Assembly: GCA_029263125.1 (NCBI GenBank)
Contig: JAJCYD010000005.1
Coordinates: 39,720-103,719 of the forward strand
Reading direction: 5' to 3'
DNA length: 64,000 nucleotides
Source: Solirubrobacteraceae bacterium
GTDB lineage: Bacteria; Actinomycetota; Thermoleophilia; Solirubrobacterales; Solirubrobacteraceae
Made by a program: the position numbers and the translations under genes. Under the pieces are notes generated by a model. That model was not told where the DNA came from. It saw only the letters and a program-made list of their open reading frames with translations, and searched no databases. Below, piece after piece: positions 1 to 64,000 of this stretch (its first letter is position 1; each line of letters opens with the position of its first letter).

Positions 1-589
1 GGGCTCTCCTGCGGACGTCGACGGGTCGATCGTGATCGTCGTCGGCGCCGTCGGCGCGCTCGTGAACGTCGCGGCGTTCTGGGCGCTGTCGCGCTCGGAG
101 CGCCAGAGCCTGAACGTCGCGGGAGCCCGTGCGCACGTGCTCGCCGACCTCTACGGCTCCTTCGCGGCGATCGGCGCAGGTCTCGTGATCGCCTCGGGCG
201 GGCCGGCGCGCGTCGACACGATCGCCGCGCTCACGGTCGCGGCGCTGATGGTGCGCTCCGGCTGGTCGCTGCTTCGCGCGTCGACCAGGGTGCTGCTGGA
301 GGCCGCGCCGTCGGGGATCGACCCCGACGAGGTCGGCAACGCCCTCGCCTCCCACAAGGGCGTGGTGGAGATCCACGACCTGCACGTCTGGGAGGTCACC
401 TCCGGATTCCCCGCTCTGGCCGCACATGTCGTCGTCGACGCCGATGCCGACTGCCACGGCTGCCGCCGCGAGCTGCAGTCGCTGCTGCGCGAGCGCTTCG
501 GGATACGTCACACGACGCTGCAGGTCGATCACGAGTCCTGGCAGCAGCTCGTCGAGATCCAACCGCTGGCCCCCAGCACGCGCGATTGA
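1..589 (+). CDS. Cation diffusion facilitator (CDF/CzcD-like) transporter, C-terminal part; 5' end probably outside the window
   Basis: ORF 32..589; membrane segments followed by a CDF-type cytoplasmic domain (VVEIHDLHVWEVTSGFPALAAHVVVD...HTTLQVDHE). Confidence 0.85.
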   Translation, partial: GSPADVDGSIVIVVGAVGALVNVAAFWALSRSERQSLNVAGARAHVLADLYGSFAAIGAGLVIASGGPARVDTIAALTVAALMVRSGWSLLRASTRVLLEAAPSGIDPDEVGNALASHKGVVEIHDLHVWEVTSGFPALAAHVVVDADADCHGCRRELQSLLRERFGIRHTTLQVDHESWQQLVEIQPLAPSTRD

Positions 590-626
590 GCCGAACGTGT
601 CGCCGCGCCCGTAACCACGCACGACC

Positions 627-1151
627 ATGCCCGGCTGGCCTCCACGCTGCGAGCTCGTCGTCTATCCCGCCGCGAGCCTTCCGCGCTCGATTCCGCATCC
701 CGACGCGTCGGTCACGCGGGCGCTCACGCGCGACGGCGTGCCGAAGGCCTGGTTCTATGCCGGCTACGCGGCGTCGCGCGAGCTGCGCGCCGTCGACGTC
801 CCGCCGCTCGGCCGGCTGATCCGCTTCGCGAGCTCGGGGCTCGGCGCGAGCATCCTCGTCGAACCGGCGCTCGGCGAGGTGCTGTTCCTCGTCACCGTCC
901 GCGGCGCCGTGCCGGCGTTCGTGAACTCCTCGCTGGCGCAGTTCACCGAGACCGTCCGCACGGTCGTCGACCGGTACCCGTACTACTCGATGGCCTCCAG
1001 CCCGCATGAGGTCGGCGCGGCCGCGACCGAGGTCGCCGCGATCGTCGAGGCGATCGACCCGCCCGCGCTGGCGCCGCAGCTCTACTGGACGACGTTCGTG
1101 GAGGACATGCGCGCCGGGGCGTTCCCGTCGGAGGTGCTGGCCCCCGACTGA
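627..1151 (+). CDS. SUKH-4-like immunity-family domain protein (174 aa)
   Basis: ORF with VFLVTVRGAVPAFVNSSLAQFTETVRTVVD, resembling the SUKH-4/YwqJ-immunity pattern of actinobacteria. Confidence 0.5.
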   Translation: MPGWPPRCELVVYPAASLPRSIPHPDASVTRALTRDGVPKAWFYAGYAASRELRAVDVPPLGRLIRFASSGLGASILVEPALGEVLFLVTVRGAVPAFVNSSLAQFTETVRTVVDRYPYYSMASSPHEVGAAATEVAAIVEAIDPPALAPQLYWTTFVEDMRAGAFPSEVLAPD

Positions 1152-1154
1152 CCG

Positions 1155-2942
1155 CTACAGCGCCGAGGACCCGATGACCTCCTGCCACCACGCGCGCTCG
1201 GCATCTGCCGATGCCAGCCGCAGGCGCCTGCGCGCGTGCCACTGAATCTGCTCGCGGCTGCCGACCATCACATGCGGCCCGGTGACGGCGTAGCGGCCGT
1301 CCGACAGCACGACGAGCGCGCCCGGCACGTCCCAGCGCGTACCCAGCCGCTCGATGACCTCCAGATCGAGCACCTCGTCGGGAGCGTCGGGATCGCCGTC
1401 GCTCTCCATCCAGGGGCGCGACGTGAAGATCGGCGCGCCCGTAGCCCGCAACGAGCGCTCCGGGCGCGGCGCCGGACCGACAGGCCCGATGCGCCAGCGC
1501 TCGCGGGCGTCCTCGAGCGCCTCCATCGCCGTCTGGCGAACGAGGACGTACAGGCGATCGCCGGCCTCCAGGCGCGTCGAGCCGCGTGGAGGCAGCGCCT
1601 CGTCGTTGCGCACGAGCACGTTGACGAGCGCCTCGCGCGGCAGGCCCAGGTCGCGCACGCGCACGCCGATCGCCGCGTCGCCCTCGACGAGCGGCACCTC
1701 GACGACGTCGGCCCCGAGCTGGCGGATCGAGCCGACCTCCACGAGCTGGCTGCGCAGCGCGGGCTCGGTCGTCAGCGCGCCGAAGCGCTCGGCGACCAGG
1801 GTGAACGTCGAGCCCTGAAGCAGCGTCGACACGAGCACGACGAAGAACGCGATGTTGAAGAGCGTGATCGCTCCGTCGATCCCCTCGATGATCGGAAACA
1901 GCGCGAGCACGACGGGCACCGCGCCGCGCAATCCCGCCCACCCGAGCACGATCCGCTCGGAGGTGCGGATCGGCGCGAATGCCGTCGCGACCATCACCGC
2001 CAGCGGCCGCGCGACGAACACGAGCACCAGCGCGATCGCCGTGCCCTTCAGCGCGACAGGACCCAGGTCCGATGGGAAGACGAGCAGGCCCAGCGTGAAG
2101 AACATCGTCAACTGCGCGAGCCATGCGAGGCCGTCATGGAAGGCCGCCACGGTCTGGCGGGCGGGCAGCGCCGCCGACCCCAGCGACAGGCCCGCCAGAT
2201 AGGAGGCCATGAAGCCCGACCCCTGCAGCGTGTCCGCCGAGCCGAAGGCGATCGCCACGACGGCCAGCGACGCGACGGGATACAGCCCGCCGGTCGCGAG
2301 GTTCGCCCGGCGAAAGGCCTGCACCGCCAGCCAGCCGACGACCCCGCCGACGATGGCGCCGATGCCGATCTGCTGCACGAACAGGCCGGCCATGTCCAGC
2401 AGGCCGAAGTCCGGCAGCCTGATCCACTCGATGAAGCCGAGCACGAGCAGGATCGCCACCGGATCGTTCATGCCGGCCTCGCCCTCCAGCGAGCGCGCAA
2501 GGCGGCGCTTGAGCGTCGATCCGCGCAGCAGCGCGAAGATCGCGGCGCCGTCGGTCGCGGACACGATCGACCCCATCAGCATGCCCTGCAGCAGCGTCAG
2601 GTCCAGCAGCCAGTGTGCCGCCAGCCCGGTGATGACCGCCGTTATCATCGTCCCGACGACCGCGAGGCTGAGGGCCGATCCGAGCACCGGGCGGATCTCT
2701 GGCACGCCCGCGGCGAGGCCGCCCTCGAAGAGGATCAGCGCCAGCGCGATGACCCCGATCGTCCGCGCCAGCTCGTAGTTGTCGAAGGCGATCAGGCTCA
2801 GCGCGTCGGAGCCGAGCGCCATCCCGACGCCGAGGAACAGGACCAGACCGGGGATGCGCAGGCGCCCGGCTGCGAGCGAGGCCACGAGGCCAAGCGCGAG
2901 CAGTCCGCCCGCGACCAGGATGAAGAGTCCCTCGCGCGCCAT
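1155..2942 (-). CDS. Potassium/proton antiporter, CPA1 NhaP2/CvrA type with TrkA-C domain
   Basis: 595 aa; multi-TM Na+/H+ exchanger core (LALILFEGGLAAG, SATDGAAIFALLRG) plus C-terminal RCK-C-like region. Confidence 0.88.
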   Translation of the reverse strand: MAREGLFILVAGGLLALGLVASLAAGRLRIPGLVLFLGVGMALGSDALSLIAFDNYELARTIGVIALALILFEGGLAAGVPEIRPVLGSALSLAVVGTMITAVITGLAAHWLLDLTLLQGMLMGSIVSATDGAAIFALLRGSTLKRRLARSLEGEAGMNDPVAILLVLGFIEWIRLPDFGLLDMAGLFVQQIGIGAIVGGVVGWLAVQAFRRANLATGGLYPVASLAVVAIAFGSADTLQGSGFMASYLAGLSLGSAALPARQTVAAFHDGLAWLAQLTMFFTLGLLVFPSDLGPVALKGTAIALVLVFVARPLAVMVATAFAPIRTSERIVLGWAGLRGAVPVVLALFPIIEGIDGAITLFNIAFFVVLVSTLLQGSTFTLVAERFGALTTEPALRSQLVEVGSIRQLGADVVEVPLVEGDAAIGVRVRDLGLPREALVNVLVRNDEALPPRGSTRLEAGDRLYVLVRQTAMEALEDARERWRIGPVGPAPRPERSLRATGAPIFTSRPWMESDGDPDAPDEVLDLEVIERLGTRWDVPGALVVLSDGRYAVTGPHVMVGSREQIQWHARRRLRLASADAERAWWQEVIGSSAL

Positions 2943-2954
2943 CGCACGATCTTG

Positions 2955-3923
2955 CTACAGCCAGCGCGCGCGCCGCAGCGCGGTGAAGAGCCCGAGGCCC
3001 ACGAGCGCCATCGCCAGCAGTGCGGTCGGGTAGCCGATCCGTGAGCCCAGCTCGGGCATATGCTCGAAGTTCATCCCCCAGATGCTGGCCATGAACGTCG
3101 GCACGGCGATGATCGCCGCCCAGCCGGAGATCTTGCGCACGACCTCGTTCTGCTGCAGGCCGATCACCGCCAGGTTGGCCTGGAAGATGCTCGCCAGCGC
3201 ATCGCGCTGGACAGCGATCTCCTCGTCCACGCGGCGGACGTGGTCCTGCACGTCGCGCAGGTGGTTGCGCAGCAGCTTGGGCGTGTTCGCTCGGGTGCGC
3301 GACTCCAGGACGTCCAGCGCTCCCAGCAGCGGGCGCACGGCGCGATGGAAGTCCGCCAGCTCGTGGCGCAGGAAGTAGACGCGGCGGGTCTGGTCGCCGC
3401 CCTCGGAGAAGACGACCTCCTCGACCTCGTCGACGTCGTTCTCGATCCCCTGGACGACGGGCAGGTAGTCGTCGACGACCTTGTCCATCACCGCCCACAC
3501 GGCAGCCGGCGGACCGAGCGCCAGCAGCTCGGGATGCTGCTCGAGGCGCTCGCGCGCGCCATGCAGCTCGCTGGCGGCGCCGTGGCGGATGACGATCACG
3601 TGGCGCGGCCCCGTGAACACGTGAACCTCGCCGAACTCGACCTCCTCGGTCGCGTCGATGTAGCGCGCGGTGTGCAGCACGAGGAAGAAGCCGTCCTCGT
3701 AGTCCTCGATCTTGGGTCGCTGGTGCGCCTTCATCGCGTCCTCGACCGCCAGCGGCGGCAGGGTGAAGCAGTCGGCGATCTCGCGCAGCTCGTCGTGCGT
3801 CGGATCGTGCAGGCCCAGCCAGACGAACCCGTCCTGCTCCCGCCGCCGCGCGGCCTCCTCGGGCGCCAGCGGCGCGGTGTCGCGGCGACTGCCTTCCTGG
3901 TAATGCGCGCAGTCGACGAGCAT
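2955..3923 (-). CDS. corA: CorA-family magnesium transporter
   Basis: 322 aa; C-terminal AIIAVPTFMASIWGMNFEHMPEL with the GMN motif. Confidence 0.93.
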   Translation of the reverse strand: MLVDCAHYQEGSRRDTAPLAPEEAARRREQDGFVWLGLHDPTHDELREIADCFTLPPLAVEDAMKAHQRPKIEDYEDGFFLVLHTARYIDATEEVEFGEVHVFTGPRHVIVIRHGAASELHGARERLEQHPELLALGPPAAVWAVMDKVVDDYLPVVQGIENDVDEVEEVVFSEGGDQTRRVYFLRHELADFHRAVRPLLGALDVLESRTRANTPKLLRNHLRDVQDHVRRVDEEIAVQRDALASIFQANLAVIGLQQNEVVRKISGWAAIIAVPTFMASIWGMNFEHMPELGSRIGYPTALLAMALVGLGLFTALRRARWL

Positions 3924-3936
3924 TGCGGCGGGCGCC

Positions 3937-4959
3937 TCAGCGCTTGCGCGACGCGGAGCGGTAGCTCATCGTCGGCCGCGAGCCCGACGTCAGGACCCGC
4001 TGCAGCACGCGAAACGCCGAGCGGGTCTGACCGTGCACGTTGATCAGCCCCGAGTCCCACGTGGTGTCGCGCGAGCCCGCGTTCCAGTGGTAGACGTAGA
4101 CCGCCTTGATTCTCGGGTTTCGCGGCAGCACGCGATCGAAGATGAAGCGCGTCACCTCGCCCGCGTGGATCGAGCCCTCGGGAATCGTCGTCCTGCTGCC
4201 GTTGTCACGGCGGACGAGACCGCCGGTCTCGGTCAGCCAGATGTCGGCGCCGGGCAGCGCGCGCAGGACCTTGCGCAGGCGCGCCGTCTTGAAGCGGTTG
4301 GCTTCGATGTAGTTGTGCAGTCCCCAGCGCTTGGGCGTGAAGCCGAGCTGGCGGCGAAACGCCCTGATCCATTTCACGGCGTTAGGCGAGTCCAGCAGCT
4401 CGGGCGCGAGGATCGTGCAGCTGCGGCACTCCTTGCGCAGCTGGCGGTAGTAGGCGGCGACGAGCTGGGGGCGGTGACAGGTCGGCTCGCCGCAGTGGTT
4501 GGCCTCGTTCCAGGTCGCGAACGTCTTCACCCACGGGTAGCGCGCGCGCATGCGCCGGAACTCCCTGCGCAGCTCCGCGGGCTTGGGCAGCGAGCGGCGC
4601 TTGGTGCGCGAATGCCCGATCGACAGCAGCGGCGTGACACCGGCGGCGCGGGCGCCCGCAAGCCAGGCGTCGAGCTCGGCGACCTGCCAGGAGACCCGCA
4701 TCGCGTCCCAGCTGATCGCCAGCCGAGCATGGCGGACGCCCAGCTCGCCGAAGCGCTCGTCGGAGAACATGTCGGCCTTCTGGTCGCTGATCCCGATCCT
4801 GACGGTGCGCCGGAGCTTGGCCGCGGCCTGCGTCGACCTGGACGCGGCGGTCGCCGAAGAGGACCTCGGGATCGAGGCGCCGGCGCTCGCGGACGTCAGC
4901 GCGAGCGTGGCGAGCAGGACCAGCATGGCCGCGACGGCCAGACGTGCCACCGCGCCCAT
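3937..4959 (-). CDS. Secreted glycoside-hydrolase-like protein (GH clan A fold)
   Basis: Signal peptide; KTFATWNEANH (acid/base WNE) and DIWLTETGGL (nucleophile E) motifs; start chosen at MGAVARLAVAAMLVLLATLAL. Confidence 0.65.
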   Translation of the reverse strand: MGAVARLAVAAMLVLLATLALTSASAGASIPRSSSATAASRSTQAAAKLRRTVRIGISDQKADMFSDERFGELGVRHARLAISWDAMRVSWQVAELDAWLAGARAAGVTPLLSIGHSRTKRRSLPKPAELRREFRRMRARYPWVKTFATWNEANHCGEPTCHRPQLVAAYYRQLRKECRSCTILAPELLDSPNAVKWIRAFRRQLGFTPKRWGLHNYIEANRFKTARLRKVLRALPGADIWLTETGGLVRRDNGSRTTIPEGSIHAGEVTRFIFDRVLPRNPRIKAVYVYHWNAGSRDTTWDSGLINVHGQTRSAFRVLQRVLTSGSRPTMSYRSASRKR

Positions 4960-5324
4960 CAGCCGCCCGTCAGCACCGTGTCGGCGGCGGTCCACGGTGG
5001 TGCGCAGCAGCACAGCAGCCGTAGCGGCTCGTCACCGGCGTTGACGAGCTTGTGGATCGCGCCCGGCGCGATCAGCGCGCAGTCCCCGGCGACCACGTCG
5101 CGTTCCTCGCCGTCGATCCGCAGCCGGCCCGTCCCCGACACAAAGAAATACAGCTCCTCGGCGATCGGGTGGTAGTGCTCGCCGGTCTCTCCGCCGACCG
5201 GCACCGACGCCTCCGCCAGCGACTGCTGGCGCGATGGCAGTGAGACGATTCCCGCGAGCTCGCGGATCGTCGAGCCATCGACGGACTCAAAGCGCTCGGC
5301 CGCGTCGATGTGCGCGAGATGCAT
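4959..5324 (-). CDS. Cupin domain protein
   Basis: GGETGEHYHPIAEELYFFVSGTGRLRIDGEERDVVAGDCALIAPGAIHKLVN. Confidence 0.85.
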   Translation of the reverse strand: MHLAHIDAAERFESVDGSTIRELAGIVSLPSRQQSLAEASVPVGGETGEHYHPIAEELYFFVSGTGRLRIDGEERDVVAGDCALIAPGAIHKLVNAGDEPLRLLCCCAPPWTAADTVLTGG

Positions 5325-5355
5325 CGCGTGCACGGTAGCGCGGCGAGCGGCCCGC

Positions 5356-6552
5356 TCAGGAGTCATGACGCTCGAGCTCCTCTTCCTCGCGGCGCACGGC
5401 CTCGAACTCTCCGGTCTCAAAGCGCGTCACGACGTCGGCGTCGATCTCCTCGTCGCTGAGGGTCGGCCGCGTGCGGCGCAGGCGAGCGGCGTCCAGGCGC
5501 TTGAACTTCAGGATCTCCAGGACGTACACGAGGTAGACGGACGCGATCAGCACCACCAGGCCAAGACCGGCCATCACCGCGGCCCAGCCGGCGTGCAGCG
5601 TCCCGCCGTTGTCGGAATAGGGCACGAAGCGCAGCGCCACCGCCAGGCCCGCCAGCGAGAGCGTCCACGCATAGAGGTAGAGCACCGTGCGCCGCGTCGA
5701 GAAGCCGATGCGGTCCAGGCGATGGTGGAAGTGCTCGCGGTCGGCGGCGTAGACCGGCTTGCGGTACTTCATCCGCTTGAGCACGACGAACGTCGTGTCC
5801 AAAAACGGCACGGCGAGCACGATCAGCGGGAAGATCAGCGCCAGCACGGCATTCGTCTTCGCCGAGCCGAGCACGGCGACGCAGCCCAGCAGCAACCCGA
5901 GCAGGTTGGACCCGCAGTCGCCCATGTAGACCGAGGCGGGGTGGAAGTTGTGGATCAGGAACCCGAGTGCCGCCCCCGCGGTGATCGCCGCCAGCACGCC
6001 GCCCTCGGTGCGCCCGAGGTCGAATGCGATGACCGCCAGCGCGGCTGCGCTGATCGCGCAGACGCCCGCGGCGAGCCCGTCGATGCCGTCGGAGAGGTTG
6101 ACGACGTTCATCACCGCCACGAGCCCGACGACCGTCAGCGGCCCGCCGACGTCGCCGAATTGCAGGCGTCCGGCGAACGGGATCGTGACGAAGTCCACCC
6201 GCACGCCGGCGCGCACGGCGAGCACGGCAGCGACGACCTGCCCGGCGAGCTTGATCCCCGGATCGAGCTCCACGCGGTCGTCCAGCGCGCCCACGAAGAC
6301 GATCACGGCCGCGGCGGCGAGCACGCCATGCAGCTCCTGGCTGCCGGGCAGCACGATGATCCCGGCGACGGTGCCGCCCGCGAAGATCGCCAGGCCGCCG
6401 AGCAGCGGCGTGCCGCCCGCGGCCAGCCCGCGGCCGCGCGCCTGGTCGATCGCTCCGATCGAGCGGGCGAAGCGCGTCGTCAGGGGCGTCAGCGCGGCGG
6501 TCGTCGCCAGCGCTATCGCGAAGGCCGTCAGCGCATCGAAGCCGTCCAGCAC
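5356..6552 (-). CDS. Undecaprenyl-phosphate GlcNAc-1-phosphate transferase (WecA/TagO, MraY family)
   Basis: NLSDGIDGLAAG, MGDCGSNLLG, DREHFHHRLDRIG motifs; GTG start at 6552. Confidence 0.92.
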   Translation of the reverse strand: MLDGFDALTAFAIALATTAALTPLTTRFARSIGAIDQARGRGLAAGGTPLLGGLAIFAGGTVAGIIVLPGSQELHGVLAAAAVIVFVGALDDRVELDPGIKLAGQVVAAVLAVRAGVRVDFVTIPFAGRLQFGDVGGPLTVVGLVAVMNVVNLSDGIDGLAAGVCAISAAALAVIAFDLGRTEGGVLAAITAGAALGFLIHNFHPASVYMGDCGSNLLGLLLGCVAVLGSAKTNAVLALIFPLIVLAVPFLDTTFVVLKRMKYRKPVYAADREHFHHRLDRIGFSTRRTVLYLYAWTLSLAGLAVALRFVPYSDNGGTLHAGWAAVMAGLGLVVLIASVYLVYVLEILKFKRLDAARLRRTRPTLSDEEIDADVVTRFETGEFEAVRREEEELERHDS

Positions 6553-6625
6553 GCCCGCGACTGTACCCGCCCGGCCCGGCGGCTCGGGGCACTCCGCGCC
6601 GCGGCCCGCCCCGCCTGCCCGGCGC

Positions 6626-7063
6626 CTACTGCGGCGGTTGCTCGATCGCGGCGACGCGGCGCGAGTGACGGCCGCCCTCGAACGCCTCCGCGAGGAACGC
6701 GTCGACGATCGCATCGGCCTGCGCGCCGTCCAGCCGGCGGCCGGAGAGCGTCACGACGTTCGCGTCGTTGTGCGCCCGGGCGAGCTGGGCCTCCTCGACG
6801 TCGTGGGCGTTGACCGCCCGCACGCCGGGCACTTTGTTGGCGACGATCGCGACGCCGACTCCCGAGCCGCAGACCAGCACGCCCTTCTCCGCGTCGCCCT
6901 CGGCGACGAGGCGGGCGGCCGGGGCCGCGTAGCGCGGATAGTCGACGGACTCGTCGGTGTCCGGGCCGACGTCGACGACGTCGTGTCCCGCGGCGGCAAG
7001 CTGAGACTTGACGTGCTCCTTGAGCTCGAAGCCGGCGTGATCTGAGGCGATAGCGATGCGCAT
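6626..7063 (-). CDS. rpiB: Ribose-5-phosphate isomerase B
   Basis: MRIAIASDHAGFELKEHV...GVLVCGSGVGVAIVANKVPGVRAVNAHD. Confidence 0.95.
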   Translation of the reverse strand: MRIAIASDHAGFELKEHVKSQLAAAGHDVVDVGPDTDESVDYPRYAAPAARLVAEGDAEKGVLVCGSGVGVAIVANKVPGVRAVNAHDVEEAQLARAHNDANVVTLSGRRLDGAQADAIVDAFLAEAFEGGRHSRRVAAIEQPPQ

Positions 7064-7073
7064 GGCCCTGATC

Positions 7074-7721
7074 CTACGCCGGGCGTCCGATCGCCGGTGG
7101 CGGCAGGATCGTCGCGGCCCGTGCCGCACGCCGCTCGGCGACAAGCTGGGGCTCGCCATCGAACATGCGGGCGACCCCGAGTGCTGAAAGCGCGATGACG
7201 GCGCGCTCGTCATCTTCGGGCACCCGCGGGTGCGAGCCGGGCGCAGGGTCGATGGCGAGCACCGTCGGGAAGCCATCGACATCACGTGGCCCACCCTCGT
7301 CGAAGAGCTCGGGGAGATGCTCGCGAAGCAGCCGTCCGTCGGGGTCGCGGTGATAGCGAGCGACGAACGCACGCCCCCGTCCCGCGGGGGCGGCGACGGT
7401 GAAGGCCGGCAGATCCTCGACGAGCACGGCTGCGGCATCCGGGCTCACCACGCCGGTGATCGGGATGCCAAGAGCAAAGCCGAGCGCGTTCGCCGAGGCC
7501 ACCGCCGCCCGAGCACCCATGTAGGAGCCCGGACCCACGCCGACCGCGATGTCATCCACCTCCTCGATCGTGACGCCCGCCTCGCCAAGCGCCTCGCGCA
7601 TGAGCCCCGACAGCTCCTCGACGGCGCGATCGCCGGTCCTGAGGGGATGCTCGTCTGGCCCCGTGCGAACCATGCAGCTCGGCGTCCGCAACGAGCAGTC
7701 GATCGCGAGCAGCACGTGCAT
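7074..7721 (-). CDS. tsaB: tRNA threonylcarbamoyladenosine biosynthesis protein TsaB
   Basis: LLAIDCSLRTPSC...IEEVDDIAVGVGPGSYMGARAAVASANALGFALGIP. Confidence 0.9.
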   Translation of the reverse strand: MHVLLAIDCSLRTPSCMVRTGPDEHPLRTGDRAVEELSGLMREALGEAGVTIEEVDDIAVGVGPGSYMGARAAVASANALGFALGIPITGVVSPDAAAVLVEDLPAFTVAAPAGRGRAFVARYHRDPDGRLLREHLPELFDEGGPRDVDGFPTVLAIDPAPGSHPRVPEDDERAVIALSALGVARMFDGEPQLVAERRAARAATILPPPAIGRPA

Positions 7722-8182
7722 CAGGAGGCCTCCCCGAGCCAGTCCAAGCGCTCGCACCAGGTGCCGGTCGCGGCGATCGTCGCGATGCGCTCGTCGTCGC
7801 CGGCTCCGAGGTCCAACGAGATCGTCACGTGGGGCGGCGCAAAGCCGCCGCTGCGCTCAGCCCACTCGATCAGCGTGACGCCGTCGTCGACGTACTCCTC
7901 GATGCCCAGCTGCGCGATCGACGAGGGGTCCTCCAACCGATAGAGGTCGAAGTGGCTCATCGGCAAGCGCCCCGACTCGTACATGGTGTGGACGACGAAG
8001 GACGGGCTCGTGACGTGCTCGCGCACGCCGAGCGCCGCTGCGAACCCCTGGACGAACGCGGTCTTCCCCGAGCCGATCCCGCCGTTGAGCAGCATCAGAT
8101 CTCCACGCCGCGCGACACGCGCGAGGTCTGCTGCCAGAGCATGGGTGTCCTCCAGCGACTCCAGATGCAAGGTCCACACGAC
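7721..8182 (-). CDS. tsaE: tRNA threonylcarbamoyladenosine biosynthesis ATPase TsaE
   Basis: LMLLNGGIGSGKTAFVQGFAAALG...SPSFVVHTMYESGRLPMSHFDLYRLED. Confidence 0.93.
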   Translation of the reverse strand, partial: VVWTLHLESLEDTHALAADLARVARRGDLMLLNGGIGSGKTAFVQGFAAALGVREHVTSPSFVVHTMYESGRLPMSHFDLYRLEDPSSIAQLGIEEYVDDGVTLIEWAERSGGFAPPHVTISLDLGAGDDERIATIAATGTWCERLDWLGEAS

Positions 8183-8192
8183 CGTCCTCCTC

Positions 8193-9185
8193 TCATCCCA
8201 GCGGAAGATGCGCCCGGACGCCGAACCCTTCGGGCGACGGGCCCGACTGCTCAAAGCGCCACCACCCGGCGGCGCCGATCATCGCGGCGTTGTCCGTCGC
8301 ATAGCGCAGGTCGGGCAGCCGGATCTGCGTCCTGTGGCCGAGTTCGGTCCGCAGGCGCTCGCGCAGGATCGGGCTGGCGGCAACACCACCGACGACGACG
8401 GCGCTGTGCGGCGACAAGTCCTCCACGGCGCGCTTGAGCTTGCCGAGGAGGACATCCATGCACGCCGCGGCGAACGACGCGGCCAGATCCGGGACATCGA
8501 CATCACCGCGTTCGATCGTGCGGCGCACGGCGGTCTTCAAGCCGGAGAAGGAGAAGTCGTAGCCGGCGCCGAGCATCGGCCGAGGAAGGGCATACGTGTC
8601 GGTCCCGGTCCCCGCGAGGCGGTCGAGTATCGGCCCCCCGGGGTAGCCCAGACCGAGCTCGCGAGCCACCTTGTCATACGCTTCGCCGACCGAATCGTCC
8701 CTCGTGGCTCCGAGGACCTCATAGGTGCCCCGCTGCGGAGCGTGCACGAGCATGCAGTGACCGCCGGACACGAGCAGGAACACGGCCGGATAGGTGACGT
8801 CGGCGCCGTCGAGCTCGGCCGAGAACAGGTGCCCCTCGAGGTGGTTGACGGCGACCAGCGGACGGTGCCATGCGAGCGCCAGGGCCTTGGCGGTCGCGAC
8901 GCCCACGGCGAGACATCCCGGGAGCCCGGGACCGGCCGTGACGGCGATGGCCTTCACGCTGCCGGGCAGGACGGCTGCTTCGGACAAGGCGGCGGCCACG
9001 GTCGCGGTGATCGCGGTGACGTGCTCCCGGCTGGCGACCTCGGGGACGACCCCGCCCCATTGTGCGTGCAGCGACGCCTGGCTGGCCACGACCGAGGAGA
9101 GCACCCGATAGTCGTCGCTGACCACCGCGGCCGCGGTCTCGTCGCACGACGTCTCGATGGCAAGGATGAGGTGACTAGCGCCCAC
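8193..9185 (-). CDS. tsaD: tRNA N6-adenosine threonylcarbamoyltransferase TsaD
   Basis: LILAIETSCDETAAAVV...AVNHLEGHLFSAEL...FSFSGLKTAVRR. Confidence 0.97.
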   Translation of the reverse strand: MGASHLILAIETSCDETAAAVVSDDYRVLSSVVASQASLHAQWGGVVPEVASREHVTAITATVAAALSEAAVLPGSVKAIAVTAGPGLPGCLAVGVATAKALALAWHRPLVAVNHLEGHLFSAELDGADVTYPAVFLLVSGGHCMLVHAPQRGTYEVLGATRDDSVGEAYDKVARELGLGYPGGPILDRLAGTGTDTYALPRPMLGAGYDFSFSGLKTAVRRTIERGDVDVPDLAASFAAACMDVLLGKLKRAVEDLSPHSAVVVGGVAASPILRERLRTELGHRTQIRLPDLRYATDNAAMIGAAGWWRFEQSGPSPEGFGVRAHLPLG

Positions 9186-9819
9186 GGCCGAGTATCGCCT
9201 CGATCTCGCACACCGGGATCGCTCCTTCGCGCTCGATCTGCGGCACCGACAGGTTCGTGTTGACCAGCGTCGACGACGCGCCGGTCAGCCGGCCACCGTC
9301 GACGGCGAGTGCCGGGGCGGTGGCGAGGCCGGCCAGGACATCGCCTACGCCGTTGGGGGTCGGCGCTCCATGGCGATTGGCGCTCGTCATCAACAGCGGA
9401 CCCGCTTGGCGCGCCAGCCCTTGGACCAGCGCGTGCGCCGGAGCGCGAACGGCGACCTCGTCGCGTCCGGCCAGCCAGCCGGGAAGCGGCGCCCGCGTCG
9501 CGCACGCGATCGTGAGCGCGCCCGGCCAGAACGTGGTCGCCAGCGCATCGGCCGCCGCGGTCCAGTCCAGCGACAGGTCACACCTGGCCTGCTCGGCGTC
9601 GGCCACGATGATCGGCAGGCGACGATCCGGCGGGCGCTGCTTCATCGCGAAGATCGCGCGCTGCGCATCGTCATGCGCCGGCAGGCACATGAGTCCATAC
9701 ACGGTATCCGTCGGGACGACGACGACTCCACCGTCGTGCAGAGCACCGAGCACCGCAGCGATCGCCTCCTCCAGCTCCTCGGCGTTCGAGATGTCGAGGC
9801 AGACCGTCGGCGACGTCAC
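9175..9819 (-). CDS. tsaC: L-threonylcarbamoyladenylate synthase (TsaC/Sua5/YrdC)
   Basis: GGVVVVPTDTVYGLMCL, KQRP, LLMTSANRHG motifs. Confidence 0.95.
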   Translation of the reverse strand: MTSPTVCLDISNAEELEEAIAAVLGALHDGGVVVVPTDTVYGLMCLPAHDDAQRAIFAMKQRPPDRRLPIIVADAEQARCDLSLDWTAAADALATTFWPGALTIACATRAPLPGWLAGRDEVAVRAPAHALVQGLARQAGPLLMTSANRHGAPTPNGVGDVLAGLATAPALAVDGGRLTGASSTLVNTNLSVPQIEREGAIPVCEIEAILGRGR

Positions 9820-9958
9820 GATGTGCGGGGTCTGGGAAACGGGACGCTGATGCGAGCATCGTATCCGGCCCGCGGATGAGCCTCGTCTCGTGATTGCTGG
9901 TCAGCACCTCGGCGAGACCGCCGCTCGTGAAACCGCCGCGGCGGCGGCCGCCCGAGCG

Positions 9959-10828
9959 TCACGGTCGCTCGGCCACGCCCGGGCCGGCGGGTTGCCTCCC
10001 GGCAGCCATGCGCTGGATCCCAGCGAGGTCGCGGTGGGACCGCACGCCCTCGAAGCCGACGTGCTCGAGCAGCGCCCGCACCGCGCCGGCCTGCCCCGCG
10101 CCGTGCTCGATCGCGAGCAGGCCACCGGCCGTCAGCGCCGCGGCGGCCGCGGGCACGAGCCGGCGGATGACGTCGAGCCCGTCCTCGCCGGCGAACAGCG
10201 CGCCCGCCGGCTCGTGCTGCGTGATCTCGGGCGCAAGCGACGCCCGCTCGTCCTCGGCGACATACGGCGGATTGGACAGCACGGCGTCGCACGCCCGCAC
10301 GCCGGCGAGCAGATCGCCCTCCTGCAGGCGCACGTCGAGCTTCAGCACGGCCGCGTTGGCGCGCGCGACGTCCAGCGCATCCGCGCTGACGTCGGTGCCG
10401 AGCACATCGAGGTCGGGGCGCTCGTGCTTGAGCGCCAGCGCGACCGCCCCGCTGCCGGTGCCGACGTCCACCACGCGCGCGCCTGCGGGCAGCGTCAGCC
10501 CGGCCTCGACGAGCAGCTCGGTCTCCGGCCGCGGGACGAGCACCCGCGGGTCGACGAGCAGGTCGATGTGGCGAAAGCCCTTGCTGCCCAGGATGTAGGC
10601 GACCGGCTCGCGCATGACCGAGCGCCTCCGCACGGCGTCCTGAAACCCCCTCACCGCGGGGCCCGTGACCTCGCGCGACGGGTCGGTGAACAGCGCGGTC
10701 CGATCCACGCCCAGCGCATGCGCGAGCAGCAGCTCGGCGTCCAGGCGCGGCGAGTCCGATCCGGCGGCGCCGATCGCGATCACGGCGGAGTCCAGCGCCT
10801 CGCGAACGGTCACTCCGCCGAAGCTCAC
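9959..10828 (-). CDS. prmC: Peptide chain release factor N5-glutamine methyltransferase PrmC
   Basis: [20 protein letters not shown] and [12 protein letters not shown] (NPPY). Confidence 0.96.
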
Positions 10829-11880
10829 GACGAGGGCGTAGCGGCCTGCAGTTCCAGCGCGCGGCGCTTCTCGTCGGACTGCAGCGCCGCCGTGAACTCG
10901 TCGAGCTGGCCCTCGAGGACGTCGTCGAGGTTGTGGACGGTGAAGTTGATGCGATGGTCGGTGACGCGCCGCTGGCTGTAGTTGTAGGTGCGGATCTTCT
11001 CCGCGCGCTCGCCCGTGCCGACCTGCGAGCGGCGGTCGGCCGCGACCTCCGCCTGCTGCTCGGCGAGCGCCGCGTCATACAGGCGCGCGCGCAGCACGCG
11101 CATCGCCCGCTCGCGGTTCTGAAGCTGGGACTTCTCGTCCTGCATCGAGACGACGATGCCGCTCGGGCGGTGGGTGATGCGCACCGCCGAGTCGGTCGTG
11201 TTGACCGACTGCCCGCCGGGCCCCGAGGAGCGGTAGACGTCGATCTGCAGGTCGCTCTGATCGATCTGCACGTCGACCTCCTCGGCCTCGGGCAGCACCG
11301 CGACGGTCGCTGTCGAGGTGTGCGTGCGGCCCTGGGACTCGGTCTCGGGCACACGCTGGACGCGGTGCGTGCCGCCCTCGAACTTGAAGATCGAGTACGC
11401 CCCGTCGCCCTTGATCGCGAACGTGTAGGCGCCGTCTGTCGCCTCCAGCAACTCCACCGTCAGCCGCAGGCGCTCGGCGTACTTGGACAGCATGCGCACG
11501 ACGTCGCCGGCCCACAGGCCGGCCTCGTCGCCCCCGGCGCCGCCGCGCACCTCGACGATGACGCTCTTCTCGTCGAGGGGATCGCGCTGGACCATCGCCA
11601 GGCGGATCTCCTCCTCCAGGCGCTCGATCTGCGCGCGTGCGTCTCCGAGCATCTCGCGCACCTCGGCGTCCTCGCCCTCGTCGAGCATCGCGCGCGCCTC
11701 GGCCTCGTCGGAGACGGCCTCGCGCCATTGCTCGGCGAGCTTGGCCGCCACCTCGAGCTGGCGGAACGTCCGGCCGGCCTCGGCCGCACGGTGACGATCC
11801 CCGAACACGTCGGGATCTGACAGCTCGCGTTGCACGTCGGCGAAGCGCGCCTCGATCTGCTCGACGAGTTGCTCGATCAC
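10825..11880 (-). CDS. prfA: Peptide chain release factor 1
   Basis: [15 protein letters not shown]..., [23 protein letters not shown] start at 11880 ([13 protein letters not shown]). Confidence 0.97.
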
Positions 11881-12028
11881 GGAACCGAGGGTAATGCAGC
11901 TCGTCTGCCGCGTTCGCTCGAGGATTGAGCGAAGGCTCAGGACATATAAGGCTTTCAACGATCCAGCTCGATTGCTCAAGCTGGCGCTCGAAGCATCCGA
12001 TGCAGTCGCCGTGGCCGACCGGTCGACG

Positions 12029-13999
12029 ATGCGCCCAACCGCACGCGGGATCCCGCTCGCACCGCTCGACGTTCACGCGACCGCGGCGCTGGATCGCCTC
12101 ACGCGCTGGGCTGCTCGCGCCCTGCGCGCCCAGGATGCGTTCGTGCTGCTCGTCGATTGCCGGGGCGGGCTGGAGACGAGCGCAGGCGAGGCGCTGCGCT
12201 CGCCGGACACACTCGCGCACTGCGAAGCCATCGTCGAGAGCGCCAGCGCCCATGCGACCGACGACGGAGCGGTTCTCGGCGCCCCGCTGATTGACAGCAC
12301 CGGCTGCGTGCTGGGGTGCCTGTGCGTCACGGACACGCGACCGCGGGCGTGGTCAGCGCACGATCACGAGCTGGTCTGCGAGCTGGCGCGCTCGGCGACG
12401 ACGGAGCTCGAGCTGCGCACCACGCGTGCGATGGCTGACCGCGAGAAGCGCTGGAGTGACGGACAGGCCGCCGTGCTGGAGTCGATCGCGGCGCGGGCCC
12501 CGCTGCGCGCCACGCTGACCACGCTGCTGCAGGTCGCCGAGGCCCATGCTCCCGGCATGCTGACCTCGGTCCTGCTGGTCGAGCACGCGCGCGGCGGCGA
12601 CGTGCTGCGCCATGCCGCCGGGCCGAGCCTGCCGCGCAGCTTCACGAGCCGGGTGGACCGCATCGCGGTCAGAGACGGACACGGCATGTGCGCGGCGGCG
12701 GCACACCGCCGCGAGCCGGTGATCGTGCTCGACATCGCCACCGATCCGCTCACCGCGCCGTTCGTGCAGATCGCCGCCGCCCACGGCCTGCACGCGGGCT
12801 GGTCGACGCCGATCATGTCCGGCGGCGGCGGCGTGCTGGGAACCTTCGCCCTGTACTACGGGTCCACGCGCCCACCGAAGCCCAGCGACGAGATCGTGAT
12901 CGAGCGCTCGATCCATCTCGCCAGGCTGGCGATCGAACAGGTTCACGGCGCCGATGCGCTGCGCCGCAGCGCCACGCAAGCCCGCACGCTGGCGCGCGAC
13001 CAGACCGCACTGCAGCGCGTCGCCACGGCGGTCGCGGCGGAGAGCGATCCCGCCAGCGTCTTCGAGCTCATCGCCGGGCAGGTGGGCCAGCTGCTACGCG
13101 CCGATGCCGGCTACGTGCTGCGCTTCGCCGCCGACGGCGACGAGTTCACGACGATGGGGTCCTGGGGGCGTGCGGACACCAACGTGCTCGAACCCGGCGA
13201 GGTCCGCATCCCCGCGCCCGACGGGCTGTGCGCCCAGCTTCGCCGCGGCCGCGGCGCACGGCGGCGCAGCGTCCCCGCGGGCGAACATCTGTTCCCACAG
13301 CTGCACCGCATCGCCGCGCCGATCGTCGTCGAGCGCACGCCGTGGGGCATGATCGTCGCGCTGCGCGACCGCCGCGGCGCGTTCGCGCGCGATGACGACA
13401 AGCGCATCGTGCGCCTGGCACAGCTCGCGAGCGTCGCGGTCGCCAACGCCCGCGTCCGCGAGCGCCTCGCCACGCAGGCCTTGACCGACCCGCTGACCGG
13501 GCTGGCCAACCGGCGCGCCTTCGATCGACGCCTGATCGAAGAGACCGAGCGCGCGCATCGCCACGGCCGCGAGCTGTCGCTGATGCTCGTCGACATCGAC
13601 CACTTCAAGGCGATCAACGACCGCCTCGGCCACGCGGCCGGCGATCGCGTGCTCGCAGACGTCACCCGCGACCTACGAGCGGCCACGCGCCTCGGCGATC
13701 TGCTGGCACGTGTCGGCGGGGACGAGCTGGCGATGATCCTCGCCGACTGTGGCTCGCGCCAAGCTGCCGATGTCGCCGGCCGCATGCTGCTGGCGATCGG
13801 AGCGGACGTCGAGCTCGGCGGGCGCCAACCCGTCACGCTGTCAATCGGCGTCGCCGGCGTACGACCCAGGCAATCCGCCGACGAGCTGCTGCGCCGCGCC
13901 GACCAGGCGCTCTACCGGGCCAAGAACGGCGGGCGCAACCAGGTCGTCGCCGACGACGAGGGGCCGGCGAGCGCCGTCGGGCCCGGCGCTCGGCGCTGA
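12029..13999 (+). CDS. GAF-domain (multiple) diguanylate cyclase
   Basis: GAF-like repeats then [19 protein letters not shown]...[19 protein letters not shown]...[18 protein letters not shown] (GGDEL variant with an RxxD motif); start uncertain (12011 or 12029). Confidence 0.88.
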
Positions 14000-14026
14000 C
14001 CACCCGCAGCGCTCGGCTCGGCTCGA

Positions 14027-15043
14027 TCAGGCGACGACCTCGATGGCGATGCGGTCGTCGTCGGTGACCTCGACCGGCGCGTCGAGCACCAACACGGCCT
14101 GCAGCGCCGCGATCGCGACCGCGAGCTGGCCGAGGTCGGGCTCGCGGGTGGTCAGCAGCTGCAGCTTCATCCCGGGCACCATCAGGGCCCGCGCCCAGCG
14201 CTTGGAGCGGTTGCGCCCCATCCACTTGATGACCTCGAACGCCAACCCCGCGACGAGCGGGATGCCGACGACCCGCGAGGCGAACAGCCAGTACCACGCG
14301 GGCGTCCCGAGCGGCGCGAAGACGACGATCGCGACGACCATGACGATCAGCATGAAGCTCGTCCCGCAGCGCGGATGCAGGCGGCTGAAGCGCTGCGCGT
14401 TCTCGGGCGTCAGCTCGAGGCCGGCCTCGTAGCAGGAGATCGTCTTGTGCTCGGCGCCGTGGTACTCGAACACGCGCCGCAGGTCCTTCATCCGCGAGAC
14501 TAGGTAGATGTAGGTCAGGAAGATCGAGATCCGCAGCACCTTCTCGACGAGCACGAAGACCAGCGAATTGGGCAGCGAGTCCCTGATGAGGCTCGTCAAC
14601 GCGACGGGCAGCAGGAAGAACAGCCCCACTGCCAGCGCCAGGGCGAACGCGACCGTCCCGAACCACGTGCCGCCGGAGACCGGTGCGTCCTCGTCGGGCG
14701 TGTGCGTGTCAACCGAGATGTTCAGCGCGAGGAAGCCGATCCGCAGCGACTCGACGAGCGCGACGACACCGCGCACGATCGGCACGCGCATCCAGCGATG
14801 GCGCTTGAGCACGGAGTCCAGCGGGAAGCGCTGGATCTCGACGGCCCCGCGCGTGGCCTCGCCGAGCTGCATGCGGCGGCCGTCGGCGATCTGCTCGGGG
14901 GCGGGAGCGCGAACCGCCACGGCCCATGCCGAGACGCCGCGCATCATCACGCCTTCGATCACGGCCTGCCCGCCGACGGGCAGGTCACGACCGGCTACTG
15001 GTGCGCCGTCAGGCAGCCGATGTCCGTCCGGGGCGGCTGCCAA
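14027..15043 (-). CDS. DUF1385 membrane protein
   Basis: GGQAVIEGVMMRG...FEYHGAEHKTISCYEAGLELT...RLHPRCGTSF. Confidence 0.92.
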   Translation of the reverse strand: MAAAPDGHRLPDGAPVAGRDLPVGGQAVIEGVMMRGVSAWAVAVRAPAPEQIADGRRMQLGEATRGAVEIQRFPLDSVLKRHRWMRVPIVRGVVALVESLRIGFLALNISVDTHTPDEDAPVSGGTWFGTVAFALALAVGLFFLLPVALTSLIRDSLPNSLVFVLVEKVLRISIFLTYIYLVSRMKDLRRVFEYHGAEHKTISCYEAGLELTPENAQRFSRLHPRCGTSFMLIVMVVAIVVFAPLGTPAWYWLFASRVVGIPLVAGLAFEVIKWMGRNRSKRWARALMVPGMKLQLLTTREPDLGQLAVAIAALQAVLVLDAPVEVTDDDRIAIEVVA

Positions 15044-15052
15044 GAGCGGGCT

Positions 15053-15265
15053 CTACCCGGCGGCTTGGCGCTTGGCGGCGCGCCGCTTGAAGCGGTCCAC
15101 GCGGCCACCGGTGTCCACGAGCTTTTGGCGGCCCGTGTAGAAGGGATGGCAGTTCGAGCAGATCTCGACCTTGATGTCCGGCGTGGTCGAGCGCGTCTCG
15201 AACTCGTTGCCGCACGTGCAGCGGACGTGGGCGGTGACGTATTCGGGATGGATGTCGGTCTTCAT
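15053..15265 (-). CDS. rpmE: 50S ribosomal protein L31 (Zn-binding form)
   Basis: [27 protein letters not shown]...[28 protein letters not shown]. Confidence 0.97.
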
Positions 15266-15347
15266 GGTGCCGAGCAGTCTATCGGCAGGGTCGCGGGCTC
15301 CCGGCACGCCCAAGCGCCCATGAGCGGACACATGATCGGTGCTCAGA

Positions 15348-17081
15348 TCAGGTGTCGCGGTACAGCGGGCCGTCGCCGCCCTCGGGCACCGTCAAGCGCC
15401 CGCCCTTGGCCGTGATCGCCCCGCACTGCACGCAGTTGGTGTAGTTGACGATCAGGTCGACCTTGCCGGTCTCGGGGGCGTCCTCGGGGATCTCATAGAC
15501 GCCGGCCGGGCACATCCAGACCCACGTCTCGGCCAGCTCGCGCGGGACGCGCTGCTGCACGCGGATGTGGTTGGGCGCGTCGTCGCGCGTGGCGTTCCCG
15601 GTGATGTAGACCGAGGAGAGCTTGTCGAAGGTGTACGTGCCGTCGGGCTTGGGATAGCCGTCCTTCGTGTCGCCGACGAACATCTCGCGCTGGTCGTTGC
15701 GATGCCACGGCCGCCGGCCGCCCGGAAAGCGGCCCTTGGTGGCGATCAGGAGGTTGACGAGCGGCCCGCCGCGCAGGAAGCCCTTCTGAAACGGCTGGCG
15801 CGTGTTGCGCACCTCATAGAGCTCCGAGCCGATCGAGGACTGCTCGACGGCATCCTCGTAGGAGCTGAGGTCGTCGTCGCCGCGCCCGAGCGCCGCGTAG
15901 ATCGCCTCGGCCGCCAGCATCCCGGAGCGGATCGAGTGGTGCACGCCCTTCAGCGCCACGGTGTCGACCATGCCGCCCGAGTCACCGGCCAGCAGCGCTC
16001 CGGGCATCGTGAGCTTGGGCATCGACCAGTAGCCGCCGGCGGGCAGCGCCTTGGCGCCCCAGCTCACGCGCTCTCCCCCCTCGAGGATGTCGCGCACGAG
16101 CGGGTGCAGCTTGAACTGCTGCAGCAGGTCATGGGCGGAGGTCGTCGCGTCGGCGTACTCAAGGTCCACGACGAAGCCGATGCTGACATACGCCTCACCG
16201 GTCGTCTCGTCGTTCATCGGATAGATCCACGTGCCGCCGATCTGCCCGTAGCGCGGCGAGAGCTTCAGCGGCCACGGCCCGATCGTGTGGATGATGCGAT
16301 CAAGGGGCTTCGGGACCTTCCAGACCTCCTTGACGCCGAGCTCCCAGACCTGCGTCTCACAGCCGTCGGCGAGGTCGAACTCGCGGATGGCGGCACCCGT
16401 CAGGTGGCCCCAGCACCCCTCCGCCAGGACGGTCGCGCGGGCCTTGACATCGGTCCCGGGCTCGAAGTTCTTCAGCGGTTGGCCATCCTTGCCCCGGCCC
16501 TTGTCGCCCGAACGCACGCCGACGACGGCGCCGTCCTGGACGATCAGCTGGGACGCCGCCGTCTCCGTGAGGATGGTCGCGCCGGCCTCCTCGGCGATGC
16601 GCTGCTGGTAGCGCGCCAGGGCCGAGACCGAGATGACCTCGTTGCCGTGGTTCTGAAAGGGCGGCGGAGCCGGGATCCGAAGCGCCCGCTTGCCGTTGGG
16701 CAGCATGTAGACGGCTTCCTGGGTGACCTCGCCGAAGCCGAAGCCCTCAAGGCGCCAGTGCTTGCGCTCCAGGTCCGGGAAGAGCTCCTGCAGGGGGGCG
16801 GGACGCATGACCGCGCCGGAGAGGTTGTGGCCGCCGCACGTCTTGGCCTTCTCGATCACCGCGACCGGGACCTCGCCGAGGGACTCCAGCAGCTCCTCGT
16901 CGTCGTCGAGTAACTGCAGCAGCCGGTTGGCGCACGCAAGCCCCGCCGTGCCGCCTCCGACGATCGCGACGCCGACCTCGATCAGGTCGTCCTCGTCATC
17001 CAGGCCGTGCTTGACGAACTCCGCCTGCGGGTCTACCGGGGGCGGGTACTCGTCGGGTGCCGTGGTCTGCACGATCGGCAT
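15348..17081 (-). CDS. Electron transfer flavoprotein-ubiquinone oxidoreductase-like (FixC family)
   Basis: 577 aa; [20 protein letters not shown] and C-terminal ferredoxin-like region with cysteines; adjacent to etfAB. Confidence 0.88.
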
Positions 17082-17090
17082 GCTCGCGGC

Positions 17091-18056
17091 CTACGCCTTC
17101 TTCGCCTTCACGGCCTCGGTGAGCTTGGGCAGGATCTTGTTGAGGTCGCCGACGATGCCCAGATCGGAGTACTCGAAGATCGGGGCGTTCTGGTCCTTGT
17201 TGATCGCCACGATGTGCTCTGACGCCTGCATCCCGACTTTGTGCTGAATCGCGCCCGAGATGCCCGCGGCGAGGTAGAGCTTCGGCGCGACGGTCTTGCC
17301 GGTCTGGCCGATCTGTGTCGAATACGGGTACCACCCCGCGTCGACCACAGCCCGTGTCGCCGCGACGGCGCCACCCAGCGCCTCGGCGAGCGCCTCGCAG
17401 AGCTCGAAGCCCTCGGCCTTGCCCAGCCCACGGCCGCCGGCGACGAGGACGTCGGCGCCCTCGATGTCGACTTCCGCCCCACGGGCCTCTCCGCGCGTGA
17501 CCATCGTCGCCTGCGTCGACCACGGCGACAGCTGCACGCTCACGTCCTCGACGGTGGCGGTGTCCTCGCCCGCCACGGGAACGTCGAACGCGTTGAGGCG
17601 GGCGATGATGATCCCGCGGTCCTTGTACTGCGACGTCGAGATCGACGAGTCGCCGTGGATCGGGCGCTCGGCGGTGAGCTTGCCATCGGCGGCCGAGACG
17701 CTCGTGACCTCCATCGTGACGCCCGCGTTCAGCCGCGCGGCGAGGCCGGCGCCGATCTCGAAGCCGAGCAGACCGCCGCCAAACAGCGCGTAGCCGTGGC
17801 CGCCCTCGTCCATCACCGAGGCCATGACGTCGATGACCGGCTGGGCGAGGCCTTCGGGCGCGTCCTTGGCGCGAAAGACCTTGCTCGCGCCGTAGCCGCC
17901 GAGCGAGGCGGCAAGGTCGTCGGGACAATCGCCGATGACGACCGCGTGCGCCTCGGAGCCCAGCTCGCCGGCGAGGCGCGCGGCCTCGGCGACGGCGCCG
18001 AGCGAGTTCTTGTTGAAGGCGCCCTCGTAGTGCAGGGCGTAGACGAGGATGTTCAC
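17091..18056 (-). CDS. etfA: Electron transfer flavoprotein alpha subunit
   Basis: APKLYLAAGISGAIQHKVGMQASEHIVAINKDQNAPIFEYSDLGIVGDLNKILPKL. Confidence 0.96.
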   Translation of the reverse strand: MNILVYALHYEGAFNKNSLGAVAEAARLAGELGSEAHAVVIGDCPDDLAASLGGYGASKVFRAKDAPEGLAQPVIDVMASVMDEGGHGYALFGGGLLGFEIGAGLAARLNAGVTMEVTSVSAADGKLTAERPIHGDSSISTSQYKDRGIIIARLNAFDVPVAGEDTATVEDVSVQLSPWSTQATMVTRGEARGAEVDIEGADVLVAGGRGLGKAEGFELCEALAEALGGAVAATRAVVDAGWYPYSTQIGQTGKTVAPKLYLAAGISGAIQHKVGMQASEHIVAINKDQNAPIFEYSDLGIVGDLNKILPKLTEAVKAKKA

Positions 18057-18847
18057 GACAACAGCTTCCTTTCGTCCAGCCAGGCGACGATCTTCTCGAC
18101 GGTGTCGTTGGTGTCCTCGTCCTCGATGATCGTGCCGCCGGACTTCTCGGGCGGCGCCTTGAACGCGCCGCAGACGACCTTCGATCCCGCCTCGCCGACA
18201 CGGTCGGCCTCGATGTCGGCGTCGGCGATCGCCAGCGCGTCCAGCGGCTTCTTCTTGGCACCCATGATCGCTTTCAGCGACGGGTAGCGCGGCTCGTTGA
18301 TGGCGTCTCCTACGGAGATCACGGCCGGCAGCTTGATGTCGACGGTGTCATAGCCGTACTCGGCCTGGCGCTCGCAGCGCAGCGAGCCCTCCGCGACGTC
18401 CATCTTGATGACCTGCGTCAGCGACGGCATCATCAGGTGGTCGGCGACGACCGCGCCGATCGTGTAGCACTCGCCGTCGTCTGACTGCTGACCCAGCAGG
18501 ACGAGGTCGGGGCTCTCGCGGGACAGCACCTTCGCCAGGGCGTAGCCCGTGGCCGCGACGTCAGAGCCCGCCAGCGCGTCGTCGGAGAGATGCACCGAGC
18601 GGTCGGCACCGAGCGAGACGGCCTTGTGCAGGGCGCGCACCGCGGTGCTCGGGCCCATCGTGACGGCGACGATCTCGTCGACCTCGACCACACCGCCCTC
18701 CCTGACCTGCATCGCTGCCTCGATCGCGTGCGTGTCGTAGGGATTCAGCGCGCGCTCGCCGGCACGGTCCATGCGGCCGGTCTGCGGGTTGATCCGCTTC
18801 TCGACGGCGGCGTCGGGCACCTCCTTGACGAGGACGCAGATCTTCAT
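18053..18847 (-). CDS. etfB: Electron transfer flavoprotein beta subunit
   Basis: MKICVLVKEVPDAAVEKRINPQTG...LNPYDTHAIEAAMQ. Confidence 0.96.
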   Translation of the reverse strand: MKICVLVKEVPDAAVEKRINPQTGRMDRAGERALNPYDTHAIEAAMQVREGGVVEVDEIVAVTMGPSTAVRALHKAVSLGADRSVHLSDDALAGSDVAATGYALAKVLSRESPDLVLLGQQSDDGECYTIGAVVADHLMMPSLTQVIKMDVAEGSLRCERQAEYGYDTVDIKLPAVISVGDAINEPRYPSLKAIMGAKKKPLDALAIADADIEADRVGEAGSKVVCGAFKAPPEKSGGTIIEDEDTNDTVEKIVAWLDERKLLS

Positions 18848-18892
18848 CGGTCCAGAGCCTCCTTGAGGGGTCGCATGCGGTCAGGATAACCC

Positions 18893-18910
18893 ATTGACTG
18901 ACCAGTCAAT
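18893..18910. promoter_or_regulatory. Perfect inverted repeat ATTGACTG-AC-CAGTCAAT upstream of etfB; putative TetR-type operator
   Basis: 8-bp perfect palindromic arms with a 2-bp spacer, 46 bp upstream of the etfB start; overlaps a TTGACT -35-like hexamer on the minus strand. Confidence 0.65.
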
Positions 18911-18933
18911 CGCGTGCCGTCGGCGCGCGCGGA

Positions 18934-19353
18934 TCAGACCGCGGCGACCGCGCCGCGGATGAAGTCGACGATCGCCTCCGTGCTCGATCCCGGCCCGAAC
19001 ACCGCGGCGACGCCGAGTCGCTTGAGCTCGGGAATGTCGTCGGAGGGGATCGTGCCCCCGACCGTGACGACGACGTCGTCGATCTCCTGCTCGGCCAGCA
19101 GCGACACGATGCGCGGGACGAGCGTCATGTGCGCGCCCGAGAGGATCGACAGCCCGACGGCGTCGGCGTCCTCCTGGATCACGGTCTCGACGATCTGCTC
19201 GGGCGTCTGGTGCAGGCCCGTGTAGATGACCTCCATGCCGGCGTCGCGCAGCGCGCGGGCGATGATCTTCGCCCCGCGGTCGTGGCCGTCGAGGCCGGGC
19301 TTGGCGACGACGACGCGGATCTTCGCGCTGGTGGAGGTGGAAGGCTGCGACAT
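18934..19353 (-). CDS. B12-binding small subunit of a split methylmalonyl-CoA-mutase-family enzyme
   Basis: 139 aa; [37 protein letters not shown] (DxHxxG), [14 protein letters not shown]. Confidence 0.95.
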
Positions 19354-19435
19354 AGGTCCCCGAGGGGCCGGCGAGATGATAGTCGCGCGGGCTGGGGCTC
19401 GGCCCGCCAGCCCGGCCGCGTGTCTGGTGAGCCCT

Positions 19436-19912
19436 CTAGTCGCAGAAGATCTGATCGGGGTTGCTCACGCAGCTCTCCAGATCGTCGAACAACGAGCCGA
19501 CGCCGTCGAGGAACGACAGCAGGACGATCAGGCCGATGATCCCGAAGACGATCGCGACGATGCCGAGGATCAGCCCGGCGGTCGCCATCGACTGCTTCCC
19601 GACGACAGGTTCTCGGTCGGCTCTCCGGCGTCCGATCGCCCCGAAGACGATCGCCAGGACACCGAGCACCCAGGCGACCCAGAACGTCCAGGGAAGGATG
19701 CCGAAGACGACGCCGACGATCCCGCAGACGAGCGCCGCGATCGCGAACCCGTTGGTGGCCTGAGGCTCGACCGGCGCCGCGAACACGACCGGGACGACCT
19801 GTACCGGCCGGCGCTGCTCGGACCACTGCGCGCCATCCCAGTAGCGCTCACCGCCTTGGAGCTCGGGATCCGCATACCAGCCTGCCGCGGGTCCGGGCGT
19901 GGGCGGAAGCAC
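19436..19912 (-). CDS. DUF2510 + DUF4190 membrane protein
   Basis: [28 protein letters not shown] (DUF2510) then [21 protein letters not shown]... Confidence 0.75.
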
Positions 19913-19970
19913 CCGCGCAACCTACCAACGCACGTTGCGATTCCCACAATCGGACAATAGTGTCAATCCC

Positions 19971-20315
19971 ATGACCGAGCCATGGCAAACGCCACCACTG
20001 TCCCCGCCCCCATCGTCCCCGCCCCCGCCGGCCGGCACGCCGGTGGGAGCCCAGCCGGTGTATGTCACGACGAAGACCAACGGATTCGCGGTCGCGTCGA
20101 TGGTGCTGGGAATCCTGTGGATCTACTGGATCGGCTCGATCCTCGCGCTGGTGTTCGGATACATCGCCAAGGGCCAGATCCAGCAGGCCGGCGGACGTGA
20201 GTCCGGCGGTGGCATGGCCGTCGCCGGCATCGTGCTGGGCTGGGTCGGCGTCGGCCTCCTGCTCGTGTTCATCGTGCTGATCGCGGTCGGCACGTCGTCA
20301 CTCGCCTGGTACTGA
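19971..20315 (+). CDS. DUF4190 domain membrane protein, paralog 1
   Basis: TKTNGFAVASMVLGILWIYWIGSILALVFGYIAKGQIQQAGGRESGGGMAVAGIVLGWVGVGLL. Confidence 0.85.
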   Translation: MTEPWQTPPLSPPPSSPPPPAGTPVGAQPVYVTTKTNGFAVASMVLGILWIYWIGSILALVFGYIAKGQIQQAGGRESGGGMAVAGIVLGWVGVGLLLVFIVLIAVGTSSLAWY

Positions 20316-20319
20316 ACTC

Positions 20320-20673
20320 ATGTCCGCATTTCCACCTCCGCCCGACGAACAGCCGTCACCGTTCGGTGCGCCGCCACCAGAGCCCGTCGTCGTCCACTCG
20401 CAGAGCACGAATGGCTTCGCAGTCGCCTCGCTCGTGCTGGGCATCATCTGGATCTTCTGGCTGGGCTCGATCCTGGCGTTGATCTTCGGTTACATCGCCA
20501 AGGGCCAGATCAACGCGTCCGCAGGCGCTCAGGGTGGTCGCGGGTTGGCGATCGCGGGCATCGTGCTCGGCTGGGTCGGCATCGGCATGCTGCTGCTCGT
20601 CCTGCTCTTCGGTGACATCACGTTCACCAGCAGCGGCGATCCATCGCCGTCGAACACTCCGCTGTTTGAGTAG
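20320..20673 (+). CDS. DUF4190 domain membrane protein, paralog 2
   Basis: STNGFAVASLVLGIIWIFWLGSILALIFGYIAKGQINASAGAQGGRGLAIAGIVLGWVGIGML; near-identical core to the upstream gene. Confidence 0.85.
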   Translation: MSAFPPPPDEQPSPFGAPPPEPVVVHSQSTNGFAVASLVLGIIWIFWLGSILALIFGYIAKGQINASAGAQGGRGLAIAGIVLGWVGIGMLLLVLLFGDITFTSSGDPSPSNTPLFE

Positions 20674-21396
20674 TCAGCGGCTCTGGCGCCGGGCGCGACG
20701 GACGGCCTTGCCGCTCGGCGACAGGCACTGGCCCTTGGCGTTCTCACCGTGAGCGCAGAAGTGGCGGACCTTCTCGCAGTTGCGCAGCTTGAAGGCGCCG
20801 TTGGTGCGCACGCGAGCGGTGTCCTTGCCCGGTCCGCAGTCGATCGTGCCCTTGCCGTAGTAGGCCCAGACGTAGTCCTTGCCCGGTCCGCCCCTGACGA
20901 CGGTGCGGCCGTGGCTGGGATAGATCCAGTCGTTGCCCTTCCCGCCGATCAGCGTGTCGCGCTGCTTGGTGGTGTTGCCCTTCGGATCCCAGTCACCCCA
21001 GATGATGTCGTCGCCACCGCCGCCGGACAGGCGCTCGCTGCCGTGGTGACCAAGCAGCTCGTCGGCCTTCGGCCCGCCGATCTTGGTGCGATCCTTGCTG
21101 TCGAGCACGTGCCAGAGAAACCCGCTGATCGGGGGCCACTTGCGACCGGCGCCGTCGTTGTGGGGCACCTTGCCCGTGCCCGTGCCACCCGCGGTGACGC
21201 GGTCGTTGCCAGGACCGCACTTCACCCCCGCCTCGCGCGGCCCACAGGTCCCGGGCGAGCTGTCGGCGGGAAGCGCCTGACTGGCAAGGGGCGCGGTCAT
21301 GCCGGCGACGAGCAGCAGCGCCACCACGTGCGTGAGGGGGCGGCGGACGGGGCTCATGCAAGCCAACGTACCGGCAAGGCGCTGGGCACTGGACAA
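20674..21396 (-). CDS. Secreted RTX/hemolysin-type calcium-binding-repeat-like protein
   Basis: GGPKADELLGHHGSERLSGGGGDDIIWGD...RDTLIGGKGNDWIYPSHGRTVVRGGPGKD; N-terminal signal-like segment. Confidence 0.7.
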   Translation of the reverse strand: MSSAQRLAGTLACMSPVRRPLTHVVALLLVAGMTAPLASQALPADSSPGTCGPREAGVKCGPGNDRVTAGGTGTGKVPHNDGAGRKWPPISGFLWHVLDSKDRTKIGGPKADELLGHHGSERLSGGGGDDIIWGDWDPKGNTTKQRDTLIGGKGNDWIYPSHGRTVVRGGPGKDYVWAYYGKGTIDCGPGKDTARVRTNGAFKLRNCEKVRHFCAHGENAKGQCLSPSGKAVRRARRQSR

Positions 21397-21420
21397 CTTC
21401 TTCGGCGGCCACGCGCCGCT

Positions 21421-23076
<1,656 letters not shown>

Positions 23077-23159
23077 GTTGTCGGTAGTCAGATAGTCGGT
23101 CGTCCGCGTTTCTGACTTGAGGGTAGCGCTTCGGCGGACGCAACGTCCGCGCCTGGCTA

Positions 23160-23440
23160 CGGCTTGGGCGGCATTCGCACGCAGGCCATGCAGAAACCGC
23201 CCAGCAGCGGCTCGGGCGAGACCACCACACCGGGCCTGGGCGGGTTTCGCAGACAGGGCATGCAGAAGGCGCCCTGCAGCGGCCGGGACGCAGCCGCCAC
23301 ACCAGCCCTGGGCGCGTTTCGCACACAGACCAGGCAGAAGGCGCCCGGCAGCGGCTGAGGCGAAGCCTCCCACGAGGCTTGGCGGGTTTCGCAGGCAGGC
23401 GATGCAGAAGCCGCCCAGGCTGCGGCGGGCGAACCGTTCG
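23160..23440. repeat. Four imperfect tandem repeats of ~72 bp, each with hairpin-forming arms
   Basis: Unit cores (C)TGGGCGGxTTYGCA-N9-TGCAGAAxCCGCCC at ~23164, 23236, 23308, 23379; spacings 72/72/70 bp read from the sequence. Confidence 0.85.
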
Positions 23441-23445
23441 GCGGG

Positions 23446-23721
23446 CTACGGCAGGTCGACGTGGACCATCTCGACGACCGGCGCGATGTCACTGCCGGCC
23501 TCGATCTGCTGCGCGGCGACCTCGATCGCACCGAACTCGACGCCGCGCGTGAACGTCGCGGAGATGAGGTCGATGATGAACTGGAAATCCTCGTCTCCGG
23601 ACAACGCGAGGCGGTCGCCGATGCGCTGCATGCGGTCGTCCGGAAACAGCCGCGCGAGCTCCTTGGTGATGTCGTCGCGGATGTCGCCGCGCTCGGGTTC
23701 GTCGCTGGGGTCGTCGGTCAT
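23446..23721 (-). CDS. Hypothetical protein (91 aa)
   Basis: MTDDPSDEPERGDIRDDITKELARLFPDDRMQRIGDRLALSGDEDFQFIIDLISATFTRGVEFGAIEVAAQQIEAGSDIAPVVEMVHVDLP. Confidence 0.7.
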   Translation of the reverse strand: MTDDPSDEPERGDIRDDITKELARLFPDDRMQRIGDRLALSGDEDFQFIIDLISATFTRGVEFGAIEVAAQQIEAGSDIAPVVEMVHVDLP

Positions 23722-23768
23722 GCACCCAGCATGCCCTGTCCCCGGCTCGCGTACCATCTGGCACGGCC

Positions 23769-23891
23769 ATGGGAGACATCGGCAAGCCCATTCGCGAGAC
23801 CGAACGGCCAGCTCCGGTGCGGGTTCCGGTACCCGAGCCCCAGCCCGATCGCGAGCCGGCGAAGCCCGAACCCGAACCCGCGAAGACGTGA
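23769..23891 (+). CDS. Small Pro/Glu-rich peptide (40 aa), not in the ORF track
   Basis: Direct translation MGDIGKPIRETERPAPVRVPVPEPQPDREPAKPEPEPAKT*; stop overlaps the next start as GTGA. Confidence 0.65.
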   Translation: MGDIGKPIRETERPAPVRVPVPEPQPDREPAKPEPEPAKT

Positions 23892-24394
23892 CTGCCGAAC
23901 CCGTCGCGCAGCCGCTCGTCGGCTTTCGCCGGTGGGGCGCCACGCGTGGCGGCCTGTACTCCGGCATCTTCGTCGCCGGCAGGTTCATTCCCAACCCCGC
24001 CCTCGGGATGGTCGCCCCGCGCGCCGCCCAGAAGCCGTGGCCCGTGGACGCCGACCGCGAGGCGAAATGTTTCGCGCTCAACGGCCACCGAGCACCGTTC
24101 GCCAACTGCAACTGCGGCTGGGCTGCCTACTACGCGCTCGACGCCGAGCCGGAGCTGCCGGCACCCGAGTGCGCCTGGGGAGCGGTCGTGGCGTGGGGCA
24201 CGATCATCGAGTGCGAGACGGGCTTTCGCGCGCAGTTCGCGCGCCCGCTCGCGCTGCTGGACCACCGCTACCCCGACGACATCCGCGAGCGCGGACAGCG
24301 CCTGGAGGGCGCGGCGGAGGCCTACGAGATCCCGCTGCTGTCACGCGACGAGCTGATCGCCTACGCGGGCTGGCATGGCGAGGTTCGCGGCTAA
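23888..24394 (+). CDS. Hypothetical protein (168 aa)
   Basis: GTG start overlapping the upstream stop; VTAEPVAQPLVGFRRWGATRGGLYSGIFVAGRFIPNP...CNCGWAAYYALD...ECAWGAVVAWGTIIECETGFRAQFARPLALLD. Confidence 0.75.
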   Translation: MTAEPVAQPLVGFRRWGATRGGLYSGIFVAGRFIPNPALGMVAPRAAQKPWPVDADREAKCFALNGHRAPFANCNCGWAAYYALDAEPELPAPECAWGAVVAWGTIIECETGFRAQFARPLALLDHRYPDDIRERGQRLEGAAEAYEIPLLSRDELIAYAGWHGEVRG

Positions 24395-24437
24395 TTGGGC
24401 TGTCCGCTTCGCAAACGGTCTCGGGCGGTTCACGATC

Positions 24438-24456
24438 GGACGGTCGACAGCCGTCC
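24438..24456. terminator. Short hairpin GGACGG-TCGACAG-CCGTCC (possible intrinsic terminator, no clear U-tract)
   Basis: 6-bp perfect inverted repeat downstream of the 24394 stop. Confidence 0.3.
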
Positions 24457-24632
24457 ATATTGACTAGGCGAACCCGTCCGAGCCCGTCGTCGCGCAGGAG
24501 TGGTAGTTCAGCGAGGTGTCGTACGTGGTGCTCGTGCGGCCGCCTCGCCGCCGCGGACTTGCGGGCGCCGCGAAACGCTTCGCCGGCCGCCCAGACCCGT
24601 GAGGCGAGCGCGATTCGGGGCCGGCCGGGGCG

Positions 24633-24953
24633 TTGAAGAGCCTGCACGCAGACGGCCACGCCAGGCCTTCGCTCCCATGCCCGCTGGCCGCAGGCGCCCG
24701 CTCGTCGCCGCCCAGCCCGGCCGCGTCCGTGACATCCCCGCCTCCGGCCGCGCCCGCCGATCCTCCGGTGCGCACGCCGACGAAGACCGCTCCCCCGGTG
24801 CGCGAGCCGACGACGACCGATCCCCCCGTACGCGAGCCGACGAGGATCGATCCGCCCCCACGCGATCCGACGCTGCCGCCGCGCAAGCCCGACGGATCCC
24901 CGGACCGGGACACCAAGCCGCCGCCGAACCCGCCCCGGAAGCCGGCGCCCTGA
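24633..24953 (+). CDS. Proline-rich repeat protein, low confidence
   Basis: ADPPVRTPTKTAPPVREPTTTDPPVREPTRIDPPPRDPTLPPRKP; encoded by ~30-bp tandem repeats; TTG start; competing minus-strand ORF 24464..24916. Confidence 0.35.
   Translation: MKSLHADGHARPSLPCPLAAGARSSPPSPAASVTSPPPAAPADPPVRTPTKTAPPVREPTTTDPPVREPTRIDPPPRDPTLPPRKPDGSPDRDTKPPPNPPRKPAP
24759..24875. repeat. ~30-bp tandem repeat, nearly 4 units
   Basis: GATCCTCCGGTGCGCACGCCGACGAAGACC / GCTCCCCCGGTGCGCGAGCCGACGACGACC / GATCCCCCCGTACGCGAGCCGACGAGGATC / GATCCGCCCCCACGCGATCCGACG. Confidence 0.8.
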
Positions 24954-24954
24954 G

Positions 24955-25485
24955 CTACGGCGCTCCGTCGACCTGCATGGGGTCCTCGGCAAAGTCGCCC
25001 GCCTCCAGGCGCAGCGTGCGCAGCAGGTCGGTCAGCTGCTCCTGCTCGGCGTCGTCCAGCGCGGCGAGCCCGAACGCGTCGTCGTTGAGCAGCACGGTCG
25101 CGCGCTTCGCGACGTCGCGGCCGGTATCGGTGATCTCCGCGAGCGTCGTGCGCCGGTCGGCCTCGTGCGGGACGCGGCGCACGAACTCGTCCTTCTCGAG
25201 CTTGTCGATGATGTTGGTGACGCTCGTGCGATGCACCTGCAGGCGCTCACTGACCTTGCCCAGCGGCAGCGCGCCGGTGCGCGTGAAGGACAGCAGCATC
25301 AGCGCCTCGTAGCGCGGGAAGGTCAGGTCCAGCGGACCGAGCAGCTCGTTCAGGCGCGCGAGCAGGACCTGCTGGGCGCGCATGATCGACGTGATCGCGG
25401 CCATCGGGCGGGCCGGCTCATCACCCCAGCGCTCCTCCCAATGGCGGCGAGCCTCGGCGATCGGATCGATCCGCAAGGGGGGCAT
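24955..25485 (-). CDS. MarR-family transcriptional regulator
   Basis: LPLGKVSERLQVHRTSVTNIIDKLEKDEFVRRVPHEADRRTTLAEITDTGRDV. Confidence 0.92.
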   Translation of the reverse strand: MPPLRIDPIAEARRHWEERWGDEPARPMAAITSIMRAQQVLLARLNELLGPLDLTFPRYEALMLLSFTRTGALPLGKVSERLQVHRTSVTNIIDKLEKDEFVRRVPHEADRRTTLAEITDTGRDVAKRATVLLNDDAFGLAALDDAEQEQLTDLLRTLRLEAGDFAEDPMQVDGAP

Positions 25486-25528
25486 CGTGGCCCAAGGCTA
25501 TTGGGCTCCCCAAGGATCCGCTCGGCCC

Positions 25529-26650
25529 CTACTCGCGCGCGACCTTGCCGAGCAGCGCGCGCGCGATCACCAGGCGCTGGATCTCCGACGTGCCCTCATA
25601 GATCTCGGTGACCTTCGCGTCGCGGTAGTAGCGCTCCGCGGCGGTCTGCTTGGTGTAGCCGACGCCGCCGAGCACCTGGATCGCCTCGCCGGTCACGCGC
25701 CGCGCGACGCCGGATGCGAAGAGCTTGGCCTGCGCGCCCTCGACGGTGTGCGAGCGCCCGGCGGCCTTCAGCCGGCCGGCCCTCCAGGTCAGCGCCCGGG
25801 CCGCCTCGATCACGGTCTGCATGTCGGCGAGCTTCTGCTGGATGGCCTGGTGGGCGCCGATCGGCTTGCCGAACGTGCGGCGTTCCTTGGCGTAGGCGAC
25901 CGCGAGGTCCAGCGCCGCCTGGGCGATGCCGACGGCCTGCGCGGCGATCCCGATGCGCCCGCCGTCGAGCGTCGCCAGCGCGATCCGCAGGCCGTGCCCG
26001 CGCCAGCCGAGCCGCTCGCCGGGCGTCTCGTCGAAGGTCATGTCCGACGTGCTGGAGGAGTTCAGGCCGAGCTTTTCCTCCTCGCGGGTGGGCTTGAATC
26101 CGGGAGCGCCGCGGCGCACGATGAACGCGCTGGGCTTGTCGGGGTCCTTGGCGAACACGAGGAAGACGTGCGCGTAGCGGCCGTTGGTGACCCACTGCTT
26201 GGCGCCCGTGATCTTGCCGTCCTGCGCTCGGGTACGCATCGCGCCGGCGTCGGAGCCCGCATCGGACTCGGTGAGCGCGAATGCTGCGATCTCGTGGCCT
26301 TGGGCCAGCGGTGGCACGAGCAGCTCGACCTGCTTGCGCGAGCCGTGGTCGATGATCGGCATCGTGCCGGCTCCGGTGTGCACGGCGAGCGTCACGCCGA
26401 GCCCCGCGTCGCCGCGCGAGAGCTGCTCCAGGACGAGGATGTAGGCGAGGAAGTCCGCGCCGGCGCCGCCGAGGTGCGTCGGGATGCAGACCCCCATCAG
26501 GCCGAGCTCGCCGAGCTGCTGGATGACCTCCTTGGGGAAGCGGTGCTCGCGATCCCACTCCATCGCCTTCGGTGCGACGACCTCGTCGGCGAAGCGCGCC
26601 GCCAGCGCCCGGATGTCGCGCTGCTCGTCGGTGAGCTCGTGGAGGCTCAT
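25529..26650 (-). CDS. Acyl-CoA dehydrogenase
   Basis: FALTESDAGSDAGAMRTRA, QWVTNGRYAHVFLVFA, IQVLGGVGYTKQTAAERYYRDAKVTEIYEGTSEIQRLVIAR. Confidence 0.96.
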   Translation of the reverse strand: MSLHELTDEQRDIRALAARFADEVVAPKAMEWDREHRFPKEVIQQLGELGLMGVCIPTHLGGAGADFLAYILVLEQLSRGDAGLGVTLAVHTGAGTMPIIDHGSRKQVELLVPPLAQGHEIAAFALTESDAGSDAGAMRTRAQDGKITGAKQWVTNGRYAHVFLVFAKDPDKPSAFIVRRGAPGFKPTREEEKLGLNSSSTSDMTFDETPGERLGWRGHGLRIALATLDGGRIGIAAQAVGIAQAALDLAVAYAKERRTFGKPIGAHQAIQQKLADMQTVIEAARALTWRAGRLKAAGRSHTVEGAQAKLFASGVARRVTGEAIQVLGGVGYTKQTAAERYYRDAKVTEIYEGTSEIQRLVIARALLGKVARE

Positions 26651-26698
26651 CCGGTGGGTTGCGCGACGGGCGTGGCGTCGAGGGCGAGCATGGTCGCG

Positions 26699-27550
26699 CT
26701 AGCTGCGGCGTATCGATCGCGCGCGACGGCGCGTGGCGCTGTCGGCGGCCGTGCCGCGCCGCAAGACGCTGTGCCCCGCCCCACCGGCTGCCGCGGCGAC
26801 GAGCGCAGCGGCGACCTTCAGGCGGCGATGCAGGCGATCGACGTGCAGCACTTCCCACCCGGCGTCGCGGGCGACGCGGGTGAGCGCGGTGTCGGGATTG
26901 ACGGCAACGGGATTGCCCACGGCTCGAAGCATCGGAAGGTCGGACTCGGAGTCCGAGTAGGCATACGACGCCGCGAGGTCGATCCCTTCCGCGGCGGCGA
27001 GCTCGCGCACCGCCTGGGCCTTGCCCTCGCGATAGGCGAACAGGCCGCCCTCGCGCCCGGTGTAGACGCCGTCGCGCACCTCCGAGCGCGAGCCGATCGC
27101 GCCGTCGAAGCCGAGGATGTAGGACAGCGCGCTGGCCATGTCCTGCGAGGCCGCGGTGCAGATGAAGATCGGCCTGCCGGCATCCTGATGCTCGTAGGCG
27201 AGCTCGAGCATCTGCGGGTACAAGCGCGGCAGCACGCCGGCGAGCACGGTCGGCGCCAGGCGGCGCATCTCGCGCACCTCCCGGCCCTCGACGTAGGCGC
27301 CCATCCGCGCGCGCACCTTCGCGGTGGCGGCGTCGGTCGAGCCGAACAGGCGAAAGCGCAGCGCGGCCCACGTGTCGCGTGCCAGCCGGCCGCGGGTGAC
27401 GATCCCGTGGCGGTAGGCCGCCCGCACGAAGTGCAGGCCGGAGGATCCGGCCATCAGCGTGCGATCGAGATCGAAGAACGCGCCGCCGCGCAGCGCCGCG
27501 GCGGGGTCACCGGCGAGCGCTCTGTCGGAATGCTCGTCGATCGTGCTCAG
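26699..27550 (-). CDS. HAD-superfamily subfamily IB hydrolase (phosphoserine-phosphatase-like); probable CTG start
   Basis: Motif I FFDLDRT lies 5' of the first ATG (27454); the frame stays open to a CTG at 27550 preceded by GGAGG with a 6-nt spacer; motif [21 protein letters not shown]. Confidence 0.75.
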
Positions 27551-27566
27551 GGTGCGCCTCCGACGA

Positions 27567-28748
<1,182 letters not shown>

Positions 28749-28818
28749 GGCGCAGCCTCTCCGGATCGGTTCGCTCTCAGGGGGCAAGGCAGTGTATTGA
28801 CGCTAGGTTTCTCGGCAC

Positions 28819-30255
28819 ATGGTCATTGAATCCACCACCGCGCTTCCAGCGGACTCAGACGCCGACACCGCGGTGCTCGGAATCCTCGATGGCGAGGGCA
28901 TCGCCCACGATGTCGACGGCATCCTGCAGGGGCTCGTCGACGCCGGCGAGGCGAAGGCCAAGCACCGCCACCTGGCGGTCGCGCATGCCGGCGCAAAGCG
29001 CTGGATCCTCGTCGGCCTCGGCTCCCGAGAGCAGCTCGACGGCGAGCTCATGCGCGTTGCCGCGGCGACGGCGCTCGAGCGCGCGCGCGAGCTCGGCGCC
29101 CGCCGGCTGTGCTGGGAGGTGCCGCACAAGGTCGATCCCGAGATCGCCGCGGCGATCGTCGAGGGGACGATGCTGCGCGCCTACCGCTTCGACCGCTTCA
29201 AGGCCGCGCCCGAGGACGAGCCCACCGACGTCGACGCGTTGATCGTGTCCGCCCACGGCGACCTGTCCGGCGTCGTCGAGCAGGCGAGCATCGTCGCGAC
29301 CGCGGTCAACTGGGCGCGCGACCTGCAGAACACGCCCGCCAACGAGATGGCGCCGCGCCACCTCGCCGACGCCGCCCACGAGCTCGCCGAGCTCGATGGC
29401 GTGAGCGTCGAGGTCGACGGCCGGGACGCGATCGTGGAGCGCGGGATGGGCGCGTTCGCGGCCGTCGCGCAGGGCTCCGACGAGGAGCCGGCGCTGATCA
29501 CCGTGCGCTACGAGGGCGTGGACGCCGCCGGCCCGGTGCTCGGGCTCGTCGGCAAGGCCGTCACGTTTGACACCGGCGGGATCTCGATCAAGGGCGCCAA
29601 CAAGATGTCGGACATGAAGTTCGACATGTCCGGCGGCGCGGCTGTGCTCGCCGCGGTCGAGGCGATCGCCCGGCTGGCGCTGCCGATCCGGGTGCTCGCC
29701 GTCGTCGGCGCCACCGAGAACATGCCCTCCGGCCGCGCGATGCGCCCCGGCGACGTCGTCAGCGCGGCCAACGGGATCACGATCGAGATCATCAACACCG
29801 ACGCCGAGGGCCGGCTCGTGCTGGCCGACTGCCTCGCGCACGCGGTGTCCGAGGGGGCGGAGCGGCTCGTGGACATCGCGACGCTCACCGGCGCGATCAT
29901 CACCGCGCTGGGCAACACGCATGCGGGCGTCGTCGGCGACGACGACGACTGGGTGGCGCAGGTCAGCGCAGCGGGCAGCTCCAGCGGCGAGCTCGTCTGG
30001 CGGCTACCCCTGCACGCCGACTACGCCAAGGCCCTGGAGTCCGAGACCGCCGACCTCATGAACGTCAACGAGACGCGCAAGGCGGGCTCGATCGTCGCCG
30101 CGCAGTTCCTTCAGCGCTTCACCGGCGGCGTGCCGTGGGCGCACCTGGACATCGCCGGCACGGCCTGGGGCGCCGGCAAGCCCTACACGCCGAAGGGCGG
30201 CAGCGGCTTCGGGGTGCGGCTCATGGTAGCGCTGGCGCGCTCGATCAACGCCTGA
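28819..30255 (+). CDS. pepA: Leucyl aminopeptidase (M17, PepA)
   Basis: GKAVTFDTGGISIKGANKMSDMKFDMSGGAAV...NTDAEGRLVLADCL. Confidence 0.96.
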   Translation: MVIESTTALPADSDADTAVLGILDGEGIAHDVDGILQGLVDAGEAKAKHRHLAVAHAGAKRWILVGLGSREQLDGELMRVAAATALERARELGARRLCWEVPHKVDPEIAAAIVEGTMLRAYRFDRFKAAPEDEPTDVDALIVSAHGDLSGVVEQASIVATAVNWARDLQNTPANEMAPRHLADAAHELAELDGVSVEVDGRDAIVERGMGAFAAVAQGSDEEPALITVRYEGVDAAGPVLGLVGKAVTFDTGGISIKGANKMSDMKFDMSGGAAVLAAVEAIARLALPIRVLAVVGATENMPSGRAMRPGDVVSAANGITIEIINTDAEGRLVLADCLAHAVSEGAERLVDIATLTGAIITALGNTHAGVVGDDDDWVAQVSAAGSSSGELVWRLPLHADYAKALESETADLMNVNETRKAGSIVAAQFLQRFTGGVPWAHLDIAGTAWGAGKPYTPKGGSGFGVRLMVALARSINA

Positions 30256-31126
30256 CCGTGTCCTTGAACGCACGATCGCGATAGGTGTAGCCGCGCAGCA
30301 CCCAGCCGTAGAGCGTCTGCCCGGTCGTCCGCACCTGGGCGTAGTCGAAGCGCACGCTGCCGTTGCGACGACCGCGCGCGTCGAAGGACGCCAGCGTGAC
30401 CCCGGGGACGGCGCAGAGCCTGACGCGCCGCCCCTGAGCGAGGACCGCCTCGACGATCCCTCCGCCGGGCAGCACGCCCGTGCGGGTGCGCGGCAGGTTC
30501 CACAGCATGTAGGTGCTGCTGCGCTGCCCGAAGCGCTTTCCGGGATTGCCGTAGTTCGACCAGCGCGCCCCGGAGATCGACCTGCCGGGCAGGTCGCGAG
30601 GCTGCTTGTAGAACATCCGATCGAGCTCGCGGCCGACCGCCGCCGGATACACCCGCACCGCGCGCTCGCACGGGCTCACCGGGGTTCCGTTGCCGTTGGC
30701 GAGCTGCGGTGCGAGCGCCACCGGCGCGAGGTCTGATGCCAGCACGTGCGCGGTCGGCTGGCGCGCGCAGCGGCTTGCGCGGCGCGGTCGGTCACAGCCG
30801 CCGCGACGCACGAAGGTGTCCTTGCCCTCGACGGTGAACGACCGGATGCGCAGGATCCGCAGCTTGTCGTGAAGGCAGCGCGGCTCACGACCGGGCGTGA
30901 CCCGGAAGCCGAGCGCGCGCCCCCGGATGTCGACCGCGCGGAGGGTCGGGCGCAGCGCCCGCGCGCACGTGCTCACGCGCCCGGACATCGTGTGGTTCGG
31001 CGCGATCTGCCGGGCCTGTCGCGGCGCCGCCTGTGCGCTGAGGCAGCCGCCGAGCAGCAGCGGCGCGAGCAGCAGCGCGAGCACGGGCCGCGGCGGGCCG
31101 GGAGAAGGCTGCGAGCGCTGGGCCAC
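30245..31126 (-). CDS. Secreted/lipoprotein hypothetical protein
   Basis: 293 aa; N-terminal LALLLAPLLLGGC lipobox-like; no family recognised. Confidence 0.6.
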   Translation of the reverse strand: MAQRSQPSPGPPRPVLALLLAPLLLGGCLSAQAAPRQARQIAPNHTMSGRVSTCARALRPTLRAVDIRGRALGFRVTPGREPRCLHDKLRILRIRSFTVEGKDTFVRRGGCDRPRRASRCARQPTAHVLASDLAPVALAPQLANGNGTPVSPCERAVRVYPAAVGRELDRMFYKQPRDLPGRSISGARWSNYGNPGKRFGQRSSTYMLWNLPRTRTGVLPGGGIVEAVLAQGRRVRLCAVPGVTLASFDARGRRNGSVRFDYAQVRTTGQTLYGWVLRGYTYRDRAFKDTVRR

Positions 31127-31214
31127 GGCGGCAAGGATGCCACGAGCGCAAACTCTCAGGAAACGCTTACACGCCCCTCACGCGGCGCTCACCGACGTGC
31201 CCGACTCTGCCGCC

Positions 31215-31544
31215 ATGACCCAGGCCACCGATCCAAGGGAGCGCGCCGCCGCGGCGCGCCTGGCCCGCTCCGAGCAGATCTACGCGCTGCGCATGCGCGT
31301 CGTCGCGATCGCCGTCGGGCTGTTCCTGGCGCTGTGGGCGGGCATCTTCGTGCAGCTCATCAGCGGTCGCGACCCCGCGCTCGCCAACGCGGCCGCGACC
31401 GTCTCGTCGCAGTCCACCGGTCAGCAGATCGCGACCGACAAGCAGGGCGGCATCGACGACGCCTGGCCGGCCGGCGACGAGGCGTCCGACGAGGGATCGC
31501 TCTCCTCCTCCGCGCCGCCGGCCGTGAGCACGAGGCAGTCGTGA
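31215..31544 (+). CDS. Small single-TM membrane protein
   Basis: MTQATDPRERAAAARLARSEQIYALRMRVVAIAVGLFLALWAGIFVQLISG...; stop overlaps the next start (GTGA). Confidence 0.7.
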   Translation: MTQATDPRERAAAARLARSEQIYALRMRVVAIAVGLFLALWAGIFVQLISGRDPALANAAATVSSQSTGQQIATDKQGGIDDAWPAGDEASDEGSLSSSAPPAVSTRQS

Positions 31545-32491
31545 GCCCAGGCGGCGAGTGCGTGCGGCGCTTCGACTGCTTCGGCGCCCGCGTGGAGGTG
31601 CGCGTCGCCGGACGTTCGGCAGCTGCGGTCACGCCGCAGCTTGCCGGCGCTCTCGCGCAGGCGAAGCTGCTGACGCTGCACGCGCGGCTGTCGCGCTTCA
31701 CACCCGACAGCGAGCTGTCGCGATGCAACGCCGATCCCCGCGTCACCATCGACGCGGGAAGGCTGATGCGCCGGCTCGCGCGAGCGGTCGTGGACGCCGC
31801 CGAGCGCAGCGGCGGGCTCGTCGACGCCACGCTCCTCGACGAGCTCGAGCGTGCCGGATACGGCGCCTCGCGCGCCGACGTCGCGGGCCTGCCCGCCGGC
31901 GAGTTGCAGCGCCACCGACGATCGGCACGCCCGGCCGGGCCGCATCCCGATCGGCGGTGGCGGCGCATCGTCGTCGACGACGCGGCCGGCACGATCACGC
32001 GCCCGCCGGGCCTGCGCATCGACAGCGGCGGCCTGGGCAAGGGCCTCGCCGCCGACATCGTCGCCGCGGCGCTCGCCGATCACCCGCGCTTCGCGGTCGA
32101 CTGCGCCGGCGACGTGCGCATCGGCGGCAGCGACGGGGCGCCCCGCGCGGTGCTCGTCGAGGATCCCTTCGGCGCGGCGCCGGTCTGCGAGCTGCGCGTG
32201 GCCCGCGGCGCCGTCGCGACGAGCGGCATCGCGCGGCGCAGCTGGCGCGATCGGACCGGCGCCGCAATGCACCACCTGCTCGATCCCGCGACCGGGCGGC
32301 CCGCCTGGACCGGCGTCGTCCAGGCGACCGCCCTGGCGCCGACCGCGCTGGAGGCCGAAACGCTGGCCAAGGCCGCGCTGCTCGCCGGGCCGCGCCGCGG
32401 ACGCGAGCTGCTGGCGCACGGCGGGGTGCTCGTGCTCGACGACGGCGCCGTCAAGGTCGTGGACGGCGCGACGGCGCTGCTGGCGGCGTGA
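31541..32491 (+). CDS. apbE: FAD:protein FMN transferase (ApbE family)
   Basis: LRIDSGGLGKGLAADIVAAAL, FAVDCAGDVRIGG, HHLLDPATGRPAWTGVVQATALAPTALEAETLAKAALL. Confidence 0.9.
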   Translation: MSPGGECVRRFDCFGARVEVRVAGRSAAAVTPQLAGALAQAKLLTLHARLSRFTPDSELSRCNADPRVTIDAGRLMRRLARAVVDAAERSGGLVDATLLDELERAGYGASRADVAGLPAGELQRHRRSARPAGPHPDRRWRRIVVDDAAGTITRPPGLRIDSGGLGKGLAADIVAAALADHPRFAVDCAGDVRIGGSDGAPRAVLVEDPFGAAPVCELRVARGAVATSGIARRSWRDRTGAAMHHLLDPATGRPAWTGVVQATALAPTALEAETLAKAALLAGPRRGRELLAHGGVLVLDDGAVKVVDGATALLAA

Positions 32492-33084
32492 CCGACCCCG
32501 GCACGCACCTGTTCTGGATCACCAGCCGCGCGGCCGGCATCAGCGCGCTCGTGCTCGCGAGCGCCGCCGTCGCCGCGGGCTTGGCGATCGGCACGAAGCG
32601 CGTTCGCGGCACACGCGTACGCACGCTGCACGAAACGCTCTCGCTGGCCACGCTCGCGGCGCTGGCGCTGCACGGCCTGGCGCTGCTCGGCGACGGCTGG
32701 CTGCACCCCGGCCTTGCCGGGATCGTGGTGCCGTTCGCCGGCTCCTACCGCCCGTTGTGGACGGGCCTGGGCGTCATCGGCGGCTACGGCCTGGCGGCGC
32801 TGTCGCTGTCCTATTACGCCCGCGGGCGCATCGGCGTCGCGCGCTGGCGGGTGCTGCACCGCTTCGTCGCGCTGTTCTGGCTGCTCGGCGCCGGCCACGC
32901 GCTCGGATCTGGCACGGATGCCGCCGAGCCGTGGTTTCTCGTGCTGACCGGCGCGGTGGTCCTTCCGCCGCTGGCCATGCTCGCGGTCCGCTGGAGCGTG
33001 CGCCTGAGGTCCGGCGACCCGGATCGTCCCGCACCCCGGGCCCCGGCGTCCGAGCCGGCGCGCACCCACGTTGGACTGTGGTGA
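32488..33084 (+). CDS. Ferric-reductase-like transmembrane (heme b) protein
   Basis: VTDPGTHLFWITSRAAGISALVLAS...LHETLSLATLAALALHGLALLGDGWLHPG...WRVLHRFVALFWLLGAGHALGSGTDA; paired TM histidines. Confidence 0.82.
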   Translation: MTDPGTHLFWITSRAAGISALVLASAAVAAGLAIGTKRVRGTRVRTLHETLSLATLAALALHGLALLGDGWLHPGLAGIVVPFAGSYRPLWTGLGVIGGYGLAALSLSYYARGRIGVARWRVLHRFVALFWLLGAGHALGSGTDAAEPWFLVLTGAVVLPPLAMLAVRWSVRLRSGDPDRPAPRAPASEPARTHVGLW

Positions 33085-33108
33085 GGGTGGCCACTAGATT
33101 GCGCTGTC

Positions 33109-34953
33109 GTGGCCTCCGAGCGCTTGAACGACAGCCTGCGCAGGCGCTCGGCCGCCGAGCTTCGCGAGGAGCGTGACGCGCTCGGCGGGTGGATCCGCCA
33201 GCCGGAGGTGCGCTGGCTGGATCCGGGCATCCTCGCCAGGGCCGGCGTCGAGGTCGCGGTGTCGGGCACGTTCGGCAAGTTCGCCGACAAGCGCGAGATC
33301 CAGACCGCCGAGCAGGGCCCGTTCGACTACTCCGCCCACGACGGCGAGCTGTGGATCGACTACCTGTCGGACACCGGCGACGGCTGGGCGGCGACCCAGA
33401 CGATGGCGTGGTTGCTGGCGCAACCGAGCCTGACGATCGAGGACCGCGTGCTGCCGCGCGGCAGGATGCTGCTGCTCGGCGGCGATCAGGTCTACCCCAC
33501 CGCCACGCCCGAGGCTTACGAGGACCGCTTCAAGGGACCCTTCGCCGCGGCACTGCCCCAGTCGGCCGCCGGCGAGGAGCCCGACCTCTTCGCGCTGCCG
33601 GGCAACCACGACTGGTACGACGGGCTGGTCAGCTTCCTGCGCCTGTTCTGCTCGAAGAACTGGATCGGCGGCTGGCGCACGAGCCAGCGGCGCAGCTACT
33701 TCGCGCTGAAGCTGCCTGGCGACTGGTGGGTCTTCGCGATCGACATCCAGCTGGACACCTACATCGACGAGGTCCAGCTGGAGTACTTCGCCAGCCAGAG
33801 CATCGGCCCCGGCGACAAGGTCGTGCTGCTGACGGCCAAGCCGAGCTGGGTCGCGGCCGTCGACGGGCGCGTCGAGCCCTCGACGTGGCGCTTCTTGAAC
33901 TTCTTCGAGGAGCGCATGGTGCGCGACACGGGCGCCCGGCTCGTGGCGACGATCACCGGAGACCGCCACCACTATGCGCGCTACGAGCCCGACGGCGAGG
34001 GTCCCGATGTCGGACCGACGCGGATCACCGCGGGCGGCGGCGGCGCCTACCTCTCAGCGACCCACACGCTGGAGCCCGAGCTGCTGCTCAAGCCCCTGCC
34101 CCGCAAGACCGCCGCCGACCGCTACGAGGAACGTGAGCCCGTCGTCAACCGCCTCGCGCAGATCTATCCGGCCGCCAAGGACTCGCGGCGGTGCAGCAAC
34201 GGCATTCTCAAGCTCGCCCTGCTGAACCCGGGATTCGGCACGCTCATGGGCGTCGTCTACGCGCTCGTCGGCGCCGGTCTGCTCAGCGGGGCGGAGTCCG
34301 GGGTCGCCGGCCCCGTCGCGCTGGAGGGATCGACGGCGTACGCCCCGATCAGCGTGTACGAGGCCGTCGGCCAGCAGGGCTACCTCGACTTCGTCTCCAC
34401 GTCCTTCAGCGCGCTGACGGTCGTGCTCGCGCTCGTGATCTTCGGCGGCCTGTTCGGCGGCCTGGACCTCAAGCAGAGCACCCCCGCGCGCGCCATCGTC
34501 GCGTTCCTGCACACGCTCGTGCACCTGCTCGGCGCAAGCCTCGTGATCTGGCTCGCCGTCCGGCTCGTGCCCGACGTCTGGGATGCGAAGCTCGCGCTGT
34601 GGGTTGCCGGCCTGGCGGTCGCGTTCGTCGTCGGGCGGTTCTTCGGCACGACGGTGTTCGCGCTGGTGCTCTGGCTCGTGCATCGGATCCGCGATCGCAA
34701 GGCCCAGAACGCCGCCAACGAGGTCTTCACCGGCCAGTCGATCGTCGACTACAAGAACCTCCTGCGCATCTGCCTCGATCGCGGCGGCGCGCTGACGATC
34801 CACCCGCTCGGCGTCGACAGGATCTGCCGAGACTGGGACCTCACCGAGCGCGCTCCATCGCCGCGCTTCGAGCCGCGCGACGCCAAGCGGCCGCAGGTCC
34901 ACGCGATCGAGCGCCCGCTGCGCTTCGACGCCGACGGCAACCGCGTCACGTAG
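33109..34953 (+). CDS. Metallophosphoesterase with C-terminal transmembrane region
   Basis: LLLGGDQVYPTAT, LPGNHDWYDG, TITGDRHHYARY motifs; several TM segments downstream. Confidence 0.85.
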   Translation: MASERLNDSLRRRSAAELREERDALGGWIRQPEVRWLDPGILARAGVEVAVSGTFGKFADKREIQTAEQGPFDYSAHDGELWIDYLSDTGDGWAATQTMAWLLAQPSLTIEDRVLPRGRMLLLGGDQVYPTATPEAYEDRFKGPFAAALPQSAAGEEPDLFALPGNHDWYDGLVSFLRLFCSKNWIGGWRTSQRRSYFALKLPGDWWVFAIDIQLDTYIDEVQLEYFASQSIGPGDKVVLLTAKPSWVAAVDGRVEPSTWRFLNFFEERMVRDTGARLVATITGDRHHYARYEPDGEGPDVGPTRITAGGGGAYLSATHTLEPELLLKPLPRKTAADRYEEREPVVNRLAQIYPAAKDSRRCSNGILKLALLNPGFGTLMGVVYALVGAGLLSGAESGVAGPVALEGSTAYAPISVYEAVGQQGYLDFVSTSFSALTVVLALVIFGGLFGGLDLKQSTPARAIVAFLHTLVHLLGASLVIWLAVRLVPDVWDAKLALWVAGLAVAFVVGRFFGTTVFALVLWLVHRIRDRKAQNAANEVFTGQSIVDYKNLLRICLDRGGALTIHPLGVDRICRDWDLTERAPSPRFEPRDAKRPQVHAIERPLRFDADGNRVT

Positions 34954-35524
34954 GGGGCGCGCCGGGCACGCAGCGCGCGGCGGCGGCGACCTCCGCGCGT
35001 CGCCTGCTCGCATCGTCGATGTAGGCCGCGAAGGCGACCTTCTCGGGGTCGGCCACGACCGCTTCGACGCCGGGGTCAAGCTGACCCTCCGACAGGACGT
35101 AGAAGATCCGCCAGCCGTCGCCGGTCACCGTGACCGCACCCGCGCGCGCGACGCCGGGGCCGCCCGCGTAGGAGGCCGCGAAGCGCAGGTCCGCGCCATC
35201 GTCCGCGAGCGTGGCGCCCGCCAGCAGCAGGCACGAGACGTACTCCGTGGCGGGCTTGGGCGCCCCCTTCAGCGCGACGCCGCAGAACAGGCTGCTGCGG
35301 AACTGGTAGGTCTTGCGGCTGTCGGAGGGGCACTCGTCGGCGGAATCGACCTCGCGGACGAGCTTGAAGACGGCGGCCGCGCCGCCGCATTCGACGAGCT
35401 CGCTGCGCGCGTCGACGCACCTGCCCGTCTTGGGGTCAGGCCCGGCGAAGAGGATCCGGAAGACGAGCACGGCGGTGACCGCGACGATCACGACGACGAG
35501 CCCGCCACGCAACGCGGGGTTCAC
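34946..35524 (-). CDS. Hypothetical membrane-anchored protein
   Basis: 192 aa; N-terminal TM (GGLVVVIVAVTAVLVFRILFAG) and conserved-looking cysteines. Confidence 0.65.
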   Translation of the reverse strand: MNPALRGGLVVVIVAVTAVLVFRILFAGPDPKTGRCVDARSELVECGGAAAVFKLVREVDSADECPSDSRKTYQFRSSLFCGVALKGAPKPATEYVSCLLLAGATLADDGADLRFAASYAGGPGVARAGAVTVTGDGWRIFYVLSEGQLDPGVEAVVADPEKVAFAAYIDDASRRRAEVAAAARCVPGAPPT

Positions 35525-35571
35525 CCGCCGTAGCCTGCCACAGGGGGGTCTTCGCCGGCCGAGGCGCGATC

Positions 35572-36951
35572 ATGCGGGTCATGCGTCGCGCCGCGGCCAT
35601 CTGGATCGTGCTGTTCGCGGCGTATGCCGCGACGATCGGCCTGGATGCGTTCGGGTCCTCGCGGTTCGGCGGCGACGAGCCCCACTACCTCCTGACCGCC
35701 GAGTCGATCGTCTCAGACCACGATCTGGACCTGCGCGACGAGTACGCGGTGCGCGCGTACGCCGACTGGTATCCGTACGTGCTCGAGCGCCACGGGCGTC
35801 TGACCAACGGGCAGGCCAACGAGCCGCACGGCGTCGGCTTCCCGCTGCTGATCGCGCCCGCCTATGCGCTCGGGGGGCCGCTCGCCGTCCAGCTGCTGAT
35901 GGCGGCGATCGCGGCGCTGGCCTTCGCGCTCGGGCATGCGCTCGCTCGCCGCGTCGTGCCCGAGCCGTGGGCGACCGCGGCGGCGCTCGCGTGCGGGCTC
36001 TCGCCGCCGGCCCTTGCGTACTCGACGGCGATCGGGCCGGAGCTTGCGGCCGGTGCGCTGCTCGCATTCGCCGCGGTGCTCGCGCTGCGCATCCGTGACC
36101 TGCCGCGAATCCGCTGGGTCGTCGGCGCGGCGATCGCGCTCGCGGCACTGCCGTGGCTGGGGCTGTCCTTCGCGCTCGCGGGCGCGGTCGTCGCGCTGAC
36201 GATGGTGCGCTGGCTGCGCCGCCGCGCGCGCGGCTTCGCGGTCCTCGTGACGCTCGAGGTGCTGCTGTTCTCCGCGGTCATGTTCGTGACGATCAACGAC
36301 CAGCTCTTCGGCGGCTTCACGCCGACGGCGGCCGACGTCGCGGGGCGGGGCCTGGACGACCTGTCGGTCGCCGACATCGCCGATCGCGCGCCGCGGCTGG
36401 TCGGGCTGTGGCTGGATCGCTCCTACGGGCTGCTGCGCTGGGCGCCGGTGCTGGCGCTGGCGGTCTTCGCGCTGTGGCTGCTGTGGCGCTCACGCCGCGA
36501 CCACCTGTCGCGACTGCTGCTCGAGCGGCGCGACGTCGAGGTCGCCGCCGGGTTGTGTGCGCTGATCGGTGGCGCGCAGGTCTTCGTCGCGGCCTTCGTC
36601 GCGCCGACGATGTTCGGGTTCTGGTTCCCCGGGCGCTACCTCATCCCGGCGCTGCCGCTCGCCGTTGCCCTCGTTGCGTGGGGGCTGCGCCACGCCCCGC
36701 GCACCGGCGCCGTGCTCGTGGCCGTCACCGCCGTGACGAGCGTGTGGTGGTATGCGGAACTGCGGATCGGCGGCGGGGCGATCATCGGCCCGTCATCGCG
36801 CGCGCCGCTGGGGCCACTGGACGGGGCGCTGCCGCTGTTCGGCGCCGGGTCGGCCGGCGCGGTCGTGACGTTGGCGCTCGCGGGCGCCGCGCTGGCCTGC
36901 CTGCTCGCCTTCGAATGGCGTGCGTGGCGGGCCCGTCTGCCGGGCGTGTGA
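35572..36951 (+). CDS. Multi-TM glycosyltransferase-like protein (GT-C/PMT-like)
   Basis: 459 aa; FGGDEPHYLLTAESIVSDHDLDLRDEYAVRAY and repeated TM helices. Confidence 0.65.
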   Translation: MRVMRRAAAIWIVLFAAYAATIGLDAFGSSRFGGDEPHYLLTAESIVSDHDLDLRDEYAVRAYADWYPYVLERHGRLTNGQANEPHGVGFPLLIAPAYALGGPLAVQLLMAAIAALAFALGHALARRVVPEPWATAAALACGLSPPALAYSTAIGPELAAGALLAFAAVLALRIRDLPRIRWVVGAAIALAALPWLGLSFALAGAVVALTMVRWLRRRARGFAVLVTLEVLLFSAVMFVTINDQLFGGFTPTAADVAGRGLDDLSVADIADRAPRLVGLWLDRSYGLLRWAPVLALAVFALWLLWRSRRDHLSRLLLERRDVEVAAGLCALIGGAQVFVAAFVAPTMFGFWFPGRYLIPALPLAVALVAWGLRHAPRTGAVLVAVTAVTSVWWYAELRIGGGAIIGPSSRAPLGPLDGALPLFGAGSAGAVVTLALAGAALACLLAFEWRAWRARLPGV

Positions 36952-36996
36952 CGAGCACCACAGTCGGCGAGCAACACGCTGCGCGATGATCCGGCG

Positions 36997-37512
36997 ATGC
37001 TGCGATCGTGCTGTGCCATCGCCGCCCTCGCGGCGCTCGCGGTCGCCTCCTCGCCGGCGCAGGCCAAGCACTATCGCGTCGCGTCGTCGCTGGGCGGCGC
37101 CCTCGACACGACGCGCGCCAAGACGAAGCTCGCGATCCTGCTGCCCAACCGCATCGCCCTGGACTACGACGGCCGCGTGTACGCCTCGGGCCGGGGCACG
37201 CGCAGCTCCTACGTCCTGTACCTGGCAGGCGCACCGGGCTGCGGATCGTCGACGGTCTGCTTGTTGGCCAGCTTCAGCGCCCGGCGCGGCGGGTCGCCGA
37301 GCTACAGGACGAAGGTCCGCCTGCGCGGCGGGCGATCAGGCTACTTCCGGCCGCTGCGCTGCGGCGCCTCGTGCTCGCCGCCCGCGATCCAGTGGCGCTC
37401 GCGGGGCAACCTGTACCGCATCTCGGCCCGCGTCCCCGACAGCACGAACGCCCGCGCGCGCCGGCGGCTGGTCACCGCCGCAAACGCCGCGATCGGGGCC
37501 GGCAGGCGCTGA
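36997..37512 (+). CDS. Secreted hypothetical protein
   Basis: 171 aa; signal peptide LRSCCAIAALAALAVASSPAQA. Confidence 0.6.
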   Translation: MLRSCCAIAALAALAVASSPAQAKHYRVASSLGGALDTTRAKTKLAILLPNRIALDYDGRVYASGRGTRSSYVLYLAGAPGCGSSTVCLLASFSARRGGSPSYRTKVRLRGGRSGYFRPLRCGASCSPPAIQWRSRGNLYRISARVPDSTNARARRRLVTAANAAIGAGRR

Positions 37513-37515
37513 GCC

Positions 37516-38067
37516 TCAGGCGCCCGGCTGCGCCGCGTTCCATTCCTTCTTGTGCGCGCGCTTGGCGGCTTGGTAGTCGGCGAGGCCCTGCGCGGATTCG
37601 ACGTCTCCGAGCGTCGGATGCCACGGCACGAGGTCGCGGGCCGCCGGCACGCCGAAGTGCTTGGCGAGCACCGCGCCCATCGAGGTGACCTTCATCGGGC
37701 CGAACCCGGGCAGCGCGGCAAGGTTGGCGCGCAGCGCCTCGGCGTCGGCGGCGCCGGTCCAGACCCGGGCGCCGTCACCGTCGTAGGTGTCGCGGATGTG
37801 CACGGCGAGGTCGTGCACGCGCTTGGCCATCGAGCCGGGGTAGCGGTGGATCGCGGGCTTGGCGCGAAACACGGGTTCGAGGTCGGCCTCGGCGAGGGTG
37901 GCCGCATCGATCGCACCGAGGCGCTCGCGCAGGACGAGCGGACCGGCGAACGCCTTCTGCACCGTCACCTGCTGGTCCAGCGCGAAGCCGACGAGCAGCG
38001 CCATCGGATCCGAGGCGATCAGCGCGTTGGCCTCGTCGGAGTCGGTGAAGTGCAGGCGGTCGGGCAC
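37516..38067 (-). CDS. HhH-GPD family protein (DNA base-excision glycosylase-like)
   Basis: MALLVGFALDQQVTVQKAFAGP...LRANLAALPGFGPMKVTSMGAVLAKHFG. Confidence 0.8.
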   Translation of the reverse strand: MPDRLHFTDSDEANALIASDPMALLVGFALDQQVTVQKAFAGPLVLRERLGAIDAATLAEADLEPVFRAKPAIHRYPGSMAKRVHDLAVHIRDTYDGDGARVWTGAADAEALRANLAALPGFGPMKVTSMGAVLAKHFGVPAARDLVPWHPTLGDVESAQGLADYQAAKRAHKKEWNAAQPGA

Positions 38068-38102
38068 GTCGCGATGCTATCTCGCTGTCAGGATCACCGC
38101 CA

Positions 38103-38723
38103 ATGACCGCGGTCGAGATCCCCACCCCGCGCGGCCGTGCAGCCGCCCATCTGCATCGCTGCGCCGACCCGGTCGGCGCGCTGATCCTCGGCCACGGCGC
38201 CGGCGGGGGAGTCGCGGCGCCGGACCTCCTCGCCGTCACGCAGGTGGCCATCTCGCTGGGCGTCGGCGTCGCCCTCGTCGAGCAGCCCTACCGCGTCGCC
38301 GGCCGCCGCTCGCCCGCTCCGGCCCACCACCTCGACGACGCATGGACGGCGGTCGTCGAGCACCTGCTCGACGACGTGCTGTCCGGCCTGCCGTTCGTCG
38401 TGGGCGGTCGCTCCTCCGGCGCCCGCGTGGCGTGCCGCACCGCCGCCGCCAGTGGCGCGTGCGGCGTGCTGTGCCTGGCGTTTCCGCTGCAGCCGCCGGC
38501 GCGCGGGGGCAAGGATCGCGCGGCCGACCGCCTGCCCGAGCTGCAGGCCGTGAGCGTGCCCGTCCTGATCGTGCAGGGTGAGAGCGACCCCTTCGGCATG
38601 CCGCCGGCGGGGCCGGGCCGCGAGGTCGTGGCGGTGCGCGGCAACCACAGCCTGCGCAGCGACCGCCCGGCGCTCGTCGACGCGGTGACCGGATGGCTGC
38701 CTCGCGTCCTCGACGGGGCGTAG
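38103..38723 (+). CDS. Alpha/beta hydrolase family protein (KAT8NL3/TEX30-like)
   Basis: GALILGHGAGGGVAAPDLL, FVVGGRSSGARVACRTAA, VLIVQGESDPFG, VAVRGNHSLR. Confidence 0.82.
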   Translation: MTAVEIPTPRGRAAAHLHRCADPVGALILGHGAGGGVAAPDLLAVTQVAISLGVGVALVEQPYRVAGRRSPAPAHHLDDAWTAVVEHLLDDVLSGLPFVVGGRSSGARVACRTAAASGACGVLCLAFPLQPPARGGKDRAADRLPELQAVSVPVLIVQGESDPFGMPPAGPGREVVAVRGNHSLRSDRPALVDAVTGWLPRVLDGA

Positions 38724-38728
38724 CACCG

Positions 38729-39676
38729 TCAGGACCGCGTGTCGTCAAGCAGCGCGTGCGCCGCGCTGGCGGGATCCAGGCGCCGTGCGACGACGTCGTC
38801 GATCAGCCCCTCGAATGCCGGGTCGCTACAGACGCGCGCCTCCAGGCTGCGGCGCAGCTTCGTGGTGGCGAGCGCGATGACCTCGTTGCGCAGGTTGTTG
38901 CGACGGCGCTCGGCCAGCGTGCCCTGCTCCTCGATATGCGCGCGGTGGGTCAGGAGCTGCTCGACGAGCTGCTCGACGCCCGTGCCCTCGGTCGCCTCGG
39001 TCTGAACGATCGGCACCTTCCAGTCGCCCTGCGGCGCGAGCGACAGCACGCCGCGGATCTCGCGCACCATCGTCTGGGTCATCGGATGGTCGGCCTTGTT
39101 GACGACGATGATGTCGGGGATCTCCATGATCCCGGCCTTCAGGGCCTGCACGGAGTCGCCGCCGCCGGGCATCAGCACGAGCACGACGGTGTCGGCGTGG
39201 TCGATGATGTCGATCTCCGCCTGGCCGACGCCGACGGTCTCCAGCAGCACGTCGTCGCGGCCGGCGGCGTCCATCAGCAGCGCTGCCTGCAGCGACGCCT
39301 CGCTGAGGCCCCCGAGCGCGCCACGGTTGGCCATCGAGCGGATGAAGACGCCGGGATCGAGGAAGTGATCGGTCAGGCGGATGCGGTCGCCGAGCAGCGC
39401 GCCGTGAGTGAACGGCGAGGAGGGATCGATCGACAGCACCGCGACGCTGCGCCCGGCGGCGCGGCGGTTGGCGACGACCTTGCCGATCAGCGTCGACTTG
39501 CCCGCCCCGGGCGCCCCGGTCACGCCGACGACGGCCGCCCTGCCGGTGTGCGGATACACCTCGCGGACGAGCTCCCAGCCGGCGGGATCGTCGTCCTCGA
39601 CGAGCGAGATCGCGCGCGCCAGGGCGCGCCGGTCGCCGTCGAGCAGGCGCTGGGCGAGGGGCTTGTCGGACGGCAC
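38729..39676 (-). CDS. meaB: Methylmalonyl-CoA mutase-associated GTPase MeaB
   Basis: VVGVTGAPGAGKSTLIGKV, VAVLSIDPSSPFTHGALLGDRIRL, LETVGVGQAEIDIIDHADTVVLVLMPGGGDSVQALKAGIMEI, VVNKAD. Confidence 0.97.
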   Translation of the reverse strand: MPSDKPLAQRLLDGDRRALARAISLVEDDDPAGWELVREVYPHTGRAAVVGVTGAPGAGKSTLIGKVVANRRAAGRSVAVLSIDPSSPFTHGALLGDRIRLTDHFLDPGVFIRSMANRGALGGLSEASLQAALLMDAAGRDDVLLETVGVGQAEIDIIDHADTVVLVLMPGGGDSVQALKAGIMEIPDIIVVNKADHPMTQTMVREIRGVLSLAPQGDWKVPIVQTEATEGTGVEQLVEQLLTHRAHIEEQGTLAERRRNNLRNEVIALATTKLRRSLEARVCSDPAFEGLIDDVVARRLDPASAAHALLDDTRS

Positions 39677-39732
39677 GGGCGACGATCATGCCAGTCGGGG
39701 CGGGCGGCTCGTGGGACCCGTAGCATGGGCGC

Positions 39733-40050
39733 ATGTCCGTCCCCGTCCCCCTCGCCGAGCTGCCCGCCGCGATCGAGCGCTTCGGCAACACGCCGTACAT
39801 CGTCACGGTCGGCGCCGACTACGCGCCGCGCGCGACGTCGGTGCGCGTCGAGTGGCAGGGCCGGGTGCTGATGACGGGCGCCGGGACCCGTACCGCCGCC
39901 AACGTCCGCGACAACGACGTCATCGTGCTGCTGTGGCCCGCCCCCGTGGCCGGCGAGCACGCGCTGATCGTCGACGGGTGGGCCGAGGTGCACGGCGGGG
40001 CGATCCTCATCCAGCCGGCGAAGGCCGTGCTGCACGTCACGCGCCACTGA
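39733..40050 (+). CDS. Pyridoxamine 5'-phosphate oxidase-like (FMN-binding split barrel) protein
   Basis: 105 aa; PYIVTVGADYAPRATSVRVEWQGRVLMTGAGTRTAANVRDNDVIVLLW. Confidence 0.6.
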   Translation: MSVPVPLAELPAAIERFGNTPYIVTVGADYAPRATSVRVEWQGRVLMTGAGTRTAANVRDNDVIVLLWPAPVAGEHALIVDGWAEVHGGAILIQPAKAVLHVTRH

Positions 40051-40078
40051 CGGGCCTGCCGACGTAGCATCAGGCGCG

Positions 40079-40762
40079 GTGGCTTCCATCAGCTCGATCG
40101 CCGAGCCCGTTGCAGACGCGGCCCCGCAGGTCCGCGGCGCTCCGCCACCGCTGCGCGGCGGCCCGCTCGCGTTGTATCGCTTCCTGCGCGACCACGGGAT
40201 GCTCACGCGCCGCTACGCGACGCTCATCGCCCGCTGGCTGTGGCTGAAGCTGCGATTCCGCGGGCGGCTGACGACCGACGGGCTGTGCTTCGTCTGCCCG
40301 GGCGTCACGATCGAGATCGGCAAGGACGCGACGCTGCATCTCGGGCGCTGGTCGTGGATCGGCCACGGTTGCAAGATCCGCGTGCACGAGGGCGAGGCAC
40401 GCATCGGAGCCAAGTCCGTACTGGGCCAGGAGTGCACGATCTCGGCGTTTCGACACGTGTCGATCGGCCGTGAGTGCATCATCGCCGACCGCGTGATGCT
40501 GATCGACTTCGACCATGGCGTCGTGGAGACCGAGCGTGCGATCCGCGACCAGGGCATCTACAAGCGCGACGTGCACGTCGGCCACAACGTCTGGATCGGC
40601 TACGGCGTGGCGATCCTGCGCGGCGTCACGGTCGGCGACAACAGCGTGCTGGGCACGTCGACGATCGTCAGCAGGGACGTGCCCGCCAACGCGGTCGCCG
40701 CCGGCGTTCCGGTGCGCGTGATCCGCATGCGCGACGCGCCGCAGATCATGCGCTGGGAGTAG
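40079..40762 (+). CDS. Acyltransferase of the left-handed beta-helix (hexapeptide) family
   Basis: VHVGHNVWIGYGVAILRGVTVGDNSVLGTSTIVSRDVPANAVAAGVPVRVIR. Confidence 0.9.
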   Translation: MASISSIAEPVADAAPQVRGAPPPLRGGPLALYRFLRDHGMLTRRYATLIARWLWLKLRFRGRLTTDGLCFVCPGVTIEIGKDATLHLGRWSWIGHGCKIRVHEGEARIGAKSVLGQECTISAFRHVSIGRECIIADRVMLIDFDHGVVETERAIRDQGIYKRDVHVGHNVWIGYGVAILRGVTVGDNSVLGTSTIVSRDVPANAVAAGVPVRVIRMRDAPQIMRWE

Positions 40763-40766
40763 CGCT

Positions 40767-41078
40767 TCAGCCGATCGCTCGCAAGCCCGCCGTCGCGACG
40801 ACGGCGACGACGACGCCGCTCAGCACCGACCCGCCCCGCACGAGCACGAACCCGCCGAGCACGACGCCGGCGGTCTTGGCGCCGACCGCCAGGCGCTGGC
40901 CTTCGGCGAGCACGGACGTGACGACGAGCGCCGCGAGCAGTGCCGGCGCGAGCAGGCCGATCACCCCCGCCGACCGGGCCGGCAGGGCGCGTCCCCCGAG
41001 CACGGCCGGCCCGAGGCCCTTGATCAGCGCGGTCACCACGGCGCATCCGGCGACGACGATCCACAGCTGCGAGCTCAT
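40767..41078 (-). CDS. azlD: AzlD-family branched-chain amino acid transport protein
   Basis: 103 aa hydrophobic, downstream of azlC; LWIVVAGCAVVTALIKGLGPAVLG. Confidence 0.85.
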   Translation of the reverse strand: MSSQLWIVVAGCAVVTALIKGLGPAVLGGRALPARSAGVIGLLAPALLAALVVTSVLAEGQRLAVGAKTAGVVLGGFVLVRGGSVLSGVVVAVVATAGLRAIG

Positions 41079-41788
41079 CCGGACACCCGGTGGCGGCGAG
41101 CGAGGCCGGCGAACGCGGCGGCGCTCGCCGCGAGCACCGGAATCCCCGCCGGCGAGAACGGCACCAGCGCGAGCGCGATCATCCCGCCTGCCAGCGCGAC
41201 CAGGCGCGAGCGGCGGTCGCGCAGCTCGGCGAGCAGCAGCGTCAGGAAGAACGCCGGGTAGACCGCGTCGAGGCCGAGCGCCTCGATGTCACCGATGACG
41301 CTGCCGCCGAGCGCCCCCACGGCGGTGCCGCTGACGAACGCGACGTACTGCACCGCCGTCGCCCCGAAGAGGAAGTGGCGATCAAAGCGCCCGCCGGCGC
41401 GCCGGGCCATCGCCCACGACGGATCGACGACCGCCTGCCCCTGCACGGCACGCCGCGCCCATCCGCCCGCCAGCGACGGCGCGACGGAGGCGCACATCGG
41501 CAGGAAGCGGGAGTTCATCAGCGCGGCGGCGGTGGTCGCGGCGACTGCGCCACCGCCGCCGGCGAGGATCGAGATCGCGGCGAACTGGGCCGATCCGGCA
41601 TGCACGATCGCCGACATGACGATCGCGCCGAGCGCCGAGAAGCCGACCTCGCGCGCGAGCACCCCGAAGGACAGCGAGAGGATGAACCCGACCGCCGCGA
41701 AGGGCAGGCCGGCGCGCATCCCGGCGCGAAAGGACTCGCGCGGCACGGGCTGCGCGACCGGCGGAGGATCGGGGGCCGTCTCCTGCAC
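41075..41788 (-). CDS. azlC: AzlC-family ABC-like permease (branched-chain amino acid exporter)
   Basis: GMRAGLPFAAVGFILSLSFGVLAREVGFS...SAIVHAGSAQFAAISIL...MNSRFLPMCASVAPSL. Confidence 0.9.
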   Translation of the reverse strand: MQETAPDPPPVAQPVPRESFRAGMRAGLPFAAVGFILSLSFGVLAREVGFSALGAIVMSAIVHAGSAQFAAISILAGGGGAVAATTAAALMNSRFLPMCASVAPSLAGGWARRAVQGQAVVDPSWAMARRAGGRFDRHFLFGATAVQYVAFVSGTAVGALGGSVIGDIEALGLDAVYPAFFLTLLLAELRDRRSRLVALAGGMIALALVPFSPAGIPVLAASAAAFAGLARRHRVSG

Positions 41789-41827
41789 GCCTGCAGCGTG
41801 GCAAACGGCGCCCGGCCGCAGACGTCC

Positions 41828-42658
41828 CTACGTCGTGTTGGGCCGCAGGTCCGGCACGGGCTTGTGGCCGACGACCAGCAGGTAGGACCCTGGCACGCGG
41901 GTCTCGCCGTCGCCGGTGTCGAGCTCTTCGATCATCGCCCGCAGCTCGGCGCGCAGCTCGTCATAGCGGCCCTCGTCGAGGGCGGCCTTCGCCGCCAGTA
42001 GCGGCCCGAGCTTCTCCTCGTAGAAGTCCATCGTCGCATCGACGGACGCGAAGACGAAGTCGACGTTCAGCGGCTCGATCGCGAGCACGAGCTGGCCGCC
42101 CAGGCGCCTGCGCACGTGCCCGTGCGTGCCCCACTCCCACGGCGCGACGGCGCCCTCGGGCAGCGGTTCGCCATAGCTGCGAACGAGCGCGTTGATCCGC
42201 GCGGGGAAGCTCTCGGGACACCAGTTGGCCATCACGATCTCGCCGCCGTCGCGGCACACGCGGACGAGCTCGAGCGCCGCCGCGTCATGGTCGGCGGCGA
42301 ACGTCGTCCCGAACGCCGTAAGCACGCGATCGAAGCTCTCGTCCGCAAACGGCAGCGCCGTGGCGTCGCCCTGCACCCACTCGACCTGCACCCCGGCCTC
42401 CTCGGCGCGCCTGCGAGCGCCATCGAGCTGCGTTGGCGCGATGTCCAGGCCGACCACCTCTCCGCCGGCCTGCGCCGCCCGGACCGCGACGTTGCCGGTC
42501 CCGGTCGCGACGTCGAGCACCTTCATTCCGGCCTCGATGTGGGCCGCGCCCGCAACGACCGCCCCGACCTCCCAGATGAGCTCGGCGATCGCGTCGTAGT
42601 CGCCGACCGCGAACCCTCCCGGGTTCTCGGCGTCCCGATCTGTCTGCTTGCTGCTCAT
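41828..42658 (-). CDS. SAM-dependent methyltransferase (UbiE-like)
   Basis: VLDVATGTGNVAVRAAQAGGEVVGLDIAPTQLDGARRRAEEAG; start at MSSKQTDRD. Confidence 0.88.
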   Translation of the reverse strand: MSSKQTDRDAENPGGFAVGDYDAIAELIWEVGAVVAGAAHIEAGMKVLDVATGTGNVAVRAAQAGGEVVGLDIAPTQLDGARRRAEEAGVQVEWVQGDATALPFADESFDRVLTAFGTTFAADHDAAALELVRVCRDGGEIVMANWCPESFPARINALVRSYGEPLPEGAVAPWEWGTHGHVRRRLGGQLVLAIEPLNVDFVFASVDATMDFYEEKLGPLLAAKAALDEGRYDELRAELRAMIEELDTGDGETRVPGSYLLVVGHKPVPDLRPNTT

Positions 42659-42715
42659 CTCGTCGCCCCCGTGGATTGTCCGGGGGCGCACCCTACCGAC
42701 GCGAGGCGGCGGCCA

Positions 42716-43375
42716 CTACGCGCAATTCGGCCACGGCTTCGTGCCGTCGCGCGCCAGCAGCGCGGCGGCGCGGCGATCCTGCTCCTCCTCCGACGCGCGC
42801 GACGGCGTGCCCTTACCGCCGATCGAGCGCCACGTGCTGCGCGAGAACTGGTACTTGCCGTGGTAGCGCCCATCTCGCGAGACGGCCTTCGGGTCGCCGT
42901 TGGACTCGCATCGCGCGATCGCCTCCAGGCGGGGATCCAGCGAGGCGCTGACGAAGCGCAGGCTCTCTGGATCGATGCCCATGGCCCGCAGCGTCTTCGA
43001 ACCCAGCAGGCCGTCGACCTTCAGATCGTTGCGTCGCTGGAAGCGGCGCAGCGCTCTGCGGGTCTTGCGACCGATGATGCCATCGGCCTTGAGGCCGAGC
43101 GTCGCCTGGACGGCGGAGATCGTCTCCTTGCTGAAGCCCTTGCCTGCCACGGCGCCGCCCGTTCCTCCTGCGAGCGCCGTCGCGCTGAGGATGAGCAGTC
43201 CGACGGCCACGGTCAGCGCCGAGCCGCGGCTGCGAAGTGCACGGCGGCGACGGCGGACGGCCAGCGCGCGGCGAGCGCGCGCTCCGCGCAGCGAGCGCCG
43301 GAAGGCGAGCTCACGGGCAGCATCGCTCTCGGGGACGGCGGCGTTCACCACCAGTTCGTCGTTGCTTGCGGACAT
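42716..43375 (-). CDS. Resuscitation-promoting-factor-like transglycosylase with peptidoglycan-binding domain
   Basis: AVQATLGLKADGIIGRKTRRALRRFQRRNDLKVDGLLG (PG_binding_1) + LEAIARCESNGDPKAVSRDGRYHGKYQFSRSTWRSIGG. Confidence 0.9.
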   Translation of the reverse strand: MSASNDELVVNAAVPESDAARELAFRRSLRGARARRALAVRRRRRALRSRGSALTVAVGLLILSATALAGGTGGAVAGKGFSKETISAVQATLGLKADGIIGRKTRRALRRFQRRNDLKVDGLLGSKTLRAMGIDPESLRFVSASLDPRLEAIARCESNGDPKAVSRDGRYHGKYQFSRSTWRSIGGKGTPSRASEEEQDRRAAALLARDGTKPWPNCA

Positions 43376-43397
43376 GCAGGCGCTTCCTTCCGTTCGT

Positions 43398-43570
43398 TTC
43401 GGGCGCCTACGGGGTTAGCTGTCGGGCTCGCGCTGAAACGTGCGCTACACCGACCGCCCCGACGACATCGGGTGCGGTTGGCGATTCGCCCCAGGACCGA
43501 TCACGCTTCCGGCCTCCATGGGTCCCCCGTTCCCGGTCGCTCGGAGCGATCCGGGATTCGGCCTTATGTG
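43398..43570 (-). ncRNA. c-di-AMP riboswitch (ydaO/yuaA type) in the leader of the Rpf-like gene
   Basis: Minus-strand GCCGAATCCCGGA...CGGGGGACCCAT...TGGGGCGAATCGCC...GCCCGACAGCTAACCCCGTAGGCG matches recalled ydaO consensus segments in order; boundaries approximate. Confidence 0.88.
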
Positions 43571-43655
43571 AAGCAGCGGGGATAGTAGCCGCTGCGCGGA
43601 TGACACGCGCTGCCGATCGTTCGCAACGTGCGGGAAAAACGTGCTCGACCAGCGC

Positions 43656-45023
43656 CTACATTGGCCCCGGCAACAGATGCGGCGCCAGGTTTCGCAGGGC
43701 CGGATCCAACGTTCCGGGCGCCCCGAGGGCCGTGTGCAGGCCCGCGCGATGACCGGCCGCGCGCTCGCGGCCGTAGGGCTCGGCGAGGTTCTGGCTGACG
43801 AGAAACGCCCAGTCGCTGGACTGCAGCGCGAGCAGCTCGCGCACGGCCCGCGAATCGGCACGAGCACCGGCGGCGAGCGTGCGAAGCTCGGCGTCGCGGG
43901 CGCTCCAGGCCATGCCGGTGACCGGCGGCGCGCTCCACGTCGTCAGGTCGCGCGGCGTCCCCCACGAGCTGACGGGCAGGTGCGCAGGCGCCGGAGCGGG
44001 TTCGTGACGCGTCACGGCGTCGTCCAGCGGCGCAAGCGCCAGCCCCTGGCGACCCGCCTCCTCGATGACGGCCGCGAGCCACAGCGGCCCCTCGTGCCAC
44101 CAGTCGCCCAGCAACTCGGTGTCCACCGCGCACACCGCGAGCCCGCCGCCCGCCACGCGCGCGCGGGTCCGCGTCACGAAATCCGCGGCATCGCGCCGCG
44201 CGGCCGCGGCGGCGCGAGCCGGGTCATACGGCGCGCCGTCGTTGGCCCAGGCTCTGTGGCGATGGGCGGTGAAGGCGTGATAGTCGCGGTAGGCGGCGCC
44301 GGCGGGATAGCCGCCGCGACTCCAGACGAGGTCGATGGTCGCGCGGTCGATCGGCACGAGCAGCGGCCCCGCCCCGCAGCGCAGGGGGCGCAGGTGCTCG
44401 TCGGGATTCAGGACGTCGGACACATCGACGCAGACCGCACGCACGCCGGCGTCGGCAAGGTGGCCGTCCAGCCACGGCGCGTACGCGCACTCCGGCAGCC
44501 ACAGCCCGCCGTCCCACGCGCCGAAGCGCCGGCGGTGCGCGTCGATGCCGGCTCGCAGCTGCAGGCGCACGCCCGCGTCGGTGGCCAGCAGCGGCAGCAC
44601 CGCGTGCGTCGCGGCGGACGTCCACGTGACATGCCTGCCGAGCGCCCCGAGCATGCCGCCGTCGATCGCCGCCAGCCGGTCGCGCGCGTGCTCGTAGACC
44701 GCGGCGGAGTGGCGCAGGGCCGCGACGACACCCGGATCGTCGGCCGACGCGATATCTCTGCGGTGGGTCTCCGTCCGCAGCTCGGAGAGGAACGCCGCAC
44801 AGCGATCCATCGCTCCGTGCGCCTCGAGCTGATCGCAGAGCACCGGCGTCAGCGAGAGCGTGACCGGCGCGCCGCGGTCGAGGATCTCCAGCAGCGGCAG
44901 GTACGACGTCGCGATCGCCTCCCACAGCCACTCCTCGCCGAACGGCCATGTCCCGAAGCCCTCGACGTAGGGCATGTGGCTGTGCAGGAGGATCGCCAGC
45001 TCGCCCTGCGCCCGACGGCTCAC
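43656..45023 (-). CDS. GH57 / DUF1957 family protein (alpha-1,4-glucan branching enzyme-like)
   Basis: GELAILLHSHMPYVEGFGTWPFGEEWLWEAIATSYLPLLEIL...GLWLPECAYAP...AVDTELLGDWWHEGPLWL; GTG start at 45023. Confidence 0.92.
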   Translation of the reverse strand: MSRRAQGELAILLHSHMPYVEGFGTWPFGEEWLWEAIATSYLPLLEILDRGAPVTLSLTPVLCDQLEAHGAMDRCAAFLSELRTETHRRDIASADDPGVVAALRHSAAVYEHARDRLAAIDGGMLGALGRHVTWTSAATHAVLPLLATDAGVRLQLRAGIDAHRRRFGAWDGGLWLPECAYAPWLDGHLADAGVRAVCVDVSDVLNPDEHLRPLRCGAGPLLVPIDRATIDLVWSRGGYPAGAAYRDYHAFTAHRHRAWANDGAPYDPARAAAAARRDAADFVTRTRARVAGGGLAVCAVDTELLGDWWHEGPLWLAAVIEEAGRQGLALAPLDDAVTRHEPAPAPAHLPVSSWGTPRDLTTWSAPPVTGMAWSARDAELRTLAAGARADSRAVRELLALQSSDWAFLVSQNLAEPYGRERAAGHRAGLHTALGAPGTLDPALRNLAPHLLPGPM

Positions 45024-45805
45024 GCGCGCAGGACGGCGACGAGGTCCAGGCAGCCGCCGAGTTCGCCGGCCGCGGCGCGGCGCAGCGCGAAGTCGCGCAC
45101 GTCGATCGCGGGCGTGAAGCGGTCGTAGAAGGGCTTGGTGAGGCCGAGGCGCCGGTGGACGGCGTCCCAGCCAAGGCGCAGCGCGCCGGCATGCAACGCG
45201 AGCTTGCGCGCGTGGAACAGGCCGTGCAAGTCGACGGATGGGAAGTGCGCGCGACAGAGCGCCGCGAACTCCTCGGGGCGGTACTCGTGAACATGCCACG
45301 GGTTGCCCGAGCGCTCGGCGCCCGGCGGGGCGAGCGTCAGGACGTTGGGCGTCGAGACGAACGCGACGCCGCCCGGCCCGACGAGCGCCTTGAATCGGTC
45401 GAGGATCTCGCCCGCGTTGCGAACGTGCTCGATCGTCTGCAGGAAGACGATCGCGTCGCACGGCTCGTCGAAGGTCTCCACGAGCGTGCGCTCGAAGCGC
45501 AGGCCGTCGTGCGAGTAGCGCAGCCGCGCGTGCTCGTGGGCCTCGGGATTGGCGTCGACCCCGACGACCGTGGCGGCGCCGCCACGGGCCAGCACGTCAG
45601 AGCCATAGCCCTCGCCGCACGCAAGGTCGGCGACGCGCAGCCCCGCGACGTGGCGAGCGATCCACTCGTAGACGACGAGGTGGCGCTGAAACCAGTAGTT
45701 CTCCTCGGGCACGTCGGGCAGCGTCCGCTCGCCCGTGAGCGCCAGCGGCGGCACCCCCGGCGGCTGGTCGCGCTGCTCGAAGAGCATGGGTGGCGCATCG
45801 GTCAC
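45020..45805 (-). CDS. SAM-dependent methyltransferase
   Basis: VADLACGEGYGSDVLARGGAATVVGVDANPEA; stop overlaps the downstream GH57 start (GTGA). Confidence 0.9.
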   Translation of the reverse strand: MTDAPPMLFEQRDQPPGVPPLALTGERTLPDVPEENYWFQRHLVVYEWIARHVAGLRVADLACGEGYGSDVLARGGAATVVGVDANPEAHEHARLRYSHDGLRFERTLVETFDEPCDAIVFLQTIEHVRNAGEILDRFKALVGPGGVAFVSTPNVLTLAPPGAERSGNPWHVHEYRPEEFAALCRAHFPSVDLHGLFHARKLALHAGALRLGWDAVHRRLGLTKPFYDRFTPAIDVRDFALRRAAAGELGGCLDLVAVLRA

Positions 45806-45885
45806 GGGCGCGCCAGCCTACGCGGCCATGGGGCGCGCGGCGGCGGCCGCCGCATCGGCCGCCCGCGCGTGTCAGCCTGGACGGC

Positions 45886-47361
45886 GTGAGCCTCCGCGTG
45901 CGCGCAACGATGTTGGCGGCGGCGCTCGCGCTCGCGCTCGCGGCGGCGGTGGCGGCGTGCGGCGAGAACGACGACGAGCGGCCGGCCGCTGCGGCGGTCG
46001 TGACGATCCTGCAGGACGACGCCGAGCTGCTACACCGCTCGCCGCGACGGATCGCCGCGACGCTCGACGACGTGCGCGACCTCGGCGTCGACTGGGTGCG
46101 GGTGACCGCCGGCTGGTCGACGATCGCCCCCGACCCGCGATCGGCGAAGCGGCCGGACTTCGACGCCGCCGACTCCACGACGTATCCAGCGGGCGCCTGG
46201 AGCAGCATCGATCGCCTCCAGGCGATGGCGCGCGGGCGCGGCCTGCGCCTGGCGATCGACATCGCCTTCTGGGCGCCGCGCTGGGCCGTCGGCACGCCCG
46301 CCCGGCTGCCCGATCGCGAGCGCGACACGATCGACGCGTCCGACTACGCCGACTTCGCCGAGGCGGTCGCGCGGCGGTATCCGCGATCGGCCGCCTTCAC
46401 GGTCTGGAACGAGCCCAACCACAACGCCTTTTTGCTCCCGCAGTGGGAGCGCGCGGGCGACGGCTGGCGCCCCGCGTCGCCGCACCGCTACCGCGAGATG
46501 CTCGAGGCGGCGGTGCCGCGGATCAGGGCGGCGGCTCCCGACGCGCTCGTCCTGATCGGCGCGACGTCCTCCGTCGGCAGCGAGCAGGGCAGCGGCCCGA
46601 ACGAGCGCATGGCGCCGCTGACGTTCCTGCGTGCGCTGGCCTGCGTCGACGAGGCGGGCGATCCGCTGGATGTGCCGGCGTGCGAGCGCTTCAAGCCCCT
46701 GCCCGGCGACGGCTGGTCCCATCATCCCTACGCGCTGGAGTTGGCGCCGTGGCAGAGCGACCCGCGTCCCGACAACGTCCGCATGGGCGATCTCGACCGT
46801 CTCACGTCGCTGCTTGCCCGACTGCACGCCGCCGGACGCACGCGCAGCGATCTGCCGCTGTACCTAACCGAGTCCGGGTACCAGACCTCCCCGCCGGACC
46901 CCACATGGGACGTCAGCCTCGCCGACCAGGCGCGCTGGCTGCCCGAGGGCGAGCGCATCGCGCGGCGCCAGCCGACGCTTCGCAGCGTGTCGCAGTTCCT
47001 GCACCGCGACCTGCCCGAGCGGCGCGGCCGAGATCTGAAGACCCGCTGGCGCGACTACCAGTCGGGCCTGCTCTTCATCGACGGCCGACCCAAGCCCGCC
47101 CATGCGTCCTTTGCCCTGTCGCTCGTCGCGCGGCGCGCACCCGGCGGGAAGGTCGCCTTCTGGGGGCTCGTGCGTCGCGGCTCGGGGTCCAGGGCGGCAA
47201 CGGTCAGCGTGCGTGAACCCGGCGGAGGCTGGCGCGAGATCGTCAGCGCCCGGACGCGCGCGGACGGTACGTTCGACGCAAGCGCGTCCGTGGACCCCTC
47301 GCACACGTTTCGCCTGCGCAGTGGCGGACGCGTCGGCGCGCCGCTGCGGGGCGCCCGCTGA
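45886..47361 (+). CDS. Secreted/lipoprotein glycoside-hydrolase-like protein (GH clan A fold)
   Basis: Lipobox-like AAAVAACGEN; AFTVWNEPNHNAF and LPLYLTESGYQT catalytic-Glu contexts. Confidence 0.75.
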   Translation: MSLRVRATMLAAALALALAAAVAACGENDDERPAAAAVVTILQDDAELLHRSPRRIAATLDDVRDLGVDWVRVTAGWSTIAPDPRSAKRPDFDAADSTTYPAGAWSSIDRLQAMARGRGLRLAIDIAFWAPRWAVGTPARLPDRERDTIDASDYADFAEAVARRYPRSAAFTVWNEPNHNAFLLPQWERAGDGWRPASPHRYREMLEAAVPRIRAAAPDALVLIGATSSVGSEQGSGPNERMAPLTFLRALACVDEAGDPLDVPACERFKPLPGDGWSHHPYALELAPWQSDPRPDNVRMGDLDRLTSLLARLHAAGRTRSDLPLYLTESGYQTSPPDPTWDVSLADQARWLPEGERIARRQPTLRSVSQFLHRDLPERRGRDLKTRWRDYQSGLLFIDGRPKPAHASFALSLVARRAPGGKVAFWGLVRRGSGSRAATVSVREPGGGWREIVSARTRADGTFDASASVDPSHTFRLRSGGRVGAPLRGAR

Positions 47362-47368
47362 TCGACCC

Positions 47369-48421
47369 TCAGGCAGCTTGGCGAGCGCGCAGATCCAGGT
47401 AGCGCGCGCGGTCGTCGAAGGTCGCGCGCAGCGAGGTCTCGACGTCTTCGAGGAACTCCTCGCGGTAGCTGGCCTCCGTCAGCACCGCGATCGCGTAGTA
47501 CAGGCCGCTGAACGCCGCCAGCGCGCCGGACACCTTGACGAGCTCGACGCTGAGCCAGCCCTGCCCGGCGATCGCGCGCGGCGGATGGCCGATCCACACC
47601 TCGATGACGTGCGGCGTGATCGCCAGCGCCCCGAACGCCACGAAGAACAGCCCGACCAGCACCGACACGACGAGCACCTGCAGCCCCTGGCTGACGAACA
47701 TCACGAGGCCGACGTTGAAGCGCTGGCGCCGGCGCAGTGGCGGCTGCGCGCCGACCTCGCGCTCCAGCTCGCGCGCCTCCTTCGGCAGCCGCGATGCGAT
47801 GAAGACCGATCCGAGCACGCAGAACAGGCCGATCACACCGGCCAGGGCCGGGTCTGAGACGTCGGAGAAGACCTGCCACATCTCGGCGTTGATGAACAGG
47901 ACGATCATGAAGATCAGCAGCACCGGCACGGCGCGCGTCAGCAGCACGAGCGACGCGGCGAGCTGTTCGACGACGCGCTGGCCCGCCCAGCGCACGATCG
48001 ACAGCAGGCCGATGCCGATCACGCCATAGATCAGGGCGAGCAGCAGCGCGTTGCCCGCCGCGGTGACCAGCGCGCTGACCACCTGCCCGCCGAAGATCAC
48101 CGGCAGCAGGGAGGGGATCAGCACGAAGCCCGCCAGCTCGACGGGCCCGACGCGGTCTGGCACCGACAGCGCCTTGCGCCCGTGGCTGCGGTTGACGACC
48201 GCCAGCCCTCCGAGCGCCACCGCCAAGCCCCCGGCGAGCGCGAGCGCGTTGGCCCACCACGGCCAGTCCAGCTGCACCGCGCCAAGCACCTGGAAGCCGA
48301 AGACCAGCGCGAGCAGCGGCACCGCGCGCGTGAAGATGTCGTCGTAGGCGGAGTAGTCCTCGATCAGCAACGGCAGACCGGCGCGACGCAGGCGCCGCTC
48401 GTACGCCGCGAGGTCGCTCAT
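47369..48421 (-). CDS. Multi-TM membrane protein of unknown function
   Basis: 350 aa with at least 6 hydrophobic helices. Confidence 0.7.
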   Translation of the reverse strand: MSDLAAYERRLRRAGLPLLIEDYSAYDDIFTRAVPLLALVFGFQVLGAVQLDWPWWANALALAGGLAVALGGLAVVNRSHGRKALSVPDRVGPVELAGFVLIPSLLPVIFGGQVVSALVTAAGNALLLALIYGVIGIGLLSIVRWAGQRVVEQLAASLVLLTRAVPVLLIFMIVLFINAEMWQVFSDVSDPALAGVIGLFCVLGSVFIASRLPKEARELEREVGAQPPLRRRQRFNVGLVMFVSQGLQVLVVSVLVGLFFVAFGALAITPHVIEVWIGHPPRAIAGQGWLSVELVKVSGALAAFSGLYYAIAVLTEASYREEFLEDVETSLRATFDDRARYLDLRARQAA

Positions 48422-48453
48422 CGGCGCAGGATATGCGCCGCCCGCCCGCGGGG

Positions 48454-49785
48454 TCAGCGCACGACGAGCGTCGTGCGTCCGGCGATCGTGCCCGGGTACT
48501 GCAGGTTGCCGCCCGGGCTGGGATGCGGCGACTGGGTGCGCAGGCTCACGGTGATCGTGTAGCGACCCGGGCGTAGCCTGCGGGGCGCCATGACGTTCTT
48601 GACGATCCTGTGCCCGGCGGGGATGTTGCGATCGGTGCTGCTCCCGCTGGCCCCGTCACAGCAGGGCCGGCCGCTACGGGGCGGCTTGACCATGACGTTG
48701 TAGGCACTCAGACGATCGCGAACCGCGACGCGCGCGACGAACGACACGCGAATCTCCCTGGGTCCGATCGCCGTGGCGGTCACCTTCGTGCGCACGTCAT
48801 CTGGCTGTGCCTGAGGGATCGCCACGAAGCCCGGCGGATCGGGGCAGCCGCCCGTTCTCCTGCCGTTGTCGATGATCGTCGCGACCTTGACGTCGCAGCG
48901 GGCTGTGTCGCCATAGCGCACGCTCGTGATGACGCGCGATGCCGGCGTCATGGCGGACAGGGACCCGCCGTCCTGGGTGTAGCTGCGGGAGAAGCGGGCG
49001 ATGTTCGCGTATCGGGGGTTCTTCATCACGTGCTCGGGAAACGCCGCCGGCTTCAGCGGAGGCCCGACCACGAGGTAGCCGCCGCCTTCGCCCAACGTCG
49101 GTGCCGTCCTAAAGCGCGCCCCGTCGCGGTAGGTGATGCTCGTCGCCTCGGGACCGAGCAGCCCGAAGTCGACCGACCGCAGGTGCGTGGGATCGATCGG
49201 GTCGGGCGCGGGTTCGGACGGCCTTCCAACCGTCCGCGCGTCCCGGCATCCACTCCCACGGCATGGTTCGCCACTGGCGAGGTAGGCGTTGTCGTGGTGG
49301 GTCAGATAGGCGTTGCCGGCGCCGTCGGGCGGAAAGCACTGGGCGTGGATGCTCGGTCGCAGCTCGTGGAAGCGGCCGTCGTTGCCAAAGGACCCGTCGC
49401 GTCCGAGCACGCCGAGCTTGCCCTCGTAGACGCGCCCGATCTGCAGGCATGCCATGCCACGTGTCGTGCGGAAGCTGCGCAGGCCCCATGGCAGGTCGCC
49501 GTCGGGATCCTCGATCGACGCCGTCAGCATCCGCACGCTTGCGGGCACGGGCGTCCCGACGCCGGTGCCGCTGACGGGAGCGCCGCGCTGGTAGGCGACC
49601 GGAGAACCCTGCGAGATCAGCGCGCTCGCGGCCCATGCGGTTGCGGCGAGGCTTGGCAGCGCGACGATCGCGGCGAGCAGGCCGAACGAGCGACGCCGGC
49701 GCCTGGACTTGACGGCGCCGGCCAGCTGGCGCCGGGCGGCGGCGTCGAGCTCATCTCCAAGGCGATCGAAGGGATTCTCATCCAT
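48454..49785 (-). CDS. Single-TM protein co-encoded with an ECF sigma factor (candidate anti-sigma factor)
   Basis: MDENPFDRLGDELDAAARRQLAGAVKSRRRRRSFGLLAAIVALPSLAATAWAASALISQG then a large extracytoplasmic domain; 8-nt overlap with the sigma gene. Confidence 0.6.
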   Translation of the reverse strand: MDENPFDRLGDELDAAARRQLAGAVKSRRRRRSFGLLAAIVALPSLAATAWAASALISQGSPVAYQRGAPVSGTGVGTPVPASVRMLTASIEDPDGDLPWGLRSFRTTRGMACLQIGRVYEGKLGVLGRDGSFGNDGRFHELRPSIHAQCFPPDGAGNAYLTHHDNAYLASGEPCRGSGCRDARTVGRPSEPAPDPIDPTHLRSVDFGLLGPEATSITYRDGARFRTAPTLGEGGGYLVVGPPLKPAAFPEHVMKNPRYANIARFSRSYTQDGGSLSAMTPASRVITSVRYGDTARCDVKVATIIDNGRRTGGCPDPPGFVAIPQAQPDDVRTKVTATAIGPREIRVSFVARVAVRDRLSAYNVMVKPPRSGRPCCDGASGSSTDRNIPAGHRIVKNVMAPRRLRPGRYTITVSLRTQSPHPSPGGNLQYPGTIAGRTTLVVR

Positions 49786-50326
49786 CGGTGCTCTCCTTCA
49801 TGCGAGTGTGCAGTGCGCGCAGCCCGCGGCTGACGCGCTGGCGGACGACGCTCTGCGAGCAGCGCAGCCGCTCGGCGATCTCCTCGTAGGTCGATCCATC
49901 AAGGTGGCGGGCCTCGATCGCCTGGCGCTGCTCGGCAGGCAGCTCGGCGAGCGCCGCGACGGCCGGTCCGGGCTCCTCTGCCTCCAAGAACGTGATGTCG
50001 TGGCTGGACAGCTCGATCGGCTGCATCTCCAGCGATCGGCGCACGCGATCGTCGACTCGGCGGCGTCGCAGCGAGGCCGACAGCGTGTCGCGGGCAATCG
50101 CGAACAGCCAGGCCTCCGCCGGCTGCGGACGCGGCTCGTAGCGCGGGACGGCGGCGAGCGCGGCGGCGAACGTCTCGGCGGTCAAGTCGAACGCGACCTC
50201 GCCCGAGCGCACACGGCGACGGAAGTAGGCGTGGACCGCCGGGACGTGGCGGCGATAGAAGACGCCGAAGGCGGCGGCGTCGCTTCTCGCCGCGACGAGC
50301 AGTTCGTCGTCTGAGAGAGGGTCCAC
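49778..50326 (-). CDS. ECF-type RNA polymerase sigma factor
   Basis: AFGVFYRRHVPAVHAYFRRR...AWLFAIARDTLSASLRRRRVDD...LPAEQRQAIEARHLDGSTYEEIAERLRCSQSVVRQRVSRGLRAL; GTG start at 50326. Confidence 0.9.
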   Translation of the reverse strand: MDPLSDDELLVAARSDAAAFGVFYRRHVPAVHAYFRRRVRSGEVAFDLTAETFAAALAAVPRYEPRPQPAEAWLFAIARDTLSASLRRRRVDDRVRRSLEMQPIELSSHDITFLEAEEPGPAVAALAELPAEQRQAIEARHLDGSTYEEIAERLRCSQSVVRQRVSRGLRALHTRMKESTDG

Positions 50327-50615
50327 GAGAGGTTGTATGTCACGCGGACGCCGGTTGTGACAGGTCAGCCGGCGGCCCGCGGCTGGAACTCCTGCCGCGC
50401 AGTGTCGGGATGCGACAGCAGCACCTGCGTAGACACGCGCGCCAGCACGGCCGGCGGATCCACGCCGCCGCGCCCGCTCCCCGCGCCGAGCGGCGCGCTG
50501 CTGGCATTCGGCGGCCGAGATGCGGCCCCGGCGCAGGTAGGGCGACAGGCCGCTGGTGCCGCGGTCGCCGGCGAGCATGCGATGCGCCCACGTCTCGTTC
50601 GTAGACTCATGACGC

Positions 50616-51242
50616 ATGCCCGATCGCGCCGTCGAGGACTTCCCGATCTTCCCGCTGAGCCTCGTCGCGCTGCCACATGAGTTCGTGCCATTGCACATCT
50701 TCGAGCCGAAGTACCGCACGATGTTCGCCGAGGTCCTCGCCACGGAGTCGGAGTTCGGGATCGTGAGGTCGACCGAGGACGGGCTCGCGCCGGTGGGGTG
50801 TGCGTGCGAGGTCGCGAAGATCATCGAGCGCATGGACGACGGGCGCCTGAACGTGCTCACGCGTGGCACGCGACCGTTTCGCATCATCGTCGAGCAGGAC
50901 GACCTCCCCTATCCGGCCGCCACCGTCGAGTTCCTGCAGGACGTCGCCGAGGTGACCGACGACGACGCGGTGCAAGCCGCGCGGGATGCCTATGCCGAGC
51001 TCGTCGTGCAGGCGACCGAGAGCGATCCCGACCTCGACGACATCGCCGCCAAGAGCGCCTTCGAGATGGCGGCGACCGTCGACTTCGGCCTCGACGCCAA
51101 GCAGGGTCTGCTCGCCCTGCGCTCCGAGAACGCCCGCATGCGCCTCGCCACGCGCCTCTTCCGAGCGGCGACCAAGCGGCTGGACTTCGTCGAGCGCGCG
51201 CAGGCCAAGGCACGGTCCAACGGCAAGGTGCGCTTCGGCTGA
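50616..51242 (+). CDS. LON peptidase substrate-binding domain protein
   Basis: DFPIFPLSLVALPHEFVPLHIFEPKYRTMFAEVLATESEFGIV. Confidence 0.92.
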   Translation: MPDRAVEDFPIFPLSLVALPHEFVPLHIFEPKYRTMFAEVLATESEFGIVRSTEDGLAPVGCACEVAKIIERMDDGRLNVLTRGTRPFRIIVEQDDLPYPAATVEFLQDVAEVTDDDAVQAARDAYAELVVQATESDPDLDDIAAKSAFEMAATVDFGLDAKQGLLALRSENARMRLATRLFRAATKRLDFVERAQAKARSNGKVRFG

Positions 51243-51356
51243 GCTGCGCTCAGGCTCGCGCGGATCGGGCGATGCGGAAACCGACCCGAACGTCCGCACC
51301 ACCGTGTCGCGCGCTCGGCGGGCGTCGCCGCGTCGACGCGATTTCGCCAGTGAGGG

Positions 51357-52298
51357 TCAGATCGCGGGCGGCCCTGTCGTACGAGGGCTTGCGTCATCGT
51401 CGTGGCGGCCGGGCGGACGCGCGCCGCGCCGCCATGGCAGGCGGCCCTCGGCGGCGATCCACGATCCGGCGAGGATCAGGCAGAGCCCGAGCACCGCGCC
51501 GGCCGTCAGCGGCTCGTCCAGCAGCCAGACGCCGTAGACGACCGCGAAGCCCGGCACGAGGTAGGTGACCAACGACGCCCGGCTGGGTCCGACCTCGCCG
51601 ATCAGCGTGTAGAAGATGAGAAACGCGACCCCCGTGCCACCGGCGCCGAGCAGCAGCAGCGAGCCGATCGCCGTCGCCGCAGGCATCGTCTCGGGCACCC
51701 TCAGCAGTGCCGCGGGCGCGAGGACGATGCTGCCCACCAGCAGCGTCCCCGCCGCCACCCCCAGCGGCGGGACGCCGCGCAGATGGCGCTTGACGTAGAG
51801 GACGCCGATCGCATAGCCCACCGATGCCAGCAGGACCATCAGACCACCCGCGAGCGCGGCCTCGTCGCCGCTGAGATCCAAGCCGAACAGCAGCACGACG
51901 CCGAGGATCCCGAGCACCAGGCCGATGACCGCGACGCCGCGCGGACGCTCGTCGGCATCCAGCCGCGCCGCGAGCATCGCGGTGAAGATTGGCACGGAGG
52001 CGACGAGGATCCCGGCCAGCGAGGAGGCGATGTGCCGCTCGCCGTAGGTGATGAGGAGAAACGGCACGGCGACCTGCACCAGCGCCACGAACGTGATGGC
52101 GCCCCAGCGTCCTCGCAGCGCCCCGAGCGCACGGGAGCCCAGCGCGATCGGGACGAGCACGACCGCGCCGAGCGCCAGCCGCGCGAAGACCACGAAGATC
52201 GGATGCACGCCGCCGTCCAGCGACACCTTGATCAAGAGGTACGACCCGCCCCACAGCGCCGCGAGCGATGCCATCAGCAGCCACGAGCGCCGAGTCAT
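51357..52298 (-). CDS. EamA/DMT-family transporter
   Basis: LMASLAALWGGSYLLIKVSLDGGVHPIFVVFARLALGA; 10-TM drug/metabolite transporter architecture. Confidence 0.93.
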   Translation of the reverse strand: MTRRSWLLMASLAALWGGSYLLIKVSLDGGVHPIFVVFARLALGAVVLVPIALGSRALGALRGRWGAITFVALVQVAVPFLLITYGERHIASSLAGILVASVPIFTAMLAARLDADERPRGVAVIGLVLGILGVVLLFGLDLSGDEAALAGGLMVLLASVGYAIGVLYVKRHLRGVPPLGVAAGTLLVGSIVLAPAALLRVPETMPAATAIGSLLLLGAGGTGVAFLIFYTLIGEVGPSRASLVTYLVPGFAVVYGVWLLDEPLTAGAVLGLCLILAGSWIAAEGRLPWRRGARPPGRHDDDASPRTTGPPAI

Positions 52299-52304
52299 GG
52301 GTCC

Positions 52305-52754
52305 TCAGCGCTCGAGCTTGCAGGTGTCGATCGCCAACCGCCGGACGAAGCGCACGGTGCGCGGCAGGATTCGCGGGAGCTGGGCGGTGTCGGGGAACCG
52401 CAGGATGCCGTCCTCGGTGCGGATCGCGAAGCTGAAGATCTGAGCCGGCGGCGCCGTGGGGACCGTGACCGCGCCCGATTGCACGAGCCGCAGATCATCG
52501 GTGATGTCGCGCGCCTCGATCGTCTGCTCGCTGGTCAGCGGCAGCGCCGGCGCCCCGTTGCAGCGCACGCTTGTGTCCGAGACGAGCATGTCGAGCTTCG
52601 CGCCCGGCACGCTGCCGGTGCGCTCGACGACGAAGAGATCCGGCGACGGCGTGCCGCAGCCGCCGATCGCGGCCACCGCGGCCGCGACGCCGAGCAGCGT
52701 GGGCGTCTTGCGCATGCGATGCATGCCAAACCCGCCCAGGCGGCGCGCGTTCAC
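52305..52754 (-). CDS. Lipoprotein of unknown function
   Basis: MHRMRKTPTLLGVAAAVAAIGGCGTPSPDLFVVERTGSVPGAKLDMLVSDTSVRCNG; GTG at 52754 overlaps the ggt stop, or ATG at 52724. Confidence 0.7.
   Translation of the reverse strand: MNARRLGGFGMHRMRKTPTLLGVAAAVAAIGGCGTPSPDLFVVERTGSVPGAKLDMLVSDTSVRCNGAPALPLTSEQTIEARDITDDLRLVQSGAVTVPTAPPAQIFSFAIRTEDGILRFPDTAQLPRILPRTVRFVRRLAIDTCKLER
52700..52740. repeat. Diverged single copy of the 72-bp repeat core found at 23160-23440
   Basis: Minus strand GCCTGGGCGGGTTTGGCA-N9-TGCGCAAGACGCCC vs array unit GCCTGGGCGGGTTTCGCA-N9-TGCAGAAGGCGCCC; same arm lengths and N9 loop. Confidence 0.5.
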
Positions 52755-54238
52755 GCGCTCACCGCGACGCCGCCGCGGCGCGGGTCGCCGCCCCCGCACA
52801 GCGCGCCGGTTGAGGGGTCGCGGCTGACGGCCTGCACGCCGCCGAAGAACATGTTCTGCGAACGGAAGTGCTGCACCTCGTAAGGATCGAAGCGCAGGCC
52901 ATCCAACGTGCTGCCGGGCTCGGCGAAGACCACGTCGTCCTCGAAGTGCACGCGTGGGGCCTGCACGGCGGCGTCGGCCGCGAGGTTGTCGTCGAGCACG
53001 CCGACGATCGTCTGAAGCAGGGCCGATCGGATGCGGTTTGAGCCCGAGGAGCCGAGCGCGAGAAGGACCTCGCCGCCCGACGTGACGATCGTCGGCGACA
53101 TCATCGACGGCATCCGCCGGCCGGGCGGCGCGTGATGGAAGCCCAGCGGGTTGAGGTCGGTCTCGCCCATGATGTTGTTGACGTGTATGCCCAGGCCGGG
53201 CACGACGAGGCCCGACCCCTCGCCGTTGGTGCAGGTCACCGAGCAGGCGCGTCCCTCGGCGTCGATCACCGAGATGTGCGTCGTCGACCCCATCCGCGAC
53301 CCGAGCATGCGCGCAGCGAAGCCCGGGTCCGCGAGCCCCTCGACGAACTGCGGCGTGCGCGCCGCCTGGGCCTCCTCCATCGCGCGCACGAGCATCGTCA
53401 GCGGCGGTGGCGACGGCGTCTGGTCGAGCAGCAGCAGCGCGAAGGCCAGCAGGATCCCGCCCGCGGATGGCGGTGGATTGGTCATGACGTCGCGGCCGCG
53501 ATAGGGCACCGTCAGCGGCTCGCGGCCGAGCGCCTCGTAGACGCGCAGATCCTCGCTCGTCAGCGCGCCGCCGCCCGCGGCGACCCACGCGACGACGGCG
53601 TCGGCGATGTCGCCGGTATAGAACGGCGCGGATCCCTCCGCTCCGAGCCGCCCGATCGTGTCGCCGAGCTCGTCGCTGCGCACGACGTCGCCCTCGCGCA
53701 GCAGGCGGCCGCCGGGCGCGTAGATCGCCTGCGCCTCCGGTGTCGAGCGCAGGATCCCCTCCAAGAGCACCACCACCTCGGCCTGCTGGGCGTTGAGCGC
53801 CACGCCCTCGCGCGCGAGGGCCGCCGCCGGCGCGGCGAGGTCGCAGAGCGCGACAGTGCCCCACCGGTCGATCGCCGCGTCGATCCCGGCGGGAGTGCCG
53901 TACGCGCCGCACGACGCGGCGCCGACGTGGAAGATCTGACGCGCGTCGCCGCCGAAGTCGACCTCGACGGGAACCAGCGCGCAGTGATTCCGGGGCCGCG
54001 CGCCATGGCCGGGAGCGGCGACGAAGAAGTCCAGCAGCACCGGCTCCTCGCCGGCGCCGGCGACGAGCATGTAGCCCCCGGCGCCGGGGCCCGAGAGCAG
54101 CGGCTCAGCGACCCACGAGGTGAGCATCGCGGCGACCGCCGCGTCGACGGCGTTGCCGCCGGCGCGCAGCACGTCGGCGCCGGCCCGGGCAGTCAACGGG
54201 TGGCCGGCGGCCACGATGCCCTGTGAGGTGTCGTCCAC
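52751..54238 (-). CDS. ggt: Gamma-glutamyltransferase family protein
   Basis: GIVAAGHPLTARAGADVLRAGGNAVDAAVAA...STTHISVIDAEGRACSVTCTNGEGSGLVVPGLGIHVNNIMGE. Confidence 0.93.
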   Translation of the reverse strand: MDDTSQGIVAAGHPLTARAGADVLRAGGNAVDAAVAAMLTSWVAEPLLSGPGAGGYMLVAGAGEEPVLLDFFVAAPGHGARPRNHCALVPVEVDFGGDARQIFHVGAASCGAYGTPAGIDAAIDRWGTVALCDLAAPAAALAREGVALNAQQAEVVVLLEGILRSTPEAQAIYAPGGRLLREGDVVRSDELGDTIGRLGAEGSAPFYTGDIADAVVAWVAAGGGALTSEDLRVYEALGREPLTVPYRGRDVMTNPPPSAGGILLAFALLLLDQTPSPPPLTMLVRAMEEAQAARTPQFVEGLADPGFAARMLGSRMGSTTHISVIDAEGRACSVTCTNGEGSGLVVPGLGIHVNNIMGETDLNPLGFHHAPPGRRMPSMMSPTIVTSGGEVLLALGSSGSNRIRSALLQTIVGVLDDNLAADAAVQAPRVHFEDDVVFAEPGSTLDGLRFDPYEVQHFRSQNMFFGGVQAVSRDPSTGALCGGGDPRRGGVAVSA

Positions 54239-54301
54239 GTCGGCGACGAGGCTAATGGACGGCGGCGCCGGGACTCATCCGCGACGCGTACGCTGCGGGG
54301 C

Positions 54302-54808
54302 GTGACGCGCAGACGCCGCCGGCTGGCAGGGACACTCACCGCAGCGGTCGCGCTTCTGCTCACCGCGTGCGGCTCCGGCGATCCCACCCGCGACAGTGCC
54401 GGCGCGATCGCCGAGCCCGGCCAGACGCGGCTGCTGAAGCTGCGCACCGGCGATTGCATCGTCAACCTGCGTCGAAGCTTCGACGACCTGGACCGCGGCC
54501 GCAACGGCGTGCCGCTCGTGCGGACGGCGTCGTGCTCGGAGACCCACGACGGGGAGATCCTCCAGATCTCCCCGATCGACGCCAGCTCGTGGCCGGGCTA
54601 CGGCGTCGTGCTCGGCGAGGCCGCCCGCAGCCGGCCCGCGCTCCAGCAACGCCTGTCGGCGGCCAAGGTCGCCGGCGGCGTGAAGCTGATCAGCTTCTCG
54701 CCCTCCAAGGAGCGCTGGAACTTCGAGGACCAGAAGGAGATCGTCTACATCGCCCTCTTCGCCACGCCTCGGCGCGGGGCGCTGAAGGCGGTCAACGGTG
54801 GGGCATGA
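54302..54808 (+). CDS. Septum-formation-family lipoprotein
   Basis: [11 protein letters not shown] lipobox; [16 protein letters not shown]...[22 protein letters not shown] (Septum_form-like Cys pattern). Confidence 0.7.
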
Positions 54809-56360
54809 ACTCCGGGACGTCGAGCTCGGTGACCCGTAGCCCGGACCGCTTCGCGGCCGGCTCGGGCTCGCGCGCCGGCGCCGATGGAGCGCTGCGACGG
54901 CGATGGTCGTCGCGGTCGTCACGGCGGCGGTCGGCGGAGGGCGGCGTGCGGCGCTGCACCCGCGGCTCGCCCTTGGGCTCCTCCAGGCGGGTCGCCTTCT
55001 GCACGCCGTCGTAGCCGGTCGCGACGACCGTCACCCAGACCTGATCCTCCAGTGTCTCGTCGATCATCGCGCCGAAGATGATGTTGGCCTCCGGGTGCGC
55101 GGCCTCTGAAACGGCCTTGGCGGCCTCGTTGATCTCCCACAGCGACAGGTCGCTGCCACCGGTGATCGACAGCAGGATCGAGTGCGCGCCCTCCATGCTC
55201 GTCTCCAGCAGCGGCGACGCCACGGCCTGCTCGGCGGCGACCAGTGCACGGTTCTCGCCCGAGCCCATGCCGATGCCCAGCAGGGCGTTGCCGGCGTCGG
55301 ACATGATCGTGCGCACGTCGGCGAAGTCGAGGTTGATCAGTCCGGGGAGCGTCACGAGGTCGGAGATCCCCTGCACGCCCTGGCGCAGGACGTCGTCGGC
55401 GACGCGGAACGCCTCGACCATCGATGTCTGCTTGTCGAGCACGGCCAGCAGGCGGTTGTTGGGGACGACGATCAGCGTGTCGACCTCGTCCTTGAGCGCC
55501 TGGATCCCGAGCTCGGCCTGCTCACGACGGCGCGTGCCCTCAAAGCCAAATGGCTTGGTGACGATGCCGACGGTCAGCGCGCCGAGCTCGCGCGAGATCC
55601 GCGCGATCACCGGAGCGGCGCCCGTGCCGGTGCCACCGCCGGCGCCGGCGGTGATGAAGACCATGTCCGAGCCCTTGAGCATCGCCTTGATGCGATCGAA
55701 CTCCTCCATCGCGGCGCCACGGCCAAGCTCGGGGTTCGAGCCGGAGCCCAGGCCCCGCGTGAGCGCGGCGCCGATGTGCAGCGTCTGGTGTGCGAGGGAC
55801 TGCTGCAGGGACTGCAGGTCGGTGTTGACGGCGAAGAACTCGACGCCGTTGACCTCGGCCTCGACCATCCGGTTGACGGCGTTTGAGCCGCCGCCCCCGA
55901 CGCCGACGACGCGCAGGACGGGCTGGCCCACGGGCAGCGCCTGACCGAACGGCGTCTGGCGACCGGACGTGTCCGGGCGAGCGAAGGCGTCGTGCTGCTT
56001 GGGCGGTGGCTCCGCGCTGCGAATGCGACCGGCGTCGGTCGCGGGCTCGGGCGCGGGGGCGTCCATGAGGTTGTCGGGCAGCTCGGAGGAGAACGCGTGG
56101 CGCAGGCGATCCTGCGGAGATGGGATGTGCGCTTCCTCGACGACCTCGGGCTCGTCTCGCGCAGTGAACGAGGGATGCGGCACCTCGCGGGGCGGGATCT
56201 CCTCGATCGGCGTCGCCTCCGGCGCGGTGGCCGCGGGCAGCGCGTGCTCGGACGTGTCGGTCTTCGAGGCGGCCTCGGCCGCGGCGGCATCCTCCTCGGT
56301 CTTGCGAAAGAGGGCGGCCAGCGGGCCTTCTCTCATGCTCGCGCGCTTACCGGATGCCAT
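54792..56360 (-). CDS. ftsZ: FtsZ cell-division GTPase with long N-terminal extension
   Basis: [63 protein letters not shown]-terminal peptide [15 protein letters not shown] at 56360 preceded by GGAGGAGG. Confidence 0.96.
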
Positions 56361-57147
56361 GAGAGAGAACCTCCTCCGCGAGGTCGCGATAGGACTGGGC
56401 GGCCGTGCCGTCGGGATCGTACTTGAGCACGGACATCCCTTGGACCGGCGCTTCCGCAAAACGCACGGTTTTCTTGATCCGCGAGGCGAACAGCCGCTCA
56501 CCGAAGTTCTCCTCGAGGATCTCGATCGCCTCCTTGGCGTGAACCGTGCGCATGTCCATCATCGTCGGCAGGATGCCCTCGATCTGGACGTCGGGGTTGA
56601 GGTTCTCGCGAATCATCTGAAGCGTGTTCTGCAGCTGGATCAGGCCGCGCATTGACAGATACTCGCATTGGACGGGGACGATCACCTTGTGCGCGGCCGT
56701 CAGGGCGTTGATCGTCAGCAGCCCGAGCGAGGGTGGCGTGTCGATGCAGATGAAGTCGTAGTCGTCCTGCACGCCCTTCAGGGCCTTGTCCAGCGAGCGC
56801 TCGCGGCCGATCTGCGTCGACATCGCGATCTCGGCGCCGGCGAGGTCGATCGAGGCGCACGCGACGTCGATCTCGCGGCGATGGACGACCTGCTTGATCG
56901 GGATGTGATGCACGAGCACGTCGTACATCGACAGCTCCAGGGTGTCGGGATCGATGCCCTGGGACATCGTCAGGTTGCCCTGGGGGTCCATGTCGACGCA
57001 CAGCACCCGGTGGCCGCTCTCGGCGAACGCGGCCGCAAGGTTCAACGTCGTGGTCGTCTTCGCGACGCCGCCCTTCTGGTTGGCGAAGGCGATGATCCTG
57101 GCCTTCTGCTGCACGGGAGGCTCCGTTGGGGTCGGGAAACCGGACAC
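56347..57147 (-). CDS. parA: ParA-family ATPase
   Basis: [47 protein letters not shown]...[17 protein letters not shown]. Confidence 0.96.
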
Positions 57148-57247
57148 GTCGGCTCTATTCGCACGCGCGAGGGGGATTCCTTCAGGCTTATGTGTAGACG
57201 CTCACCCCATGAGCACCCGTCGCGGTGCCGACTACCATCCGGCCGCG

Positions 57248-57739
57248 ATGCTCTGCCACTGCGACGACGTGCCGTGGGCGACGCATGAGCACGGCGATCT
57301 GCGGTTTCAGCGCCAGCGCCTGGGCGCTGCCGCGGGGGCTCGGGACATCGGGCTCAGCCGTTACCGGATCGCCCCGGGATGCCAGGCGATGCCGTTGCAT
57401 GTGCACGCCGACGAGGAGATCGCGCCGCTTCATCGCAGCTCGCCGCGCCACTGCCACTCCGTCGAGGACGAGCTGTTCGTCGTGCTCGACGGTGACGGGG
57501 TCCTGGTGCTCGGCGACGAGTCCCATCCGGTACGGGTCGGATCGGTCATCGCGCGCCCGCCTGCGACCGGCGTCGCGCACACCTTCCAGGCCGGCGAGGA
57601 CGGGATGGCGCTGCTGGCCTTCGGCACCCGCGAAGCGAGCGACCTGTGCTGGTATCCGGACTCCGGCAAGGTCTTCTTCAGAGGCCTGAAGGTCGTCGCG
57701 GGCGTGCAGGCGCTGGACTACTGGGACGGCGAGTCGTAG
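57248..57739 (+). CDS. Cupin-domain protein (start may be 57209)
   Basis: MPLHVHADEEIAPLHRSSPRHCHSVEDELFVVLDGDGVLVLGDESHPVRVGSVIARPPATGVAHTF. Confidence 0.85.
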   Translation: MLCHCDDVPWATHEHGDLRFQRQRLGAAAGARDIGLSRYRIAPGCQAMPLHVHADEEIAPLHRSSPRHCHSVEDELFVVLDGDGVLVLGDESHPVRVGSVIARPPATGVAHTFQAGEDGMALLAFGTREASDLCWYPDSGKVFFRGLKVVAGVQALDYWDGES

Positions 57740-57744
57740 TCGCG

Positions 57745-58647
57745 CTGCTCTCCAGGCGCCTGCTCGTCGTGACGGGCAAGGGCGGCGTCGGAAAGACGAC
57801 GATCGCGGCGGCGCTCGGGCTCGTCGCGGCTCGCGCGGGCAAGCGCACGATCGTCGCGGAAGTCGCGCGCCGCGGCGACGTCGCGAGCGCCTTCGACCGC
57901 GCCGGCGCCGAGCCGTTCGAGGAGATCGAGCTCGCCCCCGGCCTGTTTCACATCTCGATCGATCCGCAGGACGCGCTGGAGGAGTACCTGCGTGACCAGC
58001 TTCCGCGCGGTCCGATCGCCGACATCCTCGCGCGCAGCCGCGTCTTCGGCCTGCTCGCGGCCGCGACGCCGGGCATGCGCGAGCTGCTGACCGTCGGCAA
58101 GCTGTGGGAGCTGGCGCAGTTCGAGCGCCGCACGCCGGGCGCCGACGCCTACGACCTCGTCGTCGTCGACGCGCCCGCAACCGGCCATGGCGTCGCGGTC
58201 CTGACCGCCCCGCGAACCTTCGCGGCCGCCGCCGGCAGCGGGCCCGTCGCGCGCCAGGGCAAGAAGATCGACGCGACGCTGTCAGATCCGGAGCAGACGG
58301 CGGTGATCGCCGTCGCCAAGGCCGAGGAGCTCGCCGTCACCGAGACCGGCGAGCTGCGCGCGTCGTTGCGCGAGCGGATGGGCCTGGGGATCGAGCGCGT
58401 CGTCGCCAACGCGCTGGACCCCGACCGCTTCGATGACGAGGAGGCCACGGCGCTGCAGGCGCACGCGGCGCGCCCCGCGGTCGCGCGTGCGCTGGCCGGC
58501 CACCGCCGCGCGCTGCGCCAGCGCGCGCAGCTCGCCCGGCTCGCGGATCTCTGCGAACAGGAGCCGGCGCGGATCGCGCTGCATCCCGGCGGTCCGCTGC
58601 TCGAGCAGCTCGCCGACGAGCTCGCCCCCCAACTCGGCCTGCCATGA
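57745..58647 (+). CDS. ArsA/Get3-family ATPase 1 (start codon unresolved)
   Basis: RRLLVVTGKGGVGKTTIAAALGLVAARAGKRTIVAEVARRGD; the in-frame GTGs are at 57646 (inside the cupin gene) and 57769 (inside the P-loop strand). Confidence 0.85.
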   Translation: MLSRRLLVVTGKGGVGKTTIAAALGLVAARAGKRTIVAEVARRGDVASAFDRAGAEPFEEIELAPGLFHISIDPQDALEEYLRDQLPRGPIADILARSRVFGLLAAATPGMRELLTVGKLWELAQFERRTPGADAYDLVVVDAPATGHGVAVLTAPRTFAAAAGSGPVARQGKKIDATLSDPEQTAVIAVAKAEELAVTETGELRASLRERMGLGIERVVANALDPDRFDDEEATALQAHAARPAVARALAGHRRALRQRAQLARLADLCEQEPARIALHPGGPLLEQLADELAPQLGLP

Positions 58648-59744
58648 CCGGCGTCGCGCAACGGCTGGAGGGCATGCGCGTCTGCATCGTCGCCGGCTCG
58701 GGCGGCGTCGGCAAGACCACCGCGTCGGCGGCGCTCGCCCTCGGGCTCGCCGCGTCGGGCCAGCGAGTGGCCGTCGTGACGATCGACCCCGCGCGGCGCC
58801 TGGCGCAGTCGCTTGGGCTCCAGGAACTCGGCAACGACCCGCGCCAGGTCGATCCGGCGCTGCTTGCGTCCCACGGCGTGCGGATGCGCGGCGAGCTGTG
58901 GGCGATGATGCTCGATCCGAAGGCGACGTTCGACGACCTCATCGCGCGGCTGTCACCCGACGAGCGCACGCGCGAGGATGTGCTGGGCAACCGCATCTAC
59001 CAGCAGCTGTCGGGCGCCGTGGCGGGGTCGCAGGAGTTCACCGCCGTCGCCAAGCTCTACGACCTGCACCGCGACGGCGGCTTCGACATGCTCGTCCTCG
59101 ACACCCCGCCGTCGCGCAACGCGCTGGACTTCCTCGACGCGCCCGACCGCCTGACCGACTTCTTCGAGGGCCGTGCCATCAAGGTCCTGCTCGTGCCGAC
59201 GGGCATCGCCGCGCGCGTCATGAGCCGCGGCACGGCGGTCGTCTTCTCGATCCTCAAGCGCCTGACGGGCGTGGACCTCATGGACGACATCGCGGTCTTC
59301 TTCGGCTCGCTCGGCGGTCTGATGGACGGATTCAAGGAGCGCGCGGCGGGCGTCAAGGCCCTGCTCGCCGATCCGGCGACGACGTTTCTCATCGTCACCT
59401 CCCCCGAGCGCGAGCCGGTCGCCGAGGCGATCTTCTTTCGCGGCAAGCTGCGCGAGGCTGGGATGGCGTTCGGCGGGCTGATCGTCAACCGCGTCAACGT
59501 CGCGGGCGACGACGAGCCAGAGGCGATCGCCGCCGAGCTCCGCGCGGCGGGTCTGGGCGCGCGGCTCGCCGAGAAGGTCGCCGCCAGCGCCGCCGACCTG
59601 CGGCTGCTCGCCGCCCGCGACGCCGCGTCGATCGAGCGCCTGAAGGCCGAGCTCGACGAACCGGACCCGATCGTCGTCGCGCGTCTGGACGGTGCGGTGC
59701 AGGACATCGACGGCCTGCTGGCGCTGCGCGACGCGCTCATGTAG
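58644..59744 (+). CDS. ArsA/Get3-family ATPase 2
   Basis: VCIVAGSGGVGKTTASAALALGLAASGQRVAVVTIDPARRLAQSLGL...LVLDTPPSRNALDFLDAPDRL; ATGA overlap with the upstream gene. Confidence 0.93.
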   Translation: MTGVAQRLEGMRVCIVAGSGGVGKTTASAALALGLAASGQRVAVVTIDPARRLAQSLGLQELGNDPRQVDPALLASHGVRMRGELWAMMLDPKATFDDLIARLSPDERTREDVLGNRIYQQLSGAVAGSQEFTAVAKLYDLHRDGGFDMLVLDTPPSRNALDFLDAPDRLTDFFEGRAIKVLLVPTGIAARVMSRGTAVVFSILKRLTGVDLMDDIAVFFGSLGGLMDGFKERAAGVKALLADPATTFLIVTSPEREPVAEAIFFRGKLREAGMAFGGLIVNRVNVAGDDEPEAIAAELRAAGLGARLAEKVAASAADLRLLAARDAASIERLKAELDEPDPIVVARLDGAVQDIDGLLALRDALM

Positions 59745-59760
59745 ACGCGTGGCAGATCAA

Positions 59761-59799
59761 CCCCGCCTGCCGGGGTCAATGCGCCACACAGCGTGGCGC
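59761..59799. terminator. Two consecutive hairpins: CCCCG-CCTGC-CGGGG and GCGCCAC-ACAGC-GTGGCGC
   Basis: Perfect 5-bp and 7-bp inverted repeats, both with 5-nt loops, between convergent genes. Confidence 0.55.
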
Positions 59800-59856
59800 G
59801 TCACTCCTGGCACTGCGCGATCAAGGCGGCCGCGCCGCGCTACCCGGCGGCCCGCT

Positions 59857-60231
59857 TCAATCGCGGGCGTGCTTGTGCAGCGCATGCTCCCAGTCAGCGC
59901 GCGCGCGATCGAACGCCTCTGGGTCAAGGCGTTCGGGCGACGGATCGGGACCGGGTTCGGGCGGGTCGTCGCGGCCGTCGCCGCCGTGCCCGCCGCCACC
60001 CTGGCCGCGCCGTCGCAACCACACGGCGAGCGCGCCGATCGCCAGCAGGATCAGCGCGGCCTTCATCACGGGCGGCGCCGCCAGGCCGACGCGCACGGCG
60101 AGCAGCACGCCAATGCCGACGATCACCCGCCGCACACGCAGACCGCTCGCAACCGGATCGGCGTGCTGCATCCGCTTGATGGCAAACCAGGCGAGCGGTG
60201 CCAGGACGATCACGAGCGCAGCGATGAGCAT
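59857..60231 (-). CDS. Small membrane protein of unknown function
   Basis: 124 aa MLIAALVIVLAPLAWFAIKRMQHADP...AALILLAIGALAVWLRRRG... Confidence 0.65.
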   Translation of the reverse strand: MLIAALVIVLAPLAWFAIKRMQHADPVASGLRVRRVIVGIGVLLAVRVGLAAPPVMKAALILLAIGALAVWLRRRGQGGGGHGGDGRDDPPEPGPDPSPERLDPEAFDRARADWEHALHKHARD

Positions 60232-60343
60232 CGACACTGACCATAGCTCCCCACTGATGCCGGCTGGGAGCCGGTGTTCGGGTGCTCGCCGCTCGACGAT
60301 CTCGGCACGACCTGGCCGGCCCTCGAGAAGCCCGACAGCGGGT

Positions 60344-61600
60344 TCAGGCTGCGGCGGCGCCGTCCTCGGCGAGCAGCCCGTCGGCCACCGACCGCAGATC
60401 GGCGTCCAAGTGGCCACACAGCACGTCTCGCAACAGGGCGCGCAGGTGCGCGGTCACCTCGGCCAGCAACACCTGGACGCCACCGTCGGCGGGTGCCAGG
60501 CCCGCGATCACCGAGCGCTCCAGCGACACGGCCTGCGCGACGCGATCGGTGACGTGAGCCCGGCGTTCGGCGGTCGCGCACAGCGCGGCCACACGGCCGG
60601 CCAGTCGCCCGCTCGCAGGACCCTCGGGCTCCAGCAGCGCTCGCAGCGCCAGCAGATGGTCGGTCAGCGCCTCGAACAGGCTGGGGCGCTCGCATCCGAG
60701 CTCATAGCGGCGCAGCGCCCACGCGATCTCGCCGGCACGCGGGGTGCGGCGCGTGACGAGCGAGACGAACGCTCGCAGCTCGTCCTCGGCGGCCTCCCCG
60801 ACGAGCAGCTCGCCGTTTGGACGCCCGCCGGTGCCAAGGTCGCCCAGCGCCCACGGCCCGGCGCCGCTGCGCTCCCACCCGACGGGTCCCAGCGCGACGC
60901 GAGCCGGATCGAACAGGCGCAGCGCGCTCAGCAGGCGCCGGAAGCGCACGCGCGCCTCGGTCAGCGGCGCGGGACCGGCGGGATGGCTCTCAAGCGACAG
61001 GCAGGCGAGCACGGCAGGCCCGTCGCCGATCGCGCCGCGGGGCCACACGGCATCCGGGGGCGGGTCGTCGAGCTCGTCGCCGCGCACCAGCGACAGCCCT
61101 TCCCCCAGCGCGATCTCCGGGGACTCGATGCGAAGGCCCAGCACCGGCACGACGACGACCGCCTCGGCAATGCCCGCGAACAGCGCGCCTTCGAGCTCGG
61201 CGTACGCGCGATCCATGCGCTCGGCCGTGAGGGCGAACTCGGTGGCGTCGTCGAACACGCGGCTGAGAAACGCGCGAAGCACCGCGTCGGCTCGCTCACG
61301 CGGGTCTGATGGAATGCGCGGCTCGCCCTGGTCGCGCAGGTACTCGCCGAGCCCGTCGAGGCCCGCCAGCGCGCGAGCCGCGGCCGGGTAGCTTGGCATC
61401 CGGCAGAGGATCCCGATGTGATCGCGGATGTAGGCGCCCGTCAGCGGCCGGTAGCAGTACAGCGGCGTGTCGCGCCGGCGGCCGCGGGACTCCACGAGCT
61501 CGAAGCCGATCTCCGCACCCTCGTGCGACTCGTCGGCGAGGTGGCACGCCGCATCCTCGGCGAACACGCTGAGCGCGGCGTGCAGGGGGCGATGGCGCAT
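60344..61600 (-). CDS. Hypothetical protein (~418 aa)
   Basis: Long minus-strand ORF from MRHRPLHAALSVFAEDAACHLADESHEGAEIGFELVES; no recognised family. Confidence 0.7.
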   Translation of the reverse strand: MRHRPLHAALSVFAEDAACHLADESHEGAEIGFELVESRGRRRDTPLYCYRPLTGAYIRDHIGILCRMPSYPAAARALAGLDGLGEYLRDQGEPRIPSDPRERADAVLRAFLSRVFDDATEFALTAERMDRAYAELEGALFAGIAEAVVVVPVLGLRIESPEIALGEGLSLVRGDELDDPPPDAVWPRGAIGDGPAVLACLSLESHPAGPAPLTEARVRFRRLLSALRLFDPARVALGPVGWERSGAGPWALGDLGTGGRPNGELLVGEAAEDELRAFVSLVTRRTPRAGEIAWALRRYELGCERPSLFEALTDHLLALRALLEPEGPASGRLAGRVAALCATAERRAHVTDRVAQAVSLERSVIAGLAPADGGVQVLLAEVTAHLRALLRDVLCGHLDADLRSVADGLLAEDGAAAA

Positions 61601-61660
61601 GCCCGGCGATTCGCTCCCCGTACGCATGCTCCTGCCCGTGCAGGCCGCCGTTCAGGAGAG

Positions 61661-62107
61661 TCAGGGTCCGCCCGAGGCCGGGCGCGCGCGCAGGATGATG
61701 TCGTGGCTGGTGACCAGCAGCCCGAGCCGCTCGCCGAGGCCCTCGATCGCGCGCTCGAGCTCCTCGTCCTCGAAGGGCACGACGTCGCCGGAGTTCTCCA
61801 TGACGATGTGATGGTGATGCTCGCCAGAGGGATTGACCGGCTCGTAGCGCGCGACGCCCTCGCCGGAGTCAAAGCGCCGCACCAGACCCAGATCGTGCAG
61901 CGTCTCCAGCGCGCGGTAGATCGTCGCGGTCGAGCCGGCGCTGCCGGTCTCGCGCAGGCGGTCGGCGATCTCCTGCGCCGTCAGCAGGCAGCTCTGGCAG
62001 GCCAGCAGCTCGACGACGGCGCTGCGCCCGGCGCTGGCGCGCAGACCGGCCCCGCGGAGCACCTCGTTTGAGTGCTCCAGCCAGCTCGTGTCGGTGATGC
62101 GGTGCAC
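61661..62107 (-). CDS. Fur-family transcriptional regulator
   Basis: VVELLACQSCLLTAQEIADRLRETGSAGSTATIYRALETLHDLGLVRRFDSGEGVARYEPVNPSGEHHHHIV; GTG start at 62107. Confidence 0.93.
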   Translation of the reverse strand: MHRITDTSWLEHSNEVLRGAGLRASAGRSAVVELLACQSCLLTAQEIADRLRETGSAGSTATIYRALETLHDLGLVRRFDSGEGVARYEPVNPSGEHHHHIVMENSGDVVPFEDEELERAIEGLGERLGLLVTSHDIILRARPASGGP

Positions 62108-62145
62108 CGGCCTATCGTCGCAGAGCGGCGTAGGACCGGGCGCGC

Positions 62146-63390
62146 GTGGGTAGCCTCCTCGGCGACATGCAAGCGCCCAACGCCCCCGCGGCGACGGACG
62201 CCAGGCACGCGAAGGACGGCCGGCGAGTGGCGTCGATCGATGGGCTGCGGGGCGTCGCCGCACTCTCCATCTTCGTCTTCCACGGATGGCTGTACACGAT
62301 GCCCGAGCCGGGCGCGATCGGTGATCCGACGATCGTCGAGGAATCCGTTCGCGAGCTGCGACTCGCGCTGGTGCTGTTCTTCGTGCTGTCGGGCTTCCTG
62401 CTGTCGCGCCCGTGGTTCGCCGCCCAGCTGGACGGTCGGAGCCGGCCGGACCTGCGCGGCTACGTGCGGTCACGCGTCGCTCGCATCGCGCCCGCCTACT
62501 ACGTGGCCCTGATCGGCTCGATCGCGTTGCTGTGGAGCCTGGACGCCACTCCCGGCGTCGTCCTGCCGCCCGCCAGCGAGCTGCCGCTGTTCTTCGCCTT
62601 CGCGCAGAACACGTCGACGTCGAGCGTGATGACGCTCAACCCGCCGATGTGGTCGGTCTGCGTCGAGGTGAGCTTCTACGCCGTGCTGCCCCTGATCGCG
62701 TGGCTCGCAGGCCGGCTGCCGCGCCGGCGAGGCGCCATGGCCTGCGTGCCGCTGGCGCTGATGGCGGTCGGCGTGCTGTGGAACTGGTGGATCGCCGACG
62801 GCGAGCGCGGCGACACGTTCGCCACCACGCTGATCGCGATGCTGCCGTTCTTCGCGGCGGGCATGCTGGCCGCGCTCGCGCTGCACGGCCGCACGCCCTC
62901 CACCCGCACGCGGCGCGTGATGATCGGCGCGGGCATCGCCTGCGTCGCCTCGGACATGGCCTTCGAAACCGTCGCGCCGGCAAGCGGCCTCGATCCCACC
63001 CTGTACTACGCGATCGCCCGCACGCTTCCCGGCGCCGGCTGCGCGCTGATCGTCGGCGCCGTCGCCACCGGGCCGGGCGGCCCGCTGCTCGGAGGGCGGG
63101 TCCTGGCAGGGATGGGCACGATCTCCTACGGCTTCTACCTGTGGCACGAGCCGGTGTTGCTGGCCCTGCGGGGCAACGGGCTGCTGCCGCTGAACCCCGT
63201 GCTCGGCATGGCCGTCGCGCTGCCGGTGGCGATCGCGCTCGCAACGCTGAGCTGGCTGGCGATCGAGCGACCGGTGATCAGGTGGGCGGCGCGCGTCAAC
63301 GGGCAAGCGCGCCAGCGGCGGCGCGCGAGAACGCAGGCCGCGTCAGGCGAGCGTGCCGGCAGGCGCGAGGTCGGCGCAGTCGGCACGTAG
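62146..63390 (+). CDS. Acyltransferase 3 (OafA/YrhL-like) membrane protein
   Basis: VASIDGLRGVAALSIFVFHGWL...FFVLSGFLLSRPW; multi-TM. Confidence 0.93.
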   Translation: MGSLLGDMQAPNAPAATDARHAKDGRRVASIDGLRGVAALSIFVFHGWLYTMPEPGAIGDPTIVEESVRELRLALVLFFVLSGFLLSRPWFAAQLDGRSRPDLRGYVRSRVARIAPAYYVALIGSIALLWSLDATPGVVLPPASELPLFFAFAQNTSTSSVMTLNPPMWSVCVEVSFYAVLPLIAWLAGRLPRRRGAMACVPLALMAVGVLWNWWIADGERGDTFATTLIAMLPFFAAGMLAALALHGRTPSTRTRRVMIGAGIACVASDMAFETVAPASGLDPTLYYAIARTLPGAGCALIVGAVATGPGGPLLGGRVLAGMGTISYGFYLWHEPVLLALRGNGLLPLNPVLGMAVALPVAIALATLSWLAIERPVIRWAARVNGQARQRRRARTQAASGERAGRREVGAVGT

Positions 63391-63684
63391 CCAGTGATCG
63401 CCGTACTCGCGCATGCCGTCGATGATCGGCAGCAGCGCGCGGCCCTTGGCCGTCAGCACGTACTCGACGCGCGGCGGCACCTCGGGATAGGTCTCGCGCT
63501 CGACGATTCCCTGCTCCTCCAGCGCCCGCAGGCGAAGCGACAGCGTGCGCGGGCTGATGCCCTGAAGCGAGCGCTCGAGCTCACAGAAGCGCGAGCGGCC
63601 TTCGGAGAGGTCGCGGACGAGCAGCAGCGTCCACTTGCCGCAGACGATCTCGGCAGTCTTGCAGACGGGACATGTGTCGTCCAT
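63343..63684 (-). CDS. HxlR-family transcriptional regulator
   Basis: MDDTCPVCKTAEIVCGKWTLLLVRDLSEGRSRFCELERSLQGISPRTLSLRLRALEEQGIVERETYPEVPPRVEYVLTAKG. Confidence 0.95.
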   Translation of the reverse strand: MDDTCPVCKTAEIVCGKWTLLLVRDLSEGRSRFCELERSLQGISPRTLSLRLRALEEQGIVERETYPEVPPRVEYVLTAKGRALLPIIDGMREYGDHWLRADCADLAPAGTLA

Positions 63685-63733
63685 ACCCCAACACTTTACC
63701 GACTGAAGTGCGCTGCCCGCGCGCGTGGCCGAC

Positions 63734-64000
63734 CTACGCGACGCGCTGCTCCTCGACCTGCTCCAGATCGGCCATCGTCGTGCCCTTGCGGCCGTCGGCC
63801 TGCAGCAGCAACTTGAAGTCATGTGGGCTCGTGGCGGCCTTGAGCGCCTCGGCGACATCGACACGGCCGGCCTTGACGTGCTGGAAGAGCGCCTGGTCGA
63901 AGGTCTGCATGCCGTAGTAGGCGCCTTCGCTGACGACCTCCGTGAGCCGCCCGGTCTGCAGCGGGTCCATGATCATGTCCCGCACGCGGCCGGTCATGCG
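63734..64000 (-). CDS. PilT-like twitching-motility ATPase, C-terminal fragment (truncated by window edge)
   Basis: RDMIMDPLQTGRLTEVVSEGAYYGMQTFDQALFQHVKAGRVDVAEALKAATSPHDFKLLLQ. Confidence 0.75.
   Translation of the reverse strand, partial: RMTGRVRDMIMDPLQTGRLTEVVSEGAYYGMQTFDQALFQHVKAGRVDVAEALKAATSPHDFKLLLQADGRKGTTMADLEQVEEQRVA

What the first reader, a model, noticed from the sequence alone, without database searches (positions are those of the whole stretch)
23160..23440. Four-copy ~72-bp tandem repeat with a conserved hairpin core in front of the mutase large-subunit gene
Seen directly: units at about 23164, 23236, 23308 and 23379 (spacings 72, 72, 70 bp). Each has the form CTGGGCGGxTTYGCA-N9-TGCAGAAxCCGCCC, an imperfect stem with a constant 9-nt loop. 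Unit 3 changes GGCGG to GGCGC on the left arm and has GCGCC on the right arm, consistent with compensatory change. The period is a multiple of 3, so both strands show repeated pseudo-peptides ([16 protein letters not shown]...). The array lies between a minus-strand gene (ends 23446) and the mutase start (23076), so it would be transcribed as structured leader or intergenic RNA. It is not a CRISPR: there are no unique spacers. Inference: a REP-like or structured-RNA family of this lineage, possibly acting on mRNA stability or mutase expression.
Basis: partly seen in the sequence, partly recalled or inferred. Interest (0 to 1): 0.68.

Follow-up and report, generated by a model that had tools for sequence, protein, structure and literature searches.

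The report
REP-like hairpin repeats at gene ends
The four-copy repeat beside the mutase gene is one cluster of a family of about 80 short hairpin-forming repeats that has multiplied between genes, often near gene ends, in this bacterium and separately in one relative, much like the REP repeats of E. coli and Pseudomonas but without their usual tag sequence or transposase.

Summary
The array is real: four units at 23162-23420 with spacings 72, 72 and 70 bp. It is not a local oddity. The 41-45 bp palindromic core occurs about 79 times in 37 clusters in this 3.75-Mb Solirubrobacteraceae genome, and 34 of 37 clusters are wholly intergenic. Two forms occur: a dispersed direct doublet (62-bp spacing, inside a repeat of about 180 bp) and local tandem arrays like this one (mostly 71-72 bp). 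Spacers of different arrays are unrelated in sequence, yet the period is the same. Of 232 genomes of the order, only this one and one of another genus (G009, changed stem, same 18-5-18 layout) are amplified. Within this genome the arms do not covary; between the two genera they do. Arrays favour gaps between convergent genes. The window array lies behind the upstream gene's stop and upstream of a conserved, promoter-like mutase leader, so a role as mutase leader RNA is unlikely. Best reading: a new REP-like family without GTAG/CGTC tag or Y1 (RAYT) transposase, with direct rather than inverted doublets, probably acting as 3'-end stem-loops and spreading as a non-autonomous repeat. Transcription and termination are untested.

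The parts
23161..23426 (.). Tandem array of four palindromic units, period 72/72/70 bp
   Evidence: TRF score 277; matrix scan
23162..23206 (+). Hairpin unit 1
   Evidence: CM R1 E 8e-9 (C5:62881-62925)
23234..23278 (+). Hairpin unit 2
   Evidence: CM R1 E 4e-9
23306..23350 (+). Hairpin unit 3 (C-G pair at the variable stem position)
   Evidence: CM R1 E 5e-7
23376..23420 (+). Hairpin unit 4, about 26 bp from the stop codon of the upstream gene
   Evidence: CM R1 E 4e-9
52697..52741 (-). Single dispersed copy; overlaps the start-codon region of a lipoprotein-like ORF
   Evidence: CM R1 E 7e-8 (C5:92416-92460)
23446..23721 (-). Upstream gene, 91 aa, no Pfam match; the array lies behind its stop codon
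   Evidence: codon-model gene call; Pfam; syntenic in G006 and G004
21421..23076 (-). Methylmalonyl-CoA mutase large-subunit gene
   Evidence: PF01642 E 8e-219; 88% identical same-genus homologues starting at residue 1
23077..23125 (-). Conserved mutase leader: TAnnnT -10-like hexamer (23120-23125) and CCGACTATC (23091-23099), between array and ATG
   Evidence: alignment of six species; promoter role is inference

Best explanation
The array is a locally multiplied cluster of a REP-like palindromic repeat. The unit is a palindrome of about 41 bp (18-bp arm, 5-bp loop, 18-bp arm; CTGGGCGGGTT..GCATG-N5-CATGCAGAA.CCGCCCAG). It has spread as a non-autonomous intergenic repeat in this species and, with another stem sequence, in a species of a second genus. 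Array-type copies sit mostly behind stop codons, often between converging genes. Proposed mechanism (inferred, not shown): transcripts entering the site from either side form a stem-loop near their 3' end, which limits read-through or protects the mRNA end, while insertions upstream of promoters are purged. Local arrays arise by tandem duplication of hairpin plus spacer. The copying enzyme is unknown and is not a Y1/RAYT transposase seen in this assembly. In the window the array would act on the 3' end of the 91-aa gene and insulate the mutase promoter behind it. Confidence is about 0.85 for the REP-like family and about 0.4 for the 3'-end role; the figure below is for the whole statement.
For: 42 core hits against 1 control; 79 hairpins in 37 clusters, 34 wholly intergenic, P about 1e-27. 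Dispersed class A copies at 88-94% identity. Within-array spacers 77% alike, which fits tandem duplication. Independent amplified family with the same 18-5-18 layout in G009 and cross-genus covariation. Pooled array-type and G009 clusters 15 convergent, 11 tandem, 1 divergent against background 16, 57, 34: P 4e-5 and 1e-3. Absent from the syntenic gap of two sister species, where a different palindrome sits behind the same gene.
Against: No covariation within the genome, so structure is not visibly maintained copy by copy; some arrays (L096) have lost inner pairing in all copies. No T-run follows the stems, so these are not canonical intrinsic terminators. Class A doublets show no gene-end preference. 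Most relatives do without the family. No expression data. Gene calls are my own and the placement background is from G000 only.
Confidence: 0.5

Rival explanations
1. A purely selfish non-autonomous mobile palindrome (MITE/REPIN-like) without cellular function; its positions only reflect purging of harmful insertions.
For: Amplified in only 2 of 232 genomes; dispersed class A copies up to 98% alike over 330 bp including flanks; class A without gene-end preference; a second long palindromic repeat family also spreads in this genome.
Against: Convergent-gap excess also in G009, although tolerance could explain it. No insertion footprint or terminal repeats seen and no candidate transposase found.
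Confidence: 0.3
2. A double-stranded DNA binding site (operator or nucleoid-protein site). A protein reads the dyad and spacings of 62, 72 and 102 bp keep neighbouring sites on one face of the helix.
For: Palindrome conserved as sequence, with no covariation within the genome; the right arm is more conserved than the left in arrays (24.4 against 18.8 bits); shared period with unrelated spacers; direct orientation.
Against: Avoids divergent, promoter-bearing gaps; G009 spacings are irregular, about 115-160 bp; one 30-bp excess is a hexamer expansion (L085).
Confidence: 0.12
3. A cis-acting structured leader RNA or riboregulator of the mutase gene.
For: The array lies 5' of the mutase gene and folds better than shuffled sequence.
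Against: About 36 other clusters stand at unrelated genes; absent in sister species at the same place; conserved promoter-like leader lies between array and gene; no Rfam match; no covariation within the genome.
Confidence: 0.03
4. A coding tandem repeat: an N-terminal extension of the mutase or a repeat peptide.
For: The minus-strand frame is open from 23373 into the mutase.
Against: Homologues begin at the ATG at 23076; the family is dispersed and intergenic, with 70, 71 and 62-bp spacings that break frame.
Confidence: 0.01

Closest known systems
REP/BIME elements, GTAG and CGTC super-families (Di Nocera et al. 2013, PMC3733652)
   Same: Short palindromes in many copies, extragenic, single, paired or clustered; near 3' ends between co-directional and convergent genes; dimers whose spacers may differ in sequence yet keep similar length; clusters reiterated in tandem with flanking DNA.
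   Different: No GTAG or CGTC tag enriched beside the stems. Longer imperfect stem (18-bp arms against 5-13 or 8-9 bp). Doublets are direct (head-tail), a type the paper calls absent or rare.
REPINs with RAYT transposases (Bertels and Rainey 2011, PMC3116915)
   Same: The doublet is the common form and has fixed spacing (71 and 110 bp there, 62 and 72 bp here); tandem clusters including flanks.
   Different: REPIN doublets are inverted (93%); here 29 same, 1 opposite, 12 ambiguous. No Y1 transposase in this genus.
Tandem or hairpin repeats of actinobacteria: MIRU minisatellites and repeated TRIT terminators of mycobacteria (from memory, not tested)
   Same: Intergenic repeats at gene ends in actinobacteria; MIRUs are tandem arrays with a period of similar size.
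   Different: No sequence comparison was made. The hairpins here lack a T-run; MIRUs are not known to me as palindromes.

Membership tests
REP (generic repetitive extragenic palindrome) | Short palindrome (about 20-40 bp) in many copies | tested here: met
   About 79 copies of a 41-45 bp palindrome
REP (generic repetitive extragenic palindrome) | Extragenic position | tested here: met
   34 of 37 clusters wholly intergenic by own gene caller
GTAG/CGTC REP super-families | Unpaired GTAG or CGTC motif at one end of the stem | tested here: not met
   GTAG 1 and 0, CGTC 4 and 8 of 79 flanks, about as expected by chance
REPIN | Two REPs as an inverted doublet | tested here: not met
   29 neighbouring pairs in the same orientation, 1 opposite, 12 ambiguous
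REPIN/RAYT system | Cognate RAYT (Y1 transposase, PF01797) in the genome | tested here: not met
   No match in G000 (95% complete) or any of the 7 genomes of the genus; G009 not among the 22 matching family genomes
Intrinsic (Rho-independent) terminator | GC-rich stem followed by a T-run | tested here: not met
   No terminator-like site at 22900-23800; no T-run in the flanks shown
Structured cis-regulatory RNA | Covariation of paired positions | tested here: inconclusive
   None within the genome; present between two genera, which a DNA dyad could also give
CRISPR array | Near-identical repeats with unique spacers | tested here: not met
   Hairpins diverged and spacers within an array about 77% alike

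The most novel reading that the evidence does not exclude
The 71-72 bp period is set by an active process that copies a hairpin plus about 30 bp of whatever DNA lies beside it: a length-measuring duplication, or strict helical phasing imposed by a binding protein, and not a known REP/RAYT reaction. It would explain why about a dozen arrays share the period although their spacers are unrelated.
Probability: 0.15. Interest if true: 0.65.

Novelty: new variant of a known kind. Interest (0 to 1): 0.42.

Why it matters
REP repeats are usually explained through RAYT transposases and inverted doublets. Here a REP-like family has amplified twice within Solirubrobacteraceae, with different stems but the same 18-5-18 layout, without a detectable Y1 transposase and, in this genome, with direct doublets of fixed spacing. 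Related genomes with 0-3 copies stand beside genomes with dozens, a clean comparative case for asking what copies RAYT-less palindromes and whether gene-end placement is function or tolerance.

Tried and rejected
A de novo hairpin and 11-mer census of 400 kb each of G000 and G001 found no abundant intergenic family; at about one cluster per 100 kb the family is too sparse and its stems too imperfect for that method. A universal terminator hairpin of the clade was dropped, since most relatives have no copies of this family. Terminal inverted repeats or target-site duplications of the class A element were looked for by eye in an alignment of 15 copies; none was evident. Comparison of array spacers with outer flanks, to see which side is duplicated, was mixed: 3' side in L095, 5' side in L070 and L096, most unclear. 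CRISPR, coding repeat and mutase leader were rejected (see rivals). Literature searches found no description of such repeats in Solirubrobacter or Thermoleophilia, in open-licence papers only.

Full report
Observation. The four units are present at the stated place: TRF gives 23161-23426, period 72, score 277, and the cores are 23162-23206, 23234-23278, 23306-23350 and 23376-23420. The array folds better than shuffled sequence on both strands, but single units are only modestly stable.

A genome-wide family. A pattern of the core gives 42 hits in the window's own 3.75-Mb assembly against 1 for the reversed control. A covariance model from 29 copies (R1) and a matrix scan give 79 hairpins in 37 clusters. 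The consensus is GGCTGGGCGGGTTTnGCATGnCnGnCATGCAGAAnCCGCCCAGCC. With a simple codon-model gene caller, 34 of 37 clusters are wholly intergenic although 87-92% of the DNA is coding.

Two arrangements. Class A is a direct doublet with 61-62 bp spacing inside a dispersed element of about 180 bp: 12 near-full copies at 88-94% identity to the query, mostly in long gaps, with a diverged subtype (L084, L093, L100). Class B is the window type: 2-6 hairpins, mostly 71-72 bp apart (exceptions 60, 69, 70, 78, 101, 102). Spacers are about 77% alike within an array but near chance between arrays (0.438 against 0.417 shuffled; a few pairs of arrays are related), so the period is shared without shared spacer sequence. 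Neighbouring hairpins point the same way: 29 same, 1 opposite, 12 ambiguous. The 62, 72 and 102 bp spacings differ by about whole helical turns; this is suggestive only, and one 30-bp excess is a hexamer expansion (L085).

Sequence or structure. Within this genome there is no covariation. In class B an arm pairs with its own partner no better than with one from another array (0.752 against 0.746), and the right arm is more conserved than the left (24.4 against 18.8 bits). Between genera the picture differs. G009, another genus of the family, carries its own amplified family, found with a single-arm pattern (36 hits against 5 control, many on both strands 22 bp apart): CTGGGCGCGAGATGCACG-N5-CGTGCATATCGCGCCCAG, same 18-5-18 layout, altered stem. 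In the joint alignment 80.9% of cells pair against 74.4% shuffled, with 44 double-change cells against 26 and covariation 0.190 against 0.089 (0.03-0.12 when slid). Caveats: two main clades, few independent events, some rows brought in by a structure-aware model, and a DNA dyad would give the same signal.

Distribution. Model R1 finds 43 matches in G000 and one site each in G001 and G003 among 146 family genomes. The joint model R2 finds 27 matches in G000, 26 in G009 and 1-3 in eight others among 232 genomes of the order (strict filters, rows count both strands). This is sporadic amplification. At the window locus, sister species G006 and G004 have the same two genes but no such array; there the gap holds a different palindrome, GTGTCG...CGACAC, behind the stop codon, itself a small repeat family of the genus.

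Placement. Class B clusters are 7 convergent, 7 tandem and 1 divergent; G009 clusters are 8, 4 and 0, often 8-60 bp from stops. Background gaps of at least 150 bp in 464 kb are 16, 57 and 34. Pooled, the convergent excess has P 4e-5 and the divergent depletion P 1e-3. The background is from G000 only. Di Nocera et al. describe the same placement for REPs (PMC3733652).

The window locus. Unit 4 is about 26 bp from the stop of a 91-aa gene with no Pfam match. Between unit 1 and the mutase ATG lies a leader conserved in six species, with a TAnnnT hexamer and CCGACTATC. The array is therefore most likely upstream of the mutase promoter and in the 3' region of the preceding gene (inference; no transcription data).

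Relation to known kinds. It fits generic REP features. It fails the GTAG/CGTC tag, inverted doublets and RAYT (PF01797 absent from the genus, and G009 not among the matches). Fixed doublet spacings and tandem clusters with flanks are known for REPINs (71 and 110 bp; PMC3116915), so a fixed period is not unprecedented. Its combination with unrelated spacers, direct orientation and no RAYT is what sets this family apart.

Mechanism. Shown: dispersed and tandem amplification, intergenic and gene-end placement, palindrome retained across genera. Inferred: stem-loops at transcript ends, purging from promoter regions, tandem duplication as origin of arrays, an unidentified copying enzyme. The assembly is a draft of 53 contigs, 95% complete, and the named close relatives are metagenome assemblies, so absence of a transposase is not absolute.

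Noticed in passing
L185 and L187 (mutase upstream gap of G006 and G004); G000 sites in L286-L295: A second palindrome family, GTGTCGAAT-N21-ATTCGACAC (39-40 bp), occurs in six of the seven genomes of the genus (10 sites in G000, 8 in G002) with 0 control hits; 7 of 20 sites lie between convergent genes.
   Followed up: partly
L072:4244-4446 and about 18 further places in G000: A third dispersed repeat of about 120-200 bp, itself a long palindrome whose tip (TTATGCAT..GATGCAGAAC) resembles the core of the family studied here; several copies stand near its clusters.
   Followed up: partly
G009 loci L306-L318: Independently amplified sister family with clusters almost all between convergent genes, spacings about 115-160 bp instead of 72.
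   Followed up: yes
23077-23125, minus strand: Mutase leader motif CCGACTATC plus a TAnnnT hexamer conserved in six same-genus species; possible promoter and operator.
   Followed up: no
52697-52741, minus strand: The single copy in the window overlaps the start-codon region of a lipoprotein-like ORF, an unusual position for this family.
   Followed up: no
43388-43573, minus strand: c-di-AMP riboswitch (ydaO/yuaA leader), 64.7 bits.
   Followed up: no
24757-24872: 30-bp tandem repeat, about 3 copies.
   Followed up: no
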